NCBI RefSeq assembly: GCF_030263935.1
Contig: NZ_CP127162.1
Coordinates: 2,613,501 to 2,677,500, forward strand
Reading direction: 5' to 3'
Origin: Paenibacillus polygoni
GTDB lineage: Bacteria > Bacillota > Bacilli > Paenibacillales > Paenibacillaceae
DNA length: 64,000 nt
The notes below the pieces were generated by a model. The model was not told the DNA's origin. It saw only the letters and a program-made list of their open reading frames with translations, and did not search any database. Positions 1 through 64,000 of the stretch are shown piece after piece; the first letter of the stretch is position 1, and each line of letters starts with the position of its first letter. Made by a program: the position numbers and the translations under genes.

Positions 1-957
1 TGACTGGACTAAACAGACCATAAGAACTACGAAAGCTTTCACAACTAACGTAATCTCCGGCGGAACGCCTATCATGTAGATCGTTGTAGTCAGCGTTTGA
101 ATAATCAAGGCACCTACAACCGTTCCGAGCAAATAGAATCGTCCTCCGTTAAGTGAAGTTCCGCCGATTACGACTGCGAGAATTGCATCAAGTTCATACC
201 ATAATCCAGCGTTGTTGCCATCTGCGCTCGATACGTTTGAACTTAACAGCAATCCAGCTATGCCGGCACACAATCCGCAGAACATATAAACAGATATGAT
301 AACCGAGTGGGCTCGAATACCAGACATCAGACTCGCAACGGGGTTACAGCCCACCGATTCGATGAACATCCCAAGTGCAGTCTTACGTGTGAGCAGTGCT
401 GCAATCAGGAGAACAGTAGCAACTACAAAGATGGAGAATGGTAAAGTAGCAAGGGAACCGGAACCGATGTAAGAGTATTTTTCACTTGTTACGGTGATAA
501 TCTGCCCTCCCGTAATGAGTTGAGCTATTCCCCGCCCAGCCACCATAAGAATCAAAGTCGCAATGATCGGCTGAATTCCAACAGCGGATACCAGTACCCC
601 ATTCCATATACCTAGAATAAGAGATAGTCCCACTGACATAAGCACCGACAACAGGATCAAGGAGAGCATATTCTGATCCGAAGCTTTACTGATAGAAAGA
701 CAGGAAATAGCACCTGATATCGCCACAATCGATCCAACAGACAAATCAATCCCTCTCGTAGCCACTACAAGCGTCATTCCAATCGCTACCAAGATCAGAG
801 GGGCTCCAAAGTTGAGAATATCGATCAGACTACCGTATAAATGTCCATTTTGCAGCGTAATTGAGAAGAAATCAGGTGAATAAATAAAATTAAATAACAT
901 CAGTGCAGCCAGTACGCACAGCGGCCAGAATAAATGATGTTTATAAATGGTTTTCAT
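1..957 (-). CDS. ytfT: Furanose ABC transporter permease, YtfT-like (partial, 3' end outside window)
   Basis: The reading frame is open from an ATG at 957 to the window edge, giving 319 codons without a stop. The protein is strongly hydrophobic and carries the hallmarks of RbsC/YtfT-class permeases, including IGMTLVVATRGIDLSVGS (roughly residues 57-74) and the C-terminal LDAILAVVIGGTSLNGGR. From memory it follows Escherichia coli YtfT, a galactofuranose permease, almost segment by segment. It starts 6 bases after the stop of the ATPase gene, so the two are co-translated parts of one importer. It should form the membrane channel with the binding protein at 2579-3592. A second permease (YjfF) may lie outside the window. 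Confidence 0.93.
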   Translation of the reverse strand, partial: MKTIYKHHLFWPLCVLAALMLFNFIYSPDFFSITLQNGHLYGSLIDILNFGAPLILVAIGMTLVVATRGIDLSVGSIVAISGAISCLSISKASDQNMLSLILLSVLMSVGLSLILGIWNGVLVSAVGIQPIIATLILMVAGRGIAQLITGGQIITVTSEKYSYIGSGSLATLPFSIFVVATVLLIAALLTRKTALGMFIESVGCNPVASLMSGIRAHSVIISVYMFCGLCAGIAGLLLSSNVSSADGNNAGLWYELDAILAVVIGGTSLNGGRFYLLGTVVGALIIQTLTTTIYMIGVPPEITLVVKAFVVLMVCLVQS

Positions 958-963
958 ATGACC

Positions 964-2475
964 TCAACTCCCTGCTATCGCCTGCATGATTGTATGCTGG
1001 TTCATATCCTTATCTGAAATTTCCGTTACGATATGGCGGTCACGCAGCACAGCGATTCGATCGCTGACGCGTATTACCTCTTCGAGCTCTGAAGAAATAA
1101 ACACAAAAGACATTCCTTCACGTGAAAGTGACAATACCAGCTTCTGAATTTCTGCTTTTGCACCAATATCAATGCCTCGTGTCGGTTCGTCTAGTATTAA
1201 CAAATTCGGCTTCGTCAAAAGCCATCTGGCGAGTAATACTTTTTGCTGATTTCCTCCACTTAAATTCTTGATCAGATGATCAGGATTAGGTGGATTAATA
1301 TTCAGAATGCGGATATATTCATTTACAATCTCGTCCTGCCGCTTGCGGGATATTGTCTTGAACCAGCCCTGTTTAGCCTGCAAAGCCAGAACAATGTTTT
1401 CCCGGATCGTAAGGTCTCCGATAATGCCTTCTGTCTTTCTATTCTCTGAACAAAAGGCAATCTGCCGATGAATGGCATCACGCGGGGAATGTATAGTTTC
1501 TCCTCCATCCGCAAACTTCAGCTTACCGGTATCAGCCTTATCTGCTCCAAACAGTAACCGTGCTGCTTCAGTGCGTCCAGAACCCAAAAGACCTGCAAGG
1601 CCGACTACTTCTCCCTCATTGATCGTCAGATTAAATGGCTCAATTGCGCCCTTTCGGCCAAGCCCCTCCGCTCTAAGCAGCTCCTCGCTCGGTTTATCTT
1701 TATTCGTTCCTGTCAGAACAGGCAGCTCTTCCAACAAATTCAGTTCTTTGCCGATCATCTTCAAAACAAGATCAAGCCTGGTTAACTCTTCCGCTAAATA
1801 CTCACCGACAAATTCCCCATTCCTAAGAATAGTTACCCGGTCCGAAATCTCATACATTTGATCCAAGAAATGAGTAACAAAAAGAATAGCAAGGCCGTCA
1901 CTTTTCAACTTTCTCAAGACAATGAATAATTGCTCGACCTCATTTTTGTCTAGACTTGAGGTTGGTTCGTCCAGGATCAGAACTTTGGCAGAAATATTCA
2001 ATGCTCTGGCAATCGCAATCAGCTGCTGAACAGCCACTGAATACATGTATAAAGGCTGATCTACGTCTATATCCAGATTCAGGCGATCTTTCAGCAGCTT
2101 CTCTGCCTTTCGGTTCATTTCTTTCCATAAAATCCGGCCTAATTTACGCGGTTCTCTCCCAATAAAAATGTTCTCAGCCACTGTTAGATTGGGACATAGA
2201 TTCACTTCCTGATACACCGTACTGATTCCGGCCCCCTGTGATTCTAACGGACTGTGAATATTTACTCGGTTACCTTCCATCTCTACAGTCCCCTCATCGA
2301 TGGAGTACACGCCGGTCAGCACTTTAATCAACGTGGATTTTCCAGCACCATTCTCACCCATCAGCGCATGAACCTCTCCTGGAAAAAGGCGGAGACTTAC
2401 ATCGGTAAGCGCTTTGATTCCTGGAAAGCGTTTATGTATGTTGGTCATTTGCAATAAGGGGGTAGCATCACTCAT
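964..2475 (-). CDS. ytfR: Sugar ABC transporter ATP-binding protein, YtfR-like (two ABC domains)
   Basis: This is a fused double ATPase of the RbsA/MglA/YtfR class that energises furanose uptake. The N-terminal domain has Walker A GENGAGKST and Walker B VLILDEPTSS. The C-terminal domain has the degenerate LAGLLGSGRTEAA loop, the signature LSGGNQQKV and the Walker B LLILDEPTRGID. I chose the ATG at 2475 (MSDATPLLQ), giving 503 residues, close to the roughly 500 of E. coli YtfR; the upstream in-frame TTG at 2553 would add an unconserved 26-residue leader. It lies between the binding protein and permease genes and is 6 bases from the permease start, as in an operon. Closest to galactofuranose-type systems; the substrate is inferred. 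Confidence 0.95.
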   Translation of the reverse strand: MSDATPLLQMTNIHKRFPGIKALTDVSLRLFPGEVHALMGENGAGKSTLIKVLTGVYSIDEGTVEMEGNRVNIHSPLESQGAGISTVYQEVNLCPNLTVAENIFIGREPRKLGRILWKEMNRKAEKLLKDRLNLDIDVDQPLYMYSVAVQQLIAIARALNISAKVLILDEPTSSLDKNEVEQLFIVLRKLKSDGLAILFVTHFLDQMYEISDRVTILRNGEFVGEYLAEELTRLDLVLKMIGKELNLLEELPVLTGTNKDKPSEELLRAEGLGRKGAIEPFNLTINEGEVVGLAGLLGSGRTEAARLLFGADKADTGKLKFADGGETIHSPRDAIHRQIAFCSENRKTEGIIGDLTIRENIVLALQAKQGWFKTISRKRQDEIVNEYIRILNINPPNPDHLIKNLSGGNQQKVLLARWLLTKPNLLILDEPTRGIDIGAKAEIQKLVLSLSREGMSFVFISSELEEVIRVSDRIAVLRDRHIVTEISDKDMNQHTIMQAIAGS

Positions 2476-2578
2476 CACTTCATCCACTCCTTGGCTTAGA
2501 AAACTACTACCACTCCGCTGGCTAAGAAGGGGCGGAGTGGCGCTGTAAACCATTTTTTCTTGAAATACTAAGTTAGGT

Positions 2579-3592
2579 TTAATATTGACGGTTCGGCAGA
2601 GCTTCCTTCGCTTGTTCAGAGGTAAACGTCGTTTCTTCCGTTACAATACGGGCTTCAACTGATTTACCATCGACCACATCTTGAACCACCTTCATTAACT
2701 GAGGACCGAGCAACGGGTTACACTCAACGATGAAGTTGATTTTTCCTTCACTGGCAGCCTGCATTCCGTCCTTAACCGCATCAACTGAGATAATTATAAT
2801 ATCTTCCCCAGGCTTTAGACCTGCAGCTTCAATAGCTTGAATGGCACCAAGCGCCATATCATCGTTATGTGCATATAAAACATCAATATCTTTATGGGCT
2901 TTCAGAAAAGCTTGCATAACTTCTTTCCCCTTAGCCCGTGTAAAATCGCCCGTTTGCGAAGCAATGATCTTAAGATTCGGATTGCTCGAGATCACTTCTT
3001 TGAATCCTTGCATCCGGTCATTTGCAGGAGCAGAACCTGTTGTTCCTTGCAGTTCAACGATATTAATATCTTCAGCTGCGTCCTTATATTGTTCAGTCAG
3101 CCATTGACCAGCTTTCCGTCCCTCTTCAACAAAATCTGATCCGAGGAATGTAACATACAGCGAAGTATCCTTTGAATCGACTGCCCGGTCAGTTAAGATG
3201 ACGGGAATTCCTGCATCTTTGGCTTCTTTAAGTACTGTATCCCACCCGGATTCCACGACGGGTGAGAAAGAAATGACATCCACTTTTTGCTGGATGAATG
3301 AACGGAGAGCTTTGATTTGGTTCTCCTGTTTCTGCTGTGCATCCGAGAACTTTAAGGTGTATCCTGCCTCTTTCGCAGAATCCTGAATTGATTTTGTGTT
3401 TGCACTGCGCCAGCCGCTTTCTGCTCCAACTTGAGAGAAACCGAGCGTGATGCTTTTCGTTGATTTGGTTCCGGAATTGCCACCAGCGTTCTCCTCTCCA
3501 GCACCTCCGCTGTTATTACTGCTGCAAGCTCCAAGCATCAACATGGACAAGGTTAACGATAACACCAAACTTATTTTTCCAAATCTCTTCAT
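2579..3592 (-). CDS. ytfQ: Furanose-binding lipoprotein, YtfQ-like
   Basis: Extracytoplasmic sugar-binding protein of the type-I periplasmic-binding fold (Peripla_BP_4). An N-terminal signal peptide ends in the lipobox LGAC (Cys23 from the chosen start), followed by a Ser/Gly/Asn linker. The mature protein begins ITLGFSQVGAESGWR and contains QQKQENQIKA, VELQGTTGSAP, SQTGDFTRAKGKEVM and YAHNDDMALGAIQAI, which are nearly the same as in E. coli YtfQ, the galactofuranose receptor. I used the ATG at 3592 because AGGGGG lies about 10 bases upstream; the longer frame (3616) reads through that site. It is the first gene of a ytfQ-ytfR-ytfT operon divergent from the sensor kinase. The arabinan/xylan-degrading genes nearby make arabinofuranose a plausible alternative ligand. 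Confidence 0.95.
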   Translation of the reverse strand: MKRFGKISLVLSLTLSMLMLGACSSNNSGGAGEENAGGNSGTKSTKSITLGFSQVGAESGWRSANTKSIQDSAKEAGYTLKFSDAQQKQENQIKALRSFIQQKVDVISFSPVVESGWDTVLKEAKDAGIPVILTDRAVDSKDTSLYVTFLGSDFVEEGRKAGQWLTEQYKDAAEDINIVELQGTTGSAPANDRMQGFKEVISSNPNLKIIASQTGDFTRAKGKEVMQAFLKAHKDIDVLYAHNDDMALGAIQAIEAAGLKPGEDIIIISVDAVKDGMQAASEGKINFIVECNPLLGPQLMKVVQDVVDGKSVEARIVTEETTFTSEQAKEALPNRQY

Positions 3593-3642
3593 AACTGTTG
3601 TACTCCCCCTCATCAATCACCATTCCCTGGCGTTGTCTAATT

Positions 3643-3656
3643 ATAAACCGCTTACA
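3643..3656. promoter_or_regulatory. Possible cre (CcpA) site upstream of ytfQ
   Basis: The 14 bases ATAAACCGCTTACA match 12 of 14 positions of the catabolite-repression consensus TGWAANCGNTNWCA. The site lies about 50 bases upstream of the binding-protein start, in the divergent promoter region. Carbon catabolite repression of a sugar importer would be expected, but this is a pattern match only. Confidence 0.4.
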
Positions 3657-3852
3657 AAACAACATGATATGGACTGTCTTATGCGTTTGTTTCCTAATTT
3701 TTTGATTTTCATCACAATCCTGTTTTCCATAGTGTGATTTTTTAATTAAAAAGTATAATATTTGGTTACGCTTACTTTTCCTTCTTTCGAATAGATCATA
3801 GTTGGTATACACTATAAGTGGTTAGAACCATATCCCCTGAGAGGAACTGCTG

Positions 3853-5658
3853 ATGAGGATGAAGCGATGGATTTCGTCAAGCCTACGGACAAAACTGCTG
3901 GCCTTGTTTATTGTCCTCACCACCATACCGCTAATGACGGTGGGAATGATTTCATATCAGAAATCCTACCATTCAGTTGCAAGCCACAGTAAGGCATCCA
4001 CTATGCTCCAAGCTGAAATGCTAGGGACTAATATCGATAATTTGTTTATAGATACGGAGAGGCTTCTTGAACTAAGCAATAACCCCAAGGTTATCCATTT
4101 TCTTCTATCACCGTCGGAGACTTATAAGGAAGCCAAAGATATTCTTCGGACTTTTTCTCTTTACCGAGACACATACAAATATGAAAGCGTACTCAATATT
4201 AGCTTGATTAATCTCTATGGAAAAGGAATCAGCGAACGCCGAGGGATTTTTCAGTCCAATACGAATCCACTGCGGAATCAACATTTTCAGAAGCTTGCTG
4301 AGAACCCTGATTCCGTGCTGCGAATTCCATCCGCGCAAATGAACAACCTTGATCAAATCGATGGTTTTGCTTATGAAGATCGGGGAGTTATTTCGATTAT
4401 GGCAGCAGTTAAGCAAAAAATTACCCATGAAGTCATTGGGTTTATTATCGTGGATTTAGACGATTCGTTTATTAAGACATTCTGTGATCAGGTGAAGATC
4501 GGCAAGACGGGTTTTTTTTATATTCTGGATCAGCATAACAATCCGATTTTTGTCCCTCCCATAGAGAACGATGACAAAAACATCATTCAAAATACGCCCC
4601 TTCCTTTTCCCGATCAGTCTAGTAAAGACGGATATGTACTGCGAACGGGCGGTAAGCCGCGTTTTATCGTACATACGGCTTCTCTTGCTACAGGCTGGAC
4701 GATTATCGGTATCGCTCCGCTGCAAGAGATCGTTGCCGAAGCTAACAGCATCAGGCAGCTGATCATACTTAGCGTAGTGCTCAGTATCATATTTGCAATT
4801 ACGCTTCATTACTTGCTGACCAAGCGGCTAACCCGGCCTATCCAGCTTCTTCAACATAAAATGAGGCTTACTGCAAGCGGTTATCTTGAAGCTAAAGTTA
4901 AACCGGTTGGAACAGATGAAATTGCGGATCTTGGGCAAAGCTTCAATATCATGGTAGAGAAGATAAAAGAACTTTTGGAACAAAGTATACGGAAACAACA
5001 GCAGCTGCAAAAAGCAGAACTGCGAACACTGCAAGCTCAAATCAATCCCCACTTTTTATACAACACACTGGATTCAATTATCTGGATGGCCGAAGCGGGC
5101 AAAAACGATGGAGTAATCCAGCTGGTGAAAGCTTTATCTGACCTATTCAGGATCAGCTTAAATAAAGGCCGAGACTGGGTAATGATTCGCACTGAATTAG
5201 CTCACGCTAACAGCTACCTGATTATTCAACAGATGAGATACAGGGATATACTCGACTATCGGATCGACATCGATCCTGAACTTTTAGATTATCCAATTTT
5301 AAACATGACTCTTCAGCCGCTGATAGAAAATGCCTTGTATCATGGAATTAAAAATAAAAGAGGAAAAGGCCTTATTGTCATTGGAGGTTATTTGGAATTA
5401 TCAGCCGTTATTCTTACTATTACTGACAATGGGATAGGAATTCCACCAGATCGACTAGCAATGCTAAGACATCAGCTCGAACAACCCCTTCAGTCTGAGG
5501 AAGAAGAACCCGCCGAAGGAGGGTTCGGACTGCAAAATGTACATCAGCGGCTACGACTTTATTTTGGCTGTGAATACGGGGTTGAACTTGAAAGTATCGC
5601 AGGTGCCGGTACGACCATATTTGTACGAATACCTAAAAATAAGAACAGGGGGAACTGA
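3853..5658 (+). CDS. Sensor histidine kinase, YesM/LytS-type
   Basis: Membrane sensor kinase of 601 residues that should phosphorylate the response regulator encoded next. One transmembrane helix lies at about residues 13-33, followed by an extracellular sensor domain (about 35-298), a second helix (about 300-322), a HAMP linker (about 320-375), a His_kinase domain with phospho-acceptor His400 in INPHFLYNTLD, and a HATPase_c domain with the N box LIENALYHG (Asn493) and DNGIGI. The start at 3853 has GAGAGG 8 bases upstream. The gene ends 2 bases before the regulator frame and, with the binding lipoprotein at 7253, forms a three-gene sensor unit divergent from the YtfQRT importer, which is its likely target. 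Confidence 0.93.
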   Translation: MRMKRWISSSLRTKLLALFIVLTTIPLMTVGMISYQKSYHSVASHSKASTMLQAEMLGTNIDNLFIDTERLLELSNNPKVIHFLLSPSETYKEAKDILRTFSLYRDTYKYESVLNISLINLYGKGISERRGIFQSNTNPLRNQHFQKLAENPDSVLRIPSAQMNNLDQIDGFAYEDRGVISIMAAVKQKITHEVIGFIIVDLDDSFIKTFCDQVKIGKTGFFYILDQHNNPIFVPPIENDDKNIIQNTPLPFPDQSSKDGYVLRTGGKPRFIVHTASLATGWTIIGIAPLQEIVAEANSIRQLIILSVVLSIIFAITLHYLLTKRLTRPIQLLQHKMRLTASGYLEAKVKPVGTDEIADLGQSFNIMVEKIKELLEQSIRKQQQLQKAELRTLQAQINPHFLYNTLDSIIWMAEAGKNDGVIQLVKALSDLFRISLNKGRDWVMIRTELAHANSYLIIQQMRYRDILDYRIDIDPELLDYPILNMTLQPLIENALYHGIKNKRGKGLIVIGGYLELSAVILTITDNGIGIPPDRLAMLRHQLEQPLQSEEEEPAEGGFGLQNVHQRLRLYFGCEYGVELESIAGAGTTIFVRIPKNKNRGN

Positions 5659-5660
5659 CG

Positions 5661-7256
5661 ATAAAGAAAATTGTACTCGTCGACGATGAAATTTTGATTC
5701 GGGAGAGCATCAGGGATTCTATCGATTGGAAGAAGGAAGGTTTCTTATATTGCGGTGATGCTCCTGACGGAGAGTTAGCACTGCCGCTCATTGAAGAACA
5801 AGTACCAGACATTCTAATCACAGATATTAAAATGCCTTTTATGAACGGTCTCGAACTGGCTTCCGTAGTTAAACAAAGATTTCCTGACATCAAAATCATC
5901 ATCTTAAGCGGCCATGATGATTTTCAGTATGCCCAAACCGCTCTTCGGCTTGGGGCCGAAGACTACTGCCTGAAACCAGTTAGCGCCGCGGAACTACTCC
6001 AGTTACTGAATGCGGTCAGTACCAGGATTGATGAAGAGAATCGATTGAAACAGAAAAATATGTATAGTCCTGATAAGCTATATGCCGACCTTTGCGGAGG
6101 ACTAATTGGTACTGGAGCCGCGATCGAAGCTGCTGCTGAGCTGAATCTGCAGCTTATCGCTCCTTATTACGCTGTCATTATCTTATCTATTGTTCCACCC
6201 ATCTTGGACGAATTGAGTCTTGTACATTCTAAGATTCAAGCGGCAGAGTTAGTTATTATGAATACACTAATTGAGTACCCCGAACTTTATTACTTTAGGC
6301 GCAGCCGTACAGAAACGGTGATTATTCTAAAGGACAGTCTCCCGGATCAAATATCAACCAGAATCGGTCTTCTGATCCAAGTACTGGAACAACGAAGTAT
6401 TCATCTTGGTCTGCAACTGTCCATCAGCTGCGGAAGTGTCCATGAACGCCTTCAAGGCATCCATCTTTCCTTCCAAGAGGCCGAAGATGACCGAATGATC
6501 AAGAAGCTGTCAAAGCAGAACAAAGCAGCTCTGATTGAGTCCTCAATCGACCAGACACCAGGCAGTGTGCCGCTTGACCGCTACAGTCTAATTGAGTTTC
6601 TTAAGGTAGGTAATCCTCAAGAAGCGCCCTCTTTTATTCGTCAGCTTGGGACCGGCCTTCATCAGATCAGTTTTAATTCCATGTATGCCTACTACCTGAT
6701 CAACGATATCACCTTAGAATTAGTTCAGACCGCAAAGTTAACTTTCCGCACAGAAGGAAATCAAGCAGAAATGATACATGAGTTGCAAAAGGAAATTCGG
6801 AAAATTTCAAATGTGGAAGAGTGCCTTCATTATTTACTTGGAGTATATGAACAGCTATGGGTCTGGCGGTCAAAAGGGTCTGACAAGTATGGAGAGTTAA
6901 TCGAAAAAGTCAAACTATACATTCGGCAGAATTATCACAATGACCAGCTCTCCCTTCATGAAACTTCAAGACAGATTGGAGTCAGCTCTAGCCACCTCAG
7001 CAAAGTATTCAGCCAAGAAACCGGACAGACCATGACAGAGTACTTAACCGCCACGCGAATTGGCAAAGCGAAAGTATTACTTAAAACAACTCGCTGTAAA
7101 ACCTTCGAGATTGCTTTTCAAGTAGGTTATAGTGATCAACATTACTTCTCTAACCTGTTCAAGAAAGTAACCGGAATGACACCCATGGAATATCGCAAAC
7201 ATGGACTTGAGGGCGAGTCAGTTGAGATCACTGCGAAAGAAGGAGATCGCTTGTGA
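5661..7256 (+). CDS. AraC-type response regulator (YesN-like), apparent non-ATG start
   Basis: DNA-binding response regulator of the YesN class. The N-terminal receiver domain has the acidic pair Asp8-Asp9, the phospho-acceptor Asp55 in ITDIKMPFMNG, and the switch Lys in CLKPV. A long middle region follows, then a C-terminal AraC domain with two helix-turn-helices (about residues 425-525), ending in the typical SDQHYFSNLFKK and GMTPMEYRK motifs. The first TTG in frame (5694) would delete strand beta-1 and the acidic pocket, so translation must begin upstream. The frame is closed at 5640-5642, leaving only ATA at 5661 (AGGGGG 8 bases upstream) or CTG at 5655. It is tightly linked to the kinase before it and overlaps the next gene by 4 bases. 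Confidence 0.93.
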   Translation: MKKIVLVDDEILIRESIRDSIDWKKEGFLYCGDAPDGELALPLIEEQVPDILITDIKMPFMNGLELASVVKQRFPDIKIIILSGHDDFQYAQTALRLGAEDYCLKPVSAAELLQLLNAVSTRIDEENRLKQKNMYSPDKLYADLCGGLIGTGAAIEAAAELNLQLIAPYYAVIILSIVPPILDELSLVHSKIQAAELVIMNTLIEYPELYYFRRSRTETVIILKDSLPDQISTRIGLLIQVLEQRSIHLGLQLSISCGSVHERLQGIHLSFQEAEDDRMIKKLSKQNKAALIESSIDQTPGSVPLDRYSLIEFLKVGNPQEAPSFIRQLGTGLHQISFNSMYAYYLINDITLELVQTAKLTFRTEGNQAEMIHELQKEIRKISNVEECLHYLLGVYEQLWVWRSKGSDKYGELIEKVKLYIRQNYHNDQLSLHETSRQIGVSSSHLSKVFSQETGQTMTEYLTATRIGKAKVLLKTTRCKTFEIAFQVGYSDQHYFSNLFKKVTGMTPMEYRKHGLEGESVEITAKEGDRL

Positions 7257-8212
7257 ATTTCCGATTCAAAGCCGTTCAGACGCTGACGTTACTACTCGGA
7301 ATCACATTAATTCTCTGTGGATGTATGGAGGCTCGTACTACAATGGAGACATGGAATCAGAATCAAGAGGTTCTTTCGCTCCCTTCAAAAAACGATCCTG
7401 AACTTACCTTTGGCATCATCTATCCTATGGTAAACGACACATACGAGATGATTACGGAAAACGCGGAAGCCTCAGCCAGCGATTATAACATTAAACTGAT
7501 CGTTCAAGCGCCAGATGAAGCAAACTTAGAGCAACAGATTCGAATCATGGAGATGATGATCAAGCAAAAGGTCGACGGCATAGCAATTATTCCGGTGGAC
7601 TCCGAAGCTTTAATTGACGTCATCGACAAAGCGGTGACCAGCGGAATCTCTGTCATATGCTTCGAGTCGGACTCTCCGTCCAGTAAGCGGAATGCTTTTA
7701 TCGGTGCGGATAACTATAAGACGGGGAAAGTGATTGCCCAAACCGTAGACAATTTGCTTGGCGGCAAAGGGATGGTCCTAGTCCAGTCTGGCATGCCGCA
7801 AATGCTTGGATTAACTCAGCGGCTAAAAGGGTTTCAGGATTATTTACATGAGTATACCGAAATAGACGTGCTCGAAGTTCGCCATAACCATGCCAGCGAA
7901 GAAAAAGCCATTCAGCAGTTGGAAGAAATGATATCGGCTCACCCGCACTTCAGTGCGCTGATCAACCTGGATTTCGTTTCTAGTTCGAGTTCAGTTCTAG
8001 TCTGGAAAGCTAAAGGGCTTAAACGATATAATGTCGCGCTCGGTCTTACTCCCTATGTCAATCAATCCCTCGAAAACGGTCAAATTACCCGCATCATCTC
8101 CCAAAATGAGCAGAATTGGGGCGAAGCGATCATTAACACCCTGCGCAGTCTATCACAAGATAAAACAATGCCAGAATTTATTAACACAGAAATCATAGAA
8201 ATGCATAATTGA
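7253..8212 (+). CDS. Sugar-binding lipoprotein, probable sensor partner of the kinase
   Basis: Type-I periplasmic-binding-fold lipoprotein of 319 residues. The signal peptide ends LILCGC, with Cys24 the likely lipidated residue, and the mature domain contains FGIIYPMVNDTYEM, KQKVDGIAIIPVDSEALI and FIGADNYKTGKVIAQ, typical of ribose/galactose-binding proteins. The GTG start overlaps the regulator stop codon (GTGA), so it is translationally coupled to a two-component system rather than to a transporter. In Clostridium beijerinckii a comparable lipoprotein (XylFII) binds xylose and activates a LytS-type kinase with YesN. By analogy this protein probably senses a pentose or furanose for the kinase at 3853. 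A hairpin terminator follows directly. Confidence 0.88.
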   Translation: MNFRFKAVQTLTLLLGITLILCGCMEARTTMETWNQNQEVLSLPSKNDPELTFGIIYPMVNDTYEMITENAEASASDYNIKLIVQAPDEANLEQQIRIMEMMIKQKVDGIAIIPVDSEALIDVIDKAVTSGISVICFESDSPSSKRNAFIGADNYKTGKVIAQTVDNLLGGKGMVLVQSGMPQMLGLTQRLKGFQDYLHEYTEIDVLEVRHNHASEEKAIQQLEEMISAHPHFSALINLDFVSSSSSVLVWKAKGLKRYNVALGLTPYVNQSLENGQITRIISQNEQNWGEAIINTLRSLSQDKTMPEFINTEIIEMHN

Positions 8213-8223
8213 CCATCATAACA

Positions 8224-8263
8224 AAGAGAAAGGGCAATCCGATTAAGGACTGCCCTTTCTCTT
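8224..8263. terminator. Bidirectional terminator between convergent genes
   Basis: A perfect 13-base stem (8224-8236 with 8251-8263, core AGAAAGGGCA) sits between the stop codons of the sensor lipoprotein and the giant GH43 gene, which point at each other. It can end transcription from both sides. Confidence 0.85.
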
Positions 8264-8299
8264 CGTTTATCGGTTTTACTTTACAACCTGTTTACATAA

Positions 8300-11200
8300 C
8301 TAGAACAGCCCTGATTTTTTCATCAGTTCATGAATCAATTTAGCTGCTTCAGCACGGGTGATATACGCCTTAGGCGCTAGATTCGATGAACTTCTTCCGG
8401 AGACGATACCTGCCTGCAAGCTATCTGCCACACCTGATTTGGCCCAGCTTGAGACGCGGTTTGCATCTTCATAACTGCTTAGCATCTCTTCCACTGATCG
8501 TTCTGTCAAACTTCTCTTCAGCTCAGTAATTTCCATCGCTTGAGAGGCAATGTGCATGGCTTGTTCCCTTGTAATCTTCTCATAAGGCCGGAAAGTGTTG
8601 TCTTCGTACCCAGTGATCAGGCCGTATGTTTGCGCCGTTTTCACATGTTCAGCGAACCAATCCGTAGTCTTTACATCCGTTAATGTAAGTTCTCCTTGCT
8701 CTGAACGAAGTCCAAGCGCCCGCACAAGCAGTGCAGTAAATTCGGCACGAGTGATTTCCGTATTTGGAAGGAATAAACCGCTTCCCGTTCCATCAATAAT
8801 CATCCGAGATCCGAGATTGTTGACGCTGTCCTGTGCCCAGTGCGAGGTCAGATCAGTAAATGTTACGGAGTTCGTAACCACTGCATAGGTGCCGCCAGTC
8901 AAGCTGCGAATTTTTGCGTAACGTTTCCCGTTCTCTGTAACGATTTGAGTCGGCACCTGATAAACTGTACCTTTTGATTCGATCAAAGCACCAGTAGATA
9001 CCTGGTTAGCTGATGAATTATCCGAAAGTGGAATCATTCTCTCCACATATCCAGTAAATGGAGTGATATCTGTAACGTTATTTCCTTGTACTGCTCTAAC
9101 ATTGAAGTCAAGCAGATCCGAGCTAAGCTTAAAGCCTTTTACCTTGGCTACCTGTTCTGCAACCTTGCTCATCGATGAATCTGGAACAGCAATCTCAATT
9201 TGAATCGTCGTTTCCGTGCTTGTTCCATCGCCTGCTGACGGCAAAGAATTCGTACTAATTTTGGAAGCTGGAACCTTGAAAATCCCTAGACCCGTCCATA
9301 GTTCCAATATGATTTTCTTATCCTGAAGGGCTTTTAGAATATTCTTATTAAATTGAGTAATTACATGCTCCGAGTCTGCCTTAACTGTAACGGCAATCAC
9401 ATCGCCTTCCTTCGCTGTTGAAAGCCAAGTTTCCAGCTTCTTCTGATCAAATGCTATTGTCGTAATTTTCTTGTTTTGCTGGGTTGTCGTGCCGATCGTA
9501 CCCAAGTCCACTTCTTTGTCGCCAACTTTTATTTCTGCATCTTTCTTACCGACAGGTAAGGTCTGCTGTGGTGCCGCTGGAGTCAAAGGTCTATCGGGTG
9601 GAGCTGGTGTGGAAGGGGCTGGGTTTGGAACAGACGGCGTACCGCTTCCTTCGTCTTCGGTGCTTACCTTAATTGTAATATGAGTAGTAATCTCTTTGCC
9701 GCCAGCAGTAACGGTTAAAGTCAACGTACCATTGCCAGCTGAGATTCCTTTTACATTTACCGTCTCTTTATCACTGTCACCTGTAATCTCAAGATTATTA
9801 AATGCTTCCCAGCGGTATGTTGGATTTGTCGCATTGACTGGATTTAGCTGAGAATCAAACGTAAGTGAATTGTTCACTTTAACAGATGTAGCTTCTCCTA
9901 TAATGGAGACAGACTCCAGAGGAATCACTTCCGGTTCGATCTCATTCTTCGTAAACTGCCAGTAATCCATTCGAAGAGAATCTTGACCTTTTGTCTTAAA
10001 CATAAAGAAGATATTGTGAACACCGGTAACCGGTTTGACGTCTGTCTTCAGCGTTTTCCACTGATTTGCGCCACCCGTAGGCGTCACATCAAACGTACCA
10101 ATGACATCACCGACTGGACTGTCCTGTCGTATTTCAATCGTTCCCCCAGCAGTTGCTGCTACGCTGGCTTCAAAAATACTTGGTCCACTCGTACCGAAGT
10201 CTGCGTTTGCAACAGCAAGCCAATCTCCATCATTGACATCGGTTATATTGAGGTTGATGCTCTCCACCATGTTACCAGGCTGCAAGGATTTCTCCGTCAT
10301 CATCCCGGACTGCCATGCCATCGTTTCTGCCTCGGTGCGCTGGTATGGATTTAGAACAGCTAACTGTTCCACTCCTTCCATATCACCCTTGATCGGTTTA
10401 ATAAATCCGTTCTCATAAAACTCCACTTTATTGATGTGTGTAGAGCGATATCCTTTCGCTTTATTCATCGCCTTAGCAAGGGTTTGAGCGTGATAAGCAA
10501 CATACCACTGATCTTTAAATTCGAAAATGGCATGATGATTGTTCCCACCGACATCGAAAAAGACGTTTGGATTCTGCAAAATGGTTCCGACGTAAGTAAA
10601 TGGCCCCATCGGATCATCGCTGACCATGTATGCAATTTCTCCTTTCGGCGGAGAACCTTCCGGATGGGTACCGGCGAAATTAGAACAGTAAGAATAATAG
10701 TACTTACCGTTATATTTGTGAATTCCGGAATCCTCAAAAAGATAAGGAGCATCAATGAGTTTTGCTGATCCTACTGTGCTTATCATATCGTCACCCAATT
10801 GAATTACTCTGCCGCTCTTCGGATGAGCAATTTGCTCTTCTGTCGGATTATTTCCGCCAGGGATTCCCCCGCCAAAATACAGATAACCTGTTCCATCATC
10901 ATCCACCAGAACAGCCGGGTCAAACATCCACACTACCCCGTTTGTTCCTGGTACACTGCTGTTAATAAATGATTTCCCCAGTGGATCCGTCCACGGCCCG
11001 ATTGGACTATCGGCAGTAAGGACACCAATGCTGGAAGCATTATTAGCAAAGTACAAGAAAAATTTATCCTTTCCTTCAATTACCTTATGAGCAATCGCAG
11101 GCGCCCAAGAGTTATTCGCCCATTTGGCAGCACCATTCGGGCCTGCTACGGGAATCTCTCCATGATCGGTCCAGTTCACCATATCCTCTGATGAGATGAC

Positions 11201-14200
11201 AGTGATTGTATTGATCTTGGAATAACTATTATCTTTCAAATTCCCATTTGCGTCATATTCAAATGCATCACTTGTCATATAAACATATACTCTGTCGTTA
11301 AAGACAAGCGCATAGGGATCTGCGCCAAACTTATGGCTGATTAGCGGGTTCGCATATCCAGGTACTTTAGCAAGAGCTTTCGTGTCCAATGCCTTCAAAT
11401 CAATAGCAGAAACTGCTTCACTCACGTTATAAACTACATTGCTGCCTTCTGTTTTGATATAATCCGTACGAATTTTTACTGTTTGATCCTTCGGAACAAA
11501 ATCTTTCATTTTCAGTTGAATCGTAGCGAACAGATCAGATGAGGTATTCGTAAAATTCACGTTACTGCCGGAAACCTTCAGTTCCAGTCTGCGGTCAGCA
11601 AATGAGTAAGATGGTGTACCACTAATATTGTCTGTATGAAATGATACTCCGGTTACGGATACAAAATCCGGAATATCGAAGGAAGCAGAGATTCCATTAT
11701 AAGTTCCGTCAGGCAATGCCTCCATTTTTACCGGAACTTCGAATTCTACATTTGGAACGCCTAGAACGTCCGAGACATCATCCAGACTTGCAGAAAGAAT
11801 AGGAGCTGACTCCCCTGTTCCAGTCATCTTGTTGTCTACTCTAAAATAATCGAAGTCGACGTATCCGCCTACCGTTTTGGTCGCGTAATTAAATAAGGCA
11901 TAACGATAACCCATAAAATGAGGCAGGGTATACGACATTTGCAGCTGCTCTCCAATTGCTGTCCAACTTACCCCGTCAAGACTGTAATAAAAATAAGCTT
12001 TGTCTGTTTGCTTTTTAAAATCCATATCAATTTTCAGATAAACTCGATCCGCAGCAAGCGGGATGCTGGCAACTTCTTTCGGTTGTTCGCCGCTGCCATT
12101 AACCATTACGATCGATTTTGCGGTTCCTGACTTTTTAACACCGACATAACCATAATTTTTTTGGAAAGCGGCAAGACCCGCTACATCTCCGTCTTTCATA
12201 TGATCAGTTTCAATAGCAATATAACCTGAACTTTCAGGTCCAAACGTTCTTTGTGTAAGTGTATTGCGTGCATCTAGAATTCCTGTGCTTTTTCTGCCCG
12301 TTGTTAGACGTAAGAATCCAGAACGCTGGGTCAGCGACCAGTTGTTATTATCTGGATTATGATTCCACTGCCACGAAAGCCCTAGATTGGAGCCATTACC
12401 TTCACTCTCTCCTGGCTTTTGTGTATCTGGAATGGGAGCAGAGGAAGCTGTAAACGAGATGTCGTCAACATAGAAGTCCATTAGATCTGTGATAGGATCC
12501 GGAGTTCCGGTCCATGGTGTCTCAATGAAAATAAAAGTATGGGATAAATCCGCATCGGAAGGGAGTGTATATGTGCCTCGGAGTGTTCCCCATTCCCCTT
12601 TCTTCATCGTAGCCGAACCAAGCACCTTGATTCCTTGCCAGCTCGGTCCGTTCTGGATGTTGAAGTTGAACTGTTTCTGCTCCGGCCCTTCATCGTACCT
12701 TACCTTCGCAGAGAAGGTATAAGTGACATTAGTATCCACCTTTCCGGTAATCAACTGCATCGGCCCGTCTCCCGTTGCCTTGCGTCCGGTCGTCTTCAGT
12801 GCTGATATACCGCTGTAATATACATCATTTGAAACAGATACCGATGCTGCTCCATTAGCAGTCCAAGGCTCGATACCGCTTTCAATATCGCTGTTGATAA
12901 TTAGCTCTGAGACGGAAGTATCTGCAAAAGAAATGTCATCGACATAGAAGTCCATCAGATCTGTGTTTTGATCAGGCGTGGCGGTCCATGGTGTCTCAAT
13001 AAAAATAAAGGTATGAGATAAATCGGCATCCGCAGGAAGCGTGTACGTACCTTGGACCGTTCCCCACTCACCTTTGTTGATCACAGCCGAACCAAGCACC
13101 TTAATTCCTTGCCAGCTTGGACCGTTCTGTATGTTGAAATTGAACTGTTTCTGGTCTGGCCCTTCATCGTACCTTACCTTGGCAGAGAAGGTATAGGTGA
13201 CATTGGTATTTACTTTCCCCGTTATTACCTGCATTGGACCATCTCCGGTCGCTGTCCGCCCCGTCGTTTTCAGAGCAGATGCGCCGCTGCCATAAACATC
13301 ATTCGTAACGGATACGGAGGCTGTGCCGTTTCCAGTCCAAGGTTCAACACCACTCTCGATTCCACCGTTAACTAACAGTTCCCTCCCTGATCTCTCAGCG
13401 GCTGCAAGCATATCCGTTTCAAAGAGTTCTGAAGATACATCTGGTGCGTTGCTGTCTTCAGAAGTATATGGGAGACCTGATCGTGCTGAGCGATTATAGA
13501 ATTCATCAGAACTTACAATATTGGATTCCCCATTATGTAATGGAAGAGAAATTTCAGCTGGGACTTTGCCATTGACACCAAATACCGGCCAGTCATTCTC
13601 CCATGTGACGGGAACTAAGTATGGAATACGCCCGACGGAACCACGGTCACCGAACAAAAAGGCATACCAATCTCCTGAAACCGTATCGATCAGCCCGCCT
13701 TGTGCAATCCCCTGATCCTGCAATACGACTTTCCCTTCATAAGGGCCGTCTATGGTGTCAGAGCGGAACACCAATTGTGTTCGCATGCCGCCGCTCGGCC
13801 AAGTGATTAGTGAAATATAATATTTCCCATTCACTTTTTGGATATGAGCACCTTCCGCTTGAAGTCCCACATTTGGTCCTGCAATTAAACTCGAATCCTT
13901 AATAATGATTTTATTCATTCCATCTTCTTTCACCGCAGTGGCGTCCGAATTTAGCTCAACAATCCGAATATCACCGCCTCCATGTACAAGGTACACTCGT
14001 CCATCGTCATCGAATAGAAGGGACATATCGTGATAGAAAGGAAGCTCCGAGTGTGTCCAAGGTCCATTTTCGATATCCGTTGTTTGATAAATATAAGTCT
14101 TTCCTGCTGTACTGGAAGAAAACACTACATAATACTTACCGTCATGGTACCTGAGACTGCTAGCCCAAGAACCTTTTCCATACTCATTTTTATTATTACT

Positions 14201-14500
14201 CAATCTCTGATGATCGGTCTCGTCCAGAATATCATATACATAATTGACAATATCCCAGTGTACGAGGTCATACGATTTCATAATTGGAACGCCTGGGTTC
14301 ATGTGCATTGTCGTACTGGTCATATAATAGGCATCACCCACACGAATGACATCGGGATCAGGCACGTCAGCCCAAATAATCGGGTTATTCGCAATTCCCA
14401 GTTCTTTGGGGATTTCCTCTGCAAATGTGAGCCCAGCCGGCATCAAATTCAGAAATAAGGCGGCTGTTGTAAGAATCGAAATTAGCTTCTTTTTCCCCAC
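8300..14500 (-). CDS. S-layer-anchored modular arabinoxylan hydrolase with two GH43 domains
   Basis: Secreted enzyme of 2066 residues. Order of parts: signal peptide (1-27); GH43 domain A (about 36-320, ADVPDPD base region, Glu216 in LQAEGAH as likely acid); two nearly identical CBM4/9-like modules (about 374-527 and 532-684); a GH43-associated beta-sandwich (about 705-890); a cohesin-like domain (about 900-1030); GH43 domain B (about 1046-1375, Asp1061, Asp1194, Glu1256); CBM6 (about 1388-1518); an Ig-like domain (about 1525-1613); a Pro-rich linker; an unassigned domain (about 1650-1875); and three SLH repeats (about 1880-2060). Domain B plus CBM6 closely resembles Bacillus subtilis XynD, an arabinoxylan arabinofuranohydrolase. 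Domain A resembles GH43 beta-xylosidases or arabinofuranosidases. GTG start with AAAGGAGA upstream. It should act at the cell surface, releasing arabinose and xylose from xylan. Confidence 0.95.
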   Translation of the reverse strand: MGKKKLISILTTAALFLNLMPAGLTFAEEIPKELGIANNPIIWADVPDPDVIRVGDAYYMTSTTMHMNPGVPIMKSYDLVHWDIVNYVYDILDETDHQRLSNNKNEYGKGSWASSLRYHDGKYYVVFSSSTAGKTYIYQTTDIENGPWTHSELPFYHDMSLLFDDDGRVYLVHGGGDIRIVELNSDATAVKEDGMNKIIIKDSSLIAGPNVGLQAEGAHIQKVNGKYYISLITWPSGGMRTQLVFRSDTIDGPYEGKVVLQDQGIAQGGLIDTVSGDWYAFLFGDRGSVGRIPYLVPVTWENDWPVFGVNGKVPAEISLPLHNGESNIVSSDEFYNRSARSGLPYTSEDSNAPDVSSELFETDMLAAAERSGRELLVNGGIESGVEPWTGNGTASVSVTNDVYGSGASALKTTGRTATGDGPMQVITGKVNTNVTYTFSAKVRYDEGPDQKQFNFNIQNGPSWQGIKVLGSAVINKGEWGTVQGTYTLPADADLSHTFIFIETPWTATPDQNTDLMDFYVDDISFADTSVSELIINSDIESGIEPWTANGAASVSVSNDVYYSGISALKTTGRKATGDGPMQLITGKVDTNVTYTFSAKVRYDEGPEQKQFNFNIQNGPSWQGIKVLGSATMKKGEWGTLRGTYTLPSDADLSHTFIFIETPWTGTPDPITDLMDFYVDDISFTASSAPIPDTQKPGESEGNGSNLGLSWQWNHNPDNNNWSLTQRSGFLRLTTGRKSTGILDARNTLTQRTFGPESSGYIAIETDHMKDGDVAGLAAFQKNYGYVGVKKSGTAKSIVMVNGSGEQPKEVASIPLAADRVYLKIDMDFKKQTDKAYFYYSLDGVSWTAIGEQLQMSYTLPHFMGYRYALFNYATKTVGGYVDFDYFRVDNKMTGTGESAPILSASLDDVSDVLGVPNVEFEVPVKMEALPDGTYNGISASFDIPDFVSVTGVSFHTDNISGTPSYSFADRRLELKVSGSNVNFTNTSSDLFATIQLKMKDFVPKDQTVKIRTDYIKTEGSNVVYNVSEAVSAIDLKALDTKALAKVPGYANPLISHKFGADPYALVFNDRVYVYMTSDAFEYDANGNLKDNSYSKINTITVISSEDMVNWTDHGEIPVAGPNGAAKWANNSWAPAIAHKVIEGKDKFFLYFANNASSIGVLTADSPIGPWTDPLGKSFINSSVPGTNGVVWMFDPAVLVDDDGTGYLYFGGGIPGGNNPTEEQIAHPKSGRVIQLGDDMISTVGSAKLIDAPYLFEDSGIHKYNGKYYYSYCSNFAGTHPEGSPPKGEIAYMVSDDPMGPFTYVGTILQNPNVFFDVGGNNHHAIFEFKDQWYVAYHAQTLAKAMNKAKGYRSTHINKVEFYENGFIKPIKGDMEGVEQLAVLNPYQRTEAETMAWQSGMMTEKSLQPGNMVESINLNITDVNDGDWLAVANADFGTSGPSIFEASVAATAGGTIEIRQDSPVGDVIGTFDVTPTGGANQWKTLKTDVKPVTGVHNIFFMFKTKGQDSLRMDYWQFTKNEIEPEVIPLESVSIIGEATSVKVNNSLTFDSQLNPVNATNPTYRWEAFNNLEITGDSDKETVNVKGISAGNGTLTLTVTAGGKEITTHITIKVSTEDEGSGTPSVPNPAPSTPAPPDRPLTPAAPQQTLPVGKKDAEIKVGDKEVDLGTIGTTTQQNKKITTIAFDQKKLETWLSTAKEGDVIAVTVKADSEHVITQFNKNILKALQDKKIILELWTGLGIFKVPASKISTNSLPSAGDGTSTETTIQIEIAVPDSSMSKVAEQVAKVKGFKLSSDLLDFNVRAVQGNNVTDITPFTGYVERMIPLSDNSSANQVSTGALIESKGTVYQVPTQIVTENGKRYAKIRSLTGGTYAVVTNSVTFTDLTSHWAQDSVNNLGSRMIIDGTGSGLFLPNTEITRAEFTALLVRALGLRSEQGELTLTDVKTTDWFAEHVKTAQTYGLITGYEDNTFRPYEKITREQAMHIASQAMEITELKRSLTERSVEEMLSSYEDANRVSSWAKSGVADSLQAGIVSGRSSSNLAPKAYITRAEAAKLIHELMKKSGLF
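12430..13376 (-). repeat. Tandem duplication encoding two CBM4/9-like modules
   Basis: The two halves (about 13376-12905 and 12904-12430) encode about 157 residues each and differ at only a minority of positions; both contain the blocks TNVTYTFSAKVRYDEGP and KQFNFNIQNGPSWQG. This is a direct in-frame duplication inside the GH43 gene. The modules probably increase binding to xylan or a related glucan. Confidence 0.9.
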
Positions 14501-14530
14501 TATACTGATTCTCCTTTAATATAATAGTAA

Positions 14531-14544
14531 TTAAAGCGCTTTCT
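14531..14544. promoter_or_regulatory. cre-like site upstream of the double-GH43 gene
   Basis: TTAAAGCGCTTTCT carries the perfect palindromic core AAAGCGCTTT and matches 12 of 14 cre consensus positions. It lies about 30 bases upstream of the GTG start, so bound CcpA would block transcription or early elongation. Confidence 0.55.
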
Positions 14545-14727
14545 AAAATGACGAAAAAGTGCAGCCGAGCTCGAAATTATCCCTTTGCCTCCCTTCTAGT
14601 TGTTTCTTTTATAACTACTTTGTTTAAAGTTCGAGATCATTATATCTCGCCCCTGCATAAATCACGATGTAATATCTTTTTTAAAAGGTGAATTTTTTTG
14701 TTTTTTCAAAATGGAACCACAACTACC

Positions 14728-16434
14728 TCAGGATTTAATGGTAGTTACGCTAGTCCCCTCTTTCTCAATGATGTACTCTATCATTTCGCCGCTCCAAAAA
14801 TGAAATTTCAAAGTCACTTTCCCATCTTTGATTTCATCAAAGAAAGCTTTCGTTAATTTGATCTCATTTGTCTCATAGGATGGAATGAATGAGTGCCCGA
14901 ATTCTTTGAACGAAGTCCAATCCGCCGGCCCTGCATTTTGTCCATTCTCATACAGCGATTCCATCGTAGCCAGCTCATCTCCATTGAATTGGACTGGAAT
15001 GATCAGCTCATCTGAAGATCCAGACGCCTCACTTAGCTCAGGTACATCGCAGGTAATTATGTTAAGTTTCCAATCAGCCCCTGAATTAAAAACGATACGA
15101 AGCTCTGCTTGCTTTCCATAAGCAGTATCAGACCACTGACCAAGGAAGTAGGCTTTTAGCGTGAGCATGTTCTCATGAATAGTGTAATCTTGGCCCTTTA
15201 TTAGTGTCTTTCCGTTCATAATGACATTTCGAAATTCGTTCCCGTTAAGCTCAAGAGGAATGGATACGTCCTGTACATTCTCCCCCTTCTTCAAATAGAC
15301 AAAATCAGACATCGCATGGGAAGAACGACCTTTGAAACCAGCTTGGATAACAGCATACAAATCTTCATCAAACCATTGGAACTCCCTGCGATTAAAGTGT
15401 TGGCCGTTATCCCACAGCATCGTGGTAAATCCTTTTTGAGTGGCATAATCATTTACAAAATCAAAATATTTCAGTTTCTCTCCCTGCTGGATCGTCCCCA
15501 AAAACTTGTCAAATCCGAGTAACCCGAACTCCCCCACAATGACCGGAATCCCTTCCTTCGTAAACCGCTCATATGTCCGATCAAACGTATCCATGATATC
15601 TTTCTTAGCAGCTTCATCAAACCGAGTTGCTCCTGCCATATTGACACTAAAAGGATAAAATCCGTAATAATGAATGGTCGCAATTAGATTCGGATCGTTA
15701 TAACTGGTTATTGTCTTGTAGAGTTCCTCTAATCTGACTTCGGAAGCAGAGGTCGTTATACTAGGTATAACTAGCGGGCGTTTTTCATTTTCCCCTCCAG
15801 AAGTCCGTACGATGTCATGAAAAGAATCATTCAATTCACCAAGCATGGTAAAATACTCAGGTTCATCTTTATTCCAATCCTCTGAGAATCGAGGTTCATT
15901 TATACTCTCAAACATGAGCTTGCCTGGATGATCTTTGAAATGATCCGCTATTTGTGTCCACAAGGCACTGTATCGCTCTAATACTTCATCATGATTCGTA
16001 TCCATGTACCTCACCCATTCGCTGGAGTCGTGATGGATATTAATCATGACATACAGTCCTTCATCCAGTGACCAATCTACAACTTCCTCAATTCTTCTCA
16101 TAAAATCCGGATCCACCGTATAGTCAGGAGCATCGCCCATACGGTGCTGCCAAGTGATTGGAATACGGATACTGTTGTACCCTTGTTCCGCAATCTTGGC
16201 AATCAACTCTTTGGTGGTGCGTGGGTTACCCCAAGATGTTTCATCACCTGTCGCATCAAACGTATTTCCGAGGTTCCATCCTGGCTGCATTTTTTCTACA
16301 TATGTTTGCATTTTACTTTTCTTCTCCTTCTGCTTTTCAGCTGAAATGAGGGGACCCACTACAAAAAGAACACCTGCTATTAAAACCAAAGACATCAGCA
16401 TTGCCCATAAAGGAAAACTCTTTTTATTATTCAT
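14728..16434 (-). CDS. GH5 endoglucanase/xyloglucanase with X2 and CBM46-like modules
   Basis: Beta-1,4-glucanase of 568 residues. An N-terminal hydrophobic segment (about 9-31) without an obvious cleavage site suggests membrane anchoring or secretion. The GH5 domain spans about residues 42-370 with INIHHD (132-136), acid/base Glu180 in MFESINEP and nucleophile Glu302 in VIVGEFG. After it come an X2/Ig-like module (about 378-465) and a CBM46-like module (about 470-560, ending FHFWSGEMIEYIIEKEG). This three-part layout matches Bacillus halodurans Cel5B, a GH5_4 enzyme active on xyloglucan and mixed-linkage glucan. AAAGGA precedes the ATG. A cre-like site lies upstream, and the double-GH43 gene is next downstream with its own leader. 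Confidence 0.9.
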   Translation of the reverse strand: MNNKKSFPLWAMLMSLVLIAGVLFVVGPLISAEKQKEKKSKMQTYVEKMQPGWNLGNTFDATGDETSWGNPRTTKELIAKIAEQGYNSIRIPITWQHRMGDAPDYTVDPDFMRRIEEVVDWSLDEGLYVMINIHHDSSEWVRYMDTNHDEVLERYSALWTQIADHFKDHPGKLMFESINEPRFSEDWNKDEPEYFTMLGELNDSFHDIVRTSGGENEKRPLVIPSITTSASEVRLEELYKTITSYNDPNLIATIHYYGFYPFSVNMAGATRFDEAAKKDIMDTFDRTYERFTKEGIPVIVGEFGLLGFDKFLGTIQQGEKLKYFDFVNDYATQKGFTTMLWDNGQHFNRREFQWFDEDLYAVIQAGFKGRSSHAMSDFVYLKKGENVQDVSIPLELNGNEFRNVIMNGKTLIKGQDYTIHENMLTLKAYFLGQWSDTAYGKQAELRIVFNSGADWKLNIITCDVPELSEASGSSDELIIPVQFNGDELATMESLYENGQNAGPADWTSFKEFGHSFIPSYETNEIKLTKAFFDEIKDGKVTLKFHFWSGEMIEYIIEKEGTSVTTIKS

Positions 16435-16548
16435 ACCCAGTCCTTTTATTATATTTTTGGCTTTGATAATCTGTTAGAACACGTTGAAGTGGGTGCAATT
16501 GAGCGGTAAGCTAACAAAAAGGGGATTGGTTACCTGCCCTCCTTTCTC

Positions 16549-16562
16549 TGTAATCGCTTTCT
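16549..16562. promoter_or_regulatory. cre-like site upstream of the GH5 gene
   Basis: TGTAATCGCTTTCT matches 13 of 14 positions of the CcpA-binding consensus TGWAANCGNTNWCA. It is 115 bases upstream of the GH5 start, in the likely promoter region, which suggests repression of the glucanase by preferred sugars. Confidence 0.55.
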
Positions 16563-16742
16563 TTATCTGAGAGTATAAGCTTTACCTTTCTCTAACTCAA
16601 TAGCTAAGGGGAAATGAATCTTATATTTATTAACGAATTATGACCCAGGCTCGATAACTATTTGTTGATCGCATTCATACAAGGAATTGTAGTCGGACGA
16701 AGACTTACTATTTCGCTCGTTACTACTTATGAAAGCAACGCG

Positions 16743-16767
16743 AAAAAAGTCGCCATATAGGCGACTT
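16743..16767 (-). terminator. Terminator of the DUF4256 gene
   Basis: On the minus strand an 8-base stem AAGTCGCC/GGCGACTT with a 5-base loop runs into a stretch of T, 75 bases after the DUF4256 stop codon. Confidence 0.85.
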
Positions 16768-16842
16768 CTAATGGGACTATCTACTTCTTTCCGGATAACT
16801 CCATTGATTCATCGTAACATCTTTAGAAAATAACAAACAAAT

Positions 16843-17409
16843 TCAGACTCTTAGCGAGCCACGAAAACCTCTGACACCATAATAAGAATCTGCTCCATTG
16901 TGATACACAAAAACAGTGTCGTAGCGACGATCACAAAAGATGGCACCACCGAGTTGTCTAATATGATCAGGTGTTTTCACCCAGCTCGATGTTTTCGTAT
17001 CAAATTTCCCAAGTCTCTGTAGCTCCCGGTATTGCTCTTCTGTCAAAATTTCAATCCCCATCTCAACTGCCATATCCATAGCACTATTCTGCGGTTTGTG
17101 TTGTTTCCTTGATTCGAGCGCGGCCCGATCGTAACACACACTTCTGCGGCCTTTAGGGCTTTCTGCCGAACAATCACAAAAAATATATTCCCCCGTCTCC
17201 TTATTATAAAGTGTAACATCAGGTTCCCCTCCGGTTCTTTCCATTTCAAAAAGTGACCACAGTTTTTCTACATTCCGTTCCAGTTTTGCTTCTACTGCTG
17301 CCCATTCAAGTCCTTCGTGGCGATTCATGTTTTTCTCAAAACGAGTTTTTAATGTTCTGAGTATTTCGTCACGTTGTTCTGGTGACAACTCTTTATATTC
17401 GTTGTTCAT
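16843..17409 (-). CDS. DUF4256 family protein
   Basis: Soluble protein of 188 residues with no signal peptide or membrane segment. It matches the uncharacterised DUF4256 family from memory, through the motifs EWAAVEAKLE, GGEPDVTLYNKETGEYIFCDCSAESP, RRSVCYDRAALESR and the C-terminal YHNGADSYYGVRGFRG. The length is typical for the family. No catalytic function is known to me. The ATG has GGGAGG 6 bases upstream, and the gene has its own terminator, so it appears to be a single-gene unit. It sits between the GH5 gene and a tract of gene remnants and has no evident link to either. Confidence 0.8.
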   Translation of the reverse strand: MNNEYKELSPEQRDEILRTLKTRFEKNMNRHEGLEWAAVEAKLERNVEKLWSLFEMERTGGEPDVTLYNKETGEYIFCDCSAESPKGRRSVCYDRAALESRKQHKPQNSAMDMAVEMGIEILTEEQYRELQRLGKFDTKTSSWVKTPDHIRQLGGAIFCDRRYDTVFVYHNGADSYYGVRGFRGSLRV

Positions 17410-17484
17410 AATAAACCTCCCATAATAGGTTTGGATCTTTATAAAAGCATCATCACTTTCATTTCTTTCTTAGAACATATGTAA

Positions 17485-17815
17485 TTATTCGGTTAATTTC
17501 CGATTATTTTCGCCAGTAATAATTTTATAATTGACCAAATAATAATTAGCCCCGGCAGTATCGTTCTTAAAGTATAGTTCGACGTTGTCCTCTTTGAGTC
17601 CTACTCTACATAAGCTTATTGGTGCTTCATTTATATAAAATTTATACAAGTCATACGTTTATTTCTCACACTATTTTGGAAAGTTAACATACTAAAAAGC
17701 AACTGATCGCATTGACCAATTGCTCTTTTTAAATTCTAATCCCCTTGGCAGAATCATCCCTCTAAGGTGATTCGATTGGTGAAGGATCCCAAAACACTCT
17801 ACCCCTCATATGTAA
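17485..17815 (-). pseudogene. Remnant of a DUF3888-like gene plus its upstream DNA (partial copy of 24316-24965)
   Basis: The segment aligns base for base with the locus at 24316-24965 but lacks about 318 internal bases. The retained part encodes the last 41 or so codons of the secreted protein in frame (VELYFKNDTAGANYYLV) and its stop codon at 17485-17487. It then jumps at about 17618 to the matching upstream noncoding DNA, up to about 17815. Signal peptide, start codon and most of the domain are gone. Confidence 0.85.
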
Positions 17816-17969
17816 GATACTGTTGTACCCTTGTTCCGCAATCCTGGCGATCAACTCTTTGGTGGTGCGTGGGTTCCCCCAGGATGTTTCATCACCTGTC
17901 ATATAGGAATATAAGCTTAACCTTTCTCTAACTCAATAGCTAAGGGGACATGAATCTTATATTTATTAA
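17816..17969 (-). pseudogene. Remnant of a GH5-type gene and its leader (partial copy of 16168-16633)
   Basis: Bases 17816-17900 match 16168-16252, inside the GH5 gene, at 81 of 85 positions. Bases 17910-17969 match the GH5 upstream DNA 16574-16633 at 58 of 60. About 320 bases between the two blocks, including the start codon and signal region, are missing. This is a fossil of a second GH5 copy, fused head to tail with the remnant at 17485-17815. Confidence 0.9.
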
Positions 17970-17984
17970 GAAAACAAAGAGAAC

Positions 17985-18010
17985 AAAAAAGCCGCACAAA
18001 GGCGACTTTT
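17985..18010 (-). terminator. Terminator of the ABC-F gene
   Basis: On the minus strand AAGTCGCC pairs imperfectly with TGCGGCTT and is followed by a T run, about 80 bases past the ABC-F stop codon. Confidence 0.7.
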
Positions 18011-18085
18011 AAAATTTACCAATTATGAAGTTTTGATGAGAATTATGAACAGTTATAGACAAAATCTATATAGGTCCATTTGACC

Positions 18086-19642
18086 TTAAAATACTTTGGT
18101 CGTCCATGATTCGCAGTTCCAAACATCCGTTGCGATATCTTGGTAAAATTCAGGTTCGTGAGAGATCATTAGAATACTGCCTCTATACGCTTTTAGTGCA
18201 CGTTTCAATTCATCCTTAGCATCGACATCCAGATGGTTTGTTGGCTCGTCGAGTACAAGAAGATTCGTTTCACTGTTAATAAGCTTACATAAGCGTACCT
18301 TCGCCTTTTCTCCACCGCTAAGTACAGCAATTTTACTTTCAATATGCTTCGTTGTAAGTCCACATTTAGCTAAAGCGGCACGCACTTCAAATTGAGAATA
18401 TGAAGGGAATCTTTCCCATATTTCCTCAATGCAAGTGTTGTAATTCCCTTCCTTCATTTCCTGCTCAAAATAACCAATTTCAAGGTTATAACCAAGCTCA
18501 ACAGAGCCGGATATTGCAGGAATTTCACCTAAAATACTGCGAAGTAAGGTAGTTTTACCGATTCCGTTCGCACCAACTAAGGCTACTTTTTGTCCTCGTT
18601 CCATTTGAAGATCAAGTGGTCTGGATAGCGGACTATCATATCCAATAACGAGGTCTTTTGTTTCGAATATCATTTTACCGGAAGTTTTAGCTTCTTTGAA
18701 GTTGAACTGTGGCTTCGGTTTTTCCTTCGCCAGTTCAATTACTTCCATCTTATCGAGCTTTTTCTGTCTCGACATCGCCATATTCCGCGTTGCCACACTT
18801 GCTTTGTTACGAGCTACGAAATCCTTCAAACCAGCAATTTCTTGCTGCTGACGGTTATAAGCCGCTTCAAGCTGCTGCTTCCGCATTTCATATACCTGCT
18901 GGAATTGATCATAATCACCAACATATCTGGTTAGCTTCTGATTTTCCATATGGTAGATCAGATTAATTACACTGTTCAAGAATGGAATATCGTGCGAGAT
19001 TAGAATAAACGCATTTTCATATTCCTGCAGATAACGCTTCAACCATTCAATATGCTGCTCATCCAAATAGTTTGTAGGCTCATCGAGGAGCAAAATATCT
19101 GGCTTCTCAAGTAAAAGTTTAGCAAGCAAAATTTTGGTTCTCTGCCCGCCACTCAAATCATTAACGTCCCGATCGAGTCCTATATCAGTAATACCAAGTC
19201 CACGCGCAGTTTCCTGAATCTTCGCATCGATCAAATAGAAATCCTGATTCGTCAATGTGTCCTGAATGGTTCCAACTTCTTCAAGCAGCTTTTCCAGTTC
19301 TTCAGGACTAACCTCGCCCATTTTGTCATACATTTCATTCATTTCTTTCTCAAGATCGAACAAATATTGAAATGCACTGCGAAGAACATCCTGAATCGTC
19401 ATCCCCTTCGTCAGTACAGCATGCTGATCAAGATAACCAACACGCACACGTTTGGACCATTCTACCTTACCTTCATCAGGCTGAAGCTTGTTCGTAACGA
19501 TATTCATAAAGGTCGATTTACCTTCACCGTTAGCTCCAATCAATCCAATATGTTCGCCTTTGAGAAGTCTAAAGGATACATCTTTAAAAATGGCACGATC
19601 GCCAAAACCATGGCTTAAGCCTTCAACATTTAATATACTCAT
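18086..19642 (-). CDS. yfmM: ABC-F family ATPase, YfmM-like
   Basis: Soluble ribosome-associated-type ATPase with two ABC domains and no membrane segments. Domain 1 has GANGEGKST, LSGGQRTKI and the Walker B LLLDEPTNYLDEQH. A charged linker (QLEAAYNRQQQEIAGLKD onward) separates it from domain 2 with GANGIGKTT, LSGGEKAKV and LVLDEPTNHLDVD. At 518 residues from the ATG at 19642 it has the length and, from memory, the sequence of Bacillus subtilis YfmM. I preferred this ATG over the TTG at 19645 because AAAGGTG sits 7 bases upstream. ABC-F proteins act on the translating ribosome, and some protect against antibiotics; nothing here indicates a specific resistance role. It is monocistronic with its own terminator. 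Confidence 0.92.
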   Translation of the reverse strand: MSILNVEGLSHGFGDRAIFKDVSFRLLKGEHIGLIGANGEGKSTFMNIVTNKLQPDEGKVEWSKRVRVGYLDQHAVLTKGMTIQDVLRSAFQYLFDLEKEMNEMYDKMGEVSPEELEKLLEEVGTIQDTLTNQDFYLIDAKIQETARGLGITDIGLDRDVNDLSGGQRTKILLAKLLLEKPDILLLDEPTNYLDEQHIEWLKRYLQEYENAFILISHDIPFLNSVINLIYHMENQKLTRYVGDYDQFQQVYEMRKQQLEAAYNRQQQEIAGLKDFVARNKASVATRNMAMSRQKKLDKMEVIELAKEKPKPQFNFKEAKTSGKMIFETKDLVIGYDSPLSRPLDLQMERGQKVALVGANGIGKTTLLRSILGEIPAISGSVELGYNLEIGYFEQEMKEGNYNTCIEEIWERFPSYSQFEVRAALAKCGLTTKHIESKIAVLSGGEKAKVRLCKLINSETNLLVLDEPTNHLDVDAKDELKRALKAYRGSILMISHEPEFYQDIATDVWNCESWTTKVF

Positions 19643-19800
19643 CAATAGACACCTTTTTCTTGTATTTATCGATCTATTATAAGCATGATAAAGCTAATAT
19701 TTCAATACAAATGGAACATAAGCATGTTTCAAATACCACATGATAAAAGCAGGAAGCTGCTCTTTTATCATAAAAGAGTGCTCCCTGCACATTATCATTC

Positions 19801-20964
19801 TTACTTATTATATTTAACATTAGGTCTTTTATCTTTATGAAGCGCTTTTTCAATAAAGTTATCATCTACATTTAAATGCTCTTTTAATAGGGAAGATGGG
19901 GTTTGAGACATCCACTGATTAAGAGACACATCTGCGAAATGGTCGCTTCTGAACATCTCTAGGAATCTAAGAGGTTTATCACCGGTATTTTGTATATAGT
20001 GACCCATCGCAAACGGCACATAGCCTACATCACCAGCCTGGTAATCATAAGTGCGCGCTTTTCCTCCTGAAGCGAATACCGTCATTCGTCCTTGTCCTTC
20101 AAGATAATACTGCCACTCATCATCGTTAGGATGCCAGTGTAATTCTCTAATCCCTCCAGGCTCAACTTCAACCAATGCCGCAGCAACGGTAGTAGAGACT
20201 TTAAAATTGTTGGAATCCGCGATCCAAACTTTCCCACCGCAAGTTTCTACCGGCTTTTGATTCATTAGCTTAAAGCTGAAGGACTCTTGTACAGCTTCAT
20301 TGACTTCCTTAGGCAGTTCATTGACAATGGGACCGGGCACTTCGCCTTGGTACATATATACTTCTTTTTCTGGTATTTTATCAAAAGATTCTTCACATAT
20401 ACCAAAGTTAGCGGCCAGGATTTCTTTTGGAGTGTGAGCCATCCAGTCTGTAAGGGAGAATGTACTGTTTTCAGAGAAACTTCCATCATCAAAAACAAGA
20501 ATGAACTCAACTCCTTCGCTTAGTCCTTTAATTGAGTGAGGAATACCTGAAGGGAAATACCATAGATCGCCTTCCTCTACATCATCAACAAATATGTTAC
20601 CGTCAGGATTAATAGCAGTAATTCTTGCTGAGCCTTTAATTATAAAGGACCATTCTGCTTCCTTATGCCAATGAAGCTCCCTTACACCACCTGGCTCCAA
20701 ATGCATATTCACACCGGCAATTTTTTTAGATGCCGGCATTTCACGAATTGTAACTTCACGTGACCAGCCTCCATGCTCAACTCGCATATGAGAATCAGCA
20801 TAAGAATATTTCAAGTTCGGCATCGTACCGTTATCTGTATCTGGTGGAACGAGAATATCAGGGTTTTGTAAATCTCTTTCAATATTGCGTGCTCCCCAAA
20901 TGTCGCCACCTTTGTCTCCTTTTTTCGGCTGAGGGATGTTTCCATTCATTGTTTTATTCATCAT
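19801..20964 (-). CDS. oxdC: Oxalate decarboxylase, bicupin, manganese-dependent
   Basis: Converts oxalate to formate and CO2. It has two cupin domains, each with a metal site: His98, His100, Glu104 and His143 in the first (RELHWHKEAEW and FPSGIPHSI), and RELHWHPNDDEW with PFAMGHYIQ in the second. The lid loop SENST (Glu165) is the feature that distinguishes decarboxylase from oxidase activity. The 387-residue length and sequence follow Bacillus subtilis OxdC. There is no signal peptide, so it acts in the cytoplasm. It is the third gene of a unit with the gamma-glutamyltransferase-fold enzyme 47 bases upstream and an NCS2-type permease, which may supply its oxalate. AGGTGAT precedes the ATG pair at 20964/20961. 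Confidence 0.95.
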   Translation of the reverse strand: MMNKTMNGNIPQPKKGDKGGDIWGARNIERDLQNPDILVPPDTDNGTMPNLKYSYADSHMRVEHGGWSREVTIREMPASKKIAGVNMHLEPGGVRELHWHKEAEWSFIIKGSARITAINPDGNIFVDDVEEGDLWYFPSGIPHSIKGLSEGVEFILVFDDGSFSENSTFSLTDWMAHTPKEILAANFGICEESFDKIPEKEVYMYQGEVPGPIVNELPKEVNEAVQESFSFKLMNQKPVETCGGKVWIADSNNFKVSTTVAAALVEVEPGGIRELHWHPNDDEWQYYLEGQGRMTVFASGGKARTYDYQAGDVGYVPFAMGHYIQNTGDKPLRFLEMFRSDHFADVSLNQWMSQTPSSLLKEHLNVDDNFIEKALHKDKRPNVKYNK

Positions 20965-21011
20965 AAAAAGATCACCTATCCTTTTTTTGATTTTTAATAC
21001 TTTGAAATGTA

Positions 21012-22643
21012 CTAGTCGCCAGTCGCCAGTCCATTTGCTCTCGGATCAGCACCTGCTTCTAAATGATCAGGCCAAATCCGTATCGCTTGAGCATGTCCCA
21101 TCAAATCGCTAAAATTCTCAATAATTTCTACATTATCGTGGCCTAGTTCACGTAATTTCTCAGCTAATTTATGATTATATCGACCTTCAAGCCGAAGACC
21201 TCGCACGTGATCTCCCCACGTCCGCCCTAGAAGCCATCGGGGCGCATCAATAGCTTCCTGAACTGTATAACCTTGATCAATGACCCTCATCGTAATAAGT
21301 GCTTGAGTTTGCGGTTCTCCGTCACCGCCCATGGCACCTAGAACCATCTCAGGCTTGTCGTCCTTCATAACCATCGAGCAGGTTAATGTATGCGCTGGGC
21401 GTTTATTTGGCTCAAGGTTATCACGTGAATTCGAATTTAAAGAGAAATGAGTTCCACGGTTCTGGAGAAGAATGCCAGTATCGCCCGCCACAAGACCTGA
21501 ACCCCATTCCCAATAAAGGCTCTGAATGACACCAACTGCATTTCCATCCTTATCCACCGCACAGCTAAAAGTCGTATCACCCTTTTTCCCCATTCCTTGT
21601 TCAGGTGGTCCTAAGGAAGGGTCATATAAACGTTTAACTCGATCCTTGAGATATTCTTTGCTGAGTAAGGTATCCATAGGAATATGATTAAAGTCTGGAT
21701 CGTCTAAGTAAGTATCCCGATCAATAAAAGAAAAAGCTGTGGCACGAGTAAAAGCGTCGATAAACTTGGCCTCATCCTTTGCCAGCTCCTTGATATCCAG
21801 CTGTTCCATCATCCCAAGAATCTGCAAGGTTACGAACCCTGCTGAGTTGGGTGGTGGAGCAATTACCTTTCGATCTCGGTAACCAATCTGTAAGGGTTCA
21901 TTCCAATCTGCTTTATGATTAGCAAAGTCTTCTTTTGTTAAGAAGCCTCCTTGTTCTTGTAAGAAACTGCAGATTTGCTCCGCTATCTCACCTTTATAAA
22001 AGGCATCTGCACCATCTTCAGCAATTAGCTCAAGCGTCCTTGCTAAGTTCGGATTGTTCATAATATCTCCTGACACAAATGGGGCAACCCCATTCTTTAA
22101 GAAGGTTTGAGCCGTTGTAGGATATGTTCTAAGCAGATCGAGAGCAAATTCAGAAAATCTGGCCACAGAGTCCTCTACAGGAAATCCGTTTTTTGCATAG
22201 TCGATTGCAGGCTCTAGACACTTGGCAAGAGATACCTTTCCAAACCTCTGATGGGCTTCAATCCAGCCACTAACGGCTCCAGGGACGGTAATAGCTGCCT
22301 TTGGGCCTCTTATATCAATCCCCTCATTCTTCGAGTATTCTGTGATAGAGACCTTAGACCCAGACCTTCCCGATGCATTTAATGAATGTGTTTTTCCGGT
22401 TTTCGCATCATAGATCAACCAGAATGAATCTCCACCAGCACCGGTCATATGCGGGAAAACAACGCTCAACACGCTGTTAGCCGCAACCATAGCATCCACT
22501 GCACTGCCACCTTCATTTAGTATACGGTTAGCGGCCATGGACGCTAAATTGCTCGGTGTCGCTACTGCTGACTTTCTTGCAATGTAAGATCTTCCATAAC
22601 GAGGATCAATTTCACGTCCTACCATGTAAGATTTATTATCCAT
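21012..22643 (-). CDS. Cytoplasmic gamma-glutamyltransferase-family amidohydrolase (YwrD/HpxW-like)
   Basis: Ntn-hydrolase of the gamma-glutamyltranspeptidase fold, 543 residues, expected to self-cleave before the nucleophile Thr357 in GDTTFSCAVDKDGNAVG. Other family marks are GGSAVDAMVAAN, TGAGGDSFWLI and GAMGGDGEPQTQ. It lacks a signal peptide, unlike secreted glutathione-degrading GGTs. Relatives include Bacillus subtilis YwrD and Klebsiella HpxW, an oxamate amidohydrolase that makes oxalate and ammonia. The oxalate decarboxylase gene starts 47 bases downstream, which favours an oxamate- or oxalurate-type substrate. That assignment is inferred from context. GGGAAGGTGAG precedes the ATG. 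Confidence 0.88.
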   Translation of the reverse strand: MDNKSYMVGREIDPRYGRSYIARKSAVATPSNLASMAANRILNEGGSAVDAMVAANSVLSVVFPHMTGAGGDSFWLIYDAKTGKTHSLNASGRSGSKVSITEYSKNEGIDIRGPKAAITVPGAVSGWIEAHQRFGKVSLAKCLEPAIDYAKNGFPVEDSVARFSEFALDLLRTYPTTAQTFLKNGVAPFVSGDIMNNPNLARTLELIAEDGADAFYKGEIAEQICSFLQEQGGFLTKEDFANHKADWNEPLQIGYRDRKVIAPPPNSAGFVTLQILGMMEQLDIKELAKDEAKFIDAFTRATAFSFIDRDTYLDDPDFNHIPMDTLLSKEYLKDRVKRLYDPSLGPPEQGMGKKGDTTFSCAVDKDGNAVGVIQSLYWEWGSGLVAGDTGILLQNRGTHFSLNSNSRDNLEPNKRPAHTLTCSMVMKDDKPEMVLGAMGGDGEPQTQALITMRVIDQGYTVQEAIDAPRWLLGRTWGDHVRGLRLEGRYNHKLAEKLRELGHDNVEIIENFSDLMGHAQAIRIWPDHLEAGADPRANGLATGD

Positions 22644-22717
22644 CTGCTCACCTTCCCTAAATTAGAGTTGCTTCTTCAGTGGGCTAGAAGCACTAATTAG
22701 TCCTTTAACCAATTCAT

Positions 22718-24046
22718 TTATTCTAAAACTTTTTTATCCATTTTTTCCTGGATACGATCCCAATTCATAATATTTTCCAAAATTAAGGACAGAGTGATTC
22801 CTACAAGAAGACCATTACTAATAAAAGGCTGAATAAAACTAGGAAAAGAAGAGAAGTATTCGCTTGGGAGTGTCATAACGACAACAGCCAAAAATATAGG
22901 AACCGCACACCGGTATATATTTCGTTTATTTAATGGCACTTTTTCGAAAAATTCAAAGGACGATAATAACAGCTGTAAATAAGATACAAACAAAACTGTG
23001 CTGCCTACACTTAAGGGGATATCCGAGAAGAAATGAGCCACAGGCGGAATGACACCCATAAGTAAAAATAGGAAACCTCCAATAATAAACGGCAGCCGAT
23101 TTATAATTCCTGCTTGCTTCAAAAAGCCAATGGAGGATACGAAAGGTGCATACGGAACAAGTCCGAGCACACCACTGATCGCAGTGAAGAACCCAGAAAT
23201 CATTAAACTAGCACGATATTGTTTCTTGCTTGTTTCTTTTTTATATAACCCTTCTGTTCCCTTCAATGCACCAAAAGTATTTGCTAAATTTAATATTCCT
23301 GTAATGACAGCTACAATGATAATTCCGACATTCCAGGCTGGATTACCAAGTGAGAACCATTCAAAATGAAATGAGGCACTATTCTTAATCGTCTCTTCTT
23401 CTCCCAAAAAAATACTGTAAACACCCCACCCAACAACAATCCCTAACAGAAGTGAATACTTACTAATCTTGCTCGGCATCATTACATTCACAATGATGAT
23501 CAAGAGCATCATGATCATAGATATAAGTGAAATATTTAGATCTATACGAGCATGATCCGGAGCATTTCCCATTGGAATACCTAGCATCCCCTTGAGGAAG
23601 ATTTGAATGAGCTGAAATCCAAAGATCATCATAAACACGCCCATCACAGCCGGTTTGAATAATCTGGAAAGCAAAGAGCCTAATCCAAATACACCTGTTA
23701 ACACGGTTAATAACGCAGAAATCAATACTCCGACGGTTAAACTCCCACCTAATTCTGCTAACGAAATCCCTTGGGAAGTGGCGATGCTAACTGTAGTTAG
23801 AATCATTCCCCACCATAAACCAGATTGACCCTCGAGGATCGCACGCTTATGTCCCCAAAAAGCTTGGGCTATACATGCTGCACCCGTTACTACAAAAGAA
23901 TATTGTAAAGTGGTCATGATGGTATTATCTGATAAGTCAAAGGCCTTACCAATGGTTAGTGGGATAATCACGATATTCGCAAAAATAAAAAAAAACCATT
24001 GAAACCCAGCTAACCAGTTTTCTGATTTTTGAAGATCTTTAAACAT
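22718..24046 (-). CDS. NCS2-type permease with atypical substrate-site motifs
   Basis: Integral membrane transporter of 442 residues with about 12-14 hydrophobic segments, resembling uracil/xanthine permeases: GQSGLWWGMIL, FKPAVMGVFMMIFGFQLIQ and FTAISGVLGLVPYAP. Where the E. coli uracil permease UraA has the substrate-binding glutamates (EHIGH and TTYGENIG regions), this protein appears to have NLAN and APFVSSIG, so a classical nucleobase may not be the substrate. The ATG at 24046 is preferred because GAGGAGGAG lies about 5 bases upstream; the ATG at 24061 is at the edge of that site. First gene of the unit with the GGT-fold enzyme and oxalate decarboxylase. A strong inverted repeat lies in its leader. 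Confidence 0.85.
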   Translation of the reverse strand: MFKDLQKSENWLAGFQWFFFIFANIVIIPLTIGKAFDLSDNTIMTTLQYSFVVTGAACIAQAFWGHKRAILEGQSGLWWGMILTTVSIATSQGISLAELGGSLTVGVLISALLTVLTGVFGLGSLLSRLFKPAVMGVFMMIFGFQLIQIFLKGMLGIPMGNAPDHARIDLNISLISMIMMLLIIIVNVMMPSKISKYSLLLGIVVGWGVYSIFLGEEETIKNSASFHFEWFSLGNPAWNVGIIIVAVITGILNLANTFGALKGTEGLYKKETSKKQYRASLMISGFFTAISGVLGLVPYAPFVSSIGFLKQAGIINRLPFIIGGFLFLLMGVIPPVAHFFSDIPLSVGSTVLFVSYLQLLLSSFEFFEKVPLNKRNIYRCAVPIFLAVVVMTLPSEYFSSFPSFIQPFISNGLLVGITLSLILENIMNWDRIQEKMDKKVLE

Positions 24047-24084
24047 TATTCTCCTCCTCATGTGATCCGGCTGAAATAAGAATA

Positions 24085-24109
24085 AAACGTTGTCTTAAAG
24101 ACAACGTTT
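24085..24109. promoter_or_regulatory. Inverted repeat in the leader of the permease-oxdC operon
   Basis: Two 12-base arms (24085-24096 AAACGTTGTCTT and 24098-24109 AAGACAACGTTT) form a near-perfect palindrome about 40 bases upstream of the permease start. It could be a dimeric repressor operator, or an attenuator, since TTTTATTCTTATTT follows on the minus strand. Confidence 0.6.
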
Positions 24110-24315
24110 ATTAACATATATTAACTTACAGGTTATAAATTACTTACCCACTTTATGTAAAATCATGTCATAATATAATAAATCATGAATATACCCATAT
24201 AGTTGAGACTTATTAAGTCGACTGATTCTATTATAAAATTTCCAATTATCGTTCTAGCGAAGCTGTCCCCATTACACAGCTTACTCATCTCACCATCGAA
24301 ATGGTACCTCTGTAA

Positions 24316-24747
24316 TTATTCGTTTAATTTCTGACTGTTTTCGCCAGTACTAATTTTATAATCGACCAAATAATAATTAGCCCCGGCAGTATCGTTTCTA
24401 AAATATAGTTCGACGTTGTCCTCTTTCGGTCCTACGCTGCATAATCTTATAGTTAGCTCGAAGTATTTCCCGCCACTCATTGCATCTACATTGATGCTTC
24501 TCTTTTCACTCTGATCTATCATGGCTTCGAGCTGCTGAATATTTGATATCTCTGTACATCCAACCATAACATATTCTGTTTTATATATACGTTTGAGTGC
24601 TCCAGTTATGTTGGAATGAAGCTGTTGCAACAAAGCTTCCTCAAGCTGTTTTTCCCTTACCTCTGAGTTTGAAGCTAACGAAAGAGTTGGAATACTACAA
24701 AGAACACTCATTAAGATGACAAGAAGCACACAATGTTTGATTTTCAA
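24316..24747 (-). CDS. Secreted DUF3888-like protein
   Basis: Small exported protein of about 143 residues. A signal peptide (KIKHCVLLVILMS through LSLASNS) precedes a mature domain with KQLEEALLQQLHSNI, YVMVGCTEI and VELYFRNDTAGANYYLVDYKI, which I associate with the uncharacterised DUF3888 family. I favour a TTG start at 24747, with AAAGG 9 bases upstream, because the ATG at 24756 directly abuts that Shine-Dalgarno sequence. No function is known. A decayed partial copy lies at 17485-17815, which shows the family has duplicated locally. No partner gene is in the same orientation nearby. Confidence 0.65.
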   Translation of the reverse strand: MKIKHCVLLVILMSVLCSIPTLSLASNSEVREKQLEEALLQQLHSNITGALKRIYKTEYVMVGCTEISNIQQLEAMIDQSEKRSINVDAMSGGKYFELTIRLCSVGPKEDNVELYFRNDTAGANYYLVDYKISTGENSQKLNE

Positions 24748-25089
24748 ATGAAACATCCTTTTTAAATATACGGTGCTTCATTTATATGGAATTTATACAA
24801 GCCATACGTTTATTTCTCAATCAATCTAGAAAGTTAACATACCAAAAAGCAACTGATCGCACTGACCCGTTGCTCTGTTTATATTCTAATCCTCTCAGAC
24901 GAAATCATCCCTCTACGGTGATTCGAGTAGTGACGAGCCCAAAACACTCTACCCCTCATATGTAAAAAAAAAACAAAAAAAATATACATATGGCTCAATA
25001 ATTGATATATACTATATATACGAAAGAAGCAATGTCGGTACTTTTTGCTAATAAGAATTTCATTCTACTTCAAAGACAGGTGAATCATA
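24748..25089. other. AT-rich intergenic region with orphan hairpin
   Basis: This stretch between divergent genes contains a hairpin around 24846-24876 (GCAACTGATC arm) with short T tracts on both strands, a poly-A tract at 24964-24981, and an AT-rich region that probably holds the promoter of the HExxH gene. The part up to 24965 is duplicated at 17619-17815. I see no gene here. Confidence 0.6.
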
Positions 25090-25542
25090 CTGAACATAGA
25101 ACTATTTAATCAGGCTGTAACTGAGCTGCTCGAACGCTCAGGCAGTCTTGCGCTTGTCCAGATTGAATCTACTTTCCCGGACAATCGCCTCGTTGGCGGC
25201 AAATATCACATGAGTAGTCATACTGTGTACCTATATCAAAAAGAAATTATGGAGCAATGCAGAATGTTATTCGGCTCTCTCGCTCCCTTACAATCCTATA
25301 TTTCTGTCATTCTAGCTCATGAATTGGGTCATGCTGAGGATGCAGAACTGGAACATCTATCAGGCCTTCTTGATGGGCCTCTCACTGTATCTGAACAAGC
25401 TGAAATCCGGCTGCGCATTGAAGAGAATGCTTGGCGTTATGCGGAATCACTACTCTGGGACATAGATCCCGTTTTCTTGCATACCATCATTGACGAATCC
25501 CTATACAGTTACCATCAAGCGATCGAACCACATATCGCTTAA
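25090..25542 (+). CDS. Small HExxH-motif protein (putative zinc metallopeptidase), non-ATG start
   Basis: Soluble protein of about 150 residues. The sequence ILAHELGHAED contains the zinc-binding HExxH motif (25318-25332), and Glu residues downstream (EDAELEH) could supply the third ligand. It lacks a signal peptide and membrane segments. The first ATG (25210) leaves out 40 codons that read as a sensible amphipathic N terminus (NIELFNQAVTELLERSGSLA). The frame opens after a stop at 25081-25083, and the only early candidates are CTG at 25090, with AGGTGA 6 bases upstream, or neighbouring ATC/ATA codons. I do not recognise a family; the motif is shared with ImmA/IrrE-type proteases. A terminator follows. 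Confidence 0.65.
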   Translation: MNIELFNQAVTELLERSGSLALVQIESTFPDNRLVGGKYHMSSHTVYLYQKEIMEQCRMLFGSLAPLQSYISVILAHELGHAEDAELEHLSGLLDGPLTVSEQAEIRLRIEENAWRYAESLLWDIDPVFLHTIIDESLYSYHQAIEPHIA

Positions 25543-25570
25543 TGTAATCCATGATATAGTTTTATTAAAT

Positions 25571-25613
25571 ACAAGGTCATTCTTCCCTGCTCATAGGAAA
25601 GATTTGACCTTGT
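25571..25613 (+). terminator. Terminator of the HExxH gene
   Basis: ACAAGGTCA (25571-25579) pairs with TGACCTTGT (25605-25613), with an additional inner TCTTCC/GGAAAG pairing, followed by a run of T on the plus strand. Confidence 0.9.
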
Positions 25614-25734
25614 TTTTTTCTTTGACAACACTTCAGGCATCTATATACATCCAATTTAATAAACTTCATGATTAGACAATGAATGTAACATCTATCTCTT
25701 TACTTACCCTCTCTACGAGCTTTCAAACATAATT

Positions 25735-26841
25735 TTAATCCATTTTATTTTTATTCAAAGCAAGACTTTCTAAGATTGAATTCCTTGAAACATTAATGTA
25801 CTCTAGCTGCTTCATCCGTTGAAGAAAAGCAGGTTCCTCATCTATCATACAACTTACGATATGTAGAGATCTAAGACACCTAAGTTTCTCTAACTCGATT
25901 GGTAGTTCATAAATCGAAGTATAGTTGATCGTAAGCTGCTCCAAGTGCTCAAGTTCTCCAATCTCAGGGGGGATACGATGCAAACTGATCTCTTCCTTTG
26001 ATTTCATCCGCCAAGTGGAATCCGGTCTATCTGAACTAGCACAACTGATTTGCAGTTCTTTTAGTTTTTTTAATTTACCAATGGATTCCGGAATGCTTTC
26101 AAGGTCTGCTGTCATAATTTTCAAACTTTCTAACTTACTTAACTCGAATAACGCCTCAGGTAGTTGATAAAGATCTTGTTCGAATATTTCTAGCCATCGC
26201 AACTCTGTAAGTTCGCGGATTCGATCTGGCAGTTTCTTCAGTCTATATCCACTTATATAGAGCCGATCTGTTTTTTGCTTAATAGCATCATCCAGCAGAC
26301 GATTGAAGTCCCGATGTGCCTTTATTTCTATGAAAAGTCCTGTAATTTGATCCATCAGCTCAACTGCCTCATTCTCTGTCACATTAATCCCGTACATACG
26401 CTCATGAACAACGGAATAAAGATAGTCTTCGCCATCTTTTGTTAAGAAGCACAAATCTTCTGGTAGGTTGGGGAAAATCCAATCCGAAAGGCTTCCTGCA
26501 AATTTCTTTAAGAGGAGACCGCTTTCTTCACATGATTTATAAAAATAGTAGGTTCCCGAGCAATAAAAAGCATGGCTGCGATATGCTTCTCTCATTTCTG
26601 TTATTTTCTCCATTTGATTGTCAGGGATTACGATGGTCTTCATTAAATATGGTTTTAATTCTTCCAGTACGTTTTGATACCTTTGATTCTCTCTAGGTAA
26701 ATCCCCCATTTTGTAACCAAACACAAAACATTCTGAATTTTCTATTGCTAAATCTATCACTTGCTTATAAGCTTCCCCTTTAGGGTCTGTATACATTCTT
26801 AACATACTCGTCCTCCCCCTGTAGAAATACTCTTTATACAT
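25735..26841 (-). CDS. Leucine-rich-repeat protein coupled to the SF1 helicase
   Basis: Soluble 368-residue protein. The first roughly 190 residues form an unassigned domain (VFGYKMGDLPRENQRYQNVL, CSGTYYFYKSCEESGLLLKKFAGSLSDW has the same block in two parts), and the C-terminal half consists of about six leucine-rich repeats of the type L..LP..I..L..L..L.I (for example LKKLPDRIRELTELRWLEI). LRRs mediate protein binding. The ATG at 26841 shares one base with the helicase stop codon (TAATG), so the two are translationally coupled and probably act together. I do not know a function; a recognition or regulatory subunit is an inference. Confidence 0.75.
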   Translation of the reverse strand: MYKEYFYRGRTSMLRMYTDPKGEAYKQVIDLAIENSECFVFGYKMGDLPRENQRYQNVLEELKPYLMKTIVIPDNQMEKITEMREAYRSHAFYCSGTYYFYKSCEESGLLLKKFAGSLSDWIFPNLPEDLCFLTKDGEDYLYSVVHERMYGINVTENEAVELMDQITGLFIEIKAHRDFNRLLDDAIKQKTDRLYISGYRLKKLPDRIRELTELRWLEIFEQDLYQLPEALFELSKLESLKIMTADLESIPESIGKLKKLKELQISCASSDRPDSTWRMKSKEEISLHRIPPEIGELEHLEQLTINYTSIYELPIELEKLRCLRSLHIVSCMIDEEPAFLQRMKQLEYINVSRNSILESLALNKNKMD

Positions 26842-29800
26842 TATTGAGCGTTTACCGCCAAACCACTACCGCTTTTGACTTCATCTACGTTTTCTACAAT
26901 AGAAGAATAATAAGGTTTCTTAGAAAATCGCTGATAATCACCAATTACATAAAACTCTTTTTTAGCGCGCGTCACAGCTACATTTAATAGATTAGGCTTT
27001 GAACATGACCAGTTTGCTGCTCCATCACTGTTCTCGTCGGTTCCCGTTACTAAATAAACAAGATCTGCTTCTTTTCCTTGAAAGGTATGGACCGTCCCTA
27101 CAGAATTCCTCAACCAATCATTTAATACTTCTTTAGAAATCCCTAATTTCTTTAATTTCACTCTTAGAATTCTTTTAATACCATCCTTAACTGCCGTAAA
27201 GGGAGAAATGATATATACATTCGGAGGACCCGCGTTTTTCTTCCATAGTGTAATTATATGGTCTGCCACCAATTCACCTTGTTCTTCTACGAATTGACGA
27301 TTATTAGCTGATCCTTTACAGTCATACCAGATACTTTTGCCCCGGCCCTCTTTACCCAATACCATTTTGTTATCATAAGCTATTTCGTTTGCAACAGTGA
27401 ACATAGGATTTAAGCATCTTCTATGCACCCATAAGGGTATGCCGATCCACTGACCATTACTGCTCGTCAGTCCATATCGATTAGCTGTATCTGCTATCGT
27501 TTGAACGGAGGAACCCATTCCAATATATCTCTCACTTACATTAAAATATTTCTTGATATCCCCTAAAATGGTTTGATCTAAGGTGATGACCGGCTCAATT
27601 TGAATTGGGTCACCAACTACTACTACATTTTTAGATCTCCATATTGCACCCGCCGATTGTTGTGGACTCGCTTGTCCTGCCTCATCTATAAATAAATAAT
27701 GGATAAAATCTTTTTCTATTCCCTTATACATCGAACTAAAACTTGCAAAAGTTGTACTTACCAAAGGAGTAATTAAATGAACCGTTTGCCACATATTCTT
27801 CAAGTATTCTCTATGTTCCTCATTGTTAAGATCTAGATTTGCACGATTGATCAATAAGCGTAAAGTTGATTTAATGGCATTATAATTGAAGGCCAACATC
27901 ATTTTATGGATTTTCATAGCCTTTAAAAACAGCAATCCTCTTTCGAAATTCAGTTCATCTGTCAGCCAAATCGTATTTAATTGCCGAAATTCATATGCTT
28001 GTTGTGTGTTCGACCAATAATCTTCATCCGGTAATATTAACCCCTGCTTTTTATAATCATCCAGCTGTTTTGCAAAAGCAGATTCTCTTTCTTTGAGTTC
28101 TTCTATCCTCTTTTTAGATTTTTCGACCTCGGCCTTTTTTATATAAAACTTGTTTCCTTCTTCTTTTAACCGAGTAATTATATCGTAGAGTTCATTATCT
28201 AATTCTATTTTTTTCGTATTCTTTTTACCTAAGACTCTTTGTAAAAGAGAAAGCTTTGGCAACGATTGAATTTGTTGTTCAGTGAGCTGCTTTTGCTGTT
28301 CTAAATGGAATTTCTCGCTCCCAAGATCCATTAGTTGTTGATTAAGTTCAGGGTATTGTTCCTCTAACTCTCTTAATAGGACAATAGAAGATTTCATACT
28401 CTTATATTCGTCGTGAAATTTCTGGAGACTCTCCTTCTTATTCTTCACTGAGTTAAGCGTATCTTCGAATTCTTTTACAGCATTCTCCCAGGACTTCGTG
28501 TCTACCTGTTTACTGTCTTGTTCCAGCTGTTGTAGAAAATCGGTTCCATCCTCTTTCTTCCTAAACAAACTCCAAGCATATGCTGATATATTATCTGATT
28601 TGCCAAGAGCTCCCGAAAATAATCCCCATGCCTCATCGTTACTGCCTAGCAAATCCATTGCCGCAACTTTATACATAGATAAATCCTCGGCCTCTACAGC
28701 GTACGACTCTTCATAATGATTGAACTTACTTTTATCCGAAGAAGAACGTATAACTTCATTTCGTTTAGGTAGATCCTTAGAGATATTTTCAACTGCTCCA
28801 TTATTACTTGAAGCCACTACCATAGAATACTCCGTAATACTTGAATCCAATAAATAGATGGGATAAAACCTACCATTTAAATTAATTGACTTTACTTTTG
28901 TAAAAGCTTGGGACGGGGTTTCCAATTGCGCTATTTTTTCAGCTCTTTGAACTACAATGTCAGCAAAGATGTCTTTAAATAAAGTGGTCTTTCCTGTGCC
29001 AGGCGGTCCATTCACCGAACTTATTTTTTGATTACTATTAATAATTTGATTTACAGCAACTTGCTGCATTAAAGATAGTCTATGTTCTACGGGAGATGGC
29101 CACCGGCCATGGGGTAAATGGATGGGCTGTAAAATATCTTCGATATATTCCTGATTTTCATCTATATCTAAGCGGTGTTCAATAGCTACTCCTTCTACAA
29201 ACTGACGAAGCGCTTCATTTTCTCCTTTCTTTATAATGAGTTCCAAGTCACTTATATAGAAACTGTTAAAATTCTTTTGATTAGAAATTCGGCCAACTTT
29301 CATCACTTCAATCTCTACATATTGTAATGAATTATCCTCGAATCTATGGAAAAATTGCTCAAATTCTTGTTGAATTAAGAGGATGGCTTCCTCAGTTACT
29401 CCATTCATAAAAATGGTTTGTGCTTGTTCTTCGAATAATTTCAATTTACTTTGAAAAGGAGTTAACAGATCCTCATATTTCAGCTCAGAATTTTTTGCTA
29501 GAAACTGTATTACATACATCAAAAATGGAACAAATATGGACTCTTTTATATAATTGCCTTGATCATCAACCAAAAAAGAAAAACTAAACAATGTTTTATG
29601 ATCCTTATTTACAATCTCATCCTGATTCATAAAAGCTTCCCGTATAAAGCTGACCAGCTTGTGGTGCTCAAAACAACCTAGATAATAGCGGAATTGAATC
29701 TGATATTCATGATTCTTTACCAGGTCCTTCTTCCACGGAGTTTCACTAAGATTAATGAACCGTGTGCGGTTCCGATTTTTATTGTCTGTGAAATAACTTT

Positions 29801-29891
29801 TATTCACCGTTTCTCCCTTACCAGGCACTTCACTTGGGACCAACGCTTCGACTAAGTGCCAAGTCTTTAATACTCGTTTGGTAATTTCCAT
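26841..29891 (-). CDS. Large SF1 (Upf1/DNA2-like) helicase
   Basis: ATP-dependent helicase of 1016 residues. An unassigned N-terminal region (about 1-260) is followed by motif I NGPPGTGKTT (294-303), motif II LFIDEAGQ (733-740), motif III VVGDPIQIEP (759-768), motif IV-like LWVHRRC, motif V VGTVHTFQGKEAD and motif VI NVAVTRAKKEF near the end. Between motifs Ia and II lies a 250-residue insertion rich in coiled coil (about 465-615), as in DNA2/Upf1 relatives. It has no nuclease domain that I can see. GAGGAG precedes the ATG. It is co-translated with the leucine-rich-repeat protein downstream. Phage defence or RNA/DNA repair are both possible; the sequence alone does not decide. Confidence 0.88.
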   Translation of the reverse strand: MEITKRVLKTWHLVEALVPSEVPGKGETVNKSYFTDNKNRNRTRFINLSETPWKKDLVKNHEYQIQFRYYLGCFEHHKLVSFIREAFMNQDEIVNKDHKTLFSFSFLVDDQGNYIKESIFVPFLMYVIQFLAKNSELKYEDLLTPFQSKLKLFEEQAQTIFMNGVTEEAILLIQQEFEQFFHRFEDNSLQYVEIEVMKVGRISNQKNFNSFYISDLELIIKKGENEALRQFVEGVAIEHRLDIDENQEYIEDILQPIHLPHGRWPSPVEHRLSLMQQVAVNQIINSNQKISSVNGPPGTGKTTLFKDIFADIVVQRAEKIAQLETPSQAFTKVKSINLNGRFYPIYLLDSSITEYSMVVASSNNGAVENISKDLPKRNEVIRSSSDKSKFNHYEESYAVEAEDLSMYKVAAMDLLGSNDEAWGLFSGALGKSDNISAYAWSLFRKKEDGTDFLQQLEQDSKQVDTKSWENAVKEFEDTLNSVKNKKESLQKFHDEYKSMKSSIVLLRELEEQYPELNQQLMDLGSEKFHLEQQKQLTEQQIQSLPKLSLLQRVLGKKNTKKIELDNELYDIITRLKEEGNKFYIKKAEVEKSKKRIEELKERESAFAKQLDDYKKQGLILPDEDYWSNTQQAYEFRQLNTIWLTDELNFERGLLFLKAMKIHKMMLAFNYNAIKSTLRLLINRANLDLNNEEHREYLKNMWQTVHLITPLVSTTFASFSSMYKGIEKDFIHYLFIDEAGQASPQQSAGAIWRSKNVVVVGDPIQIEPVITLDQTILGDIKKYFNVSERYIGMGSSVQTIADTANRYGLTSSNGQWIGIPLWVHRRCLNPMFTVANEIAYDNKMVLGKEGRGKSIWYDCKGSANNRQFVEEQGELVADHIITLWKKNAGPPNVYIISPFTAVKDGIKRILRVKLKKLGISKEVLNDWLRNSVGTVHTFQGKEADLVYLVTGTDENSDGAANWSCSKPNLLNVAVTRAKKEFYVIGDYQRFSKKPYYSSIVENVDEVKSGSGLAVNAQ

Positions 29892-30021
29892 CTTTACACT
29901 CCTCTGGTCTCCAGTTACATAATATTATAATAAAATTTGGAAAAATAAGTTATAATTTGATGAAATGAATGATGAAATTCATGGATAAGTTTAGGGATAA
30001 AAGCAAAGGAGCATATAAAAA

Positions 30022-30041
30022 AGGGAGCGAATTCGCTCCCT
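30022..30041 (-). terminator. Terminator of the methyltransferase gene
   Basis: A perfect 20-base palindrome centred on GAATTC (arms AGGGAGCGAA/TTCGCTCCCT) is followed on the minus strand by six T residues, 84 bases past the stop of the MetE-like gene. Confidence 0.9.
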
Positions 30042-30124
30042 TCACTTAAGTCAAGACATTTAACATATATTACATATAATAACTCCATCTCAATCTAGGA
30101 ACAGCTTAACATGTATGAATTAAA

Positions 30125-31210
30125 TTACTTCCAGACTTCATCTGCAATTTCTTTAACAAAACGAAGTTTACTCCATTGTTGTTCTTCACTTAGAAGATTG
30201 CCTTCCTCCGTAGATGAAAATCCACATTGCGGACTTAAACATAGCTGTTCAAGCGGTACATAGGTTGCCGCTTCTGCTATACGAGCTTTGATCTTCTCTT
30301 TATCTTCCAATTCACCTGATTTAGATGTGATCAGTCCTAATACAATTTTTAGATCTTTGCGATTCACATATTTTAAAGGTTCAAAACTTCCTGAACGCTC
30401 ATCATCGAATTCAAGGAACAACCCGTCTACATCTAAGCCGCCAAAAATCGTTTCGGAAGCATAATCATAACCGCCGCTCGCGAAAAAGTTAGATTTATAA
30501 TTCCCGCGACAAATGTGCATCGTGATCACTAAATCTTCTGGTTTATGAGCAATCGATTCATTAATCATGTACTGCATTACCTTCATTTCCTCGGCTGGGT
30601 CTAAGCCTTTGGCACGCAGTTTGTTATGACCTTCTTCTGAGAATAAATCTGCCCAAGCAGTGTCATCTAATTGTAAGTATCTGCAACCCGCATCATAAAA
30701 TGCTTGAATTGCCTTTTGATAAGCTGTAATTGTATCTTTGAGGAATGTTTCTCGATTCGGATAAATCTCTTCATTATAATCAACCCGGCAGACTAGCATA
30801 TTAGGACTTGGAATGGTTTGCTTCGCTACTGCATCCCCCGCGTGATCATGAAGAAACCGGAAATGATCTATGAATGGATGGGATGAGAAATCCACTTTAC
30901 CTGTAATCCGGATGCCTTCCTTACGAGTCTCCATTTTATGAAAATGCAGCCCCGTCTCTTTTTCATAATATTCTACTCCATCAAGACCGCCCAAAAAATC
31001 AAAGTGCCACCAGCTTCTGCGGAATTCACCGTCCGTAACGCCAAGTACACCATTTTGTTTTTGCTTATCAATAATACGGATAATCTCTTCATTTTCTACG
31101 GCTGTTAATTGCTCCATGGAGATAATGCCGGATTTATATTGTTCACGTGCTTGTGTTAGGTTTGCAGGGCGAAGTAAGCTGCCTACATGGTCATGATGAA
31201 ATGGTATCAT
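30125..31210 (-). CDS. Cobalamin-independent methionine synthase II-type methyltransferase (YxjG/YxjH-like)
   Basis: Zinc-dependent methyltransferase related to the C-terminal half of MetE, 361 residues. It begins FHHDHVGSLLRP, which is typical of the stand-alone MetE-C group. The zinc ligands are expected in ITMHICRGN, in the LFLEFDDERSG region and in LSPQCGFSS. Bacillus subtilis YxjG and YxjH belong to this group and are linked to methionine recycling. The ATG at 31210 has GGAGAG 7 bases upstream and gives a family-like N terminus; the frame could begin 27 codons earlier, but that extension is hydrophobic and unlikely. I found no S-box leader. The protein is cytoplasmic, and the gene is followed by its own terminator. 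Confidence 0.9.
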   Translation of the reverse strand: MIPFHHDHVGSLLRPANLTQAREQYKSGIISMEQLTAVENEEIIRIIDKQKQNGVLGVTDGEFRRSWWHFDFLGGLDGVEYYEKETGLHFHKMETRKEGIRITGKVDFSSHPFIDHFRFLHDHAGDAVAKQTIPSPNMLVCRVDYNEEIYPNRETFLKDTITAYQKAIQAFYDAGCRYLQLDDTAWADLFSEEGHNKLRAKGLDPAEEMKVMQYMINESIAHKPEDLVITMHICRGNYKSNFFASGGYDYASETIFGGLDVDGLFLEFDDERSGSFEPLKYVNRKDLKIVLGLITSKSGELEDKEKIKARIAEAATYVPLEQLCLSPQCGFSSTEEGNLLSEEQQWSKLRFVKEIADEVWK

Positions 31211-31366
31211 AAATGTCTCTCCTTGAATTTTGATGTAACAAAAAGGATAGCATAATACAGTAGAAAACATGTAATACCTAAAACCTATCACTTGTTATAA
31301 CTTTTAACTATAACGAGGTTTCAGTAATAGATTCTTTACATGTTTAGATCTTGCCTGAATATAAAG

Positions 31367-32239
31367 TTAGATTCCTCTTCGTCTCCAGCCAAAAACTTTG
31401 ACATGCACGATGGCTTTGGTTACCCAGTGCGAGAGTACATATAAGACAAGGAACAGGATTAACAGCGGCTTAAATAACAGTACGGCCACAACCCAGGTGA
31501 GCAAAATCTGCCAAGTCTTCATTTTCCGCACGAATTTCCCTGGCCATAAAAACACTTTAAAGAGTACTTCGTTATGTTGAAGTGCCTCTAAAAATTCTTC
31601 CTGATACACCTTGCTGTCTGGATTTAGACGAACTGCATTCCGCATATAAGTTTCCTTTAGCTTATACTCTCCGCGCTCGCCAGCCGCCCAGCCGAGGTAC
31701 AAAAAGACTTGAGGCAATTCCGTATTATATTTCAGGGCGAGTTTTTCGACTCCTGCAGAATCCTCATAGTTTTTGAGTAATGCTTCTGTATAGCTTAACA
31801 AAGCCAAATAGACCGGAGATTCCGGACGCAGTTCGAGCGCTTGTGAAAGAGCCGTTTTTGCATTGTTTGGCCTGTCTACTTTGTTATATAAATGCGCTTG
31901 CAAGAAATAATAATGAGGCTCGTAGGGATCGATCCGCAGGGCTTCCTGTATAGCTTCTTTGCACTTCCGATCTTGATTCGTATCGTAGAAAATACCAACA
32001 CGCACGAACCAAGCTAGTTCATGTTCTGGCTCTCGGGTAAGTGCTTGATTGGACCAGTACAGTGCTTTATCATATTCATCCATTAAAAGGTGAATTTGCG
32101 AGATCAACGCAAAAACATCCGGGTTCTCCGGCTCTTCACTTAGAAGCTGTTCCGCTTCCTTTAGTGCTTCTTTGTACCGCCTCCATTCGATAAGCTGCTG
32201 CGCCTTCGTATAAGCGACGTTATCATGTACGTTCTCCAC
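31367..32239 (-). CDS. TPR-repeat protein with C-terminal membrane segment
   Basis: Protein of 290 residues with about five tetratricopeptide repeats in the first 200 (for example AQQLIEWRRYKEALKEAEQL and DEYDKALYWSNQALTREP). A hydrophobic hairpin follows near the C terminus (WQILLTWVVAVLLFKPLL, about 240-275), ending with a basic tail. It is therefore probably membrane-tethered with cytoplasmic TPRs. The GTG start (AGGGGG 9 bases upstream) lies 22 bases after the stop of the AAA+ ATPase gene, so the two are one operon. TPRs likely bind partner proteins, perhaps the ATPase or its clients. No specific function is known to me. Confidence 0.8.
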   Translation of the reverse strand: MENVHDNVAYTKAQQLIEWRRYKEALKEAEQLLSEEPENPDVFALISQIHLLMDEYDKALYWSNQALTREPEHELAWFVRVGIFYDTNQDRKCKEAIQEALRIDPYEPHYYFLQAHLYNKVDRPNNAKTALSQALELRPESPVYLALLSYTEALLKNYEDSAGVEKLALKYNTELPQVFLYLGWAAGERGEYKLKETYMRNAVRLNPDSKVYQEEFLEALQHNEVLFKVFLWPGKFVRKMKTWQILLTWVVAVLLFKPLLILFLVLYVLSHWVTKAIVHVKVFGWRRRGI

Positions 32240-32261
32240 CAGCTCTGACCCCCTGTTACGA

Positions 32262-33221
32262 TTATGACTTCACACCATGCTTACTAATGTAATCCAGCAC
32301 AATTTGATAATCACGGTTCACATCACTGAAGGTCGCATAATTCTTTGCTGTAGCAAACCAGTCCAGCGTTGTCGCCTTCCGTCCTTTAGCGGATCTCTTT
32401 AGATCGTCCTGAGTAATGGGCTGGATCTCCCCCTTCTCAAAAGTGCGCTCCATCGCAGACTCCACCGCATCCTTGACTAACTGCTCCAAATCAGCTCCGG
32501 AATAATGCTTTGTCTCTGCGGCAATTTTGTTCAGGTTCAGCAAGCCCAGCGGCATACCGGAAAGCTTCAATTCTAATATCGTTTGACGCTCATTCTCTTC
32601 AGGTGGCGGTACAAAAACAAGATGGTTAAATCGGCCCGGACGTCTCAGAGCGGAATCAAGGTACCAAGGTGTATTGGTTGCGCCAATGACAAATACGTTA
32701 TCGTTCTCTGCTTGCAGACCATCTAGTTCCAACAATAATTGGTTAACGAGCATGCGATCATGATGCTGGCGCATTTGATGACGACTTCCCCCAAGTGCAT
32801 CGATTTCGTCAATGAAAATAACACATGGTTTGCTTTTTCGTGCTTTTTCGAATATATCGTGTAAATTATGTTCGCTCTGGCCAGCATACATGGACAGAAT
32901 GGACTGAAGCTCAATATGCAAAAAGTTAGCCTCGATCTCACCTGCCACCGCCCGCGCCAAGAACGTTTTGCCGCATCCAGGAGGACCGAATAAAAGAAGA
33001 CTTCCTCCCGCTTGTTTACCGTATGCAGCAAACACTTCCGGCTGTTGCAGCGGTAAGATGAAATTCATTCTGATTTTTTTCTTCACTTCTTCGAGGCCAC
33101 CGACGTCAGCAAACGTCTCCTTTGGTTTCTCCGACTCAACAAGTGATTGATCCTCTTTGCTGAAATGAATCAGCTTTAAATTTTTGCGTCTTTGCTCTGC
33201 TATTTCATCATGATCCGACAT
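32262..33221 (-). CDS. AAA+ ATPase
   Basis: Single-ring AAA+ ATPase of 319 residues resembling the classical AAA clade (FtsH, spastin, p97). After a short N-terminal region come the module start FADVGGLEEVKKKI (37-50), Walker A GPPGCGKT (79-86), Walker B CVIFIDEID (133-141), sensor 1 IGATNTPWYLD and arginine finger region RRPGRF (193-198), then a four-helix lid with YSGADLEQLVKDA. There is no protease domain or membrane segment. The ATG at 33221 has GGGGGAGAG upstream; the longer frame from 33293 adds residues without similarity. It is followed at once by the TPR membrane protein, a likely adaptor. The substrate is unknown. Confidence 0.88.
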   Translation of the reverse strand: MSDHDEIAEQRRKNLKLIHFSKEDQSLVESEKPKETFADVGGLEEVKKKIRMNFILPLQQPEVFAAYGKQAGGSLLLFGPPGCGKTFLARAVAGEIEANFLHIELQSILSMYAGQSEHNLHDIFEKARKSKPCVIFIDEIDALGGSRHQMRQHHDRMLVNQLLLELDGLQAENDNVFVIGATNTPWYLDSALRRPGRFNHLVFVPPPEENERQTILELKLSGMPLGLLNLNKIAAETKHYSGADLEQLVKDAVESAMERTFEKGEIQPITQDDLKRSAKGRKATTLDWFATAKNYATFSDVNRDYQIVLDYISKHGVKS

Positions 33222-33366
33222 ATCCGTTCTCTCCCCCTGGCATTTTTTATTTAGTCTACCATATTTCCATAATTTAGGGAGATTGCTAGTCAAAAAAGCA
33301 AAAAATTACTCTTGCTGATTTGTTGAGCATAATAATGATAAATTCGAAAATATCACCTCACAAAAA

Positions 33367-33403
33367 ACGCGCTGGTGAGAAATGCTCTTCTCTGCCAACG
33401 CGT
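33367..33403 (-). terminator. Terminator of the YitT-family gene
   Basis: An imperfect stem with ACGCG/CGCGT ends and inner GAGAA/TTCTC pairs is followed on the minus strand by six T residues, just past the stop codon at 33415. Confidence 0.75.
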
Positions 33404-33414
33404 CAATTTTAATA

Positions 33415-34287
33415 TTAATGAATATTTTGCTTTTTGAAACTTCCGCCCTTCACTTCTGCTACATCGTAAACGACAACAAAGGCATTCGGATCAATTTCAT
33501 GAATGATTTCTTTTATTTTGCTTTCTTCCATACGGTTAATTACACAAGTAATTTCTTTGAATTGCTCATTAGAGTAACCGCCGTATGCTTCTGTATAAGT
33601 TGCTCCACGACCTAATCGGTCACGAATGGTCTCTACCATGATTTCCGGATGTTTAGTAATAATTTTGAACGTTTTAGAGCCGCTAAGACCTTCCTCAACA
33701 ATGTGAATGACCTTAGAAGCAATAAAGTAGGCAAGAGCGGATAATATGGCGCCTTGTAAACCGAAGACAGTAGAAACAACAATAAAGACAAACATGTTTA
33801 AGAATAAGATTAGGTCACTCGTACCGAAAGGCAGTTTTCTGGATAATAGTACAGCCAGCATATCGATTCCGTCGAGTGCTCCGCCATTACGCAAAGCTAA
33901 ACCCATACCAAACCCGAGGATAATCCCGCCAACGACAGTAATTAGCAAGGTGTCGCCTTCAATAATCGTTGGTACATGGTGCATAAGACTAGTGCTTATT
34001 GCAAGCGTCGCAATACCGATCACCGAATACACAGCAAAGCTTTTACCTATTTGTTTATATCCGAGCCACACAAAAGGAATGTTAATGATTCCAATTAACA
34101 CCCCTAGCGGTAATCCAAACAGCTGGGAACCCACGATACTTAGTCCGGTTACCCCACCGTCGGAGACATTGTTAGGTATTAGTACTGCTTCTAAACCATA
34201 CGCAGCTATGATCGCCCCAATCATGATCAGTAATACTTTAGAGACTATTTTGGGTGTATTTAGCTTTTGTTGTTTCCTTTGAATCAT
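33415..34287 (-). CDS. YitT family membrane protein (DUF161 + DUF2179)
   Basis: Integral membrane protein of 290 residues. It has about five to six transmembrane helices (including VLLIMIGAIIAAYGLEAVL, PLGVLIGIINIPFVWLG, LITVVGGIILGFGMGLAL and LSALAYFIASKVIHIVEE), with the family motifs NNVSDGGVTGLSI and LRNGGALDGIDMLA. A soluble C-terminal DUF2179 domain ends it (SKTFKIITKHPEIMVETIRDRLGRG). The family is widespread in Bacilli; its transport substrate is not firmly known. The ATG at 34287 is supported by AAGGAGG upstream. Monocistronic, with its own terminator. Confidence 0.9.
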   Translation of the reverse strand: MIQRKQQKLNTPKIVSKVLLIMIGAIIAAYGLEAVLIPNNVSDGGVTGLSIVGSQLFGLPLGVLIGIINIPFVWLGYKQIGKSFAVYSVIGIATLAISTSLMHHVPTIIEGDTLLITVVGGIILGFGMGLALRNGGALDGIDMLAVLLSRKLPFGTSDLILFLNMFVFIVVSTVFGLQGAILSALAYFIASKVIHIVEEGLSGSKTFKIITKHPEIMVETIRDRLGRGATYTEAYGGYSNEQFKEITCVINRMEESKIKEIIHEIDPNAFVVVYDVAEVKGGSFKKQNIH

Positions 34288-34462
34288 TACTTTTCCTCCT
34301 TGGACAAGATCTGCTAGGAAACAGTCTATAATAATTTTCACTACTTTGGCAAATTAGTTGTCATATGTATGAAAAGGAGTTCTTCTAACACAGATGTTAA
34401 GCTTCTATTCATTCTTTCTATCCTCCGAGTAAACATACATTTTTGGCGGGGTAAAGATAAAA

Positions 34463-34498
34463 AAGAGGCAACCGATCACTTTGACCGGCTACCTCTTT
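34463..34498 (-). terminator. Terminator overlapping the end of the P-loop gene
   Basis: On the minus strand AAGAGGTAGCCG pairs with CGGTTGCCTCTT and is followed by T residues. The hairpin starts at the stop codon of the gene at 34498. Confidence 0.8.
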
Positions 34499-35352
34499 CA
34501 TTTTATCAAGCTATTCCATTCTGAAAGAATACCCTCTAAACACGGTTTATAATCGTTCCTATTATAAGCCGTGTTATCGACTTTTTTCTTTGCTATATTC
34601 AGACGGTTAACTATTTCTTCTTCCCATTCTCTTCTTGCCTTAAGAACCTGAATCGTTCCTTCTAATCCTTTGTAACCCTGCTGTTTTCCATATCCCTGGT
34701 TTGTGTAGTATTCAATAAACCCCTCCGACCATTCTTTAGGCCTCTCCTTTATCGCTTTTCGAAAAGAATGATCAAGATCGCTTTGTTCTACGTAAATTAA
34801 CAGTGGATTTAACTTCTCTACAATAGCCTCAAGTTCTATAACATAACTGATAATTTCTTCTTTCTTAGCACCATATTTAATCATTCCCATCGTTACAGGG
34901 TTCTGTATAAAACAACATTCAAAAATATAGATGTCTGGTTCCTCCAAACTACGCTCAGCAAACTGCCTCCATCTTGCGGTGATCAGTTTCCTATTTTGAT
35001 TCAGCGACAATTCATAGATATCGTTTTTAAAAATTTCCTGCACTAATTCATTTGGAATTCGGGACCCATATTCATTGACCATTTTACGATATTCTATAAA
35101 ATAATTATCATCTTGGATCGTAGTATGATTATTTAATACACTTCTGAACTCTTCATGAGCTCTTAGTAGTTCATCGTATGTATGCTGCTTAAAATAAGCG
35201 ACTCCATCATAGTCTGCTGGATGATCCAAATTCCCTTCTAAGAACAATTGAGACCTTATGTTATGCTCTGTAAGGATTTCATGAATGAGTTGAGCCGTTG
35301 TTGATTTTCCGAAACCCGGTAATCCTTCAACTAGAATTAATTTTGGTGTCAT
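34498..35352 (-). CDS. P-loop NTPase/kinase-like protein
   Basis: Soluble protein of 284 residues that begins with a nucleotide-binding fold: LILVEGLPGFGKSTTA contains the Walker A GLPGFGKST, and DIYIFECCFIQNPVTMG occupies the likely second-strand acidic position. The rest is helical and charged (EEIISYVIELEAIVEKLNP). It resembles small-molecule kinases or thymidylate-kinase-like proteins of unknown substrate found in Bacilli. The ATG at 35352 has GGAGGAA about 9 bases upstream; the upstream in-frame start at 35391 precedes that site. The gene follows the subtilase gene by 48 bases on the same strand, so cotranscription is likely. Confidence 0.7.
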   Translation of the reverse strand: MTPKLILVEGLPGFGKSTTAQLIHEILTEHNIRSQLFLEGNLDHPADYDGVAYFKQHTYDELLRAHEEFRSVLNNHTTIQDDNYFIEYRKMVNEYGSRIPNELVQEIFKNDIYELSLNQNRKLITARWRQFAERSLEEPDIYIFECCFIQNPVTMGMIKYGAKKEEIISYVIELEAIVEKLNPLLIYVEQSDLDHSFRKAIKERPKEWSEGFIEYYTNQGYGKQQGYKGLEGTIQVLKARREWEEEIVNRLNIAKKKVDNTAYNRNDYKPCLEGILSEWNSLIK

Positions 35353-35400
35353 GATACAGTTCCTCCAATTCCATTCCAGATTTCCATCCATCTTTATTTC

Positions 35401-36975
35401 TCATTTTTCAATGTACTGTTGCCATTTTAAAGCCATATTTACCCGAGATTCCGTGCTTCGTTCCGAATACCAGCATTGTCCATCTTGGAATTCTGGTTCT
35501 AGTTCATAGGTAATACCTGTTAAAAGCTGAAGCGCGTCGCATCTGGCTCCAAAAATGGATACTCTCAGCTGCACTGCATCTTCTAGCAAACCGTTAATGA
35601 GTGGCTTTAAGAAGATAGAATCGCCTATTGTTGAGGCAAGTTTGATAGCACAGTACTGAATGTTGAGATCCTCATCCTTACATAGATCAATCACATAATG
35701 GATCGAATCATTCCATAAATCTTTTCTATGATGCAAGGTATACAATACGGCCATTTTAATATGACTGCTTGACTCTCTCAGCAGGTCTTTTAATTCTATA
35801 TAGGTAATTTCAGAGGAGGCTGCTAATAGGGCAGCAGCACGAACCTTAGGAGACACTGAATGGATCATGAGACTCTTCAACTTGTCTGTCGATACTCTAG
35901 AATTCGTTTCGTTATAGGAAGAAAGAATATTCGAGATCATGTCCCTCTCCCTCCGGGCAGCAGTGGAGTCGTCCAATTTCTGAGGGTTATAGGTATGTGT
36001 TAATGACTGGACTGGATACATAGCTGCTGCCTTGACGTGAACTAGCCCGGCTTCAGCTTCATACCATTCAGCTTTGTATTCTGCCGTACTCACCATAGCT
36101 GTTTTCACCTGACTTGCTGTCCACTCTGGATTTGCTTGCCAGATACATGCAGCACAGCCAAGGATAATGGGTGCAGCATAAGAAGTTCCTTCGGTTCTAG
36201 CGTAGCCGTCTGGTAAGTTATCGAATTTAGCAGTATAGTGTTTCTCAAATTCCTCAGCGGACTTAAAGGGCGATGGAAGAATGATATTTTCAGCAGGAGC
36301 CAAGAGTTCAGGAATTCTTTTCCCTTCAAAAGTGATACCCTGACAACCGTGATAAGGACTCATCTCATGTAGATGTTGAGGAACGATGACCCCTCCAATC
36401 GATAGTACAGACGGAGAAGAAGCGGGTCCGCTGCATGTCAATTCTTTTGTATTACCCGAAGCGACAATAATAAGAAGTCCTTCTTTAGCCAATTGTTCGC
36501 AATGAACTTTTATCGGATCGACCTGCCAAGGTAATAGTCCTGTATCTATCGTATAAGCTACCGTTAAAACGACCGCGCGGATATTATATCTTCGCCAATT
36601 CTTTAATAGCCAGCGTAAAGCCATGACAAATTTTGATTCCGTTTCCTCCACTGTAGTAAATGCTCCGGTCTCAAGTAAGTATAGATCAGCTTCTGGTGCG
36701 GCACCTGAATAATATCCCGATGAAAGTGATCCAGAACCTGCTGCAGCTGCTGCAGTCATAAGTCCATGAGAATTTCTCCATGGTTCTTTTTCTGCATGGA
36801 ATATTAGAGGTTTGACATCGGTCGATACGGTTTTCACAAGATAAGTATATCGCCGGTCATTTGTCGTTATATCCGGATGAGGCGGGAAGTGCCCATCAAT
36901 TACAGCAATGGCGATGTCTTTTCCTGTAAGATGTGCTGGAATACCTAGGAATTCTCTAACGGATGGCCACTCCAT
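35401..36975 (-). CDS. Cytoplasmic subtilisin-like protease with HEAT-like repeats
   Basis: Serine protease of family S8, 524 residues, with the catalytic triad Asp27 (IAVIDGHF), His70 (RNSHGL) and Ser265 (EGTSYAAP), and oxyanion Asn175 (VASGN). It has no signal peptide and no propeptide; the catalytic domain begins almost at residue 1, so it should be intracellular and need no maturation. The last 180 or so residues form HEAT/PBS-like helical repeats (KLKSLMIHSVSPKVRAAALL, DEDLNIQYCAIKLASTIGD), a protein-interaction scaffold. This pairing resembles regulated intracellular proteases in bacterial stress or defence systems, but no known system is matched. It is followed by the P-loop gene. AAGGAG precedes the ATG. 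Confidence 0.88.
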   Translation of the reverse strand: MEWPSVREFLGIPAHLTGKDIAIAVIDGHFPPHPDITTNDRRYTYLVKTVSTDVKPLIFHAEKEPWRNSHGLMTAAAAAGSGSLSSGYYSGAAPEADLYLLETGAFTTVEETESKFVMALRWLLKNWRRYNIRAVVLTVAYTIDTGLLPWQVDPIKVHCEQLAKEGLLIIVASGNTKELTCSGPASSPSVLSIGGVIVPQHLHEMSPYHGCQGITFEGKRIPELLAPAENIILPSPFKSAEEFEKHYTAKFDNLPDGYARTEGTSYAAPIILGCAACIWQANPEWTASQVKTAMVSTAEYKAEWYEAEAGLVHVKAAAMYPVQSLTHTYNPQKLDDSTAARRERDMISNILSSYNETNSRVSTDKLKSLMIHSVSPKVRAAALLAASSEITYIELKDLLRESSSHIKMAVLYTLHHRKDLWNDSIHYVIDLCKDEDLNIQYCAIKLASTIGDSIFLKPLINGLLEDAVQLRVSIFGARCDALQLLTGITYELEPEFQDGQCWYSERSTESRVNMALKWQQYIEK

Positions 36976-37079
36976 GTCTTCAGCTCCTTATCATGAGATA
37001 CTTAACTTATTCAGCTAACGCACCTGTTTTCCTTTTATTGTTGATTATTTTGATGATTTTCCGTCCTTTAATAAAAAAA

Positions 37080-37122
37080 CAGCGTCAGCCATGGACCGAA
37101 AGAAGGTCCATGGCTGACGCTG
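37080..37122 (-). terminator. Strong terminator of the DUF3221 lipoprotein gene
   Basis: An 18-base perfect stem (37080-37097 with 37105-37122, core GTCAGCCATGGACC) with a 7-base loop is followed on the minus strand by seven T residues. Confidence 0.92.
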
Positions 37123-37190
37123 TAATTGAATGAGCAAGAAGTAATTATTTATTTAATAACAAGTAACAAGAAGACTCCATTATCTATTCG

Positions 37191-37523
37191 TTAATTGATT
37201 ATTTCTATTTTTATAGCTTCCCCTTGAATCGGATTGCTCTCCTCATATTGTCCTGTAGTCCAGACCTTTACTTTGTCACCAGCTTCTGCGGCGTAGTCTA
37301 TTTCCCTAGTCACAAGGATATATTTTTGACCCTTTGTGGACACCGTTACTGATGTTTCATCCTTATTTACTACAATTGCTTGAAAATCTTCTTTTGTATC
37401 TGCTTCTTGAACTCCCTCTATCCTCATATCGCTTTTGTTACCATTCTTTATTTCAGGAACACAACCAATCAATAGGAATGACATTAGTAATGTAATAGAC
37501 AAGAAACTTAATAAAGCTTTCAT
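37191..37523 (-). CDS. DUF3221-family lipoprotein
   Basis: Small exported protein of 110 residues. The signal peptide ends in the lipobox LLIGC, so the mature protein is membrane-anchored by lipid. The remainder (FQAIVVNKDETSVTVSTKG, AGDKVKVWTTGQYEESNP) fits the DUF3221 family of small beta-rich secreted proteins. I chose the ATG at 37523 because GGAGG lies 6 bases upstream and the signal peptide starts there; the frame is open to 37622 but that extension is not signal-like. It lies 116 bases downstream of the aminotransferase gene and has its own strong terminator. Function unknown. Confidence 0.75.
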   Translation of the reverse strand: MKALLSFLSITLLMSFLLIGCVPEIKNGNKSDMRIEGVQEADTKEDFQAIVVNKDETSVTVSTKGQKYILVTREIDYAAEAGDKVKVWTTGQYEESNPIQGEAIKIEIIN

Positions 37524-37638
37524 ACTCAGCCTCCATAAGATTTCGTTATATGAAGATGGACGCAGAGCATGATCACTTAGTTCCATTAAATTCAAATAGT
37601 ATTCAATTGGTTGTTTTTTCAATTCTCTATTCCTGTGG

Positions 37639-38802
37639 TTATATTTTCACCTTCATAAAACGACCCATCCGCTCAAGCGCCTGTGTTAATTTGTCCGTGG
37701 ATACCGAGTAAGAACAGCGGATATGACCTTCTCCCCCTGAGCCAAACACATGACCGGGAACGGTAGCAACACCCGATTCCTTCAGTAACTGATGGGCAAA
37801 CGTCTCCGAGTCAAGCCCTGTGTGAGCGATACTTGGAAAGGCATAAAACGCTCCTTCCGGTACATGACAGGGGATTCCAATCGACCGAAATCCGGTCACC
37901 ACAAGTTCACGTCGCTTCCGGTACGCTTCTCTCATCTCATTCACGGACTCAAGACCATGGCGCAGGGATTCGAGTGCAGCGATCTGCCCTAGCACTGGGG
38001 CACACATCGCCGTATATTGATGGATCTTCAGCATGGCTGCCAGCAGATCACGGTGACCGCAGGCATAGCCAATTCTCCAGCCCGTCATTGCGAATGCTTT
38101 AGAAAAACCGCTGAGTACAATCGTTCTATCCTGCATTCCTGGCAGCGAAGCAATGCTGACATGCTTCGAGTCATACGTAAGTTCAGCATAGACTTCATCT
38201 GAGATGACGAGCAGATTATTCTCCTTCACGATATCGGCAATCGGTTGCCAATCCTCTACCGTCATGATCGCTCCCGTCGGGTTATTCGGATAATTCAGCA
38301 TCAGCAGCTTGGATCGCGGAGTAATCGCCTGTCGCAATGACTCCGCAGTTAACTTAAATCCCTCTTCCGCCCTCGTTTCTATCTCTACCACGGTACCACC
38401 GTTCAAAGATACAATCGGTGAATAAGCGATATAACTGGGTGAAGGAAGAAGAATTTCATCGCCCGGAGCGGTAAATGCTCGCAGTGCAAGGTCTAGTGCT
38501 TCGCTGCTGCCTACCGTGACAAGCACATCGCTGGCAGGATCGTAGCGAAGGTGGAAGTTTTTCTGAAGATAGCTGGCAATTTCCTCTCTAAGTTCGGGCA
38601 GACCTGCGTTGGATGTATAACTCGTAGCTCCCTGGTTTAATGCCTCTATGCATGCTTTCCTAATATGCTCTGGAGTAACAAAATCCGGTTCACCTACTCC
38701 AAGTGAAATGACGTCCTGATTGCCGCTGCTAAGTTCGAAGAAAGCACGTATTCCAGAAGGCGGGATGTTTCTAACTTTTGGGGTAATCCAATGACTTAAC
38801 AT
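37639..38802 (-). CDS. PLP-dependent aminotransferase, class I/II (AlaT/PatA-like)
   Basis: Cytoplasmic aminotransferase of 387 residues. The PLP site is complete: Asn174 in YPNNPTGA, Asp202 in VISDEVYAE, Lys235 in LSGFSKAFAMTGWRIGY, and a C-terminal GHIRCSYS arginine. From memory it is close to Bacillus subtilis YugH/AlaT, so alanine or aromatic amino acids are likely substrates. It begins 7 bases inside the end of the D-Ala-D-Ala ligase gene, a tight overlap in an operon headed by a MocR regulator. A role in supplying alanine for the cell-wall dipeptide is an inference. GGGGTGA precedes the ATG. Confidence 0.9.
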   Translation of the reverse strand: MLSHWITPKVRNIPPSGIRAFFELSSGNQDVISLGVGEPDFVTPEHIRKACIEALNQGATSYTSNAGLPELREEIASYLQKNFHLRYDPASDVLVTVGSSEALDLALRAFTAPGDEILLPSPSYIAYSPIVSLNGGTVVEIETRAEEGFKLTAESLRQAITPRSKLLMLNYPNNPTGAIMTVEDWQPIADIVKENNLLVISDEVYAELTYDSKHVSIASLPGMQDRTIVLSGFSKAFAMTGWRIGYACGHRDLLAAMLKIHQYTAMCAPVLGQIAALESLRHGLESVNEMREAYRKRRELVVTGFRSIGIPCHVPEGAFYAFPSIAHTGLDSETFAHQLLKESGVATVPGHVFGSGGEGHIRCSYSVSTDKLTQALERMGRFMKVKI

Positions 38803-39737
38803 GAACTGTCACCCCTTTGTTCTTGCTGCGCTTTCGTCAGAGAACAGCTGATAATCCGGTCGAGTAATGAGCTGAAAGATATTCCAGCTGCGGCAGCACT
38901 TTTGGGAAAAAGACTCGTCTTTGTCATTCCAGGCAGCGTATTTATCTCAAGTACATAAGCAGCACCATCCGTCAACAGGATATCGACCCGGGCATATACA
39001 CTGCACTTTAATGCTTTGTAACAGGTCATTGCCGTCTTACGAACCAACTGATCTAATTCATGAGGCAGGTTTACCACCACCTCTTCCGCTCCGCCATCGT
39101 TATACTTAGCACGGTAATCGAACCATTCCGAAGACGATGATGTGATTCCTACCACGGGCAGAAATTCTCCATTTAGAATGGAGCAAGTAATCTCCTGACC
39201 TGTAATATATCGTTCAATCAAGATCGACTGATTGGGATCACTTGCAAAAGCCCTCATTACCGCGCTATGCAGATCCTGTTCGTCGTTCACTTTTTCCATC
39301 CCTATGCTGGAACCGCCTGTATTTGGCTTCACCATCACTGGGTATCCCAGCTGCTGAACAGCTTCTGGCGAATAATCTTCCATACTGTCCCAACACAGCC
39401 AGCCTGGTGTATTCACTCCTTCATAGCAGAGGATTTTTTTGGACAGATCCTTATCCATGCACAGACTGCTCGCCAGTACTCCGCTTCCTGTATAAGGGAT
39501 ACCTAGTGTTTCTAGCATCCCCTGTATTGTCCCGTCTTCACCGTAAGCCCCGTGTAGAGCTAGTAGAGCAATGTCGAGTCCCTTTACCTTCTCCACAAGT
39601 TCTGCAGGCTTACTGAATACCACAGGGATCACCTCATATTTATTACGGTCCAGATGATTCATCATCTCTCTGCCCGTGTTCAGAGATACCTCCATTTCGG
39701 AAGAAATACCTCCCATAATTACGCCAACCTTCAACAT
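38796..39737 (-). CDS. ddl: D-alanine--D-alanine ligase
   Basis: ATP-grasp ligase making the D-Ala-D-Ala end of the peptidoglycan precursor, 313 residues. Signatures are LALHGAYGEDGTIQGMLE and GIPYTGSGVLAS (N-terminal domain), VMVKPNTGGSSIGM (ATP-binding loop), YARVDIL and the metal-binding LEINTLPGMTKTSLFPK at the C terminus. I took the ATG at 39737 (MLKVGVIMGG), with AAGGA 9 bases upstream, over the frame start at 39746. It follows the MocR regulator by 13 bases and overlaps the aminotransferase gene. This linkage matches Brevibacillus DdlR, a MocR regulator that activates ddl. The C terminus is normal, with no vancomycin-type changes evident. Confidence 0.93.
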   Translation of the reverse strand: MLKVGVIMGGISSEMEVSLNTGREMMNHLDRNKYEVIPVVFSKPAELVEKVKGLDIALLALHGAYGEDGTIQGMLETLGIPYTGSGVLASSLCMDKDLSKKILCYEGVNTPGWLCWDSMEDYSPEAVQQLGYPVMVKPNTGGSSIGMEKVNDEQDLHSAVMRAFASDPNQSILIERYITGQEITCSILNGEFLPVVGITSSSSEWFDYRAKYNDGGAEEVVVNLPHELDQLVRKTAMTCYKALKCSVYARVDILLTDGAAYVLEINTLPGMTKTSLFPKSAAAAGISFSSLLDRIISCSLTKAQQEQRGDSSC

Positions 39738-39750
39738 GATTATCATTCCT

Positions 39751-41202
39751 TCATCCCATTAATTTGTGTGCTTCCCTGCCAATAATCTCGATTCCCTTGC
39801 AGATATCCTCATCCGTCACCCTAGAGAACCCAAGCCGCATGGTATGCTGTCCCCCGCCATCGGTATAGAACATCTCTCCTGCCGTAAAAATAACACCTTG
39901 CGCACGACACGCCTCAAGCAGTTCTCTCGTGTTAAATCCATCCGCAAATTTCACAAACAAATGCAGTCCGCCGTCTCCGGTTAATTCTTGGTAAGGAACA
40001 TGCTGTTTGCAACATGCAAGCGTCAGCTCATATTTCCGTTTATATTCCGCTTTCGCTTTTTTCAAATATTTATCTAGATTACCGTTGTATAAATATTGAT
40101 AGAGTATCGATTGATCCAAGGTTGATGTATGAATCGTCTGCGCCCGCTTGATGCTCTCCAGGTAATAGATTAGTTCCTCATCTGCGAGCACCCATCCTAC
40201 CCGAAGACCCGGGAACAAGACTTTAGAAAAGCTGCCAAGATAAATCACACTATTGCCTGCACCGGCCGTTGCAATCAGCGGCGATACATGGGATCCCGAG
40301 TAACGAAGTTCTTCGTTAAAACCATCCTCGATGACCGGAATATCATATCCCGCCATTAGCTTCATGAGACCCTGTCTTTTCTCGGGAGACATAACAATCC
40401 CTGTCGGATTATGGTACGAAGGTACAAAGTAAGCACAATCATATTCCCCTTCACTGAGCGCTTTCTCCAAATCTCCCAAGTGAATGCCATCTCGTTCCAT
40501 AGAAATTCCTCTGATTCCGAATCCTTTCAGTTTCAGATTCTTGATCGCCGTATGATGCGTCGGATTCTCGGTCAGCACCTGGCCACTCTTCTGGTTTAAT
40601 GCGGAGAGCACGATATTAAAACCTTCCGTAAAACCATTGGTAATCAGGATGTCCTTGCCCTTCATATCCACGCCCTTGTGCTCCATGTATTGGTGCAAAT
40701 AATCAATAAGCGGCTTGTAACCTTTGGCGTATCCGTAGTTCAAGAGAACATTACCTTCTACGGCCATTCGGTCCATAAAAGCCCGCTTTACATTGTCTAG
40801 GTCAAACAGCCCTTCATCAGGAGCAATACTCGTAAAAGAGATCGTCCCCTTCTCCGCACGAATCCCGCGTTTCATAATATCCAGTTCTTCTGCCAAGATG
40901 GCATTGTCGTTCATATGCTTCTTCCAATCCATCATTCGAGACGAGACCTTCATCGTACCCGGTGCTGATGAGGCTACGTAATTCCCCTGCCCTTTAACCG
41001 CGTAGATAAACCCATCGTCGCCGAGTCCCTCGTAAGCGGCGATGACCGAGTTGCGGCTAACCTTCAGCAGTACACCCATTTCACGTGTGGACGGGAGTTT
41101 TTGTCCGCTTTGCAGTGCGCCTTTTATAATTAAGTGCTTCATATAGTCTTTAATTTGTATATATACCGGTCGTCCGGCAATGAGCTTGAAATCCTTAAAC
41201 AT
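39751..41202 (-). CDS. MocR-family (GntR-aminotransferase) regulator, DdlR-like
   Basis: Transcription factor of 483 residues with an N-terminal GntR winged helix (IKGALQSGQKLPSTREM, VSRNSVIAAYEGL, about residues 10-75) and a C-terminal class I aminotransferase-like domain (about 110-480). The PLP pocket appears intact, with PSYHNPTG, VIEDGFNEELR and the lysine of LGSFSKVLFPGLRVGW. In MocR proteins this domain senses PLP or an amino compound. The gene is directly upstream of ddl on the same strand, and Brevibacillus DdlR controls ddl with D-Ala-D-Ala as effector, so self and operon control is likely. GGGGGCGATGG precedes the ATG. Confidence 0.9.
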   Translation of the reverse strand: MFKDFKLIAGRPVYIQIKDYMKHLIIKGALQSGQKLPSTREMGVLLKVSRNSVIAAYEGLGDDGFIYAVKGQGNYVASSAPGTMKVSSRMMDWKKHMNDNAILAEELDIMKRGIRAEKGTISFTSIAPDEGLFDLDNVKRAFMDRMAVEGNVLLNYGYAKGYKPLIDYLHQYMEHKGVDMKGKDILITNGFTEGFNIVLSALNQKSGQVLTENPTHHTAIKNLKLKGFGIRGISMERDGIHLGDLEKALSEGEYDCAYFVPSYHNPTGIVMSPEKRQGLMKLMAGYDIPVIEDGFNEELRYSGSHVSPLIATAGAGNSVIYLGSFSKVLFPGLRVGWVLADEELIYYLESIKRAQTIHTSTLDQSILYQYLYNGNLDKYLKKAKAEYKRKYELTLACCKQHVPYQELTGDGGLHLFVKFADGFNTRELLEACRAQGVIFTAGEMFYTDGGGQHTMRLGFSRVTDEDICKGIEIIGREAHKLMG

Positions 41203-41249
41203 TTACCATCGCCCCCATAGCTATCATGGCACACTAAGCAAGGTAAAAA

Positions 41250-41290
41250 AAGAACCACGATCCCGGATTTTTTATCCAGTCGTGGTTCTT
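41250..41290 (-). terminator. Terminator of the phosphodiesterase lipoprotein gene
   Basis: AAGAACCACGA and TCGTGGTTCTT form an 11-base stem followed on the minus strand by seven T residues, 12 bases past the stop codon at 41302. Confidence 0.88.
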
Positions 41291-41301
41291 AGGTGTTTAC
41301 C

Positions 41302-42903
41302 TCAGTCTTTTGTTAAAAGTTTCAGTAGATATGGTTTTACATCAACTATCCGTAAATATTGCGGTTTCTCATTCGTACCGCATATGATAAGAGGAACAAG
41401 TGATTCTTTTTCATGAAGCGAACCGTGGCCTCCTCCGCCTTCATGTGTTGGTGAACTTCTGTCAGCAAGTTCATATCCCGGTTTAGCCGTAACGACTAAA
41501 AACTCTCCTGAATGTGAATGTAATGCGCCTGATAAACGCTGCAGTACGTCGGGGTATTTTCCATATGACAATGTTTGATTCTTTGTATTTACATTTGTAT
41601 TTAATTTTAAATCAAGCACATCTAAATCTTGTTCGACCGTCCATTTTTGCTGATAGCGATCGACCATACTTCCATTTGATGTATACTTCACTTCTTTATT
41701 TGTTTCTCCTTGCAAGACATGAATCCATTCCTTCTCTTTCCAAGATACGAGATCGATACGGGGATCGGTGGTTAATGCCTGAGCAACATCTCTTAGTGAA
41801 TTTTCTTTGTTAAGGTTGTAAACATAAGCCATCGCTTCATTTACAGCAAGTACAATGTCCGTTTCGTCCGTAACGGATTCACCTTGTTTTAGTACACTGT
41901 AATCTTTAAGTAGAGAAGGTAAATCAATAACCGAGTTGTTCTGAGCAGAATAAAGGGAAGTCATTCCGCTGTCACCTGCAATAATAAAAATATTTTTTCT
42001 TAATGCTTCCTGCGGTGAACCAAATTGTTGTAACAAAGAACCTAGCTGCTTATCAAGTTCTTCCACACCGCTTCGTTCTTGTGGTCCTTTCTTATGTAAT
42101 TTCTGATCGAGATCTGGTAGATAAACGAATAAGAAATCAGGTAATTTGTTCTCCTTAATCAAATACTTTACGGCTTCCATGGAATACTCGTTGCTTAGAC
42201 CTAGTCGCTTCGTTAAGCCGTCTGGCAACTCTTTTACATTCTCTAGTGGATTTGCAAGAGAACCTAAGGCAAAAAAATCGGGACCCTTTACTTGCACTTC
42301 TTTGGGTAACGAGGTAATGCCTGTAAGCCAATCTGGCATCGTCAACCTATGATTCGCCGCCCCTCGGTAGATGAGGCCATTAATAGAACCCGATTTTAAA
42401 CCATGCTTAGCCAAATCTTCGTATATCGTAGGTGTTTGTGGATTTAAATGATTCCCATTTAAGTTGATTAACGCATCCTGTAATACCTCATTACCTCCCT
42501 GTTTCCAGATCTCCATCGGCCCTGTACCATAATTAATTATCTTTTTCTTATCCGCCGAATACCATATAAGACCTGGCACATGATGACGGTTTGGGTACGT
42601 TCCTGTAATTAGAGAACTATCGATCGTTACCGACATAGTGGGAAACGAACTAACCATGTCCTTATAGTACATCCCATGTTCCGTTAGATACTGGAAAGCA
42701 GGCAGTTTATCTTGCTTAATTCCGTCATCAATGGCTTGAGACATTAAAGAATCGACCATAAAGAAAATCACTTTCTTAGCGTCTTCTCTCTTTACTGATT
42801 TCACTTGTACTACATCTTGTTCATCAGGTTTTGCTTCTTCCTTTTGGCACCCAGAGGTCAATATAAACATAATGAGCAAAGACCAAATCGTGATTTTCCT
42901 CAA
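41302..42903 (-). CDS. Lipoprotein phosphodiesterase/nucleotide pyrophosphatase (alkaline phosphatase superfamily)
   Basis: Exported enzyme of 533 residues. The signal peptide ends with lipobox TSGC (Cys19). The catalytic domain has the type I phosphodiesterase pattern: metal ligand Asp51 in FFMVDSLM, nucleophile Thr89 in SSFPTMS, TGTYPNRHHVPG, YLPDLDQKLHKKG, IAGDSGMTSL and a final GGGGHGSLHEKES. It should hydrolyse phosphodiesters or release phosphate outside the membrane; the substrate is not known. The TTG start has GGAAGGA 6 bases upstream. It ends in a strong terminator and stands alone between the MocR operon and an SDR gene. Confidence 0.85.
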   Translation of the reverse strand: MRKITIWSLLIMFILTSGCQKEEAKPDEQDVVQVKSVKREDAKKVIFFMVDSLMSQAIDDGIKQDKLPAFQYLTEHGMYYKDMVSSFPTMSVTIDSSLITGTYPNRHHVPGLIWYSADKKKIINYGTGPMEIWKQGGNEVLQDALINLNGNHLNPQTPTIYEDLAKHGLKSGSINGLIYRGAANHRLTMPDWLTGITSLPKEVQVKGPDFFALGSLANPLENVKELPDGLTKRLGLSNEYSMEAVKYLIKENKLPDFLFVYLPDLDQKLHKKGPQERSGVEELDKQLGSLLQQFGSPQEALRKNIFIIAGDSGMTSLYSAQNNSVIDLPSLLKDYSVLKQGESVTDETDIVLAVNEAMAYVYNLNKENSLRDVAQALTTDPRIDLVSWKEKEWIHVLQGETNKEVKYTSNGSMVDRYQQKWTVEQDLDVLDLKLNTNVNTKNQTLSYGKYPDVLQRLSGALHSHSGEFLVVTAKPGYELADRSSPTHEGGGGHGSLHEKESLVPLIICGTNEKPQYLRIVDVKPYLLKLLTKD

Positions 42904-43054
42904 GCGAAGTCCTTCCTCTCTACCTAAAACTTTGATAACAAATCTCCAGAATAGGGTAGATTTGCCTTGTGCAAAGTGTCTCTCATTTTAGCCATGATCA
43001 TGTATGTGTTCATTTGGTAAATAATGAATGTAGCAAAGCCTGCTTATTCGCATA

Positions 43055-43082
43055 GAAAAAACAACCGAACATAGTTCGGCTG
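43055..43082 (-). terminator. Terminator of the SDR gene
   Basis: GCCGAAC and GTTCGGT with a 3-base loop are followed on the minus strand by six T residues, about 50 bases past the stop codon at 43130. Confidence 0.8.
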
Positions 43083-43129
43083 CCTCATCAAATTTATATA
43101 GATAATACCTGTAACACTGGATTAATTGA

Positions 43130-44122
43130 TTAATGAAAATCAGCTTTCGCCCCTTCTTGAACACATTTTTGGAGCGTCTCCCTGATAGATGAGCGGATAT
43201 CATAATCATGATATGTAAGAAGAGACATGGTTTCAGCGGGGTCAAGATAAGCGTCTCGGTTTTGGATCTCTGCCATCATACTATTGAGTACTCCCTGTTC
43301 TTTACCTGCCTTTGCATTGTTAGCATCAATCTGCTCCATCATTGGTTTCATTTGATCTAGTGGCACAACCTTGACCGTACTGTCTTCCTGTCCCAGTGCA
43401 TCCACTACCATTTGATAAAACTCGCTATGCTTCATATTCATGCCGCAAATCGCATATTTTCCGCCATGTTCGCCATACTCCATCGCTCCAATCGTAGCTT
43501 CTGCTACTTGCTGCGCAGTAACCATTGCTGTACCACCGCCAAGTACGGGAACAATCTTCTGATCTTTCACTCGATTGACAAACATGGACCATAGCGGCAT
43601 GCGTCCTGGCATCACACCGAAAATATAAGGCAAACGAATGCTCATCACATCCATTCCGCCTTCACCTTCAAGACAAGCTAATTCTTCTTGAAGCAATCGA
43701 GAACGAGGATAAGCATTTTGTTTCAAAGGAATATCGGTCCACTCTTCTGCAAAATGCGCAAAATACGAGCTAAGGATGACAAACTTTTTCACGCCTGCTT
43801 GTTTCGCTAATCTAGCAAGACGCTGAGTAGGAAGTACATTGGCTTCATAAAAAAACTTGATTGCTGGTGCTTCAGGTAATGTCCGTTCATCTGCTCCAGC
43901 AGCGTATACAAATCCATATACGCCTTCTAGCATCTCACGAATCTCATCATCTGACATGTTATTGATATCCCCTACAGTGTGCTCGACTTCTCCAGGCAAA
44001 AGATCCTCTGTTGGCATGGGATGCCGCGATATAGTCGACACATTATATCCTCTTCTTTCTAATTCTTTAATCGTAAAATAACCTAGAAATCCAGTTCCGC
44101 CTAATACAAATACCTTTTTCAT
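43130..44122 (-). CDS. NAD-dependent epimerase/dehydratase-like SDR protein
   Basis: Extended short-chain dehydrogenase of 330 residues. The Rossmann motif VLGGTGFLGYFT is at the very N terminus, followed by VYAAGADE and IRLPYIFGVMPG. The usual catalytic YxxxK is not evident at its normal position (the region reads SSYFAHFAEEW), so it may be an atypical or NmrA-like member that binds rather than converts its ligand. The ATG at 44122 is favoured because AGGAG lies 9 bases upstream, whereas the ATG at 44131 abuts that site. It is divergent from the DUF2339 gene. Substrate unknown. Confidence 0.8.
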   Translation of the reverse strand: MKKVFVLGGTGFLGYFTIKELERRGYNVSTISRHPMPTEDLLPGEVEHTVGDINNMSDDEIREMLEGVYGFVYAAGADERTLPEAPAIKFFYEANVLPTQRLARLAKQAGVKKFVILSSYFAHFAEEWTDIPLKQNAYPRSRLLQEELACLEGEGGMDVMSIRLPYIFGVMPGRMPLWSMFVNRVKDQKIVPVLGGGTAMVTAQQVAEATIGAMEYGEHGGKYAICGMNMKHSEFYQMVVDALGQEDSTVKVVPLDQMKPMMEQIDANNAKAGKEQGVLNSMMAEIQNRDAYLDPAETMSLLTYHDYDIRSSIRETLQKCVQEGAKADFH

Positions 44123-44286
44123 GAAGTTCATCTCCTATGCATTTTGGTAAGACAAGTAATTCACCATAATCCTCCCTTCTGTTCTTTACCCATTTTAACA
44201 GACATAAGAAAAATTACTTCCAATATCATGTAAAGGAATGCTACATTAAAAAGAAACCAAAAATTGGATGAGGGAGGATCTTGTTC

Positions 44287-45969
44287 GTGAGTCATGATGA
44301 ACGTTTAAATCTTTTAGAACAACGAATCATGGAACTTGAGAAAGAAGTACAAGAATTAAAACAGTATAAAATATCAACGAAAGTTACTACGGATACAGAA
44401 CCACCGTCCAAAACATGGATTGAGGGGCCTGTCCCCTCCGGTACAACCTACGATGTAACGAGAAAGAAAACGCCTCAAGAGAACATCAGGAAAAAAGAGA
44501 CCGATTGGGAGCACCTCATTGCTAGGGTTTGGCTTCCTCGAATATTCTTATTTGTCTTTTTAATCGGATTAATTTGGGGTTTCAAAGCAGCAGTGGATGG
44601 TGGTTATATTACGGAGGAAATGCGATGCTTGATTGGTTTTCTCGCGGGTGCGCTTTTCTTTTATCTCGGTATGAGACAACACAAACATCAGCGCTTCTTG
44701 TTATCACAAGTACTTTTGGCGGGTTCCATAGGAATCTTTATGCTTACCACATTCGCAGCGCATTATTTATATGACTTTATGAATGCCCCTATCGCTTTTG
44801 TTCTCAACGTACTTTGGACAGCACTGGGACTTTTGTTCTCATACCGCTACAAATCACAGACATTAGGCGTACTCGCCATTATTTCGGGAATCTTGACACC
44901 CTTTCTGGTCGATAACAACCCATCTACACCTTTCTTTGTATGTTACGAAGTACTGCTCTACATCAGCGCCATGATCTTTGCGATCAGGCACCGTTTTGTT
45001 ACCTTACTTTATACCTCATTTATTTTGATACACCCTGCTTTTCTCATTTTTAGTATGGTGGGTACGATCTCAAATGACAGATGGATTGTCTATGGTGTAA
45101 TGGTCCAGCACCTCATTCTTTTAGCCTCCATCTTGCTTAGAAAAGGAATGATAAATCATGAGCTTCGTATATTGATATCAAGCTTTGTCTTAACCGCTGT
45201 TTGGTCCAGATTAATTTTGGAGTCAGACATTATTCTTATCTTGTTATCCTTCACACTGCTATACAGCGGGGTTTCAGCATACACCTGGAGAAAAGGTTTA
45301 AAAGATACACTGCCTTATATGCTTACCATATCATCTTACTCTTTACTTTTCTTATTGATGGAAGTGGCCGAGAATAAATGGGTTATCGGTCTTTTCATTA
45401 TCGAAGGTTTTGTCGCTCTTGCTCTGGGTTTCATTATTCAATCATTGTTCCAAAAAATAAACGGTCTTCTCATTTATGTAGTAGGGATTCTCGCAGGGTG
45501 TATCATCTTATTAGACGGCATGGATTCCATTGCATCCGTTAATACTTTTATATGGATTGTGATTCTGCTTAGCTTAGCAGGCATTATCGTTTTATTGAGA
45601 CAATACCCTACAGAAAATCAAACGCAAACGAAAGAATGGATTAGAGTTCTTTACTACGGACTCGGCGTACTTTTCCTTATCTTTATAACCGATGTCACTT
45701 CTGTACTGACACAAAATGTAAGTGAAAATGCTCAACATTTGATTATATCATCTACTTGGGTGGGCTACGCCATCTCCGTAATAGCTTACGGTCTCAAGAA
45801 AAAAATCAAACAAGTTCGACTTGCAGGGATTGCTCTCCTATTTTTAACTTTAATCAAAGTCATCTTCTTCGATCTTCCAACGGTTTCGATGATCATAAAA
45901 GCTGTCCTATTTATCGGACTCGGAGGTATTGGCATCTTGCTTTCTCGATTCTTTTATAAGAAAGAATAA
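44287..45969 (+). CDS. DUF2339 polytopic membrane protein
   Basis: Membrane protein of about 560 residues. It has an N-terminal coiled coil (RLNLLEQRIMELEKEVQELK), a charged linker, and about 16-18 hydrophobic helices with short loops (FLIGLIWGFKAAVDGGYI, RCLIGFLAGALFFYLGMR, GILTPFLVDNNP). This layout fits the DUF2339 family of predicted membrane proteins of unknown function. I prefer the GTG at 44287, 8 bases after GGAGGA, over the TTG at 44281, which is too close to it. It stands alone on the plus strand and is followed by an unusually long hairpin. There is no clue to its substrate. Confidence 0.82.
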   Translation: MSHDERLNLLEQRIMELEKEVQELKQYKISTKVTTDTEPPSKTWIEGPVPSGTTYDVTRKKTPQENIRKKETDWEHLIARVWLPRIFLFVFLIGLIWGFKAAVDGGYITEEMRCLIGFLAGALFFYLGMRQHKHQRFLLSQVLLAGSIGIFMLTTFAAHYLYDFMNAPIAFVLNVLWTALGLLFSYRYKSQTLGVLAIISGILTPFLVDNNPSTPFFVCYEVLLYISAMIFAIRHRFVTLLYTSFILIHPAFLIFSMVGTISNDRWIVYGVMVQHLILLASILLRKGMINHELRILISSFVLTAVWSRLILESDIILILLSFTLLYSGVSAYTWRKGLKDTLPYMLTISSYSLLFLLMEVAENKWVIGLFIIEGFVALALGFIIQSLFQKINGLLIYVVGILAGCIILLDGMDSIASVNTFIWIVILLSLAGIIVLLRQYPTENQTQTKEWIRVLYYGLGVLFLIFITDVTSVLTQNVSENAQHLIISSTWVGYAISVIAYGLKKKIKQVRLAGIALLFLTLIKVIFFDLPTVSMIIKAVLFIGLGGIGILLSRFFYKKE

Positions 45970-45988
45970 GATGGAACATCATAAAAAA

Positions 45989-46079
45989 GGCTCTCCATTT
46001 TTAAATGTACTCTTTAAGATAGACACTTTGAAAAAGTCATCTTATTAGAGTACATTTTATTATTGGAGAGTTGCTTTTT
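45989..46079 (+). terminator. Long interrupted hairpin terminator after the DUF2339 gene
   Basis: Three nested arms pair in order: CTCTCCA (45991-45997) with 46064-46070, AATGTACTCT (46004-46013) with 46047-46056, and AAGAT with ATCTT (46039-46043), followed by GCTTTTTA. At about 85 bases it is much longer than an ordinary terminator. Confidence 0.75.
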
Positions 46080-46154
46080 AATTAGGAGTTTCCCTTAACG
46101 CTTACGGGAAAACAGGATTTATTTTTACTCAAATCCATAAATGATAGATAGTTA

Positions 46155-46270
46155 AATCAATTTCATAACTCATTAAAATGATGAATTTGTAACTATATAT
46201 AGACAAACAAAACCATTTTGATCTATATATACCCCTGATTAAAGCAACTAAAGGAATTATGAAATTGATT
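46155..46270. repeat. Nested inverted repeats in the DUF2339-CPBP intergenic region
   Basis: The outer 14-base arms (46155-46168 and 46257-46270, AATCAATTTCATAA and its complement) and inner 10-base arms (46194-46203 and 46222-46231, TATATATAGA and its complement) fold into one structure. The right outer arm reaches the CPBP stop codon. It may be a small mobile-element remnant or a structured 3' end. Confidence 0.6.
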
Positions 46271-47175
46271 CAGTTAACTTTAATAATAAACACAGCTATG
46301 GACAACACGATAGGAAGACTCCAACCAAAGTAACGGAGCGGGGAAGATCCATTCTTCTTCTGTTCTATCATTCCTTCAGACGGGTCAAATCGTGTAAACA
46401 GCCGCCAGCAGATCATAAAAGCGACAATAGAAGCAGCGCCTGTTATCCATATGATTGCTGCACCAGGACCTCCAGGAGTAGAAATATTTTCAAGCATATC
46501 TCCGCTCTGAAGGTATGAGCTGACTACATAAGCCGAGTTTGTTATTAAATGAACAATCATGCCTGGAATAATAGAGCCTGATTTAATTACCAATAAAGAG
46601 GAAACAAGAGCCGCCCCGAATAATTCGATCAGCCGGTAAGGATTGTCATGGAACAAGGCAAATAGAAACGAGCTCATCACAGCGGAAAACCATATTCCAT
46701 GTCTTGCATACCCGGTAATGAGAACTCCCCGAAATAACAGTTCCTCACATATAGGCGGGATTATCCCGATACTCAGCAGAAGAATACACAAGGAAAAGAG
46801 TGATTCCGCAACTGGATATTGTGATGTTTTATAGGATGCTCCAAGCAAGACGGATACCACTTCCGTAATCTGGTGAAAAAATAGCAATATGATTTGACTG
46901 AGTGCATAAATCACTAAAGAGAGTAAGATATTTTTAAGAGAAACTTTATGTAGCCTGAATACGGTACGAAGGGATATATGCCGGTACCGGCACCAGATTA
47001 CAGCGGGTAACACATTTAGTATAATTTGTCCGACCGCCACATAGCCCAGAAATAAGAATAGATTATCGTGATGCGGGCTTCCATTCGAACGCATCCATCC
47101 AGACAGTATGATGCCAGTGACATAGGATACAAAAAAAATCCATCCTGCATTCTTCATTGTCAGTCTATTGGTCAT
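46270..47175 (-). CDS. CPBP-family intramembrane metalloprotease
   Basis: Membrane protein of about 301 residues with roughly eight helices. The Abi/CAAX signature is present: PPICEELLFRGVLITGY supplies the EE..R motif, SSFLFALFHDNPYRLIE the second (F..H) motif, and GMIVHLITNSAYV the third His. Such proteases process prenylated or peptide substrates and are often linked to bacteriocin immunity, though no bacteriocin gene is seen here. The ATG at 47175 (9 bases after AAGGG) is slightly favoured over that at 47184. It follows the stalk-domain gene at 47211 on the same strand by about 35 bases and may be cotranscribed with it. Confidence 0.85.
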   Translation of the reverse strand: MTNRLTMKNAGWIFFVSYVTGIILSGWMRSNGSPHHDNLFLFLGYVAVGQIILNVLPAVIWCRYRHISLRTVFRLHKVSLKNILLSLVIYALSQIILLFFHQITEVVSVLLGASYKTSQYPVAESLFSLCILLLSIGIIPPICEELLFRGVLITGYARHGIWFSAVMSSFLFALFHDNPYRLIELFGAALVSSLLVIKSGSIIPGMIVHLITNSAYVVSSYLQSGDMLENISTPGGPGAAIIWITGAASIVAFMICWRLFTRFDPSEGMIEQKKNGSSPLRYFGWSLPIVLSIAVFIIKVN

Positions 47176-47210
47176 GTGCCACATCCCTTATCATCTTAGC
47201 CGTATTGTGA

Positions 47211-47837
47211 TTAATCTGTATACGTCAGGCCAGGAAAAACAGTATATTGATCCACGTCAAAATGCTGTACCATTCTCATAGATTCTATCTTACCCTTGGC
47301 AATCACAAAATCCCACATCTGTCCTTTAAGCTCATCTTCAAATAGGATAACTTTTACTCTTACTTTTAAGAAATTCTTCTGATCTTGTGCATCAACAATG
47401 GTATAGTCGATAATCGCCGGGTACATTCCGCCTATAGGTATCATATCAAAACCTTCAACCGTAACAGATTTAATCAGCATATCATCTCTTTCGTCAAAAC
47501 CAATCATATACGTTCCAATAAGGTTTCTAACACCCGCCCAATTACTGCTGCTAAGTTCAAGTTCCTGTTTCCAAATATCATTTTGATTAGAACGATTGTT
47601 GTTATGAATGGTGATTGTTTGATTCTTTTGATCCCAGTTTACATTAGCCCCTAATGCCTTCGATATAACACTAATAGGTACCATAACTCGATTATTAACC
47701 ATTTGAGGTGCCGCGTCTGATGTAATGATCTGATTATTAACTACAATTTTAATGTTGCCTTTGGCAAAAGCTAGTCCAATGATACTCGTAAAAGAACATA
47801 GAGCAACAACAAGTGTGATATACAACTTCCTTTTCAT
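47211..47837 (-). CDS. Secreted protein with copper-amine-oxidase-N-like (stalk) domain
   Basis: Exported 208-residue protein. After the signal peptide (1-24) comes one copper-amine-oxidase-N-like domain (IKIVVNNQIITSDAAPQMVNNRVMVPISVISKALGANVNW has its key part VMVPISVISKALG), a small beta-rich module that Paenibacillus uses in many cell-surface proteins. It ends in an unassigned C-terminal domain (about 90-208) with VTVEGFDMIPIGGMYPAII. There is no oxidase catalytic domain, so the name reflects homology only. AGGAGG precedes the ATG. The CPBP protease gene lies downstream on the same strand. Confidence 0.8.
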   Translation of the reverse strand: MKRKLYITLVVALCSFTSIIGLAFAKGNIKIVVNNQIITSDAAPQMVNNRVMVPISVISKALGANVNWDQKNQTITIHNNNRSNQNDIWKQELELSSSNWAGVRNLIGTYMIGFDERDDMLIKSVTVEGFDMIPIGGMYPAIIDYTIVDAQDQKNFLKVRVKVILFEDELKGQMWDFVIAKGKIESMRMVQHFDVDQYTVFPGLTYTD

Positions 47838-47949
47838 TTTTTTCAGCCTCCTGTTAATAGTCGAACATAATACATGACGCTACAGATTAGATATCGTTAC
47901 ATTTATTTTTTTTCATATCCATTCTGTAATAGAAGGTTGTTCCCATATA

Positions 47950-47972
47950 AAAAGCCGCCATATCGGCGACTG
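47950..47972 (-). terminator. Terminator after the amidase remnant
   Basis: On the minus strand AGTCGCC pairs with GGCGGCT (one G-U pair) around a 5-base loop and is followed by five T residues. It closely resembles the terminators at 16743-16767 and 17985-18010. Confidence 0.75.
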
Positions 47973-48005
47973 TTTTCGGATTATAGTTATTAGCGGTGAC
48001 TTAAT

Positions 48006-48284
48006 CTATTTCATAAACTCGATGATTCCATTTACGATGGCTTGTGCTGCTTTATCTTGAAAAGAATCCGTGAACATCAGCTTTTCATCTGAATAATTGG
48101 ATAAGAATCCGATCTCTAGAAGAGCGGCTGGCATATTCGTTTCCCTTAACACATGATAATTTGCTTCTTTCACACCTCTGTCTTTTAATCCTAGAGCTTT
48201 GGGTTAAATTCTTATGAATCACACTTGCGAGTTCTTTACCTTTCGCACTTTTATCGTTTCCATTGACTGACCAGATTGAATTGA
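48006..48284 (-). pseudogene. N-acetylmuramoyl-L-alanine amidase (Amidase_3) remnant
   Basis: The C-terminal end of a cell-wall amidase can be read from the minus strand: RGVKEANYHVLRETNMPAAL followed by LEIGFLSNYSDEKLMF, ending FMK and a TAG at 48008-48006. Upstream, another frame reads NGNDKSAKGKELASVIHKNL, and the two are joined by a one-base frameshift near 48200. The zinc-site N-terminal portion and signal peptide are absent. The catalytic Glu of LEIGFLSN remains, but the protein cannot be made. Confidence 0.85.
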
Positions 48285-48306
48285 TTCATTATTTTAGAAA
48301 TCTGAG

Positions 48307-49449
48307 TTATTTAGAAGTATAAGAGATCGTCTTCTTCTCCCCGTTAACAGTACTCAAATAGCTAAAATCGAACGTTTTTCCATTATATTTAGTTAACTTG
48401 AGCAAAGAAGTTCTATACAAATTATCAAAAGTGTCTCCTAACGTTTCATCCCAATACTTTTGTTCTTCTTTACTTAGTAAACTTTTATACAGTAAATCAC
48501 TAGTTTTCTTTTCTAAATCTACAAGGGTAAGTTGAAGTGTTTTATAGGATCTAACAAATAAAAGATCATCTCTAAAATACTCTATGATAAATGGTCCTTC
48601 TTGTCCGGTTATATCCTCTACATCGTATTCATCTGAAACTTTCCCATCTGATCCAATGATATAAATCATTTTTCCATCGGAAAGATAATTTATATTATTG
48701 GAACCATCTATTTCAAACTCAGAAGAATTGTATGTCCCCTGATAAGATTGGCTAGTTTGTTTTGTTACCATCTCACTGCTTACTAAAAACTGCTGTTTAT
48801 TACGAAAAAAAGTGAAATGAGACGCATGTTCATCGTCAATGTCTAAAATATATGAACTGTCATTTACTCTTTTCAATGTGATCTTAGGATTTACAAATTC
48901 TTTTATATCCGATTTAGCTAACTCAATAATCTTTCCTTTTTTATAAAGCCAGATCTGCCCATTTACTGTAGAGTGCCACATCGAATTTCCACCATCAACG
49001 AATAACTTCAAACTCTTATTATCCGTTATTGTAATTTTTTTAGAGTCTTGATCCCATTTTATATTGGCATTCATTACTTCAGAGACAAAACGAAGAGGGA
49101 TATAGGTTATTCCTTTTTGTGTAAAAGGCGCCTCACTCATTTTCACTTTCTTTCCATTTACCTCAGCTTCCTTCATTCCCATTACAAATGTAACTTTTAA
49201 ATTAGGCTGTAAAATTTCTATTTCTTTTTGTGTGTTGTTGTACAACACTTTAAAATTCATTTGCTCCGTCAAACTTCTTAAAGGTAAATAAGATACTCCT
49301 TTTCGAATTTCAATAGGTTGTTTAAGAGTGATTTCATTATTATTTATAGCTAACTTTGGTTGAGTAGTTGTTGCAGCAAAGACCATAGGAGAAGCTGCAG
49401 AAATAGATACAGTTAAAAGTAAAGTCGTTATTAGTTTTGTTTTATTCAT
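48307..49449 (-). CDS. Secreted protein with duplicated copper-amine-oxidase-N-like domain
   Basis: Exported protein of 380 residues with a clear signal peptide (MNKTKLITTLLLTVSIS to VFAA). Two stalk-type halves follow (ITLKQPIEIRKGVSYLPLRS and MSEAPFTQKGITYIPLRF), ending IKWDQDSKKITI. Behind them is a C-terminal region of about 220 residues with beta-propeller-like strands (SDGKMIYIIGSDGKVSDEYD). No catalytic residues are evident, so a cell-surface structural or sensing role is likely. The ATG at 49449 with GGAGGG upstream is the obvious start; the longer frame from 49530 adds a leader without similarity. It lies next to the amidase fossil. Confidence 0.8.
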   Translation of the reverse strand: MNKTKLITTLLLTVSISAASPMVFAATTTQPKLAINNNEITLKQPIEIRKGVSYLPLRSLTEQMNFKVLYNNTQKEIEILQPNLKVTFVMGMKEAEVNGKKVKMSEAPFTQKGITYIPLRFVSEVMNANIKWDQDSKKITITDNKSLKLFVDGGNSMWHSTVNGQIWLYKKGKIIELAKSDIKEFVNPKITLKRVNDSSYILDIDDEHASHFTFFRNKQQFLVSSEMVTKQTSQSYQGTYNSSEFEIDGSNNINYLSDGKMIYIIGSDGKVSDEYDVEDITGQEGPFIIEYFRDDLLFVRSYKTLQLTLVDLEKKTSDLLYKSLLSKEEQKYWDETLGDTFDNLYRTSLLKLTKYNGKTFDFSYLSTVNGEKKTISYTSK

Positions 49450-49672
49450 GCTTTTCCCTCCAGAAATAAGTAACTGAACTTTTAATGTAATTGAATAAAA
49501 TAGACTTTTTTTTCTTTTATTTATAAACACTTAACGTTCTGTAAGTTCATAATGTTTCATTTTAATATGTATTTTTTTACAAAAGGTGTGAGAGTATGGA
49601 ATGATGTGCAGATCGATCTGCAGTCAATTATGTTATTATAGTAACTAGTACACTATAAATGTCCTATAAAAA

Positions 49673-49700
49673 AACACAAAAACGTGTATTCTTTTGTGTT
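49673..49700 (-). terminator. Terminator of the lipoprotein gene at 49728
   Basis: AACACAAAA and TTTTTGTGTT pair around an 8-base loop and are followed by T residues on the minus strand, 28 bases past the stop codon. Confidence 0.75.
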
Positions 49701-49727
49701 AAGTGCAATATATCAATTATAGCTCTC

Positions 49728-50294
49728 CTAATTTCCATCCATCGTTGCTATTAACCATTCATTGCTATCCTGATCATACAGCAATGAATAATCCAAAATT
49801 CCTCTTTGAATCTTATTTTCCTCCTTGCGCAGAAATGATACAACCACTTGTATGCGATTCTGCTCTTCTAGATATTTAATTTCATTTACCTCTTGAAAAT
49901 CATACTGCATACCTTCTGCTTGATAAGTTTTGAGCCAAGCTAAATTCGATTCTACGTAAGAATCATCCAACATATTTTTCACAAAAATCTTTTCGTCATT
50001 ATCTACGATGGCTTTCAAATTCCCTTGGATTTTATCTGCAATGTCTTTAGAGAAAAAATCCTGTACGTATTCATTCAAATCGAACGATACACCCTCTTTA
50101 AAATCTGAGGAATCTACCTCATTCTCGTTAAATTCCTTTTGGATAAGGTAAGTTATTGCTTCTTGATTATCCAGTATCTGTTCCTCATTATTTACATCCA
50201 AAAAAGTTACATTTGATTCTGTTTCTATTTGTCTTTTATCTAAGCACCCAGTAGAAAGAACCACTGACATCATAATAAATTTAAGAATCCCCAT
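49728..50294 (-). CDS. Putative lipoprotein of unknown function
   Basis: Exported protein of 188 residues. The short signal peptide ends in lipobox LSTGC (Cys17), and the mature part is acidic and mostly soluble, with an NTF2-like-looking C terminus (QVVVSFLRKEENKIQRGILDYSLLYDQDSNEWLIA). I do not recognise a family. GGAG lies 9 bases before the ATG. It follows the small acidic protein gene at 50354 on the same strand (60 bases apart) and could share its transcript. The neighbourhood contains several small exported proteins. Confidence 0.65.
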   Translation of the reverse strand: MGILKFIMMSVVLSTGCLDKRQIETESNVTFLDVNNEEQILDNQEAITYLIQKEFNENEVDSSDFKEGVSFDLNEYVQDFFSKDIADKIQGNLKAIVDNDEKIFVKNMLDDSYVESNLAWLKTYQAEGMQYDFQEVNEIKYLEEQNRIQVVVSFLRKEENKIQRGILDYSLLYDQDSNEWLIATMDGN

Positions 50295-50353
50295 TTATTT
50301 CAACTCCATATCATTGTCTGGGTTACCGATAATTCTCCTTGTATAAATGCCTA

Positions 50354-50641
50354 TTAGCAGTAGTCGATCCGAATCGGGTTGATTAATTGATAATCACTTA
50401 AAAAATCATCGACTTCTTCTATCGTTTTCAATCCATTTTGACAAACAAAAGCACCTGCGATTTGCAAATCAGAATCTATGAAAGCAACTCCCGCGTTTAC
50501 TTCAAATACATCATTTTCAATAAGATAGATAAACGGTGCTTGTGGAGTAAAGTGAATGAGTACACTATAGAGACTTGGATCTGTGCTTTGTTCTTCATAT
50601 TTTGACGTTTCAAGGTCTTGAGATTCATTCCATCCAACCAT
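50354..50641 (-). CDS. Small acidic protein of unknown function
   Basis: Soluble 95-residue protein without signal peptide. It ends DDFLSDYQLINPIRIDYC and shows mixed alpha/beta character with conserved-looking FTPQAPFIYLIENDVFEVNAG split across the middle. I do not recognise it. GAGGGA is about 5 bases upstream of the ATG, which supports translation. It is encoded upstream of the lipoprotein gene on the same strand, so the two may act together, but nothing in the sequence gives a function. Confidence 0.5.
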   Translation of the reverse strand: MVGWNESQDLETSKYEEQSTDPSLYSVLIHFTPQAPFIYLIENDVFEVNAGVAFIDSDLQIAGAFVCQNGLKTIEEVDDFLSDYQLINPIRIDYC

Positions 50642-50770
50642 AAAAATCCCTCTATTCTACTTGATTTTTTCTTTTAATAAATGAATCAATATCTAAACAC
50701 CACGGGTCCAATGAATGTTTCTTTCTTTAACAATAATTCTCTAATAATAAACTCCGTTATCATTTTCTAG

Positions 50771-51427
50771 TTATAAATAATCCACACTATAAAGCATTAA
50801 TAACAACCCAACAATACACATGATCCACGAAGCGAGTGAGCTTGTACTCTTCGACACCTGATTTTGGATGAATTTTAAAGGCTTCTGCATTATTGAACCT
50901 AATAACATATATAACATGTACAAAATGAATGGCGGGAGTACCATGACTACATTATAAGCGAACAGTAATGGGAGCCACTCATACCATACCAAACCTGAAT
51001 TAGTCATTAGAGCAATGGCAGTGAAATAAGGAAGAGCTGTCCCCACTTCTACCAGTGATGTGGTAACACCTAGAGCAATCATTGTTGAATTCGTTTTGGT
51101 TATTGGACTTGTATAGGTAGATTTCTTTTTTTTCGGAACATAAAAACTCCAAATAAACAAAATCCCACCTACAATAAATAGCATCCAGCTGACCACACGA
51201 TTCTGTAAGAACGTAGAGAACACTTCGAAAAGAAATCCAAATCCTAACTTGATTGCCACACCTGCGCTAAAATAAAATCCAATGACTGTAAATAAATATA
51301 CCATTAATTTTAAGCCTACTTTTTTCTTTTCAGTTAGAAGTAAATATACAGTGATCCCCAATGTGGCTGGACTAAGGGTATCGAGTAGGGATAATCCACC
51401 GATCATGAGTAACAGTTCAGTGTTCAT
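50771..51427 (-). CDS. GAP-family (SfLAP-like) membrane protein
   Basis: Integral membrane protein of 218 residues with six predicted helices (LLLMIGGLSLLDTLSPATLG, LMVYLFTVIGFYFSAGVAI, WMLFIVGGILFIWSFYV, MIALGVTTSLVEVGTALPYF, LLFAYNVVMVLPPFILYML and IMCIVGLLLMLYSVDY). This pattern and the LDTLSPATLG start fit the GAP/SfLAP transporter-like family. The ATG at 51427 overlaps the MerR stop codon by 4 bases (ATGA), so the regulator and this gene are translationally coupled; MerR probably controls it. GGAGGGAGG lies 6 bases upstream. The exported substrate is unknown. Confidence 0.75.
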   Translation of the reverse strand: MNTELLLMIGGLSLLDTLSPATLGITVYLLLTEKKKVGLKLMVYLFTVIGFYFSAGVAIKLGFGFLFEVFSTFLQNRVVSWMLFIVGGILFIWSFYVPKKKKSTYTSPITKTNSTMIALGVTTSLVEVGTALPYFTAIALMTNSGLVWYEWLPLLFAYNVVMVLPPFILYMLYMLLGSIMQKPLKFIQNQVSKSTSSLASWIMCIVGLLLMLYSVDYL

Positions 51428-52203
51428 GTGCACCCTCCCTCCTCGTTACTTGTTTGTTCAACGCTAGATATAAAAATTCCGTAAGCCTGGTCCATATATT
51501 CAAGGACTTCCATTTTAATAGGGTATAACCCCAGTTGTTCAGACGCTGATGGATTTTTTCGCATTTCCCATAACTTATCGATAAAGGCGTCTTGACCTCC
51601 ATACTCCTCTTCTTGTTTCTCCAGCATTCTCCGAATAACATTTTGCACACAAGGTGATGATAACGGTTCCTTACACGTATAGTATTTTGTTAATAGGCCA
51701 ACAAGGGCTATCCATTCCATAGACTCAGGATTACCCACACTCATTTTCGGCAGTTTAGCCCATAGACCCAGTTCAGCATCCGTAAATGTCGATTTTCTAT
51801 ATTGATCAAGTCCTCTTTTATCCTGCAAAGATAACTTAATCAGATGTTGCATTGCTTTTTCCTGATTCCCTTCTTCGACGGCAATGCCACTTACTAACGC
51901 ACGTAAGGTTTGCTCCATTTCATTTAACCTTGATTGCTCTTCCAAAATAAATGTTAACTGATTGGCTAACCCATCACTCCAATTCCACTCAGGGTCAGTT
52001 AACATCTCTTTAATATCTGAAAGTCGATACCCCATGTTTTTATAAAATTGAATTTGCTGAAGCTTTTGTAAATCTTCCTCTGTATATAGCCGATGTCCGC
52101 CTTCCGTTTTTGAGGAAGATACCAATAGTCCAATTTGTTCATAGTAACGCAGCGTTCTCACTGTAATTTTTGTTTGCTCTGCTAAGTTTTTTATATGTAT
52201 CAA
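51424..52203 (-). CDS. MerR-family transcriptional regulator
   Basis: Transcription factor of 259 residues. The N terminus is a classic MerR DNA-binding domain (LAEQTKITVRTLRYYEQIGLL, GGHRLYTEEDLQKLQQIQFYKNMGYRL has its core GGHRLYTEEDL), followed by a coiled dimerisation helix (EEQSRLNEMEQTLRALVSG). A C-terminal helical effector domain resembles the TipAS-type drug-binding fold. The start is TTG at 52203 with GGAGG 9 bases upstream. It is coupled to the GAP-family membrane protein gene, suggesting ligand-induced export. A tiny membrane-protein gene lies 24 bases upstream on the same strand. Confidence 0.88.
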   Translation of the reverse strand: MIHIKNLAEQTKITVRTLRYYEQIGLLVSSSKTEGGHRLYTEEDLQKLQQIQFYKNMGYRLSDIKEMLTDPEWNWSDGLANQLTFILEEQSRLNEMEQTLRALVSGIAVEEGNQEKAMQHLIKLSLQDKRGLDQYRKSTFTDAELGLWAKLPKMSVGNPESMEWIALVGLLTKYYTCKEPLSSPCVQNVIRRMLEKQEEEYGGQDAFIDKLWEMRKNPSASEQLGLYPIKMEVLEYMDQAYGIFISSVEQTSNEEGGCT

Positions 52204-52227
52204 TTTCTCATGCCTCCAAATTTCAGA

Positions 52228-52368
52228 TTACTTCCTACTCATCATGAAATTAATTAGATAACCTGCTCCAAGACCGATACATACCGCTGACAGCGGGTGA
52301 TCAATATAAATACCAATTCCTGCACCGATAATTACGCATCCATATATAATCAAGTCTTCTTTCTTTAT
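52228..52368 (-). CDS. Tiny membrane protein (46 aa), apparent ATA start
   Basis: The minus strand encodes a 46-residue protein, MKKEDLIIYGCVIIGAGIGI with a second half IDHPLSAVCIGLGAGYLINF and a basic end MMSRK. It has two short hydrophobic segments and a Lys/Glu start, resembling small two-helix proteins of Bacilli. No ATG, GTG or TTG gives the full frame; ATA at 52368 has GGGG 8 bases upstream, and a TTG at about 52356 would remove the charged start. It lies 24 bases before the MerR gene and is probably in the same unit. Function unknown. Confidence 0.55.
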   Translation of the reverse strand: MKKEDLIIYGCVIIGAGIGIYIDHPLSAVCIGLGAGYLINFMMSRK

Positions 52369-52575
52369 GTTCCCATCCCCTTTTATTAAGCGTTTCTATT
52401 CAAGGATTATCAATAGTGCCATTATAATGAATGACGTTACGTCACTTTCAAGCTTTTATTTCGAATATGGGCAAAAGCTAACTTATGAAAGAAAATGTGT
52501 TAACAATTAAGTGATCGTTTGACTGTTTGACTATCCAGGATAATTGGTTGAAATCTTTCGTCACATAAATAAAAA

Positions 52576-52605
52576 AGCGCCTCAGGATTGATTTCCTGCG
52601 ACGCT
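52576..52605 (-). terminator. Terminator of the FUSC gene
   Basis: AGCGTCGCAGG and CCTGAGGCGCT form an interrupted stem followed by six T residues on the minus strand, about 30 bases past the FUSC stop codon. Confidence 0.85.
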
Positions 52606-52636
52606 CATTTTCGGTATTCTTTTATATCAAGTGAAA

Positions 52637-54610
52637 TTAAAGTCTCGTAACATTCAGTGAAGAGTCAAGGACTCGAAGTGAACGCTTTAGCTGCATAATG
52701 TCTTCATATATCGAAGGGAATTCAGGCAACGCAGGCATGTCCATAACTGGTTTTTTGTTATTTTCAATGGATTCCGCTAGCACTGCAAAACCATGCTGAA
52801 CCTTCTCAATTCGATCACTTGAAACATGATTAATACGGTTATCCTTACGAGACGCAGCTAGTAACATGTAGCCAAGAATTAAGCTATCACCTACAGCTGG
52901 CCATAATATAGTGGTTCTTGCGTTTCTTCTCATCGATTCAGCAAAAGCATTATCATACACAAGTCTCAGCTGAATGAGTGAATTTTGAAGTTTTTCTTCG
53001 ATTGATTTTCTGACCTCTATACTTTCACAGTTTAATATGGCAGCTAAAAGCTCACCTTCTCTTTCTACCGCCTCTTTAAAAACAGAAGGTAATCTTTTCG
53101 AAGCCGTTCTCCTCCATAACCAGGTAATGCCGACCATTGCTACCGCACTACCTATAATAATATCAACGATCCGTGCAGAAATGAAATATTCGCTTGTCAA
53201 TTCGGGTTGTAATGTCGAACCGATTAATAAAGTGCTCGGTGTAATAAAGATAACAGCTATTGAATAATTCCGACCATAGATTAGCTCAACAACGAACTGC
53301 AGACTGGCTAGTATTAACGGAACCGCTACGTATTGAGGGTGCAGCCATAATAAGATGGCACCTACAATAATGCCGATGATTGTACCCAAAGAGCGCTGCA
53401 TACCTCGATGAAGACTCGCCACATACGTTGCTCCGCCCATAACCGATGCGCTGGATAGAGGTACCCAGTAAGACCGGTCGAAATGAAAGCCATATGCAAT
53501 TGCAGCTGAGATTACAAGAATAATTCCGTATCGAAGCGCGATAAAAGGAGCGTTGGACCCTGAGGTAAACACATTTCTCCATAGTACGCGAAATCCTGTT
53601 TTCGTTTTGTAGTCCTTCGGATCTGTTTTAAAATCATTGGCATTTTTCGAGTTTATCTCAGCAGCCATCTGAATGTTAAGACACAGGTTCTTTATCGAAT
53701 GATTTAATTCATTTTCAAAGGTGGGCATCGTAAAACCTGATACGTTCTCTTTTTGAAGCAACTGATCACCTATGATTTGTAAAGCATTACTGAGTTGTTC
53801 CTCTCCTTCATGTTTTGGAAGTAAGGAGATATCAAGTATGGAAAGGAAAATCTCTCTTGCCTGTGTATTAAGGGCTCTTAATTTCTCTGTGTATGGCTTG
53901 TCTTTCCGTCCGAACCACTTGGAATTCATTAACGTACGATCTGCCTGTTGCATGAGTGAGGCCGTCTGGTGCTGCAGATCCGTAAACTCCGCGGTCCCTA
54001 CAGCAGATAATAGATTTGCCAGACTATAATATACCGCAGAACTTGCTTTACTCTCCGTACGATGAGGATTTTTAATCACTCCAGCCATACCTACCACCCA
54101 AGCAAACATCCCGCCAAGAAGTAGAATAAGACTATCCTGCAAAATCACATGCAGATTTGCTGTCATAGAGGTACCAACTGCATACGCAAGAACAAAGAAC
54201 ATTCCGCTTGGTCCCGTAATCTGATAAACCGTAAACATAAGGGTAGATAATCCCCCTACGATCCCAAACATTAGCACCGTTAACATTGTATTGTAAGAGC
54301 ATAATGATCCCAGCGCAAAGGATACTGCGAGTCCAAGAGCAACCCAAAATAATCGAACAGCACGCTGTGCGTAGGTCTCATTAGACACATATAAAAAAGT
54401 GAAACCGCCTATCGAAGCCAAGATTCCTAAGGCAGGATTCCCCATTAATACACCCAGCAGGGCTGGTGTCCCGACACTAATTGCAGAGCCTACTCCTCTA
54501 AACCAATTCAAAGGAATAGGCTTGATTTGAAAAGCTTCTTTGTACATAGGTCTCTTTGGAAACGTGTGTTTAGCACGCCGCCGTGAGCTGTAAGAAATAT
54601 GATTATTCAT
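52637..54610 (-). CDS. FUSC-family membrane exporter (aromatic acid efflux-like)
   Basis: Large inner-membrane protein of 657 residues resembling YccS/AaeB. Two sets of transmembrane helices (about residues 30-180 and 360-505) flank a cytoplasmic region, with the FUSC-like blocks RYGIILVISAAIAYGFHF, SYWVPLSSASVMGGATY and RGMQRSLGTIIGIIVGA. A long soluble C-terminal helical domain follows. Such proteins export aromatic carboxylates or amphipathic compounds. GAGGTAGACAAG precedes the ATG, and the gene starts 21 bases after the MarR stop codon, so the two form an operon under MarR control. Confidence 0.85.
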   Translation of the reverse strand: MNNHISYSSRRRAKHTFPKRPMYKEAFQIKPIPLNWFRGVGSAISVGTPALLGVLMGNPALGILASIGGFTFLYVSNETYAQRAVRLFWVALGLAVSFALGSLCSYNTMLTVLMFGIVGGLSTLMFTVYQITGPSGMFFVLAYAVGTSMTANLHVILQDSLILLLGGMFAWVVGMAGVIKNPHRTESKASSAVYYSLANLLSAVGTAEFTDLQHQTASLMQQADRTLMNSKWFGRKDKPYTEKLRALNTQAREIFLSILDISLLPKHEGEEQLSNALQIIGDQLLQKENVSGFTMPTFENELNHSIKNLCLNIQMAAEINSKNANDFKTDPKDYKTKTGFRVLWRNVFTSGSNAPFIALRYGIILVISAAIAYGFHFDRSYWVPLSSASVMGGATYVASLHRGMQRSLGTIIGIIVGAILLWLHPQYVAVPLILASLQFVVELIYGRNYSIAVIFITPSTLLIGSTLQPELTSEYFISARIVDIIIGSAVAMVGITWLWRRTASKRLPSVFKEAVEREGELLAAILNCESIEVRKSIEEKLQNSLIQLRLVYDNAFAESMRRNARTTILWPAVGDSLILGYMLLAASRKDNRINHVSSDRIEKVQHGFAVLAESIENNKKPVMDMPALPEFPSIYEDIMQLKRSLRVLDSSLNVTRL

Positions 54611-54631
54611 CTTGTCTACCTCAATTCAAAA

Positions 54632-55072
54632 CTAAATATCCGTATCGTTTATTGCGTTTTTTTCAATCTGTTGAAGTACTTTAGTAAAAATCGTTAATTC
54701 TTCATCAGATATTCCTTCTAAAACTTGTCCGAATAGGTGTTCTAAGTGTACATAAACTTCATTTCTTAGATTTGTTCCTTTTTCAGTAATAAATATGAAG
54801 TAGGAGCGCCGATCTGTATGATTCGTTTTGCGAATGACGAATTCGCCTCGTTCCAATAGATCTAGGATCTTCGCCAACGTTGCGGGATCTTTGTCTGCGA
54901 TGGAGGCGAGTTCTTTTTGTTTAATACCATCATTTTCATAGACTCTTTTTAGTACGGTCCATTGCTCGGGTGTAATGGAATACCTTTTCAGATGACCTGA
55001 TAAAAAACGAAGTAAAGCCCTACTGGTTTTCGTTATGGAATATCCGTACATCTCTTCTGTGCTAAGATTCAT
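54632..55072 (-). CDS. MarR-family transcriptional regulator
   Basis: Winged-helix repressor of 146 residues. The DNA-binding region reads TPEQWTVLKRVYENDGIKQK, ELASIADKDPATLAKILDLL and ERGEFVIRKTNHTDRRS with the typical wing, and a dimerisation helix ends the protein. The ATG at 55072 is supported by AAAGGAGG 6 bases upstream; the TTG at 55078 lies inside that site. It is the first gene of the MarR-FUSC operon, so it most likely represses the exporter until an aromatic or phenolic inducer binds. Confidence 0.88.
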   Translation of the reverse strand: MNLSTEEMYGYSITKTSRALLRFLSGHLKRYSITPEQWTVLKRVYENDGIKQKELASIADKDPATLAKILDLLERGEFVIRKTNHTDRRSYFIFITEKGTNLRNEVYVHLEHLFGQVLEGISDEELTIFTKVLQQIEKNAINDTDI

Positions 55073-55219
55073 CGGCAACCTCCTTTTTTAATTCGTATGT
55101 ATACAAATAATGTGTATGCTAATTAATTATAATTAAAATATTAATAAAATTCAATGCTTCTGCCAACTTACACCTTTTGACTTAAGCCGTAACAAAACAC
55201 GAAACTCTCCCTGCTCAAA

Positions 55220-55251
55220 AATAGCCCCCTTGAGCCTTCAAGGGAGCTATT
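55220..55251 (-). terminator. Terminator of the MFS gene
   Basis: AATAGC.CCCTTGA pairs with TCAAGGG.GCTATT around a short loop, with one bulge, and is followed by T residues on the minus strand. Confidence 0.85.
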
Positions 55252-55296
55252 CGTTGCAAATAAGAGTTTTTTCAACTTTCATTACATAAGTTCTAT

Positions 55297-56523
55297 TCAG
55301 TTTGGCGCTGCTGATTGGGCCCTATTCCCTGCTTCCATCTGCTCTTTGAAAACCAATACCAAAATTAAGGCTATGATGGAAAGAAGTGTACAGATCGTAA
55401 ACATCGTGGAATACGAGCTGCTCTGTACAACCAGACCCATTACAAATCCGCCCAGAGAGAAGCCCAAATCATACGAGGACATAAAAATGCCCATAAGCAC
55501 ATATCGGGATTCAGAGGGGAGTACGAAAGACAAATAAGTAGTTAATGTCGGGTAAAGAAATGCCACGGCGAAACCGCTAAGTACTGCGGACAAGTAAACC
55601 AGCGGCCCGATCGCCTCCATTAGCGCAAGCAGCTGGGTTCCGAGTGCTGCACATAACAGCAAACCCGCCATTAGCCAGGTATTCCAGCTGCCGTCTGACG
55701 GGATTTTTTTACGTAAAATGAATCTGCATAAAATCACAATGAGCCCCTGGATCGTTAGAAACACGCCCGCACTCGCTTCCCCTGTCGATACCATGTACAA
55801 AGGAAGAAAGGTCGCAGTTGCCCCGAATACACACGAAGCAAACAACATGACACTACTGCTAATTAACAGCGGGGTGCTATGCCAGATCCTGCCGAATGAA
55901 CGCATCATATCCCACAGCGTATATGATTTGTTCTGCACCGTAGTCTGCGGTAAATCTACCTTGTGTCCAATGATAAGCGGGAAAACTGCGAGCCCGATCA
56001 TCAGCACAGTAAACCAGATATTGTTCGCATTCTCCCAAATTTGAATAGCAAGTATAGGGATGACCAGAGAAGGAACCATAGTAAACAAGGTATACATCGA
56101 CAGACCCTGTGCCCGGTCTTTATCTTCCAGCTTTTCTACAATCCCTGCCTGCATCGTCATGGAGAAAAACGCAGTAGCCACACCCTGCAGTGCCCGCAGC
56201 CAAAGATACATTTCCACTCCAGTAACGATAAATAAAACCAGTGTTAAAGCATGTAAGATCAGCAGCCATTTCATTACACGAAGCGGCCCATACTTCCCTA
56301 AAAGTCCAGCCGCAAACGGTCTTAGAAGCATACATGTAAACATGTACGCTCCCATCATGAGACCAATTTCAGCCTGGTTTAATCCAGCAGCCTCACTCCG
56401 CAAAGGAAGAATGATCGTTAGCGCCGAGTTCGCAGCAAAGAATAAAAAAGCTAACATATAAAACCGAATAAAAGAAAAAGATACCGGATTTAATTTTCCT
56501 TTGGTAGTTACAGTAGAATTCAA
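55297..56523 (-). CDS. Major facilitator superfamily transporter
   Basis: Membrane transporter of 408 residues with 12 helices. The family loop motif is degenerate, but the fold is clear from LNQAEIGLMMGAYMFTCMLL, RPFAAGLLGKYGPLRVMKWL and, in the second half, FLTIQGLIVILCRFILRKK. It resembles drug or metabolite exporters of the YfcJ/YhhS type. The start is TTG at 56523 with GGGGA 7 bases upstream. It is alone between two terminators and has no local regulator, so its substrate cannot be guessed from context. Confidence 0.88.
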   Translation of the reverse strand: MNSTVTTKGKLNPVSFSFIRFYMLAFLFFAANSALTIILPLRSEAAGLNQAEIGLMMGAYMFTCMLLRPFAAGLLGKYGPLRVMKWLLILHALTLVLFIVTGVEMYLWLRALQGVATAFFSMTMQAGIVEKLEDKDRAQGLSMYTLFTMVPSLVIPILAIQIWENANNIWFTVLMIGLAVFPLIIGHKVDLPQTTVQNKSYTLWDMMRSFGRIWHSTPLLISSSVMLFASCVFGATATFLPLYMVSTGEASAGVFLTIQGLIVILCRFILRKKIPSDGSWNTWLMAGLLLCAALGTQLLALMEAIGPLVYLSAVLSGFAVAFLYPTLTTYLSFVLPSESRYVLMGIFMSSYDLGFSLGGFVMGLVVQSSSYSTMFTICTLLSIIALILVLVFKEQMEAGNRAQSAAPN

Positions 56524-56744
56524 AACATCGTCCCCACTTTCTTTATCTAGCAGTCAATCCATAGATGTGCCTGTGACCTGTGACTGGTTTTCACCGTTCA
56601 TGGCAAACCAATCATCACTTCTGCTAGAATAGCATAATTTAATTACTTAAATGAATTGGAGAAGAATCCAGCGAACGTCCCATAATTATAAAATATACAT
56701 TTTAGGATACTACCAAAGATTTGTTTTCGATTGTAAAAGCAAAA

Positions 56745-56777
56745 AAACCGCTGATCATTTAACGAGATCAGCGGTTT
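56745..56777 (-). terminator. Terminator of the GH2 gene
   Basis: AAACCGCTGATC (56745-56756) and GATCAGCGGTTT (56766-56777) form a perfect 12-base stem with a T run on the minus strand. Confidence 0.9.
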
Positions 56778-56838
56778 ATTAATTTAATTATATTACTTTA
56801 ATCTATCCATTGTATTTCGTAGTATGAGGATCAGCATT

Positions 56839-59655
56839 TCAGCTAAATAAACGCTGAAGCTCTTCTACTTCAAGACGGGTCACGGGCTGATAAGCTGGAC
56901 TTGTCACATATTGAAGGAAGCTGTATATCAGCTGTCTACCTGCAAGTGTAGTCATCAGGTGCTCATGATGAAGAGCACCCATAAGAACTCTTCCATTCAA
57001 AACACGACATTCCATCAAGAGACCAAGTTTATGGTTTCTCTCAAAATTATCAATGGTTTGAACTAGAGGTTTCAGATCTTTTTCCAAATGATCCAGAATA
57101 ATAGAAGATGACTGCGAGACAATATTCCACCACGGATACGTCGAATATTCTTCTGTGGCAAAGTGCCCAAATATAGGATGGTCTTTTTGGATTAGTAACC
57201 CCATGGTACCAACAGCAACCTCCTTGTGCATACTCTCAGAGATGGAGCGAAACATCGGATAGGACCAAAAATCAGTACAATAGAACCCTTGAACCGCATT
57301 CTGTATGCGATCAGGTGACGGGAAAAGCATGATATCTTCCCCTCGCTCAAGCAGCTCCAGGGCTTTCTCTGAAATCTCGGTAAACAGGTTTACCCCTTGC
57401 CAGTCAACTTCCAGCTCATTCGGATAAATCCATAGAGCATAGGTTTTATAAATATCGGTATCTGAAATAGACAGCCGCAGGATCACTTTTGTCATGACCG
57501 AGACACTCGGCATAGGAATATGGACATCCGTAATCGTGATATATTGCTGACCATCTAATAAAGGTATTTTTGTAGTCCCTTCCGCTAGATTATAACCTTC
57601 ACATTGCAGCTCCCATTTAAGGTCACATCCGTCTAAAGCCTTTTTCCTAAAATAGCTCAGTTCAATCCGCGCCTCGAAGAGTTCGCCGGCTTCATAGTTA
57701 TACTTTGGGAACCTCGCTAAAAGAACGGCGTCTGAACAGAATGTTCTCCATTCTTCAGGTGTAATCAATCCCTTTGAATCCATAAAAGCATCCAGGATGC
57801 CAACTAACGCTGTTCCCTGCCCGCTAAAATCCTGGAGATCAAGCAGTTGAAACCCGGCAAGACGCTTAGAGCGAAAAGCCGCTTCTAGTTCTTCTTTGTA
57901 ACACGCTACAGCCAGTTTACCGGAAGCTGTAAAGTACTTGGCAGCAAGATGACCCAAACCCTTAGCTTCTAAGCGCTCCTGAAATACCTCAAAATTCTTC
58001 GCTTTTATAGAGCCTGTGTACTTCTTAATCTCCTCAAAATTGGGGAAAGTAGCATACTGACCTATCTCATGTGAAATGACGGGAATAGGAGAAACAAGCT
58101 TGTGACTTCCAGCTTCAGCCTTAACTGTCGTCGAAATCGTACCATATTGGATTTGAATTTCTTCTCCCTCCGACATGACGGATTCGCTTATCGTACAGTC
58201 TCTCCCCGGTAAAATGCTTGCATCATAGTCTTTTAATGTGTTTGGCAAATCTGTTTGGACATGACCCAGAGGAGCATCACACATTGCATACGAACCTCTG
58301 AACAAGCGATCTTTAGAAAATCGCACGCCGCAAAAAAACTCACTTTCATCCAAAATGTCTGGGGCAAACTGAAAGTTATTGGATCCTTCTGTATATAAAT
58401 GACGACTGTCATGCTCTTTATAAGCCTTTAACATTGAATTCAATTTATCTTTACTTCCCCACAGTTCATTCCCCATGGACATCATAACAAACGAAGGATG
58501 GTTGCCAAAAGCCTGCAGTATTGCATAGCCCTCACGAATCAAGTAGTCCTGCTCAGCTTCATTATGCGAATCAGAGGATTCATCTGTGATCGTTCCCCAA
58601 AATGGAAGCTCAGGTTCCATATAAATTCCGAGAAGGTCCGCAGCGATAAAGGCAGCTTCAGGAGGACAACAGGTGTGAAAACGGTAGTGATTCATCCCAT
58701 AGGATTTGGAGATGCCAAGAATACGAAGCCATTCATCCACGACTGTTGGTGCATAACCTGTAAGCGGGAAAATCAAGCAATCATTTTTGCCGCGGAGAAA
58801 TGTGTTATGCCCGTTGATCGAAAACTTGTCACCATCCGCTTTGAACTCTCGTAATCCTGTTATTATTTCTTCCGTATCGAGCGTCCTCCCACGGACATCT
58901 TGTAGACAAATATGAAGTTTGTAGACATGAGGTTCATCGTCACTCCATAATCGTGCGTCCTTACCTAATTCGTACGTAAAGCGCAGATCATTAGAATCAG
59001 GGATACATATTTGCTCTCCTGGCGTATGAACTGGATCAGTATTTATGCTATGGGTCGATACAATGATCCGAATGTCTTGCGGGTCCCCAACAAGCTCTGC
59101 TTTAATATCAAATGAGCGGTGAACAAGATTGGGGTACACTTGGACATTTTTTAGAAAAACACGTTCATAAAATTGAAGCTCTATTTTCCCAGTAATCCCG
59201 TTCCAGTTGGTCTGTGAATCTTCTGAGGTAAGATGACCCCCTTTAGTTGGATAACTGGTATTATCTACCCGAATCGTAAGATTGTGTGTTCCTGCAGTTA
59301 GTCCTGCTGAGATTTCGTAACGATGAGGCGTACTCAAGCTATTTTGTGTCCCATATAGGACACCATCAATCCAAAGGGTTGTTATTCTCGTTCTTTCCAG
59401 ATGAAGAAAACAACGTTTACCAGCCAAGTGATCTGGAATCACAATGTCTTTTGAAAACCAAGCGTAACCCTCAAATAAATATTCGTCAGTTAAAGATCCA
59501 ACTAAGATCGTTTCATTCTTTCGCCCTTTTTTTGCATGAGAGGTTGTATTAGGCAATGAAATGGTGTCTGTGTATATGGGTAAGGACTCGCTATCGGTCT
59601 TTTGTTCATCCAGATGTAAATTCCAGGTGCCCTCCAGATTCATTTTAGTGAGCAT
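56839..59655 (-). CDS. GH2-family glycoside hydrolase
   Basis: Cytoplasmic glycosidase of 938 residues without signal peptide. Domains in order: jelly-roll sugar-binding domain (about 1-165, GYAWFSKDIVIPDH), Ig-like domain (about 166-270), TIM barrel (about 272-600) and C-terminal accessory domains. In the barrel the acid/base is Glu397 in MSMGNELWG and the nucleophile is probably Glu530 in VISHEIGQY. Substrate preference (beta-galactoside, mannoside or glucuronide) cannot be read from the sequence. It is the last gene of the sugar ABC unit (57-64 kb), so it should act on the imported oligosaccharide. AAAGGAG precedes the ATG. Confidence 0.88.
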   Translation of the reverse strand: MLTKMNLEGTWNLHLDEQKTDSESLPIYTDTISLPNTTSHAKKGRKNETILVGSLTDEYLFEGYAWFSKDIVIPDHLAGKRCFLHLERTRITTLWIDGVLYGTQNSLSTPHRYEISAGLTAGTHNLTIRVDNTSYPTKGGHLTSEDSQTNWNGITGKIELQFYERVFLKNVQVYPNLVHRSFDIKAELVGDPQDIRIIVSTHSINTDPVHTPGEQICIPDSNDLRFTYELGKDARLWSDDEPHVYKLHICLQDVRGRTLDTEEIITGLREFKADGDKFSINGHNTFLRGKNDCLIFPLTGYAPTVVDEWLRILGISKSYGMNHYRFHTCCPPEAAFIAADLLGIYMEPELPFWGTITDESSDSHNEAEQDYLIREGYAILQAFGNHPSFVMMSMGNELWGSKDKLNSMLKAYKEHDSRHLYTEGSNNFQFAPDILDESEFFCGVRFSKDRLFRGSYAMCDAPLGHVQTDLPNTLKDYDASILPGRDCTISESVMSEGEEIQIQYGTISTTVKAEAGSHKLVSPIPVISHEIGQYATFPNFEEIKKYTGSIKAKNFEVFQERLEAKGLGHLAAKYFTASGKLAVACYKEELEAAFRSKRLAGFQLLDLQDFSGQGTALVGILDAFMDSKGLITPEEWRTFCSDAVLLARFPKYNYEAGELFEARIELSYFRKKALDGCDLKWELQCEGYNLAEGTTKIPLLDGQQYITITDVHIPMPSVSVMTKVILRLSISDTDIYKTYALWIYPNELEVDWQGVNLFTEISEKALELLERGEDIMLFPSPDRIQNAVQGFYCTDFWSYPMFRSISESMHKEVAVGTMGLLIQKDHPIFGHFATEEYSTYPWWNIVSQSSSIILDHLEKDLKPLVQTIDNFERNHKLGLLMECRVLNGRVLMGALHHEHLMTTLAGRQLIYSFLQYVTSPAYQPVTRLEVEELQRLFS

Positions 59656-59723
59656 AATACTGTCTCCTTTAAAATTTCATTTATTCATGTTTGTACGACC
59701 AAATTAACGGATCTAACAAAAAA

Positions 59724-59752
59724 AGGAACAGAAATATAGCACTTCTGTTCCT
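59724..59752 (-). terminator. Terminator after the deacetylase gene
   Basis: AGGAACAGAA (59724-59733) and TTCTGTTCCT (59743-59752) form a 10-base stem followed by seven T residues on the minus strand. It would limit read-through into the GH2 gene. Confidence 0.85.
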
Positions 59753-59761
59753 CCTTCATTT

Positions 59762-60388
59762 TTAAGAGTGATTCGCAAGATGGAGCAACTCACGTACGGT
59801 CAAGAACCGATATCCTTCATGATGAAGTTCATCCACTAGTATCTTGACAGCCTCAATCGTTTGAGCACGCTCACCATATCCGTCATGGAATATTAAAATG
59901 CTGCCATGATCAATGGTTGGTCTCGTATGTTCCAAAATATAATCTACACCTGGCTGTTCCCAGTCCTTGGCCCCGCCGTTCACTGTACCAATCGCAGTGT
60001 ATCCGAACTCATCCGCAAGTGCAAGGATATCCTCATTAACTGAAAAGTAGGGAGGTCTGAAATTTAGTACAGGCTCTCCTGTTATTCGGCGAATTCTCCC
60101 ATCCGCCTGCTGTAATTCTGCCCGCACTTCCTCTAGCTTTAGCTTGGTTAAATCAGGATGGGAGAAGGTATGATTCGCAATCTCATGCCCAGCAGTATGA
60201 ACTTCTCTTGCGATCTCCTCATATGAATCCATCTCCTGACCAATCATAAAAAATGTTGCTTTTCCATTAACACTACGAAATATGTCCAGCACTTGTCTGG
60301 TATAAAGCGGATGAGGTCCATCATCGAATGTAAAGGCAACCACTTTTTCCGGAGTAGACACCTTATGTACTATAGATAACTTGGTCAT
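59762..60388 (-). CDS. Polysaccharide deacetylase (CE4/NodB domain)
   Basis: Metal-dependent deacetylase of 208 residues. Motif 1 is FTFDDGPH (catalytic and metal Asp22/Asp23), motif 2 is HTFSHPDL (metal ligands His73 and His77), and RPPYFSVN is motif 3. There is no signal peptide, unlike peptidoglycan or chitin deacetylases, so it probably deacetylates an imported oligosaccharide in the cytoplasm. It lies between the MalG-like permease and GH2 genes, which supports that view. GGAGGA lies upstream of the ATG, and a cre-like site precedes the gene. Confidence 0.88.
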   Translation of the reverse strand: MTKLSIVHKVSTPEKVVAFTFDDGPHPLYTRQVLDIFRSVNGKATFFMIGQEMDSYEEIAREVHTAGHEIANHTFSHPDLTKLKLEEVRAELQQADGRIRRITGEPVLNFRPPYFSVNEDILALADEFGYTAIGTVNGGAKDWEQPGVDYILEHTRPTIDHGSILIFHDGYGERAQTIEAVKILVDELHHEGYRFLTVRELLHLANHS

Positions 60389-60417
60389 AACTAGTCCTCC
60401 AACTTTTCGTTAAATTA

Positions 60418-60431
60418 TGAAATCGATTTCT
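60418..60431. promoter_or_regulatory. cre-like site upstream of the deacetylase gene
   Basis: TGAAATCGATTTCT matches 13 of 14 positions of the CcpA consensus TGWAANCGNTNWCA, in the 72-base gap between the permease and deacetylase genes. Confidence 0.5.
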
Positions 60432-60460
60432 ATCTATAGATATTCTCGCTTTAGAAGGTC

Positions 60461-61318
60461 TTATCCTTTAACCGCGCCTGCAATCATACTTTGCTGCACT
60501 TGTCTATTGAGTACCAAGTAGATTATAACGGTCGGAAGTGTAGTAATCATCAGTCCTGCTCCAATAATTCCCCACTGTGTAATATAAGTCCCTACCATAG
60601 ACATCATTCCAACCGTAAGCGTCTGATAGGATTCTTTATTGATAAACGTCACCGCAAACATAAGCTCATTCCAGCAAGATAGAAACGTAAATATCGCTAC
60701 CGTGGCAATGGCAGGACGTACGAGCGGTAATATAATGGAAAAGAAAGTTCTATAAATGCCGCAGCCATCCATGACCGCCGATTCTTCCATCTCCCTTGGG
60801 ATCCCTTTATAAAAGCTGCCCAGTATGAACACTGCCATAGGAATTCCAAAAGCTACATACGGTATAATCAAAGACCAATAAGTGTTCAATAAATGCAGGT
60901 TCTTGAGGACCATAAAGAGCGGCAGAAGTGTTGCCTGAATGGGTACCATCATTCCAAGAAGGATGGTTGTCATTGTTACACTGCTCAGTTTCCAGTTCAT
61001 TCTTGTGATTGCATAACCCGTCATAGAGGAAAGAATCAGAACAAGCAGGATGGAAATAGAGGTGACAAGCACACTATTGAAAAAGTACGTTAACACATTC
61101 CCGTCTGATAGAGCCTTCGAGTAGTTACTCCATAAAAATTTGTCAGGCAGCCCTAGAACATCTCCACTGAATATTTCACTATTATCTTTCAGGGAGAAAA
61201 AAGCCAGCCAGATCAGGGGATAAATCTGTACAATAGCAACAACGATTAAAAAAGCTTGTATTATGATGTTTCTAATAAATGTCGTTTTTTTCCGCAATCG
61301 TACTTCTGCTGTTTTCAT
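60461..61318 (-). CDS. Carbohydrate ABC transporter permease, MalG-like
   Basis: Membrane protein of 285 residues with six helices and the permease loop EESAVMDGCGIYRTFFSIILP typical of MalG/CUT1 partners (EAA motif). It pairs with the permease at 61330 and the binding protein at 62273. No ATPase is encoded in the window for this set; CUT1 systems in Bacilli usually borrow MsmX. AGGAGGGAG precedes the ATG, and the gene starts 11 bases after the upstream permease stop. Confidence 0.93.
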   Translation of the reverse strand: MKTAEVRLRKKTTFIRNIIIQAFLIVVAIVQIYPLIWLAFFSLKDNSEIFSGDVLGLPDKFLWSNYSKALSDGNVLTYFFNSVLVTSISILLVLILSSMTGYAITRMNWKLSSVTMTTILLGMMVPIQATLLPLFMVLKNLHLLNTYWSLIIPYVAFGIPMAVFILGSFYKGIPREMEESAVMDGCGIYRTFFSIILPLVRPAIATVAIFTFLSCWNELMFAVTFINKESYQTLTVGMMSMVGTYITQWGIIGAGLMITTLPTVIIYLVLNRQVQQSMIAGAVKG

Positions 61319-61329
61319 TTTTCTCCCTC

Positions 61330-62199
61330 CTATTCTATCTTGAAAAATTTATTGATAAGAACAGTCACGATCAAACATTCCAAAATGATAAAGACGGAAA
61401 TAGCACTTCCGTAACCATATTGATACGTTCCGAAAATGGTCGTGTACATCAAGGTGCTCGGCACTTCAGTAGAGAAAAGCGGACCGCCTCCAGTCAGTAC
61501 ATAAATCAGATCAAACACCTTAAAGGCACCGATGACCGAAAAGACGAGACAAACTTTAAGAATCGGTTTCATTAGCGGTATGGTAATAGCAAAAGCAGTC
61601 CGCATGCGTGAAGCCCCGTCCATTTTGGCAGCTTCAAATATATCTTGAGAGATCGACTTCGCTCCGGCATACATTAACAACATGTGATAACCCATATACT
61701 GCCACAAGGTAGGGATAAACGATGCCGCAAGCGCAGTATCCTTCTGTCCCAGCCAGTCTTGGGCCAGACTCGAAAGACCAATGTTCTCGAGCATTGTATT
61801 TAAAAGGCCATAATCCGCATTATAAATTTTCGACCATAGCTGCGCGACAACGACCGTCGAAATGAGTACCGGCAAGAAATATACAGTTCGGTAAAACCCT
61901 TCTCCTTTGACTGACGATGCCAGGATCAGTGCAAGTAAAAGAGAGATAGGCAGCTGAATGAAAATAGACGCTGCCGCAAACAACAATGAGTTATATATGG
62001 ATTTTAATGCTCGCGGATCCTGAAACATCTGCGTGAAATTGTCCAGTCCAATAAACGTACCTTTGGAGATGCCATTCCAATCCAGTAAACTGTAATATGC
62101 AGAGACAACGATCGGAATTAATACGATGGTACAAAATAAAAGGAGGGTAGGCAGGACAAATATCATAATGGCCTTCTTGTTAGAAAATACTGAATTCAT
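61330..62199 (-). CDS. Sugar ABC transporter permease, MalF-like
   Basis: Membrane protein of 289 residues with six helices and the EAA loop EAAKMDGASRMRTAFAITIP. It forms the channel with the MalG-like protein. The start at 62199 (MNSVFSNKKAIMIFVL) begins the first helix directly; the longer frame from 62250 would add an unrelated 17-residue leader. GGAG lies 10 bases upstream. Part of the unit formed by 62273 (binding protein), this gene and 60461. Confidence 0.92.
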   Translation of the reverse strand: MNSVFSNKKAIMIFVLPTLLLFCTIVLIPIVVSAYYSLLDWNGISKGTFIGLDNFTQMFQDPRALKSIYNSLLFAAASIFIQLPISLLLALILASSVKGEGFYRTVYFLPVLISTVVVAQLWSKIYNADYGLLNTMLENIGLSSLAQDWLGQKDTALAASFIPTLWQYMGYHMLLMYAGAKSISQDIFEAAKMDGASRMRTAFAITIPLMKPILKVCLVFSVIGAFKVFDLIYVLTGGGPLFSTEVPSTLMYTTIFGTYQYGYGSAISVFIILECLIVTVLINKFFKIE

Positions 62200-62272
62200 G
62201 CTGATCGTTCTCCTCTCAAAGATAAGGTCAGGGAAAGTCCCTGACCACATCTCATTTGGGTTTATGCACGGA

Positions 62273-63592
62273 TCAAAGTTTTAGTTCTGTTGGTTTTAGC
62301 TGTGCCATCTGTTTGCAGAATTCTTCCGGTGTGATCTCTTCTGCCAGGAGCTCTGCGATTAAGTTTTTATGCGTTTCTGCAGAATCTGCTGGGAGAATAT
62401 TGTCCCACCATGCAATAAACGAGGTTGCTGTCTTCATAATATCTGCGGCAGAGGTATCAAGAGTAGAAAGGCTCGAAGTATCCAGTCCATCAATATTCCA
62501 GCTAGGAAGTCCTGCGCCGGCAAGATATCCCTGTGTTCCAAGCTGCTCGCTCAAATACATCAAGAACTCAACGGCTTCTTTAGGATGCTTCGTGGTGTTG
62601 CTGACATAGAAACCGTCAACGGCTCCGCCGAATATTTCCGTACCTTTACCTTTTCCGTCCTCAAAAGTTGGGAATGGGATCACTTGGACGTTGCCTTTTA
62701 CAGCCGAGGACGGGTCTTCGATCCCTGCATTAACCCAGTTGGCTTGGAACATCATAGCGCCATTCCCTGCGTTGAACGCGCCTAGCATTTCATCATAACT
62801 CATGCTGAACATACTGCTGTTAAAGGCGCCTGCCTTAGCGAGTTCCTGCATTTTGGTTGCAGCCGCCACAAACTCAGGTGAGTCCCATTTGGATGGATCT
62901 TTAAATGCCTCGATTACGGCTTCATTTCCAGCTTGGCGCATCGCAATAATGTCGTACCAGTACATGCCCGGCCAGCGGTCTTTTTCTCCAATAAGAGCAG
63001 GCGTAATGTCTGCCGCTTTCAGTTTTTCTACGGCATCAAGCAATTCCGTATAAGTCGTTGGAACTTTGGCACCCGCTTTGTTAAATAAGTCGGTATTCAC
63101 GTATAGATTAGCAATATGGGTGTAAACCGGCAGGGTATATATTTTGCCATCCACTTCAATGGCCTCTGCCATACCCGGTCCCATCTTCGACTTAATATCA
63201 TCTGTTAAGTAACTGGATATCTCCAGAACATTGCCTGATTCGATATAAGGTTGCATAAAACTGCCGCCTCCCATACCGTAAAAAAGATCAGGCGCTTCGC
63301 CTGCGGCGAGTGAAGTCTTTACTTTCGTTTTATACTGCTCACCTGTCGTTCCCGACCGATCAACCTGGATATCTGGATGTTCGCTATTCCACTTCTCGAT
63401 GATCTCAGGCAGCAACTTCGCTGACGGATCCGTATTTCCTACGGACTGATCCCATAGCGTCAGCTTTATGGAACCGCTTGCATCTTTATCTGCTGATTTA
63501 CCTTCGGATGAACCAGCAGAGCAGGCAGCGAGACTGCCCGCAATCCCCACCGCTAGAACGAGGCTCATTGATTTTTTTAATAACGCTTTCAT
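62273..63592 (-). CDS. Extracellular sugar-binding lipoprotein (SBP family 1)
   Basis: Binding protein of 439 residues for the CUT1 importer. The signal peptide ends in lipobox LAAC (Cys24) followed by a Ser/Gly linker. The mature protein has the family 1 layout, with LTLWDQSVGNTDPSAKLLPE, KVKTSLAAGEAPDLFYGMGG and HPKEAVEFLMYLSEQLGTQG. It should capture an oligosaccharide and deliver it to the two permeases encoded next. GGGAGG precedes the ATG. It is the first gene of the transport unit and lies next to the AraC-type regulator. Confidence 0.93.
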   Translation of the reverse strand: MKALLKKSMSLVLAVGIAGSLAACSAGSSEGKSADKDASGSIKLTLWDQSVGNTDPSAKLLPEIIEKWNSEHPDIQVDRSGTTGEQYKTKVKTSLAAGEAPDLFYGMGGGSFMQPYIESGNVLEISSYLTDDIKSKMGPGMAEAIEVDGKIYTLPVYTHIANLYVNTDLFNKAGAKVPTTYTELLDAVEKLKAADITPALIGEKDRWPGMYWYDIIAMRQAGNEAVIEAFKDPSKWDSPEFVAAATKMQELAKAGAFNSSMFSMSYDEMLGAFNAGNGAMMFQANWVNAGIEDPSSAVKGNVQVIPFPTFEDGKGKGTEIFGGAVDGFYVSNTTKHPKEAVEFLMYLSEQLGTQGYLAGAGLPSWNIDGLDTSSLSTLDTSAADIMKTATSFIAWWDNILPADSAETHKNLIAELLAEEITPEEFCKQMAQLKPTELKL

Positions 63593-63729
63593 TTTCTGAC
63601 CTCCCTAAGTGTTTTTACGCTTCTAAAGGACATTATAGGGAAGCTCCCACGTTTACTCCATTCAAAATCCGCACATTCCCTTTTAAAATTCGAACATCTT
63701 TCCCTTCCTAATTTAGAACATCGTTCTCT

Positions 63730-64000
63730 TCATAATTTACCGATTCGATACTCGTTCATAGACCTTCCCATCGTTTTCTTAAATAAGACACTGAAATAAT
63801 GCGGATCGATGATACCCACCCTTTCTCCTATTTCGTATCCTTTTAAATCGGTCGTTTTCAGCAGATGCTCTGCTCTTTTCATGCGTATATCTGTAAGATA
63901 CTCGACAAACGTCTGACCTGTTTCTTTCTTCATAAGTCTTCCCAAGTGTCCTGGGCTGATAAAAAATACAGCAGCGGTGCTGGCAAGTCCTATGTTAGGA
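63730..64000 (-). CDS. AraC-type regulator, C-terminal part (partial)
   Basis: The frame is open to the window edge and ends with an AraC-type double helix-turn-helix: ISPGHLGRLMKKETGQTFVE, YLTDIRMKRAEHLLKTTD and IIDPHYFSVLFKKTMGRSM, ending MNEYRIGKL. The rest lies outside. YesN-type response regulators end in the same way, so this is probably the DNA-binding half of a response regulator controlling the sugar-binding protein gene 137 bases downstream. Confidence 0.85.
   Translation of the reverse strand, partial: PNIGLASTAAVFFISPGHLGRLMKKETGQTFVEYLTDIRMKRAEHLLKTTDLKGYEIGERVGIIDPHYFSVLFKKTMGRSMNEYRIGKL

Follow-up and report, generated by a model that had tools for sequence, protein, structure and literature searches.

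A putative three-gene operon for oxamate uptake and degradation in Paenibacillus polygoni

Three adjacent genes of Paenibacillus polygoni, encoding in this order an NCS2 permease, a gamma-glutamyltransferase (GGT)-fold hydrolase, and an oxalate decarboxylase, probably form a self-contained route for the uptake of oxamate and its conversion to ammonia, formate, and CO2. They lie in a window of 64,000 nucleotides (NZ_CP127162.1, positions 2,613,501 to 2,677,500), the whole stretch of DNA that was analysed. On the proposed route, oxamate would enter through the permease, which is of the YbbY type; the hydrolase would cleave itself at Thr357 and, judging from homology and gene context, would act as an oxamate amidohydrolase (oxamate + H2O -> oxalate + NH3); and OxdC would split the oxalate into formate and CO2. 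The net effect would be a gain of nitrogen and the removal of oxalate.

The three ORFs run on the minus strand at 24061-22718, 22643-21012, and 20964-19801 and are separated by 74 and 47 bases, in agreement with an earlier note on this DNA that described them as tightly spaced. The next gene after oxdC, an ABC-F gene, has a promoter-like site of its own; taken with the hairpin 3' of oxdC (Table 1), this makes the operon look like a closed three-gene unit. The palindrome just 5' of the permease is a candidate for the terminator of the upstream gene, an attenuator, or an operator, and the 66 bases around it gave z = -3.4, with 1 of 200 shuffles as good. A regulatory palindrome conserved across relatives was ruled out, as none occurred in the five other upstream regions examined, one of which (L053) is itself cut by a contig end. 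Base composition gives no support for recent transfer, the operon having 41.4% GC and the window 41.0%.

Table 1. Positions of the operon's features, numbered from the first letter of the window.
Feature	Position	Strand	Basis
YbbY-type NCS2 permease, 442 aa	22718..24046	-	NF008502/PRK11412, YbbY alignment, start revised from sequence
GGT-fold Ntn hydrolase, HpxW type, 543 aa	21012..22643	-	PF01019, 5hft_B match, motifs, model
Thr357 codon (predicted N-terminal nucleophile, site of self-cleavage)	21573..21575	-	alignment to E. coli GGT and 5hft chain B
Oxalate decarboxylase OxdC, 387 aa	19801..20964	-	TIGR03404, solved OxdC match, motifs
Hairpin terminator 3' of oxdC	19735..19805	-	-28.4 kcal/mol, z = -5.4, 0/200 shuffles as good
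25-base palindrome just 5' of the permease	24085..24109	-	terminator-like match

The assignment of the last gene as an OxdC-type oxalate decarboxylase was borne out. The protein matches bicupin_oxalic (TIGR03404) at 571 bits, against a cut-off of 254, and a solved B. subtilis-type OxdC at 562 bits over residues 8-384 (377 residues), and it keeps the SENST lid and, in both cupin domains, the His/Glu motifs of the metal sites, as expected of a bicupin OxdC. The function of this family, conversion of oxalate to formate and CO2, is well established. The window gene has the lid and metal-site motifs in common with B. subtilis OxdC and differs in that it closes an operon whose other genes encode a hydrolase and a permease. 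In all six genomes tested, the OxdC next to the hydrolase was the only one over the cut-off.

The hydrolase matches G_glu_transpept (PF01019) at 477 bits. Its N-terminus is hydrophilic and has no hydrophobic stretch; no signal peptide is evident, hence the protein appears unlike a secreted or periplasmic GGT. Thr357 aligns with the leading Thr of the QTT in E. coli GGT, the nucleophile of that enzyme, and from Thr357 onward the protein matches 5hft chain B starting at the chain's fourth residue (residues 4-186). The alignment, the 5hft_B match, and the predicted fold place it with the GGT-fold Ntn hydrolases that have an N-terminal Thr on the small subunit, as the earlier note had proposed in calling it a signal-less GGT-fold enzyme with Thr357 as nucleophile.

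For this catalytic (small) subunit, the nearest solved structure by sequence is Klebsiella HpxW (5hft_B, 177 bits), with runners-up at 92, 87, and 69 bits, the last being E. coli GGT. When both subunits are considered, 5hft reaches 192 + 174 bits over its two chains, 2nlz 298 bits, and E. coli GGT 243 bits. The 5hft entry is titled Crystal structure of HpxW and is near-identical to the Klebsiella product compared here, which Hicks and Ealick (2016, cited in PMC5270733) are said to have described as an oxamate enzyme. The likeness to HpxW extends from the GGT fold and the Thr nucleophile to two subfamily motifs, GG(D/E)GxPQT and GRTWG, that were present in all 60 HpxW-type sequences, themselves picked by similarity to the window hydrolase, and absent from E. 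coli GGT and from all eight other GGT-fold paralogues. The motif QNRG is also common to the hydrolase and HpxW, yet it occurs in 6/8 control paralogues as well. A control tree placed the eight controls outside the 60 HpxW-type sequences, with low support for the split (0.093). On these comparisons the window hydrolase is a relative of HpxW and not its orthologue: its clade is separate from the HpxW branch, identity to HpxW is about 40%, and a sister-branch placement was rejected, as the tree puts HpxW and L038 elsewhere with nine other sequences.

The structure model of the hydrolase (pLDDT 89.2) has a GGT-like fold whose best matches are single-chain 2nlz, 2i3o, and GGT precursors. HpxW, whose structure consists of two chains, comes at rank 28 in VIA-align (chain A) and at rank 48 in Foldseek. 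The idea that its fold is the nearest is unsupported, and true GGTs match the model equally well. This result lowered our confidence in the oxamate route very slightly. It also fits a reading that we consider very unlikely, in which the hydrolase works in the cytoplasm as a gamma-glutamyltransferase or glutathione hydrolase, with oxdC as its neighbour through a shared stress response and not through a pathway. The protein passes the GGT equivalog model TIGR00066 of NCBIfam (439.4 bits, cut-off 357.85), and relatives with source names are mostly called gamma-glutamyltransferase (among 120 listed of 1572). However, the catalytic subunit matches E. coli GGT at 69 bits and HpxW at 177, the linkage to oxamate-forming genes described below would be left unexplained, and the residues that hold glutamate in E. 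coli GGT (R114, S462, S463, and D433) are not conserved: in the alignment HT replaces the SS pair, and other residues stand at the Arg and Asp positions.

Around the nucleophile the window clade departs from HpxW (GDTTFSCAVD versus GDTVWMGVVD). This departure would suit cleavage of a different oxalyl amide (oxalurate or an N-oxalyl amino compound, for example), with oxalate released directly and then removed by OxdC; the adjacency of OxdC points only to oxalate as the likely product. We regard such a substrate as unlikely, since the nearest relative by sequence, HpxW, is reportedly an oxamate enzyme and since the AllFGH of Staphylococcaceae-like relatives should already process oxalurate, giving oxamate.

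Adjacency of the hydrolase and OxdC was found in 7/7 genomes with a window-type hydrolase (the host's own, L003, L004, L072, L043, L044, and L053), and the permease lies 5' of the pair in four of the six with a readable upstream stretch (own, L003, L072, and L043); the contig of the seventh, G620, ends 210 bases upstream. Within the genome collection the order is conserved across two families, which satisfies the adjacency check proposed in the earlier note, and its recurrence indicates more than chance. G385 was excluded from the adjacency count, as its hydrolase relative is 49% identical and on another tree branch; this protein has a signal-like N-terminus, and no OxdC or permease was among the ORFs read near it. 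Actinobacterial relatives (P0035, P0068, P0089, and others) were placed in the tree, outside the neighbourhood counts. Although base composition does not support recent transfer, the window-type hydrolase gene is rare (3/394 Paenibacillaceae genomes). In the phylum sample it was found in the host's genome alone (1/398). Among the 197 Paenibacillaceae genomes of another sample, 144 gave some match, the best besides the host's own being 47% identical. The samples drawn by class, phylum, family, and Staphylococcaceae-like group overlap, which means that they are not independent, and in some of them scoring was limited to the best three candidates per genome.

AllG is present in all three Staphylococcaceae-like genomes. 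In the two whose linkage was read, AllB, AllC, AllE, AllD, AllFGH, and carbamate kinase are encoded within 24 kb of the hydrolase-OxdC pair (9-24 kb in G533, 7-18 kb in G389). Together these proteins make up the route from allantoin to oxamate. The presence of oxamate-synthesis genes near the pair in two genomes, together with HpxW as nearest by sequence, supports the oxamate reading. The conversion of oxamate to oxalate and then formate, as the earlier note had it, is favoured by gene order, sequence, and this linkage, but not by the fold. The same all genes are found in the allantoin regulon of E. coli, whose oxamate branch (AllD, AllFGH, AllK; YbbY) has a YbbY-type permease in common with the window operon. 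Passages of two papers describe oxamate as a dead-end byproduct of anaerobic allantoin use in E. coli (PMC12535856; PMC11326118). Whereas E. coli halts at oxamate according to the former, the window operon would carry it on, and in the Staphylococcaceae-like relatives the hydrolase and OxdC would extend the branch. The loci point to bacteria that convert E. coli's dead end further, to ammonia, oxalate, and formate; they would also tie an oxalate decarboxylase to purine nitrogen salvage.

At another place on its chromosome the host carries a puc-type operon that includes uricase and a second HpxW-type gene; no AllG or AllD-type match was found in its genome. We infer that this paralogue may take purine-derived oxamate while the window operon takes oxamate from outside. 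Import of a purine-derived ureide, suggested in the earlier note, is not needed: two other pair-bearing Paenibacillus genomes, one with the permease, show no uricase, AllG, or over-cut-off allantoinase. The note's remark that YwrD-type GGTs have no settled function overlooked a proposal already in the literature, where passages of Danchin 2016 (PMC5270733) present B. subtilis YwrD as a protein of this GGT-fold kind that is HpxW-like and co-evolves with purine degradation. The closer functional match to YwrD may be the uricase-operon paralogue rather than the window hydrolase. Our reading offers a testable function for proteins that databases name gamma-glutamyltransferase.

The first gene matches Xan_ur_permease and the PRK11412 uracil/xanthine transporter model (NF008502; 511 bits, cut-off 370), in line with the NCS2 family given in the earlier note; its start and type were revised. 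An AGGAGG ribosome-binding sequence runs into the ATG at 24061, which makes the in-frame ATG at 24046 the more likely start, and the YbbY alignment is consistent with this. The permease is 42.5% identical to E. coli YbbY versus 23% to UacT, and in an alignment of nine permeases it has the YbbY-cluster features, Asn and Ser replacing the Glu and Gln/Glu of XanQ/UraA at positions that presumably have functional roles. We propose that it imports a small oxo-acid amide, either oxamate or a related compound, which gives a concrete substrate hypothesis for YbbY, whose role as a permease is not settled. It is possible, if rather doubtful, that the permease instead imports purine bases and that the operon forms the distal part of whole-purine catabolism with the puc operon, as its NCS2 membership, the host's uricase-containing operon, and unpublished evidence for purine-base transport by E. 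coli YbbY, mentioned in PMC6308229, would allow. However, the puc-type operon already holds an HpxW-type gene, the two other pair-bearing Paenibacillus genomes show no uricase or over-cut-off allantoinase, and in the records examined for E. coli, Salmonella, and Klebsiella the neighbours of ybbY are allantoin genes.

Returning to the oxamate route, a broader and only tentative extension is that YbbY-type permeases in such settings are carriers of oxamate (or oxalurate) and not base transporters, importing in Paenibacillus and exporting in E. coli, with the window operon a complete three-gene pathway from oxamate to formate. If true, one bacterium would feed on another's allantoin waste. YbbY-like permeases found away from allantoin or hydrolase genes, on a Priestia plasmid and in Paenibacillus cellulosilyticus, count against a fixed link among the genes, as does a plasmid of Paenibacillus polymyxa that carries an OxdC with neither hydrolase nor permease nearby. 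In Klebsiella hpxWXYZ, hpxW is followed by hpxX, an AtzE-type amidase, and hpxZ, whereas the window operon has no adjacent amidase and has the permease and OxdC instead. Also in favour of the oxamate route, the gene that comes after an annotated hpxW in Paraburkholderia carries the annotation oxalate/formate antiporter.

The three consecutive minus-strand genes that the earlier note proposed as an operon, encoding an NCS2 permease, a GGT-fold hydrolase and a bicupin oxalate decarboxylase, were confirmed by their profile families, by intergenic gaps of 74 and 47 bases, and by a strong hairpin following oxdC (z = -5.4, folding against shuffled sequence). The host genome is a single contig of 4.94 Mb, and its closest named relatives belong to Paenibacillus. 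The permease start in the table is the probable one because an ATG at 24061 overlaps the ribosome-binding sequence. The gene beyond oxdC has its own promoter-like site matching 11 of 12 consensus bases, with promoter-like matches overall no commoner than in shuffled sequence (13 observed against 12.2 expected). A perfect 25-base palindrome with 12-base arms directly precedes the operon and was absent from the five other upstream regions examined.

Coordinates of the operon, its surroundings and the second HpxW-type locus (window positions unless a locus or contig is named)
Feature	Position	Strand	Remarks
NCS2 permease, YbbY-type	24046 (probable start)	minus	
GGT-fold hydrolase, HpxW-type	22643-21012	minus	
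oxdC	20964-19801	minus	
Palindrome	24085-24109		
SF1 helicase-like protein	26841-29891	minus	1016 aa; MkoC defence model match, 226 bits
Leucine-rich-repeat protein	25735-26841	minus	one-base overlap with SF1 helicase-like gene; no defence match
Secreted protein	8300-14500	minus	2066 aa; glycoside hydrolase and S-layer-type repeats by eye
Cellulase-like gene	14728-16434		adjoins the secreted-protein gene
puc-type purine operon, own genome	L046:640-16834 = G000:C1:3133639-3149833		uricase, allantoinase and PucR by search, other gene names by eye

Conserved adjacency was the check proposed for this operon, and it held most firmly for the hydrolase and decarboxylase. Hydrolases of the window type were found in seven distinct genomes, namely the window's own, Paenibacillus sp. 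UNC499MF (G1013), P. pini (G1014, met again as G1135 and counted once), G1144, and three Staphylococcaceae-like genomes (G533, G389 and G620) whose hydrolases cluster with named Mammaliicoccus and Staphylococcus proteins. In all seven, oxdC adjoins the hydrolase. The permease precedes the pair in four of six readable loci (own, UNC499MF, L072 and the G533 locus L043) and is not found ahead of it in P. pini or in the G389 locus L044; G620 is outside this count since its contig ends 210 bases upstream of the pair. The hydrolase is sparsely distributed, occurring in 3 of 394 Paenibacillaceae genomes (E <= 1e-180), 3 of 108 from the family to which G533 belongs (E <= 1e-100), 4 of 398 in a class sample (E <= 1e-150, including G385, left out of the adjacency count) and 1 of 398 in a phylum sample, these samples overlapping.

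Sequence comparison placed the catalytic subunit of the hydrolase nearer to HpxW than to E. coli GGT. The predicted catalytic subunit matched chain B of 5hft, titled "Crystal structure of HpxW", at 177 bits, followed by 2nlz (92), 2i3o (87) and E. coli GGT (69). Translating Klebsiella locus L039 yields a product all but identical to 5hft. Hicks and Ealick, cited in PMC5270733, reportedly demonstrated oxamate hydrolysis by HpxW in 2016. The nucleophile claimed earlier, Thr357, is predicted by its alignment with the E. coli GGT nucleophile, and the positions that bind glutamate in E. coli GGT are unconserved. Two motifs, GR(T/N/S)W(G/D) and GG(D/E)G(Q/E)PQ(T/S), were present in all 60 subfamily rows including HpxW; both were missing from E. 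coli GGT and from all eight GGT-fold paralogues of other kinds taken from related genomes. The QNRG motif was non-discriminating, as six of these eight controls carry it. The window protein and the puc paralogue both pass TIGR00066, the NCBIfam equivalog for gamma-glutamyltransferase, and HpxW does not, so automatic names in the subfamily may be wrong.

The window OxdC matched a solved OxdC at 562 bits across 377 residues; its metal-site motifs are intact, as is the SENST lid loop, which marks decarboxylase as against oxidase activity; the motif check covered five of the seven proteins (own, P. pini and the three Staphylococcaceae-like loci). TIGR03404 found exactly one protein over cut-off in each of six genomes searched (G000, G533, G389, G620, G1013 and G1014), in every case the neighbour of the hydrolase. 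Sequence and gene context largely support the operon as a predicted route from oxamate through oxalate to formate.

Genes expected to form oxamate lie near the pair in two of the Staphylococcaceae-like genomes. In G533 a PucR-type regulator lies ~5.5 kb from oxdC, and beyond it are an allantoin-type permease (51% identical to AllW), allantoinase, allantoate amidohydrolase (53% to AllC), ureidoglycine aminohydrolase, two ureidoglycolate dehydrogenases, AllF, AllG, AllH and carbamate kinase, whose gene begins 23 kb from oxdC. AllE, one AllD and carbamate kinase exceed NCBI equivalog cut-offs there, AllF exceeds the FdrA subfamily cut-off, and AllH of both G533 and G389 matches a Pfam family named oxamate carbamoyltransferase subunit. 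The pair is differently arranged in G389, where AllB is 7 kb from it and AllF 14 kb, and where the AllW-type gene and one AllD-type gene are fragmented; in G620, AllG and the pair are on separate contigs and their linkage is unreadable. Published work has E. coli AllFGH converting oxalurate to carbamoyl phosphate and oxamate, a dead-end byproduct in that organism according to PMC12535856. PMC11326118 describes a wild-type culture that used 19.5 mM allantoin and yielded 17.7 mM oxamate and 2.4 mM oxalate. An HpxW-type hydrolase beside oxalate decarboxylase would fit as the missing continuation beyond oxamate.

The permease shares 42.5% identity with E. coli YbbY and 23% with UacT. In the records examined from E. 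coli, Salmonella and Klebsiella, ybbY lies between allB and glxK, with fdrA nearby. YbbY and three aligned operon permeases (own, UNC499MF and G533) share Asn and Ser where XanQ/UraA have Glu and Gln/Glu, positions that presumably bear on function. YbbY-like genes also exist outside any allantoin or hydrolase context. A survey cites unpublished evidence for adenine, guanine and hypoxanthine transport by E. coli YbbY (PMC6308229), which counts against the permease as a putative oxamate carrier.

The source of oxamate may differ in Paenibacillus. Searches for AllG, uricase and allantoinase covered six genomes (the window's own, G1013, G1014, G533, G389 and G620). AllG was found in all three Staphylococcaceae-like genomes and in none of the three Paenibacillus genomes, uricase only in the window's own genome (one of six), and allantoinase over cut-off in four of six, with none in G1013 or G1014. 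In the window's genome a second HpxW-type hydrolase shares an operon with uricase, allantoinase and a PucR regulator, and therefore purine-derived oxamate probably has its own enzyme in this host; external oxamate is the more likely substrate of the window operon. This second gene has an amidohydrolase on one side and a class-V-type aminotransferase on the other; the aminotransferase, which we take to be PucG, directly adjoins it and gave only below-cut-off aminotransferase matches in NCBIfam. The second hydrolase may supply the oxamate step missing from Bacilli. Of 22 Paenibacillaceae loci of its branch, 13 have an AtzE/GatA-type amidase inside the ~1.5-kb flanks, recalling Klebsiella hpxW and hpxY. 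In Klebsiella locus L039 an intact hpxW is followed by the same AtzE-family amidase as in L035, where a frameshifted, unannotated hpxW copy precedes hpxX, the amidase and hpxZ. Danchin (2016) describes B. subtilis YwrD as very similar to HpxW and as co-evolving with most xanthine-degradation enzymes (PMC5270733).

No description of this three-gene arrangement, which combines oxalate decarboxylase and a YbbY-type permease with an oxamate hydrolase of known type, was found among the openly licensed papers listed, judged by titles and abstract openings. Genes of the same GGT-fold subfamily also occur beside L-lactate permease on Paracoccus and Rubrobacter plasmids (L036 and L037), one small gene intervening in Rubrobacter, and these may be oxamate loci too because oxamate is a lactate/pyruvate analogue. 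Elsewhere in the window, the SF1 helicase-like and leucine-rich-repeat proteins are possibly a defence pair.
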